10,682 nt of DNA, taken from assembly GCA_016285335.1 (NCBI GenBank), contig JAEEQO010000093.1, positions 1 to 10,682 of the forward strand, written 5' to 3'. Both the position numbers and the translations under genes were made by a program. The first letter of the stretch is position 1. Each line of letters starts with the position of its first letter. This document shows, one piece after another, positions 1 through 10,682 of this stretch. The notes below the pieces were generated by a model that was not told the origin of the DNA, made no database searches, and was given only the letters and a program-made list of their open reading frames with translations. The stretch comes from Victivallales bacterium (GTDB taxonomy: Bacteria; Verrucomicrobiota; Lentisphaeria; Victivallales; UBA1829).

Positions 1-51
1 GCCTGTTTTGGCGTAGGGGATCGCTTCGCTTGTTACCCAGAGGATTTTCAT
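1..51 (-). CDS. glgA: Glycogen synthase, N-terminal 17 codons only (runs off left edge)
   Basis: The minus strand from base 51 reads MKILWVTSEAIPYAKTG. This is the characteristic N-terminus of bacterial ADP-glucose-dependent glycogen synthases (GT5 family), whose start is MKIL-V-SE--P-AKTGGL; the K-T-G piece binds the ADP-glucose phosphate. The enzyme would extend alpha-1,4-glucan chains in the cytoplasm. The ATG at 51-49 is supported by an AAAGGA ribosome site at 66-61 with 9-nt spacing. The gene lies 70 nt downstream of the rhomboid gene on the same strand, so it may be read from that transcript. I see no clear promoter of its own in 52-121. Only the first 17 residues are visible, so the catalytic domains cannot be judged. 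A starch synthase would look the same here. Confidence 0.85.
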   Translation of the reverse strand, partial: MKILWVTSEAIPYAKTG

Positions 52-121
52 TTCGGGGAGTCCTTTCCGGTTGAATGGGGAATGGGCGGTTGAAGTCATT
101 GCGTTATGGGGGGGGGAACGG

Positions 122-1048
122 TCAGGAACGGCGCATCTCCTCGCGTGCCTGTTTCAGGCGCTGGAGCTCCTGTTCGGTGAGGCTGTTGATGCCGGTCCTG
201 GAGATCTTGTCGAGCAGGTAATCCAGTTCGCGCTGGGAAACGCGCGTGCCGTTGAACCCGAAGTTCGATCCCGAGCTGAAGTTCGGGCCGTAGTCGGGTT
301 CGCGGTCCGGGCTGCGGCGGTAGGTCCAGCCGGACGCGGAGGCGTTTCCGCCGTCGTTCTTCGGCGGGGGCGGCGGACGGTATCCGCGGCGTCCGGAAAC
401 GATCGCGGTCAACGGGTCCCAGATGATTTCCCGGCGGAAGAAGAGTTTGAGGAAGAGATAGCCGCCGACCAGGCCGCCGATGTGCGCCAGGTGCGCCACG
501 TTGGACTGGCTGCCCGTGAGCTCCAGCACGATTTCCAGCGCGAAGAACACGATCGCCATGGTCCTGAGCTTGATGGGGAACGGGATGAAGAGCAGAAGCA
601 TCGGGATTTCGGGTGCCATGACAGCGGCCGCGGCGGTCACGCCCATCACGGCTCCGCTGGCGCCGCAGAGCACCGTGGGAATGTCGCCGCGCCAAACGCT
701 CACAAGCCACAGAAGGTTGCCGATCAGTCCGGTGGTCAGATAAAGCGCGAGAAACGCCCTGCCGCCGAGACGCGGCGCCACGATACCGCCGAAGATGTAA
801 AGCCCCCACATATTGAACAGGATATGGCTGAACCCGCCGTGCATGAACATCGCGGTCAGGGGCTGCCAGTACATCCCATGGCGGATGCCGTCCACGCTCA
901 GCATGAGCATCTCTTCGGTCCGCGGCGATCCGGTCATGATGAACATGACGGCATTGATCGCGATCAGCGCGTACACGCAGCTCAGGCCGGTCTTGATCTT
1001 GTTTTCCGGCTCCGGCCGCCGTCTCATATAGTCTCTGTCGTCCAGCAT
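122..1048 (-). CDS. Rhomboid-family intramembrane serine protease with C-terminal helical tail
   Basis: A 308-residue polytopic membrane protein of the rhomboid family, which cleaves transmembrane segments inside the bilayer. Counting from the chosen ATG, the family hallmarks are WQPLTAMFMHGGFSHILFN (61-79, H75 and N79 forming the oxyanion-side HxxxN), the catalytic serine in GASG (129-132, S131), and the catalytic histidine in AHIGGLVGG (H189). About six hydrophobic segments lie between residues 22 and 205. A proline run (225-229) and a Gly/Ser/Asn-rich linker follow. Residues 272-304 form a short charged helical tail (ELDYLLDKISRTGINSLTEQ) resembling the DUF6576-type tail found on many Bacteroidota/PVC rhomboids. 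I chose the ATG at 1048-1046 because GAGG lies just upstream (1057-1054). The frame opens earlier at a TTG (1069), which has no ribosome site. Substrate is unknown. glgA follows 70 nt downstream. Confidence 0.9.
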   Translation of the reverse strand: MLDDRDYMRRRPEPENKIKTGLSCVYALIAINAVMFIMTGSPRTEEMLMLSVDGIRHGMYWQPLTAMFMHGGFSHILFNMWGLYIFGGIVAPRLGGRAFLALYLTTGLIGNLLWLVSVWRGDIPTVLCGASGAVMGVTAAAAVMAPEIPMLLLFIPFPIKLRTMAIVFFALEIVLELTGSQSNVAHLAHIGGLVGGYLFLKLFFRREIIWDPLTAIVSGRRGYRPPPPPKNDGGNASASGWTYRRSPDREPDYGPNFSSGSNFGFNGTRVSQRELDYLLDKISRTGINSLTEQELQRLKQAREEMRRS

Positions 1049-1096
1049 AAAATCCTCAATTCCTGTCAAAAAAGGTCAAGTGGCAGTCAAATCAAT

Positions 1097-1125
1097 AATA
1101 TATCCCGTGTCGACCTTTTTTTCAA
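1097..1125 (-). promoter_or_regulatory. Predicted sigma70-type promoter for the rhomboid gene
   Basis: On the minus strand there is TTGAAA (1125-1120), a 17-bp spacer, then TATATT (1102-1097), a 5/6 match to each consensus hexamer. Transcription would start near 1090, giving a leader of about 40 nt before the ATG at 1048. The site lies downstream of the terminator-like hairpin at 1148-1166, as expected for an independent transcription unit. Confidence 0.6.
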
Positions 1126-1147
1126 GCGGAAAACGCCCGCGCGAGCG

Positions 1148-1166
1148 AAAAGGAGGCAAAGCCTCC
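1148..1166 (-). terminator. Probable intrinsic terminator after the DUF4139-like gene
   Basis: The minus-strand RNA folds as GGAGGC (1166-1161), loop UUU, GCCUCC (1157-1152), followed at once by UUUU (1151-1148). It is a perfect 6-bp GC-rich stem with a short U tract, 68 nt past the stop codon of the upstream gene. The U tract is short, so efficiency is uncertain. A related hairpin with the same AAA/TTT loop is at 10405-10419. Confidence 0.55.
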
Positions 1167-1169
1167 GCT

Positions 1170-1233
1170 GCTGTGCTTCGGAACGCACATGTGCGCGAGC
1201 GGAGCCGCGCACCGTTCGGCACAGCTTGCTGTG
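1170..1233. repeat. Nested and competing inverted repeats in the 164-nt gap
   Basis: Three arms can pair in alternative ways: GCTGTGC plus GAAC (1170-1176, 1181-1184), GTTC plus GCACAGC (1214-1217, 1219-1225) and GCTGTG (1228-1233). The middle arm can pair with the left one (a long stem) or with the right one (CACAGC-TT-GCTGTG, abutting the stop codon at 1234). A perfect 12-bp palindrome CGCACATGTGCG lies at 1184-1195. No gene is supported between 1070 and 1233. Confidence 0.6.
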
Positions 1234-3078
1234 TCAGTTGTCGAGGATGACTTTGTAGGTGTAGTTGAGCTCGATCCTGCCGGAGGCTGGCACGGTGACT
1301 TCCCACACCAGTTTCGCCTTCTGGTTCCGCGTCCGGGTTTCCGTCAGGAGCGTCACATTCTTCGGATCGCCGCCGGCTTGGATCAGTTCGCCGAAGAAGA
1401 CGGATTCGACGGATATTCTGACATCCTTCAGGCCACGGTTCACAAGCACGATCTGCGCGGTAACGTCCGGGTAGCGGTATCTGAGTTCGGAGAGGCCTTT
1501 GTTTTCCGTATAATACCGGTCCCGGTTGCCGCTTTCGATCTGGGTCATGGCGCCGGAAACGGACATGGATTTCGTGATTTTGATCGTGGCAGGGTCGCCG
1601 GAGCCGAACCATGTGCCGGTGCTCTGGCCGAGGACCTCGCCGTTGCGCTCGATCTCGTACGGCGCGGTGGTCAGCGCGAAATCGAACGGATTGCGGAAAC
1701 GGATGCAATCCCACGGCGTCGTGTCGCCGGATGCCTCGCCGAAGGAGAATTTCTTGTCCATCGGAGCGGTCCAGGTGGTGATCTCCTCGAAATCCGCGGA
1801 ACCGGCCGCGACCGGCAGCTGCAGGACGTCGCCTTTCTTCATGGTGAGCTTTCCGGCGGACTTGTACTGCATGCTGTCCATCCCGGACGCGCTCCACAGC
1901 GAGGGCCGGTTGACTGTGGCCTGGACATCGTCGTAGTCGGGCGCGAAATTGGAGAAGACCGACTGGCTCATCACGTTGCCCGCGACGCCGGATCGCAGAT
2001 AGGAGGGCGAGTTCGGGTTGGCGAGGTTGTTCAGGAAATTCTGCAGCGTCATGCCCTTCGAGAGAGCGGAGAGCGAGGAAGCGAAGGTCATGTTCGGGAA
2101 GCCGGAAATGAGCTCGACCTCGACATTTTCGAAGTCTTCGAGGTCGTTCAGAATCGTGGCGGACGCATTGATCGCGAGTTTGCCGTTGTCGGCGAGGTCG
2201 ACACGATAGAACGGCGACCAGGTAACGCCGTCGGAAAGATAGCGCATCCGGACAGGACCGAGGTGGGTCTTCGGCGCTTCAATGACCTGGACTTCCTCCG
2301 TCACAGTCATTTTCGGGACGGGCGTCTTGCCGTCGGACATGCTCGCCGCCCGGATCCTCGCCACGTCGTCCTGCCGGACCGTGATGTAGTCGCCGTCTTC
2401 GGTCTGAATCGTGAGGAAGCCCGCGCCGAACGGCGATTTGCGAGCGACGGGGAGCGAGGCGGACGAGGAATAGCGGATGGAGGACGAGGAGGACAGGTAC
2501 GCGGACAGCGAATCGACGGTCTCGCCGGACTGAGGCTGTTCTTCCGTCTTCGGCTTCCGGTTGCCGACCACGACGCCGGACAGCTCAGGACCGTCCTTCA
2601 GCTTCAGCGTGACCTGTTTCCACTCGTACACGTCGGTCATGCTGGACCAGTCGGGACGGTAGCCCGGCGCGTCGTTGTCCGCGGGGGACTGTCCGGTCAC
2701 GACGCGTTCGCGGGTGGTGCGGCGGACGGTCGTGTCCGCCGGGTCGAACCACAGGGTGCCGTGCCGGGGCGTGACCATGGGCTTCAGGACCAGCGGCTCG
2801 CTCCAGTCGCGGGCGGCGATCTGCCGCGTGACGAACCCGAATCCGTTCTTGAAGAGCTGGAGCTTCACGACCGGGGCGTTGTCCGGCTCCTCGGATAGTT
2901 TCGAACCGACGGCTTTTGTCCCGGCGGGACCCGCCTTGCCGTCCGCGGACGCAGTCTGTTTTGCGCGGAACGGATTGCAGCGGAATTTGCCGCAGCGGAA
3001 CGAGAGGAAAGCGAAAGCGGCCGCGGCTATGGCGATGATGATCGCCGCGCAGATCAGGAATGTCAGGATTTTTTTCAT
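1234..3078 (-). CDS. Membrane-anchored DUF4139-like protein of unknown function
   Basis: A 614-residue protein. It has a lysine start (MKK) and one hydrophobic helix (about residues 5-26), so it is most likely anchored in the inner membrane with its bulk outside the cytoplasm; an uncleaved signal is more likely than a lipobox. Residues 68-100 (VVKLQLFKNGFGFVTRQI) resemble the N-terminal beta region of DUF4139/DUF4140-type proteins. Residues 274-325 match the DUF4139 core pattern (RYLSDGVTWSPFYRVDL, then ILNDLEDFENVEVELISG), and the C-terminal 540-610 is a beta-strand series ending in an ELNYTYKV strand. A serine-rich stretch is at 195-208. I chose the ATG at 3078 because AGGAGA (3091-3086) stands 7 nt upstream; the frame stays open to 3150 but without an ATG and ribosome site. 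No enzymatic residues are recognisable and the cellular role is not known. It has its own predicted promoter and a terminator-like hairpin downstream. Confidence 0.75.
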   Translation of the reverse strand: MKKILTFLICAAIIIAIAAAAFAFLSFRCGKFRCNPFRAKQTASADGKAGPAGTKAVGSKLSEEPDNAPVVKLQLFKNGFGFVTRQIAARDWSEPLVLKPMVTPRHGTLWFDPADTTVRRTTRERVVTGQSPADNDAPGYRPDWSSMTDVYEWKQVTLKLKDGPELSGVVVGNRKPKTEEQPQSGETVDSLSAYLSSSSSIRYSSSASLPVARKSPFGAGFLTIQTEDGDYITVRQDDVARIRAASMSDGKTPVPKMTVTEEVQVIEAPKTHLGPVRMRYLSDGVTWSPFYRVDLADNGKLAINASATILNDLEDFENVEVELISGFPNMTFASSLSALSKGMTLQNFLNNLANPNSPSYLRSGVAGNVMSQSVFSNFAPDYDDVQATVNRPSLWSASGMDSMQYKSAGKLTMKKGDVLQLPVAAGSADFEEITTWTAPMDKKFSFGEASGDTTPWDCIRFRNPFDFALTTAPYEIERNGEVLGQSTGTWFGSGDPATIKITKSMSVSGAMTQIESGNRDRYYTENKGLSELRYRYPDVTAQIVLVNRGLKDVRISVESVFFGELIQAGGDPKNVTLLTETRTRNQKAKLVWEVTVPASGRIELNYTYKVILDN

Positions 3079-3146
3079 GGCGTGGTCTCCTGTGATTCGA
3101 GGTGAAGTTGCCGGAAAGGCTGAAAGGATGAAGACGTTTTTCAGTA

Positions 3147-3175
3147 ACAATACATCGTCTTTTCCGTATTTTCAA
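3147..3175 (-). promoter_or_regulatory. Predicted sigma70-type promoter for the DUF4139-like gene
   Basis: On the minus strand there is TTGAAA (3175-3170), a 17-bp spacer and TATTGT (3152-3147, 4/6 match). This predicts a start near 3140 and a leader of about 60 nt before the ATG at 3078. The 177-nt gap 3079-3255 is AT-richer than the flanking genes and holds no other supported feature apart from a weak hairpin at 3218-3239. Confidence 0.5.
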
Positions 3176-3217
3176 ACGCGGATGAAGTTTTTATGCACAC
3201 AAAGTCTGCCGAAACAG

Positions 3218-3239
3218 TGCGCGGTTGTGTTCGCGCGCA
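3218..3239 (-). terminator. Weak hairpin after recO, possible operon end
   Basis: TGCGCG and CGCGCA form a perfect 6-bp stem around a 10-nt loop, 17 nt past the recO stop codon. The following RNA (CUGUUUCGG) has only a poor U tract, so an intrinsic terminator is possible but not convincing. Confidence 0.25.
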
Positions 3240-3255
3240 TTATGAGCGGAAAACC

Positions 3256-3858
3256 CTATGCCGACATCATACGGTAACGCGTCTCGATCCAGCCGGAAAT
3301 GCGGTTTAGCGTGGTCTCGTCGACCTCCGGCCAGGGCGCGGCGGCATCGACGGCGCAGCGGAAAAGCGGCGCGGCGAGCTCCGGGAACGGCACCACGCCG
3401 GACAGCATGCCGTGTTCGCGGAGGACGGCGAGGCGGGCGAGCATGAGCGGGATTTGAGGAGAGAGCGTCTGTTCCATGCGCGTGAGCATCACGGAAAACG
3501 CCTGCCAGGCGAGCGGCATTTCGAGCATGGGCTGGGCGCGGCGGAGCGTTTCGGCGGCAAACGAGCATGCGGCGAGGTAGCAGTCCATGGACTCCGCGAG
3601 GCCGTCGTGGGCGGCCGTAAGGTCCAGGGAGACGAGCGACGGCATGGAATCCGCACGGCGGGACGGGCGGAACTCGAGGAGAAACTCGCGGAAGACGCCC
3701 GCGGTCGGGAACTGCTTTTTTCCGATGGCGCGGGCGCCCTTCAGCACGAAGTCGAGGCGGCCGTGGTCGGCGCTGATCCCGGCGACGACGAGGCTGGTGT
3801 CGCGGAACGGCGTCTTGCGGAGGATCATGTACCGGGTCTTGAAGGTCCCCGAGCTCAT
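3256..3858 (-). CDS. recO: DNA repair protein RecO (short, zinc-motif-less)
   Basis: RecO binds DNA and SSB and, with RecR, loads RecA on gapped DNA in the RecFOR recombination pathway. The first ~70 residues match the RecO OB-fold: YMILRKTPFRDTSLVV then HGRLDFVLKGARAIGKK, the latter corresponding to the conserved T--HG-----KGARR segment. A helical region follows (80-150). The protein is 200 residues; typical RecO is about 240. It lacks the Cys4 zinc site found in the C-terminal half of many RecO proteins: only C170 is near the expected place. Its ATG overlaps the TGA of the upstream rlmN-ankyrin frame by 4 nt (ATGA), and no good ribosome site precedes it, which suggests translational coupling. 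It is the last gene of the predicted three-gene operon. Confidence 0.82.
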   Translation of the reverse strand: MSSGTFKTRYMILRKTPFRDTSLVVAGISADHGRLDFVLKGARAIGKKQFPTAGVFREFLLEFRPSRRADSMPSLVSLDLTAAHDGLAESMDCYLAACSFAAETLRRAQPMLEMPLAWQAFSVMLTRMEQTLSPQIPLMLARLAVLREHGMLSGVVPFPELAAPLFRCAVDAAAPWPEVDETTLNRISGWIETRYRMMSA

Positions 3859-6026
3859 TGTTCCATGGCTTTTTCGAGGTAATTGATCGCCTCGCGCGAA
3901 CGGGCATAGGCGACGGGCCGTTTTCCCGCGTGGTCGATCTCGTGCGGGCTGGCGCCGTGTTCCACCAGGTACTGTATGATCTCCATGTTCCCTGTCTCGG
4001 CGGCCCAGAAGAGCGGCTTCTTGCCGTCCTCGATGACGCCGTTGCGGGCGAGGAGTTCGTGGAATCCTTCGATGTTGGCGATTTTCAACGTCTTGTAGAT
4101 GCGGTTCACGCTCGAATTCAGCGGCAGTTCCCGTTCCACCAGCGCCCGGACGATCTTCATATTCCCGGCGAAAATGGCGTGCTTCATGGCCGCAAGGCCG
4201 ATGGCGGTGGCCTCGTTGTAGCGGTTGAAGACGGTGTATTCGATCTCGACGGGTCCGGCGCTGATCCCCTGGTTCCCGGCGAACTTCTCGATGCGGTCGA
4301 GCAGATAGAGCGCGGTATCGGTGTTGCCGTAGTCGATGGCGAGGAAGAGCGGGGTGTCGCCCTTGCTGGTGAACGAGAAATCCGGCGCGCCGTGTTCGTG
4401 GAGATATTTCACGATGTCGAGTGAGGACTGCTTCGCCATGGCGGCAAACATCACGACATTGCGGTCCATGTCGTCGCGCTTGTCGAGCTTCGCGCCCGCG
4501 TCGGTCAGAACCTTCACGTTCTGAAGCATCCCGAGGCGGGCGGCCTCCATGACGGGCGTCTTGCCGGCGCGGCCTTCGGCATTCACGTCGGCTCCCGCGA
4601 CGATGAGCGTGCGCAGGATCGCGGGATCGGGTTCGCCGGCGGCGTAATGAATGGCGCGGACGCCGTTTTCATCGGCGGCTTCCGGATCGGCGTGGGATGC
4701 GAGAAGCGCGGAAACGCGAGGTGCGTCGGAGAGCGCCACGGCCATCATGAGCGGAGTGCGGCCGGTCTCCGGGTCGAAGAAATTCGGGTCGGTGACGGAA
4801 AGCGCGTCATAGAGAGGGCCGAGGTCTTCTTCGGGGTTGTAGACCTCGGCGACGAGCTCGCGCTGGGCGTCGGAAAGCGTCTTCGGGTGCGAGGTCGAGG
4901 AGAAAAGGGAACAGGACGCGGCGGAAAGGAGCGTCAGAACGGCGGCGAAAAGCGTGACGGCTTTGCCCGCGGCACGTTTTTTCGAGCTGGCGCGGAGCTG
5001 GCCGCAGGCGGCGGTGGCGGAAGCGCCCTTTTCCACGCGGACCGTGACCGGCACATGCAACGTCTTCAGCGCGTTTTCGAACTGCTTGACGGCCTCGCGC
5101 GAGGGGCGTTCGAACGCGCCGCGCGCCTTGTTGTACGGGATGAGGTTGACCTTGGCGTTCGCGTCCGCGGCGAGGCGGGCGAACTTGCGCGCCATTTCCG
5201 GGGAATCGTTGATGCCGGCGAGGAGGACGTATTCGATGGTGAGCAGACGGCCCGTGGCCTCGCGGTGCGCCTGGCACGCGGCGAGGATCTCGCGGATGTC
5301 GCGGCGGAATTTCGTGGGGATGAGGAGAGCGCGCGTCTTATCGTCCGGGGCATGGAGCGAAAGCGCGAGGTTCCACTGCTTGCGGAGCTCGGTGAGCGCC
5401 TTGATGCCGGGCGTCCAGCCGCTGGTGGAGATGGTCACGCGGCGCTGGGCGAGAGCAACGCCTTCGGGATTCGTGATCACGTTCAGCGCGGCGACGAGGT
5501 TGTCGAAGTTCAGCAGCGGTTCGCCGATGCCCATCATGACCACGTTGTCCGGGGCCTGGCCGAGCTTGCGGCAGAGCAGGAAATACTGCTCGATGATCTC
5601 GCCCGCGGAGAGGTTGCGCATGAGGCCGTCCGCGCCGCTGGAGCAGAAGACGCAGGAAACCGGGCAGCCGACCTGCGAGCTCAGGCAGAACGTCATGCGT
5701 CCGTCCTCGGCGGGAATGCGGGCGCACTCGACCGTTTCGCCGTCGTGAAGCCGGAGCAGATACTTCGCGGAACCGTCGTCGGCGGGGTATTCCGCCTCGA
5801 TTTCGACGGAAGCGCACAGGAACGCCTGCGAAAGCGCGTCCTTCGCGGCGGCGGAAAGATTGGTCATGAGCGCGGGATCGACGATCCATTTTTTGACGAC
5901 CCAGTCGTACACCTGGGCGGCGCGGTATGCGGGCTGTCCGGCGGCTTTCAGCGCCGCGGCGATCTCCTCTTTCGAGGCGGACGCCAGGAAGGGTTTCGCA
6001 TCATTCATAGTCGTATTCGTCGTCAT
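3855..6026 (-). CDS. rlmN: RlmN 23S rRNA/tRNA A2503/A37 C2-methyltransferase fused in frame to an ankyrin-repeat lipoprotein-like domain
   Basis: One 723-codon frame. Residues 1-~350 are a complete RlmN, the radical-SAM enzyme that methylates C2 of adenosine 2503 in 23S rRNA and A37 in some tRNAs. The CX3CX2C iron-sulphur motif is C121, C125 and C128. The resolving cysteine is C114 (FCLSSQVGC), and the methyl-carrying cysteine is C341 in AACGQL. MGIGEPLLN (165-173), RRVTISTSGW (195-204) and SLHAP (223-227) are family landmarks. After CGQL comes a basic patch (KKR, 349-351), a hydrophobic stretch (356-369) and SAASC with C372, which together look like a lipoprotein signal. Ankyrin repeats run from about 422 to 720 (TGRTPLMMAV, AGKTPVMEAARLG, KKPLFWAAETGNMEIIQYL). 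Normal RlmN is about 350-390 residues. The ATG at 6026 has AAAGGAG 7 nt upstream and overlaps the preceding gene by 26 nt. A true fusion, hidden internal start or sequence/slippage effect are all possible. The RlmN call is very secure; the one-protein reading is not. Confidence 0.85.
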   Translation of the reverse strand: MTTNTTMNDAKPFLASASKEEIAAALKAAGQPAYRAAQVYDWVVKKWIVDPALMTNLSAAAKDALSQAFLCASVEIEAEYPADDGSAKYLLRLHDGETVECARIPAEDGRMTFCLSSQVGCPVSCVFCSSGADGLMRNLSAGEIIEQYFLLCRKLGQAPDNVVMMGIGEPLLNFDNLVAALNVITNPEGVALAQRRVTISTSGWTPGIKALTELRKQWNLALSLHAPDDKTRALLIPTKFRRDIREILAACQAHREATGRLLTIEYVLLAGINDSPEMARKFARLAADANAKVNLIPYNKARGAFERPSREAVKQFENALKTLHVPVTVRVEKGASATAACGQLRASSKKRAAGKAVTLFAAVLTLLSAASCSLFSSTSHPKTLSDAQRELVAEVYNPEEDLGPLYDALSVTDPNFFDPETGRTPLMMAVALSDAPRVSALLASHADPEAADENGVRAIHYAAGEPDPAILRTLIVAGADVNAEGRAGKTPVMEAARLGMLQNVKVLTDAGAKLDKRDDMDRNVVMFAAMAKQSSLDIVKYLHEHGAPDFSFTSKGDTPLFLAIDYGNTDTALYLLDRIEKFAGNQGISAGPVEIEYTVFNRYNEATAIGLAAMKHAIFAGNMKIVRALVERELPLNSSVNRIYKTLKIANIEGFHELLARNGVIEDGKKPLFWAAETGNMEIIQYLVEHGASPHEIDHAGKRPVAYARSREAINYLEKAMEQ
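4911..4991 (-). other. Internal lipoprotein-signal-like segment inside the rlmN-ankyrin frame
   Basis: Codons 346-372 encode a positively charged start (KKRAAGK), an apolar core (AVTLFAAVLTLL) and SAASC ending in C372. This is the n-h-lipobox order of a signal peptidase II substrate, but it is embedded after a cytoplasmic enzyme. The -3 residue is Ala rather than the usual Leu, so the lipobox is acceptable but not ideal. No ATG lies in this frame nearby. The closest upstream start-type codon is GTG for V331 (5036-5034), without a ribosome site. If the frame is translated whole, the segment could act as an internal transmembrane helix with RlmN inside and the ankyrin repeats outside. Confidence 0.5.
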
Positions 6027-7680
6027 CGGAAAGCTCCTTTTTGAGTGAAACGCCTTTGTAGATGTAAAGGTGCTCGTGCCTGTATTCGCAGTCGTAGAGA
6101 CGGGTCCAGGTACGCGAGTTGTGCGAAGGGACGTCCGCCGTCAGGACATAGGCGGGATCGACGTCCGCGGGGATCTTGTCGTGGGCGAGCGTGCGGACCG
6201 GGAGGCCGATGTAGCATCCCTCGGAGTACAGCCCCATGATCGCCGGGTCCTTGTAGATCGTCATGGCGGGCATGTCAGTCGCGGCGGCGCCCTCCGGCAC
6301 GGCATCCTTTTCCAGTGCGGACCGGACGCCCGAAGCGAACTGTTCCTTGCTCCGGTCCGTGCTCCGGACGGGATTCACCACCGCCCAGAACAGCAGCATG
6401 AACGACACGAACACGAACAGGTAGGTCATCCAGACGGGACGGCGCAGCCGGATCAGCAGGATCGCGGCAGCCGCCGAGGCGAGAGAAAGCACCACTTCGA
6501 AAAGCATCAGCAGGGAAACGGCGGGCTTTTCCGCGGGCAGCTCGACCCCCACCGGGATTTTTGAGAAGACGTCCTGCGGCAGCAGCAGATAGGCGGCCGC
6601 CGCGGCGCCGAGCACAAGGGCGGTCACGGCCATGACCGTGAAGAGCGCGAAGAACTTCCCCGCGTAACGCCGCACCAGGATCCAGTAGTTGCAGGCGACA
6701 AGCGCGGCGGCGAGGGGCAGCAGATAGAAGAAATCGCGCGACCGGGTCTGCGGATTGAACCAGATCAGGAGACTGAGCACGACGAAGAGGATCCGGTGAA
6801 ACTTGATGATAAGCGGCGTGCGCTCGATGGCGATCAGGGCCGGGCAGAACGGCGCCCACAGCATCAGCGTCCACGGGAAGAACCGGACGGCGGCGTCAAA
6901 CGGACGGACCGCGATATCCTGAATATATCGCAGAACGCGGAAATCGGGTGCTTCCGGGGGCGGAGCGGGATTCGACGCCAGCCAGTTCTGGATCGGCGTC
7001 AGCCAGGCGAAGAAGAACACCGCCGCGATCAGAATCGCCGCAGGCAGTCCCGGCTTGCGGAGCTTCGTCCAAACGGTGAACGGGCGCTGCTGGAACGCCA
7101 GGGGCACGAGGAAATAGACGACCGCCGTGAGGCCGTTGGAGTAGTACGCCAGTCCGGCGAACAGTCCGACGCAAAGCCAGGCCGCATTCCAGTTCGACCG
7201 GACGAACCCGACATAGAACCAAAGCATCCAGCCGCCGTAGACGATCAGGGCGGAGAGCAGCTGCGGATAGCCTTCCGGGGCCTTCGACCCGACCAGGATC
7301 GTGGACAGAACGATCGCGGCCGCAGCAGCGCCCGCCTGACGGTCCGCCGAACGTCCGCAGACCAGCCCCGTCAGCAGCGCCAGCAGCCCCAGCGGCAGCA
7401 CGGACATGAAACGCAGGGAGAATTCGAGCGGAAGCCCGCAGTCGAGCAGCAGGCGCACCAGCGCCGGATACAGCGGGAAGACACCGTTCGGCAGGGTCCC
7501 GTGCACGGTCACAAGCGTATTTCGCCCGCTGAACTCGCAGGCTGCCGCGGCGTACTCGCCTTCCGTGGAATACAGCTCGTTCAACCCGATCTGCATAAAC
7601 GGGAAGCAGAGCAGGAACACGGCGGCGATCAGCAGCACGAGCCAGGGGACTGCCGGCTGTTTTTCTTCAAAAATGGCCAT
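6001..7680 (-). CDS. GT-C (PMT/ArnT-like) membrane glycosyltransferase
   Basis: A 559-residue polytopic membrane protein with about 10-12 hydrophobic segments and a hydrophilic C-terminal part (about 440-559) likely facing the periplasm. The N-terminal helix followed by GLNELYSTEGEYAAAA (32-47) matches the first-loop acidic pattern (DE--Y) of PMT/ArnT family transferases. These move sugars from polyprenyl-phosphate donors onto lipid, protein or glycan acceptors on the outer face of the inner membrane. The C-terminus is strongly acidic (SDDDEYDYE). The donor and acceptor cannot be read from the sequence. It is the first gene of a predicted operon; its last 26 nt overlap the start of rlmN. The ATG at 7680 has no Shine-Dalgarno match. 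Instead a small hairpin plus U6 directly precedes it, so translation may be weak or regulated. Confidence 0.75.
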   Translation of the reverse strand: MAIFEEKQPAVPWLVLLIAAVFLLCFPFMQIGLNELYSTEGEYAAAACEFSGRNTLVTVHGTLPNGVFPLYPALVRLLLDCGLPLEFSLRFMSVLPLGLLALLTGLVCGRSADRQAGAAAAAIVLSTILVGSKAPEGYPQLLSALIVYGGWMLWFYVGFVRSNWNAAWLCVGLFAGLAYYSNGLTAVVYFLVPLAFQQRPFTVWTKLRKPGLPAAILIAAVFFFAWLTPIQNWLASNPAPPPEAPDFRVLRYIQDIAVRPFDAAVRFFPWTLMLWAPFCPALIAIERTPLIIKFHRILFVVLSLLIWFNPQTRSRDFFYLLPLAAALVACNYWILVRRYAGKFFALFTVMAVTALVLGAAAAAYLLLPQDVFSKIPVGVELPAEKPAVSLLMLFEVVLSLASAAAAILLIRLRRPVWMTYLFVFVSFMLLFWAVVNPVRSTDRSKEQFASGVRSALEKDAVPEGAAATDMPAMTIYKDPAIMGLYSEGCYIGLPVRTLAHDKIPADVDPAYVLTADVPSHNSRTWTRLYDCEYRHEHLYIYKGVSLKKELSDDDEYDYE

Positions 7681-7697
7681 AAAAAAGGTTAAAACCT
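7681..7697 (-). other. Small hairpin plus U-run directly before the glycosyltransferase start
   Basis: On the minus strand AGGTT-TT-AACCT (7697-7686) is followed by TTTTT and then the ATG. The stem is short and AT-rich, so it is a poor terminator. It occupies the place where a ribosome site would be expected and may limit initiation. Confidence 0.3.
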
Positions 7698-7708
7698 GTC
7701 AATACATG

Positions 7709-7737
7709 TTGAAAAAAGGAAAAACGTGTAGTAAATT
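7709..7737 (+). promoter_or_regulatory. Predicted sigma70-type promoter for nnr and the 5'-nucleotidase
   Basis: TTGAAA (7709-7714), a 17-bp spacer and TAAATT (7732-7737, 4/6 match) lie in the AT-rich divergent region. Transcription would start near 7744, with a leader of about 65 nt to the ATG at 7809. The -10 box overlaps an inverted repeat at 7726-7742. Confidence 0.45.
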
Positions 7738-7742
7738 TACAC
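7726..7742. promoter_or_regulatory. Inverted repeat over the -10 region, possible operator
   Basis: GTGTA-GTAAATT-TACAC forms a dyad of 5-bp arms around a 7-nt centre, and the centre contains the perfect palindrome GTAAATTTAC (7731-7740). Its position over the predicted -10 box and between two divergent genes would suit a repressor site. No repressor gene is visible in the window, and short AT palindromes arise easily by chance. Confidence 0.25.
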
Positions 7743-7808
7743 CGCAAACCCCGTCAAGACAAATCAAAATCGGATTATTTCCGTAAAATCATATCAGGAG
7801 GTTGCGCC

Positions 7809-9323
7809 ATGAAAGCTGTTACAGGTACCCTCATGCGGTCCGTCGAGGCCTCCGCCATCCAGCAGGGACTCGCCGATTCGTGGAAGATGATGACCCGCGC
7901 GGGCAAAGCGCTCGCCCGGGAAGCCATTGCGCTCTGCGGGCACGGATTGTTCTATGCCGTCCTCGCGGGCAAAGGCAACAACGCGGGCGACGGGTTCGTC
8001 GCCGCGAAACTGCTTCACCAGCAGGGATTCACCGTCCGCGTCTTCCACACCTCCCCGGCGTCGGAACTCAAAGGCGATGCCCTCCGTGCATGGAACGAAC
8101 TGCCGCCGGAGATCGAGCGCCGCCAGGAACTCCACGCAGCCGACCTGAAAGGCGCGATCGTGATCGACGCCCTCCTCGGGACCGGGTTCTACGGCAAACT
8201 GCGCGAACCCCTGCTCCACTGGATCAATCTGCTGAACTACCTGAACGTCCCGGTCATTTCCTCCGATCTGCCATCCGGGCTCGACGCCGACGACGGCGAA
8301 GTGCGCGGCGGCGCGGCGGTCCGCGCGGACATCACGGTCACGTTCGCCTATCCGAAGACCGGGATGCTGAAGGGCCGCGGCCCTGCCCTCTGCGGACGAA
8401 TCCGCGTGATCGACATCGGGCTGCCGGACGAAACGGACGACACGGTCACGCGCTTCATCCCCTGCACCGGGTTTGCGGACGTCAAGAGACATCTGAAACC
8501 GCTCGAATTCGACACGTACAAGCAGAAACGCGGCCATGTGGCCGTGTTCGGCGGCAGCAGCGACTATCCGTCCGCGCCGTTCCTGGCCGCGGAGGCCGCG
8601 CTCCGGGCGGGCGCCGGCCTCGTGACAGTCTATGTGCCCGCTTCCATGGAGATCGTCTGCAACCCGCCGAAAGCGCTTATCGTGAAGCGGCTTCCCGACA
8701 ATGGAAACGGCGTTTTCTCGAAAGAATCCGCCGAGGCGCTGAGCTTGCCGCCGAATGTCTCCGCCGTCGCCGCCGGCATGGGCATGAACACGGCGGAGGA
8801 GACTATCCCGTTCCTGAAGAAGCTCATGGCAGCCACGCAGTGTTCTCTGCTGCTGGACGCCGACGCCCTGAACCTGATTGCGAAACGTCCCGCCCTCCTG
8901 CACGAACTCGGCACCGCCACGGTCATCACCCCCCACGAAGGCGAGATGAAACGCCTCGAGGCGGCGATCGGGCTTCCGTCCGCACGCGACCGCGTGGAAC
9001 GCGCCGAGGCGCTCGCAAAGTTCACCGCGCTTCACGTCGTGCTGAAAGGCGTCCGCACCGTCGTAATGTCACCGCACGGGGATTACGCGCTCAATCTGAG
9101 CGGATCGCCCGTTCTGGCGACCGCGGGCAGCGGCGACGTGCTCTCCGGCATCATCGCGGCGCTCGCCGCAAGCTCGTTTTCGCTCTTCGACGCCGCGAAG
9201 GACGGCGTCTATCTGCACGGGCTGCTGGGCGAACTGGACGCCCCGTTCGCCGGACGCGGCCTTATCGCCGACGACCTGCTGACGCGCATCCCGCAGGCGT
9301 TCGATTCCGTGCGCGAGGTCTGA
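7809..9323 (+). CDS. nnr: Bifunctional NAD(P)H-hydrate epimerase / ADP-dependent NAD(P)H-hydrate dehydratase
   Basis: A 504-residue metabolite-repair enzyme. The N-terminal YjeF_N domain (about 1-220) epimerises R-NAD(P)HX to the S form. The C-terminal ribokinase-like domain (about 230-500) dehydrates S-NAD(P)HX back to NAD(P)H using ADP. Epimerase landmarks are GKGNNAGDGFVAA (54-66), DALLGTG (120-126) and DLPSGLDAD (153-161). Dehydratase landmarks are KRGHVAVFGGS (240-250), LDADALN (349-355), TPHEGEM (374-380) and the nucleotide-binding TAGSGDVLSG (438-447). Length matches the usual fused form (about 500). The ATG is set by a perfect AGGAGG at 7796-7801 with 7-nt spacing. The 5'-nucleotidase gene follows after 26 nt, so the two are probably co-transcribed. 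The divergent neighbour is the glycosyltransferase gene. Confidence 0.95.
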   Translation: MKAVTGTLMRSVEASAIQQGLADSWKMMTRAGKALAREAIALCGHGLFYAVLAGKGNNAGDGFVAAKLLHQQGFTVRVFHTSPASELKGDALRAWNELPPEIERRQELHAADLKGAIVIDALLGTGFYGKLREPLLHWINLLNYLNVPVISSDLPSGLDADDGEVRGGAAVRADITVTFAYPKTGMLKGRGPALCGRIRVIDIGLPDETDDTVTRFIPCTGFADVKRHLKPLEFDTYKQKRGHVAVFGGSSDYPSAPFLAAEAALRAGAGLVTVYVPASMEIVCNPPKALIVKRLPDNGNGVFSKESAEALSLPPNVSAVAAGMGMNTAEETIPFLKKLMAATQCSLLLDADALNLIAKRPALLHELGTATVITPHEGEMKRLEAAIGLPSARDRVERAEALAKFTALHVVLKGVRTVVMSPHGDYALNLSGSPVLATAGSGDVLSGIIAALAASSFSLFDAAKDGVYLHGLLGELDAPFAGRGLIADDLLTRIPQAFDSVREV

Positions 9324-9349
9324 ACAGGAGAAACGAGGAGGCATCCGGC

Positions 9350-10288
9350 ATGGCATTCCCGATCGAAGACAAGCTCGTGATCGCCGTGGCTTCCAGCGCG
9401 CTGTTCCGCCTGGACGTCGCCGACGAAATCTACCGCAGCAAAGGCCTTTCCGCCTACAGGCAATATCAGCGCGAACACGAGGACACGGTCCTGGAGCCCG
9501 GCATCGCGTTCCCGTTCATCCGGCGGTTCCTGAAGTTCAACGAACTCTTCCCGGACACGCAGCCGGTCGAGGTCGTCCTCCTCAGCCACAACGACCCGGA
9601 CACCGGAAACCGCGTGCTCCGCTGCATCGACCATTACGGCCTCGGCATCACGCGGTCGGCGTTCCTGACCGACGGCCGTCCCGTGGATTACATCGACGCC
9701 TACAACGTGTCGCTCTTCCTCTCCGGCAACGAAACGGACGTGCGCGACGCCATCCGCAACGGGTTCGCCGCCGGATATGTGCTGGACAGCAAGCTCAACG
9801 ACAACGAAAACGACAACGAGCTTCGCGTGGCGTTCGACTTCGACGGCGTGCTCGCCGACGACAGCGCGGAACAGGTCTTCCAGTCCGGCGGCATCGACAA
9901 GTTCTGGAAATCCGAATCCAGCCAGGCAGGCGTCCCCCTCGGGCCCGGCCCGCTCGCCGACCTCTTCGCCAAGCTCAGCCGCCTGCATACGATGGAGGAA
10001 GAACGCAAGAGCGCCGACCCGAAATATCACAGGTTCCTCCGTACCGCCATCGTGACCGCCCGCAACGGCCCCGCCCAGTGGCGCCTCGCCACCACGCTCC
10101 GCGAGTGGAACATCACCGTCGACCAGACCTTCACGCTCGGCGGCATGAACAAAAGCCGCATCCTGAAGCAGCTGCGCCCGCACATCTACTTCGACGACCA
10201 GTGGTCCCCCCACCTCGAATCCGCCAAGGAGTACACCCCCTCCGTGCATATCCCGTTCGGCTGCGCCGGCGACTGCCCCGACGCCTGA
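9350..10288 (+). CDS. 5'-nucleotidase (cytosolic NT5C1-like family, PF06189)
   Basis: A 312-residue cytoplasmic nucleotidase that would remove the 5'-phosphate from nucleoside monophosphates. The N-terminal half matches the family closely: ASSALFRLD (14-22), LEPGIAFPFIRRFLKFNELF (48-67), VVLLSHNDPDTGNRVL (75-90) and LFLSGNETDVRDAIRNG (122-138). The HAD-fold catalytic residues are present: FDFDGVLAD (D163 and D165; nucleophile and acid), the motif II threonine in IVTARN (T236), the motif III lysine in GGMNKSR (K268) and the acidic pair FDDQ (D282, D283). The ATG at 9350 has GAGGAGG (9335-9341) 8 nt upstream. The frame is open far upstream through nnr, but that part is antisense-like shadow sequence. 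Physiological substrates in bacteria are little studied. The pairing with nnr suggests nucleotide housekeeping. Confidence 0.9.
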   Translation: MAFPIEDKLVIAVASSALFRLDVADEIYRSKGLSAYRQYQREHEDTVLEPGIAFPFIRRFLKFNELFPDTQPVEVVLLSHNDPDTGNRVLRCIDHYGLGITRSAFLTDGRPVDYIDAYNVSLFLSGNETDVRDAIRNGFAAGYVLDSKLNDNENDNELRVAFDFDGVLADDSAEQVFQSGGIDKFWKSESSQAGVPLGPGPLADLFAKLSRLHTMEEERKSADPKYHRFLRTAIVTARNGPAQWRLATTLREWNITVDQTFTLGGMNKSRILKQLRPHIYFDDQWSPHLESAKEYTPSVHIPFGCAGDCPDA

Positions 10289-10380
10289 GCGGAAAGCGGA
10301 TATTTACGCCATCTTGATAACCTCAATATCCTTGACCTGAAGAAAATGCTTTGTTCTCGCGCCTCGCGGTCAAATGATCT

Positions 10381-10419
10381 GTCGAGCGAAAGCGAGTTTA
10401 CCGAGGCGGCAAAGCCGCC
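10381..10419. repeat. Intergenic hairpin element in the convergent gap
   Basis: GGCGGC (10405-10410), AAA and GCCGCC (10414-10419) form a perfect 6-bp stem, preceded by CGAGCGAAA at 10383-10391. The same words, CGAGCGAAA followed by a GxGGC-AAA-GCCxCC hairpin, occur at 1142-1166, so this may be a dispersed element. It lies between the converging 5'-nucleotidase and Sel1 genes and could end transcription, but no U tract follows it on either strand. The rest of 10289-10465 shows no supported gene. Confidence 0.45.
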
Positions 10420-10465
10420 CCCAGCGAAGCGGCAAATCTATTCGTCCTGCATAACGTCGAAGGCT

Positions 10466-10682
10466 TTACCTTCCCAAAACAGCTTTCAGCTCCGGGGAAT
10501 AGATTCTGCTCTGCACCCTTTGATACACTTCTTCGTCTTCCGGCGCCGCGAGCGCCGCCCAGCAAAACCACAAATAAGCCGCGTCAAGATCCTTCTTCAC
10601 GCCGGTGCCGGTGTCATAGCAGTCTCCGAGCTCGAACATCGCCCGCGCATCGCCCTGCTCCGCCGCCCGGCGGAACCATTTG
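10466..10682 (-). CDS. Sel1-repeat protein, C-terminal 71 codons (runs off right edge)
   Basis: The minus strand from base 10681 reads a Sel1-like repeat: KWFRRAAEQGDARAMFELGD, then CYDTGTGVKKDLDAAYLWFCWA. This is the WF--AAEQGDA-A---LG--Y--G-GV--D---A--W pattern of the roughly 36-residue helical hairpin repeats. After the last repeat there are about 30 residues of helical tail ending VLGR and a TAA at 10468-10466. Sel1 proteins act as protein-binding scaffolds; nothing here indicates the partner. The N-terminal part, the number of repeats and any signal peptide lie outside the window. It converges on the 5'-nucleotidase gene across a 177-nt gap. Confidence 0.85.
   Translation of the reverse strand, partial: KWFRRAAEQGDARAMFELGDCYDTGTGVKKDLDAAYLWFCWAALAAPEDEEVYQRVQSRIYSPELKAVLGR

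Follow-up and report, generated by a model that had tools for sequence, protein, structure and literature searches.

An RlmN methyltransferase fused in frame to an ankyrin domain through a conserved internal lipoprotein-type signal in Lentisphaeria

RlmN (TIGR00048) is a dual-specificity methyltransferase that modifies A2503 of 23S rRNA and A37 of tRNA, with structures available for the enzymes of E. coli (3rfa) and S. thermophilus (6fz6). The fusion of operon neighbors into one gene is common. FbcH of Bradyrhizobium japonicum carries cytochrome b and cytochrome c1 in one chain, which is cut at the internal signal of c1 by ordinary signal peptidase. A third reference point is a stand-alone ankyrin lipoprotein of Lentisphaerota, which is encoded directly after rlmN and, in the lineages nearest to the one studied here, before recO. 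Here, we describe a protein in which an RlmN and an ankyrin domain share one frame across a lipoprotein-type signal. It resembles FbcH in that two neighboring proteins lie in one frame and could be parted at an internal export signal, a likeness we use as a working analogue only, with no homology implied. The halves of FbcH are membrane or periplasmic respiratory subunits, whereas the present protein starts with a soluble RNA enzyme and its candidate cleavage site is of the lipoprotein type. It is this placement of a soluble enzyme ahead of a retained lipoprotein signal that is unusual; we are not aware of a lipoprotein signal that follows a folded cytoplasmic domain of 345 residues. In the open-licence PMC literature, judged by its listings, we came across no description of RlmN joined to an ankyrin domain or to a lipoprotein, no paper on an internal lipobox by title, and nothing on internal signal peptides or bacterial polyproteins.

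The fused open reading frame lies on the minus strand (6026-3855) of a 10,682-nucleotide stretch of DNA from a Victivallales bacterium, referred to below as the window. Its 723 residues run in a single uninterrupted frame from RlmN through a basic and hydrophobic segment into ankyrin repeats, an assignment based on profile matches, database relatives and alignment. An earlier note on this DNA had described an RlmN continuing without a stop into an ankyrin half at 3855..6026; this reading holds, and the strand, which that note did not name, is the minus strand. The plus-strand frame over the same interval is interrupted by a stop. The flanking genes, both on the minus strand, also overlap the fusion in the way the note had stated. 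Upstream, a 559-residue membrane glycosyltransferase-like protein (6001..7680; PF13231 at 23.9 bits, below the cut-off of 26.1) overlaps rlmN by 26 nt when translation of rlmN is taken to begin at its first ATG, or by 8 nt when it begins at the in-frame ATG at 6008, from which two relatives (P0026 and P0041) are recorded. Downstream, a recO-like gene (3256..3858; RecO_N at 28 bits, above the cut-off of 27; TIGR00613 at 28.8 bits, below the cut-off of 48.7) begins within a 4-nt ATGA overlap.

The fusion recurs well beyond this assembly. A search of 5.8 billion proteins returned 1591 matches, and among the best 120, which were listed, at least 57 carry the junction, down to 56% identity; together with the window's own protein they make up an alignment of 58 sequences. 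Most of the 57 (48) are near full length at 82-95% identity, four lie at 56-63% (P0052, P0054, P0055 and P0057), and five are partial or odd-ended (P0049, P0050, P0051, P0053 and P0056). Some database sources name these proteins simply RlmN or ankyrin protein. When the whole protein was used as a query against genomes, 21 loci were recovered: 13 (L001-L013) are fused, and the other eight encode RlmN alone, at 33-38% identity. Where their records give a lineage, the 13 fused genomes are bins of Lentisphaeria, Lentisphaerae or Victivallales, and several bear the names of rumen samples; others are entered only as 'uncultured bacterium'. The full-length architecture for which the earlier note had suggested searching related genomes is thus present in them. 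The same note had held that separate rlmN and ankyrin lipoprotein genes in near relatives, together with an error at the junction, would speak against a genuine fusion. Such separate genes do exist, as detailed below, and could by themselves suggest that an assembly or sequencing error took out a stop codon. With 57 other proteins and 13 separate genomes showing the fusion, however, error as its cause is already refuted and retains a negligible probability; because so many separate assemblies carry the fusion, the unfused neighbors instead show where it came from.

The first half (residues 9-351; 4974..6002) is a full-length RlmN. TIGR00048 matches it at 326.9 bits against a cut-off of 290, whereas the Cfr model TIGR04432 scores 217 bits, far under its cut-off of 550, identifying the domain as RlmN and not Cfr. 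Its best match of solved structure is 6fz6, an RlmN (E 1.8e-68), with 3rf9, also an RlmN, among the best, and a Foldseek search with the predicted model placed this half on 6fz6 with a TM-score of 0.91 over the target. The CX3CX2C cluster motif and both catalytic cysteines are present, in roles that we take over from E. coli RlmN: C114, C121, C125 and C128 occur in all 56 rows that cover them (two of the 58 are cut there), and C341 occurs in 58 of 58. These cysteines, like C372 discussed below, stand in the alignment where the earlier note had placed them. Each of the 13 fused genomes contains a single RlmN match at E<=1e-10, which is always the fusion, making the fused domain the only RlmN detected there. 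Judging from its full conservation and single copy, the RlmN half should perform normal RlmN chemistry. The full-length domain, cluster motif and catalytic cysteines are therefore common to the fused and the ordinary enzymes; what sets the fused protein apart is that, beyond the RlmN C-terminus, it goes on through the internal signal and some 350 residues more. A hydrophobic tail is absent from all 63 non-fused relatives that we scanned (P0058-P0120, among the matches listed; 1591 in all).

The segment joining the two halves (residues 349-372; 4911..4982, minus strand) has the layout of a lipoprotein signal, located internally and not at the N-terminus as in ordinary bacterial lipoproteins. 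In the window's protein, the basic residues K349, K350, R351 and K355 are followed by 16 uncharged residues and C372, and the segment is the highest hydropathy window of the entire protein. All 58 aligned sequences share the frame, the junction and this lipobox-type cysteine behind a basic and hydrophobic segment; C372 is invariant, while positions 370, 373 and 374 vary. Between the common CGQL motif and C372 there are two to four K/R and no D/E in 58 of 58, and the distance from the last charged residue to C372 is 16 residues in 50 of them (range 15-22). The spacing from C341 to C372 ranges from 30 to 34 residues and changes by whole codons, showing that the frame is held through the segment. 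The usual lipobox prefers L, V or I at position -3 and a small residue at -1. Here, position -1 is S, A or G throughout, but position -3, which speaks against a textbook lipobox, is L or V in only three of the 58 and mostly A; A-x-S before C372 also fits the -3/-1 rule of ordinary signal peptidase. Of the enzymes that process lipoproteins, LspA was found in 12 of the 13 fused genomes (none detected in G011) and Lgt likewise in 12 (none detected in G002), absences that perhaps reflect incomplete assemblies. A site-2 protease of family M50 is encoded in all 13. On these grounds, we regard the signal as probably functional to this day.

We propose, with a probability of roughly 55%, that the protein is a processed polyprotein, its internal signal being lipidated and cut such that a cytoplasmic RlmN is split from an envelope-anchored ankyrin lipoprotein. 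Of the three readings that the earlier note had offered, a precursor cut at C372 thus has the most support, given the invariance of C372 and a hydrophobic run of signal-peptide length. In this model, RlmN would fold in the cytoplasm while leaving the ribosome; the internal signal would then enter the membrane, keeping its basic flank in the cytoplasm, and the ankyrin part would be carried across. Lgt would lipidate C372 and Lsp would cut before it, yielding a lipid-anchored ankyrin protein outside and an RlmN with a short hydrophobic tail inside. A site-2 protease may trim this tail and free RlmN; a passage in PMC7728848, citing Saito 2011, describes RseP, an M50-type protease, as clearing remnant signal peptides in E. 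coli. The gain would be a fixed 1:1 output of two proteins from genes that were already co-directional neighbors. The more specific proposition, that Lgt and Lsp process an internal signal behind a folded 345-residue cytoplasmic domain and that this natural polyprotein is the only source of RlmN for the whole lineage, we consider evenly balanced. As a candidate cutting enzyme, we also considered the rhomboid protease encoded in the window. This gene and the window's DUF4139 gene are unmatched at all 24 related loci (13 fused and 11 unfused, several of them short on that side), indicating that the rhomboid has no conserved link to the fusion.

The main rival to the processed polyprotein is an uncut RlmN that a transmembrane or lipidated segment keeps at the cytoplasmic side of the membrane while the ankyrin domain always lies outside, an arrangement that may tie RNA modification to the envelope. 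The conserved continuous frame is what such a protein would show, and the restriction of basic residues to the N-terminal side of the hydrophobic run fits an N-in/C-out orientation. A usual transmembrane helix is longer than 16 residues, however, and the run seen in 50 of the 58 sequences is short for a lasting one; moreover, a plain anchor does not need an invariant C372. In addition, just 14 residues would separate the catalytic C341 from the hydrophobic run, a closeness that could make 23S rRNA and tRNA hard to reach. Membrane tethering, which the earlier note had also raised, is thus possible but doubtful.

The remainder of the protein (residues 373-723; 3858..4910, minus strand) comprises a linker and the ankyrin domain, corresponds to the ankyrin lipoprotein that sister lineages encode separately, and would be extracytoplasmic provided the internal signal works. 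Ankyrin models match between about 407 and 711, with Ank_2 reaching 121.9 bits against a cut-off of 27.3, and Foldseek hits at ranks 12 and below among the best 50 are mostly ankyrin and designed ankyrin proteins. An AlphaFold2 model built from 51 sequences has a mean pLDDT of 83, with both halves mostly confident, pLDDT below 50 at the junction (residues 351-381), and weak stretches within the ankyrin half at 586-601 and 642-654. Its pTM of 0.51 means that no fixed arrangement of the two halves is predicted. Among the fusions, this half is well conserved, mostly at 0.76-0.96 mean identity per 20-residue block. Such conservation, along with the common role of ankyrin domains in binding proteins, might be expected if the signal segment were a relic and the whole chain cytoplasmic, with the ankyrin domain now serving RlmN as a partner-binding module. 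It is hard to see why a relic would have preserved its cysteine without exception, together with a basic flank and a hydrophobic run free of charge, in all 58 sequences, and we regard this reading as very improbable. Instead, the ankyrin half most likely reaches the envelope as a lipoprotein, as its unfused counterpart appears to do. In the locus neighborhood, nothing indicates what this lipoprotein binds.

A survey of the class, covering 197 genomes, places the fusion among its unfused relatives. RlmN was matched in 185 genomes, 13 of them fused; the C-terminal end of RlmN was read in 49 of these, made up of the 13 fused loci, 17 others and 19 fetched regions, and the rest were judged by frame length, among the matches listed. 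Closest to the fused forms, among the unfused, are 21 genomes with an RlmN at 60-70% identity. In these, RlmN stops about 10-21 residues past the common CGQL; the next gene, distinct from rlmN, encodes an ankyrin protein that carries a lipoprotein-like signal. When the ankyrin half was used as a genome-wide query, the best match adjoined rlmN in 20 of the 21; in the remaining genome (G100), ankyrin matches fall at two contig ends, and rlmN adjoins one of these. In sister genomes, the best-match stretches share only 29-46% identity with the ankyrin half of the fusion. In three more remote genomes (G093-G095), the only ankyrin matches are weak and lie elsewhere in the genome. One unfused genome, G097, has an in-frame TAG in both the lipoprotein signal and rlmN. 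Gene order is likewise shared: a glycosyltransferase-like gene, rlmN and ankyrin follow one another identically at all 24 loci examined, and recO comes next after ankyrin at all 13 fused loci and at four of the 11 unfused ones.

In contrast to the fused form, the sister ankyrin lipoprotein has its own start and lipobox and, in clear cases, a ribosome-binding site. The distance from the rlmN stop to the lipoprotein start could be read clearly in some of the 21 unfused pairs, at -4 (ATGA) in six, -13 in three, +1 in one and +2 in one, the remaining 10 being unclear or missed. In the clear cases at -4 or -13, the lipoprotein starts in another frame behind a purine-rich ribosome-binding site, which implies that fusion needed a frame change removing stop and start together. 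In a tree of 44 RlmN domains (leaving out L039, L062-L065, L070 and L071), the 16 fused rows form one group (95/77), with one origin in 93% of 200 bootstrap trees. This group is nested among rows with adjacent genes, and four labels on the tree need the least possible three changes. Support for this grouping is moderate, and a second origin for P0055 and P0057 is unlikely. We conclude that adjacent, formerly separate rlmN and ankyrin lipoprotein genes have almost certainly been fused in frame, most likely once, in the ancestor of the lineage, and that the fusion has been kept since. Among 19 RlmN regions read of 20 fetched, which were picked for long frames or near kinship (L061 being without read-out), no second fusion of this kind was found. 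The sole long C-terminal tail among these 19, in G027, spans 280 residues and appears by eye to be Pro/Arg-rich.

Separate production being the ancestral state, translation of the lipoprotein might still begin at an undetected internal codon within the last part of rlmN, in place of the fused product or in addition to it, as the earlier note had considered. Across 14 DNA sequences, GTG is present at Val325 in 11 and at Val327 in 10, and at least one canonical start codon lies between C341 and C372 in 10. No start-codon column near the junction is common to all 14, however, and four of them (the window, L005, L007 and L008) lack a canonical start codon over the stretch from C341 to C372. The GTG counts at Val325 and Val327 do not stand out, since six other invariant Val columns show GTG in 11-12 of 13, and synonymous identity is not raised at residues 301-380, a comparison that has only 10 invariant columns in 341-380. 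No SD-like motif from -60 to +135 nt of Val325 is common to the 14 at a usable distance; a GAGG at -42 in nine is too distant, and four contain single scattered motifs downstream. Moreover, without a stop, ribosomes completing RlmN must continue reading anyway. An internal start is thus disfavored, and we consider it improbable. A programmed frameshift releasing RlmN alone was also considered and rejected: in the +1 frame, a TGA falls 23-24 codons past C341 in nine of the 14 sequences and 8, 58, 82 or 84 codons past it in the other five, and the first stop of the other frame falls 13 to 374 codons after C341, with none in L003, such that the frame-shifted stops are not conserved. In all, no internal start, ribosome-binding site or frameshift stop that could yield two proteins is conserved across the 14 DNA sequences; such null results, read from DNA, are not in themselves proof against two proteins.

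If the protein is processed as we propose, a lipoprotein signal can function deep within a chain, and prediction tools that consider only the N-terminus would miss such lipoproteins. The bacterium would then rely on a signal cut to make its only RlmN in normal form. If the protein instead remains unprocessed, these bacteria would have a membrane-bound RlmN, linking ribosome and tRNA modification to the cell envelope.

In the sequence of G097 (L036, L082 2423-6611, and other contigs), a related genome of the same class in which rlmN and the ankyrin lipoprotein gene are separate, TAG looks like a sense codon. Stop codons were counted in a 1.15 Mb sample of this genome, across 57 aligned stretches comprising 22,838 codons, and the in-frame total was 31 for TAG versus 3 for TAA and 10 for TGA. 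Nine of the 10 TGA codons lie on two contigs (L106 and L165), in weak matches of antisense appearance; L165 also holds 2 of the 31 TAG codons. The genome used as the reverse control, G104, had one TAG, two TAA, and two TGA codons over 18,862 codons. No amino acid predominated at the TAG positions in the aligned stretches, and none of the 21 tRNAs in the sample had a CTA anticodon.

At the rlmN locus of G097, the glycosyltransferase-like gene is broken by two in-frame TAG codons, rlmN contains one, and the ankyrin lipoprotein gene contains two, one of them within the signal peptide. Another genome with the unfused pair, G102, carries it twice (contigs C3 and C243), reflecting either a duplication or a mixed bin.

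Among the matches listed, two fusion proteins (P0049 and P0053) have odd ends, an unusual N-terminus in one and an additional PF01968 domain in the other, and perhaps derive from chimeric contigs. Beyond recO, the window encodes a rhomboid protease and a DUF4139-like protein (122-1069 and 1234-3150, both on the minus strand), neither of which was matched in the limited flanks of the 24 related loci.

The Thr-rich N-terminus of the fused protein (6008-6026) overlaps the upstream gene and differs in length among relatives. The ATG at 6008 may be the true start of the fused ORF; initiation there would give an upstream overlap of 8 nt instead of 26 nt.
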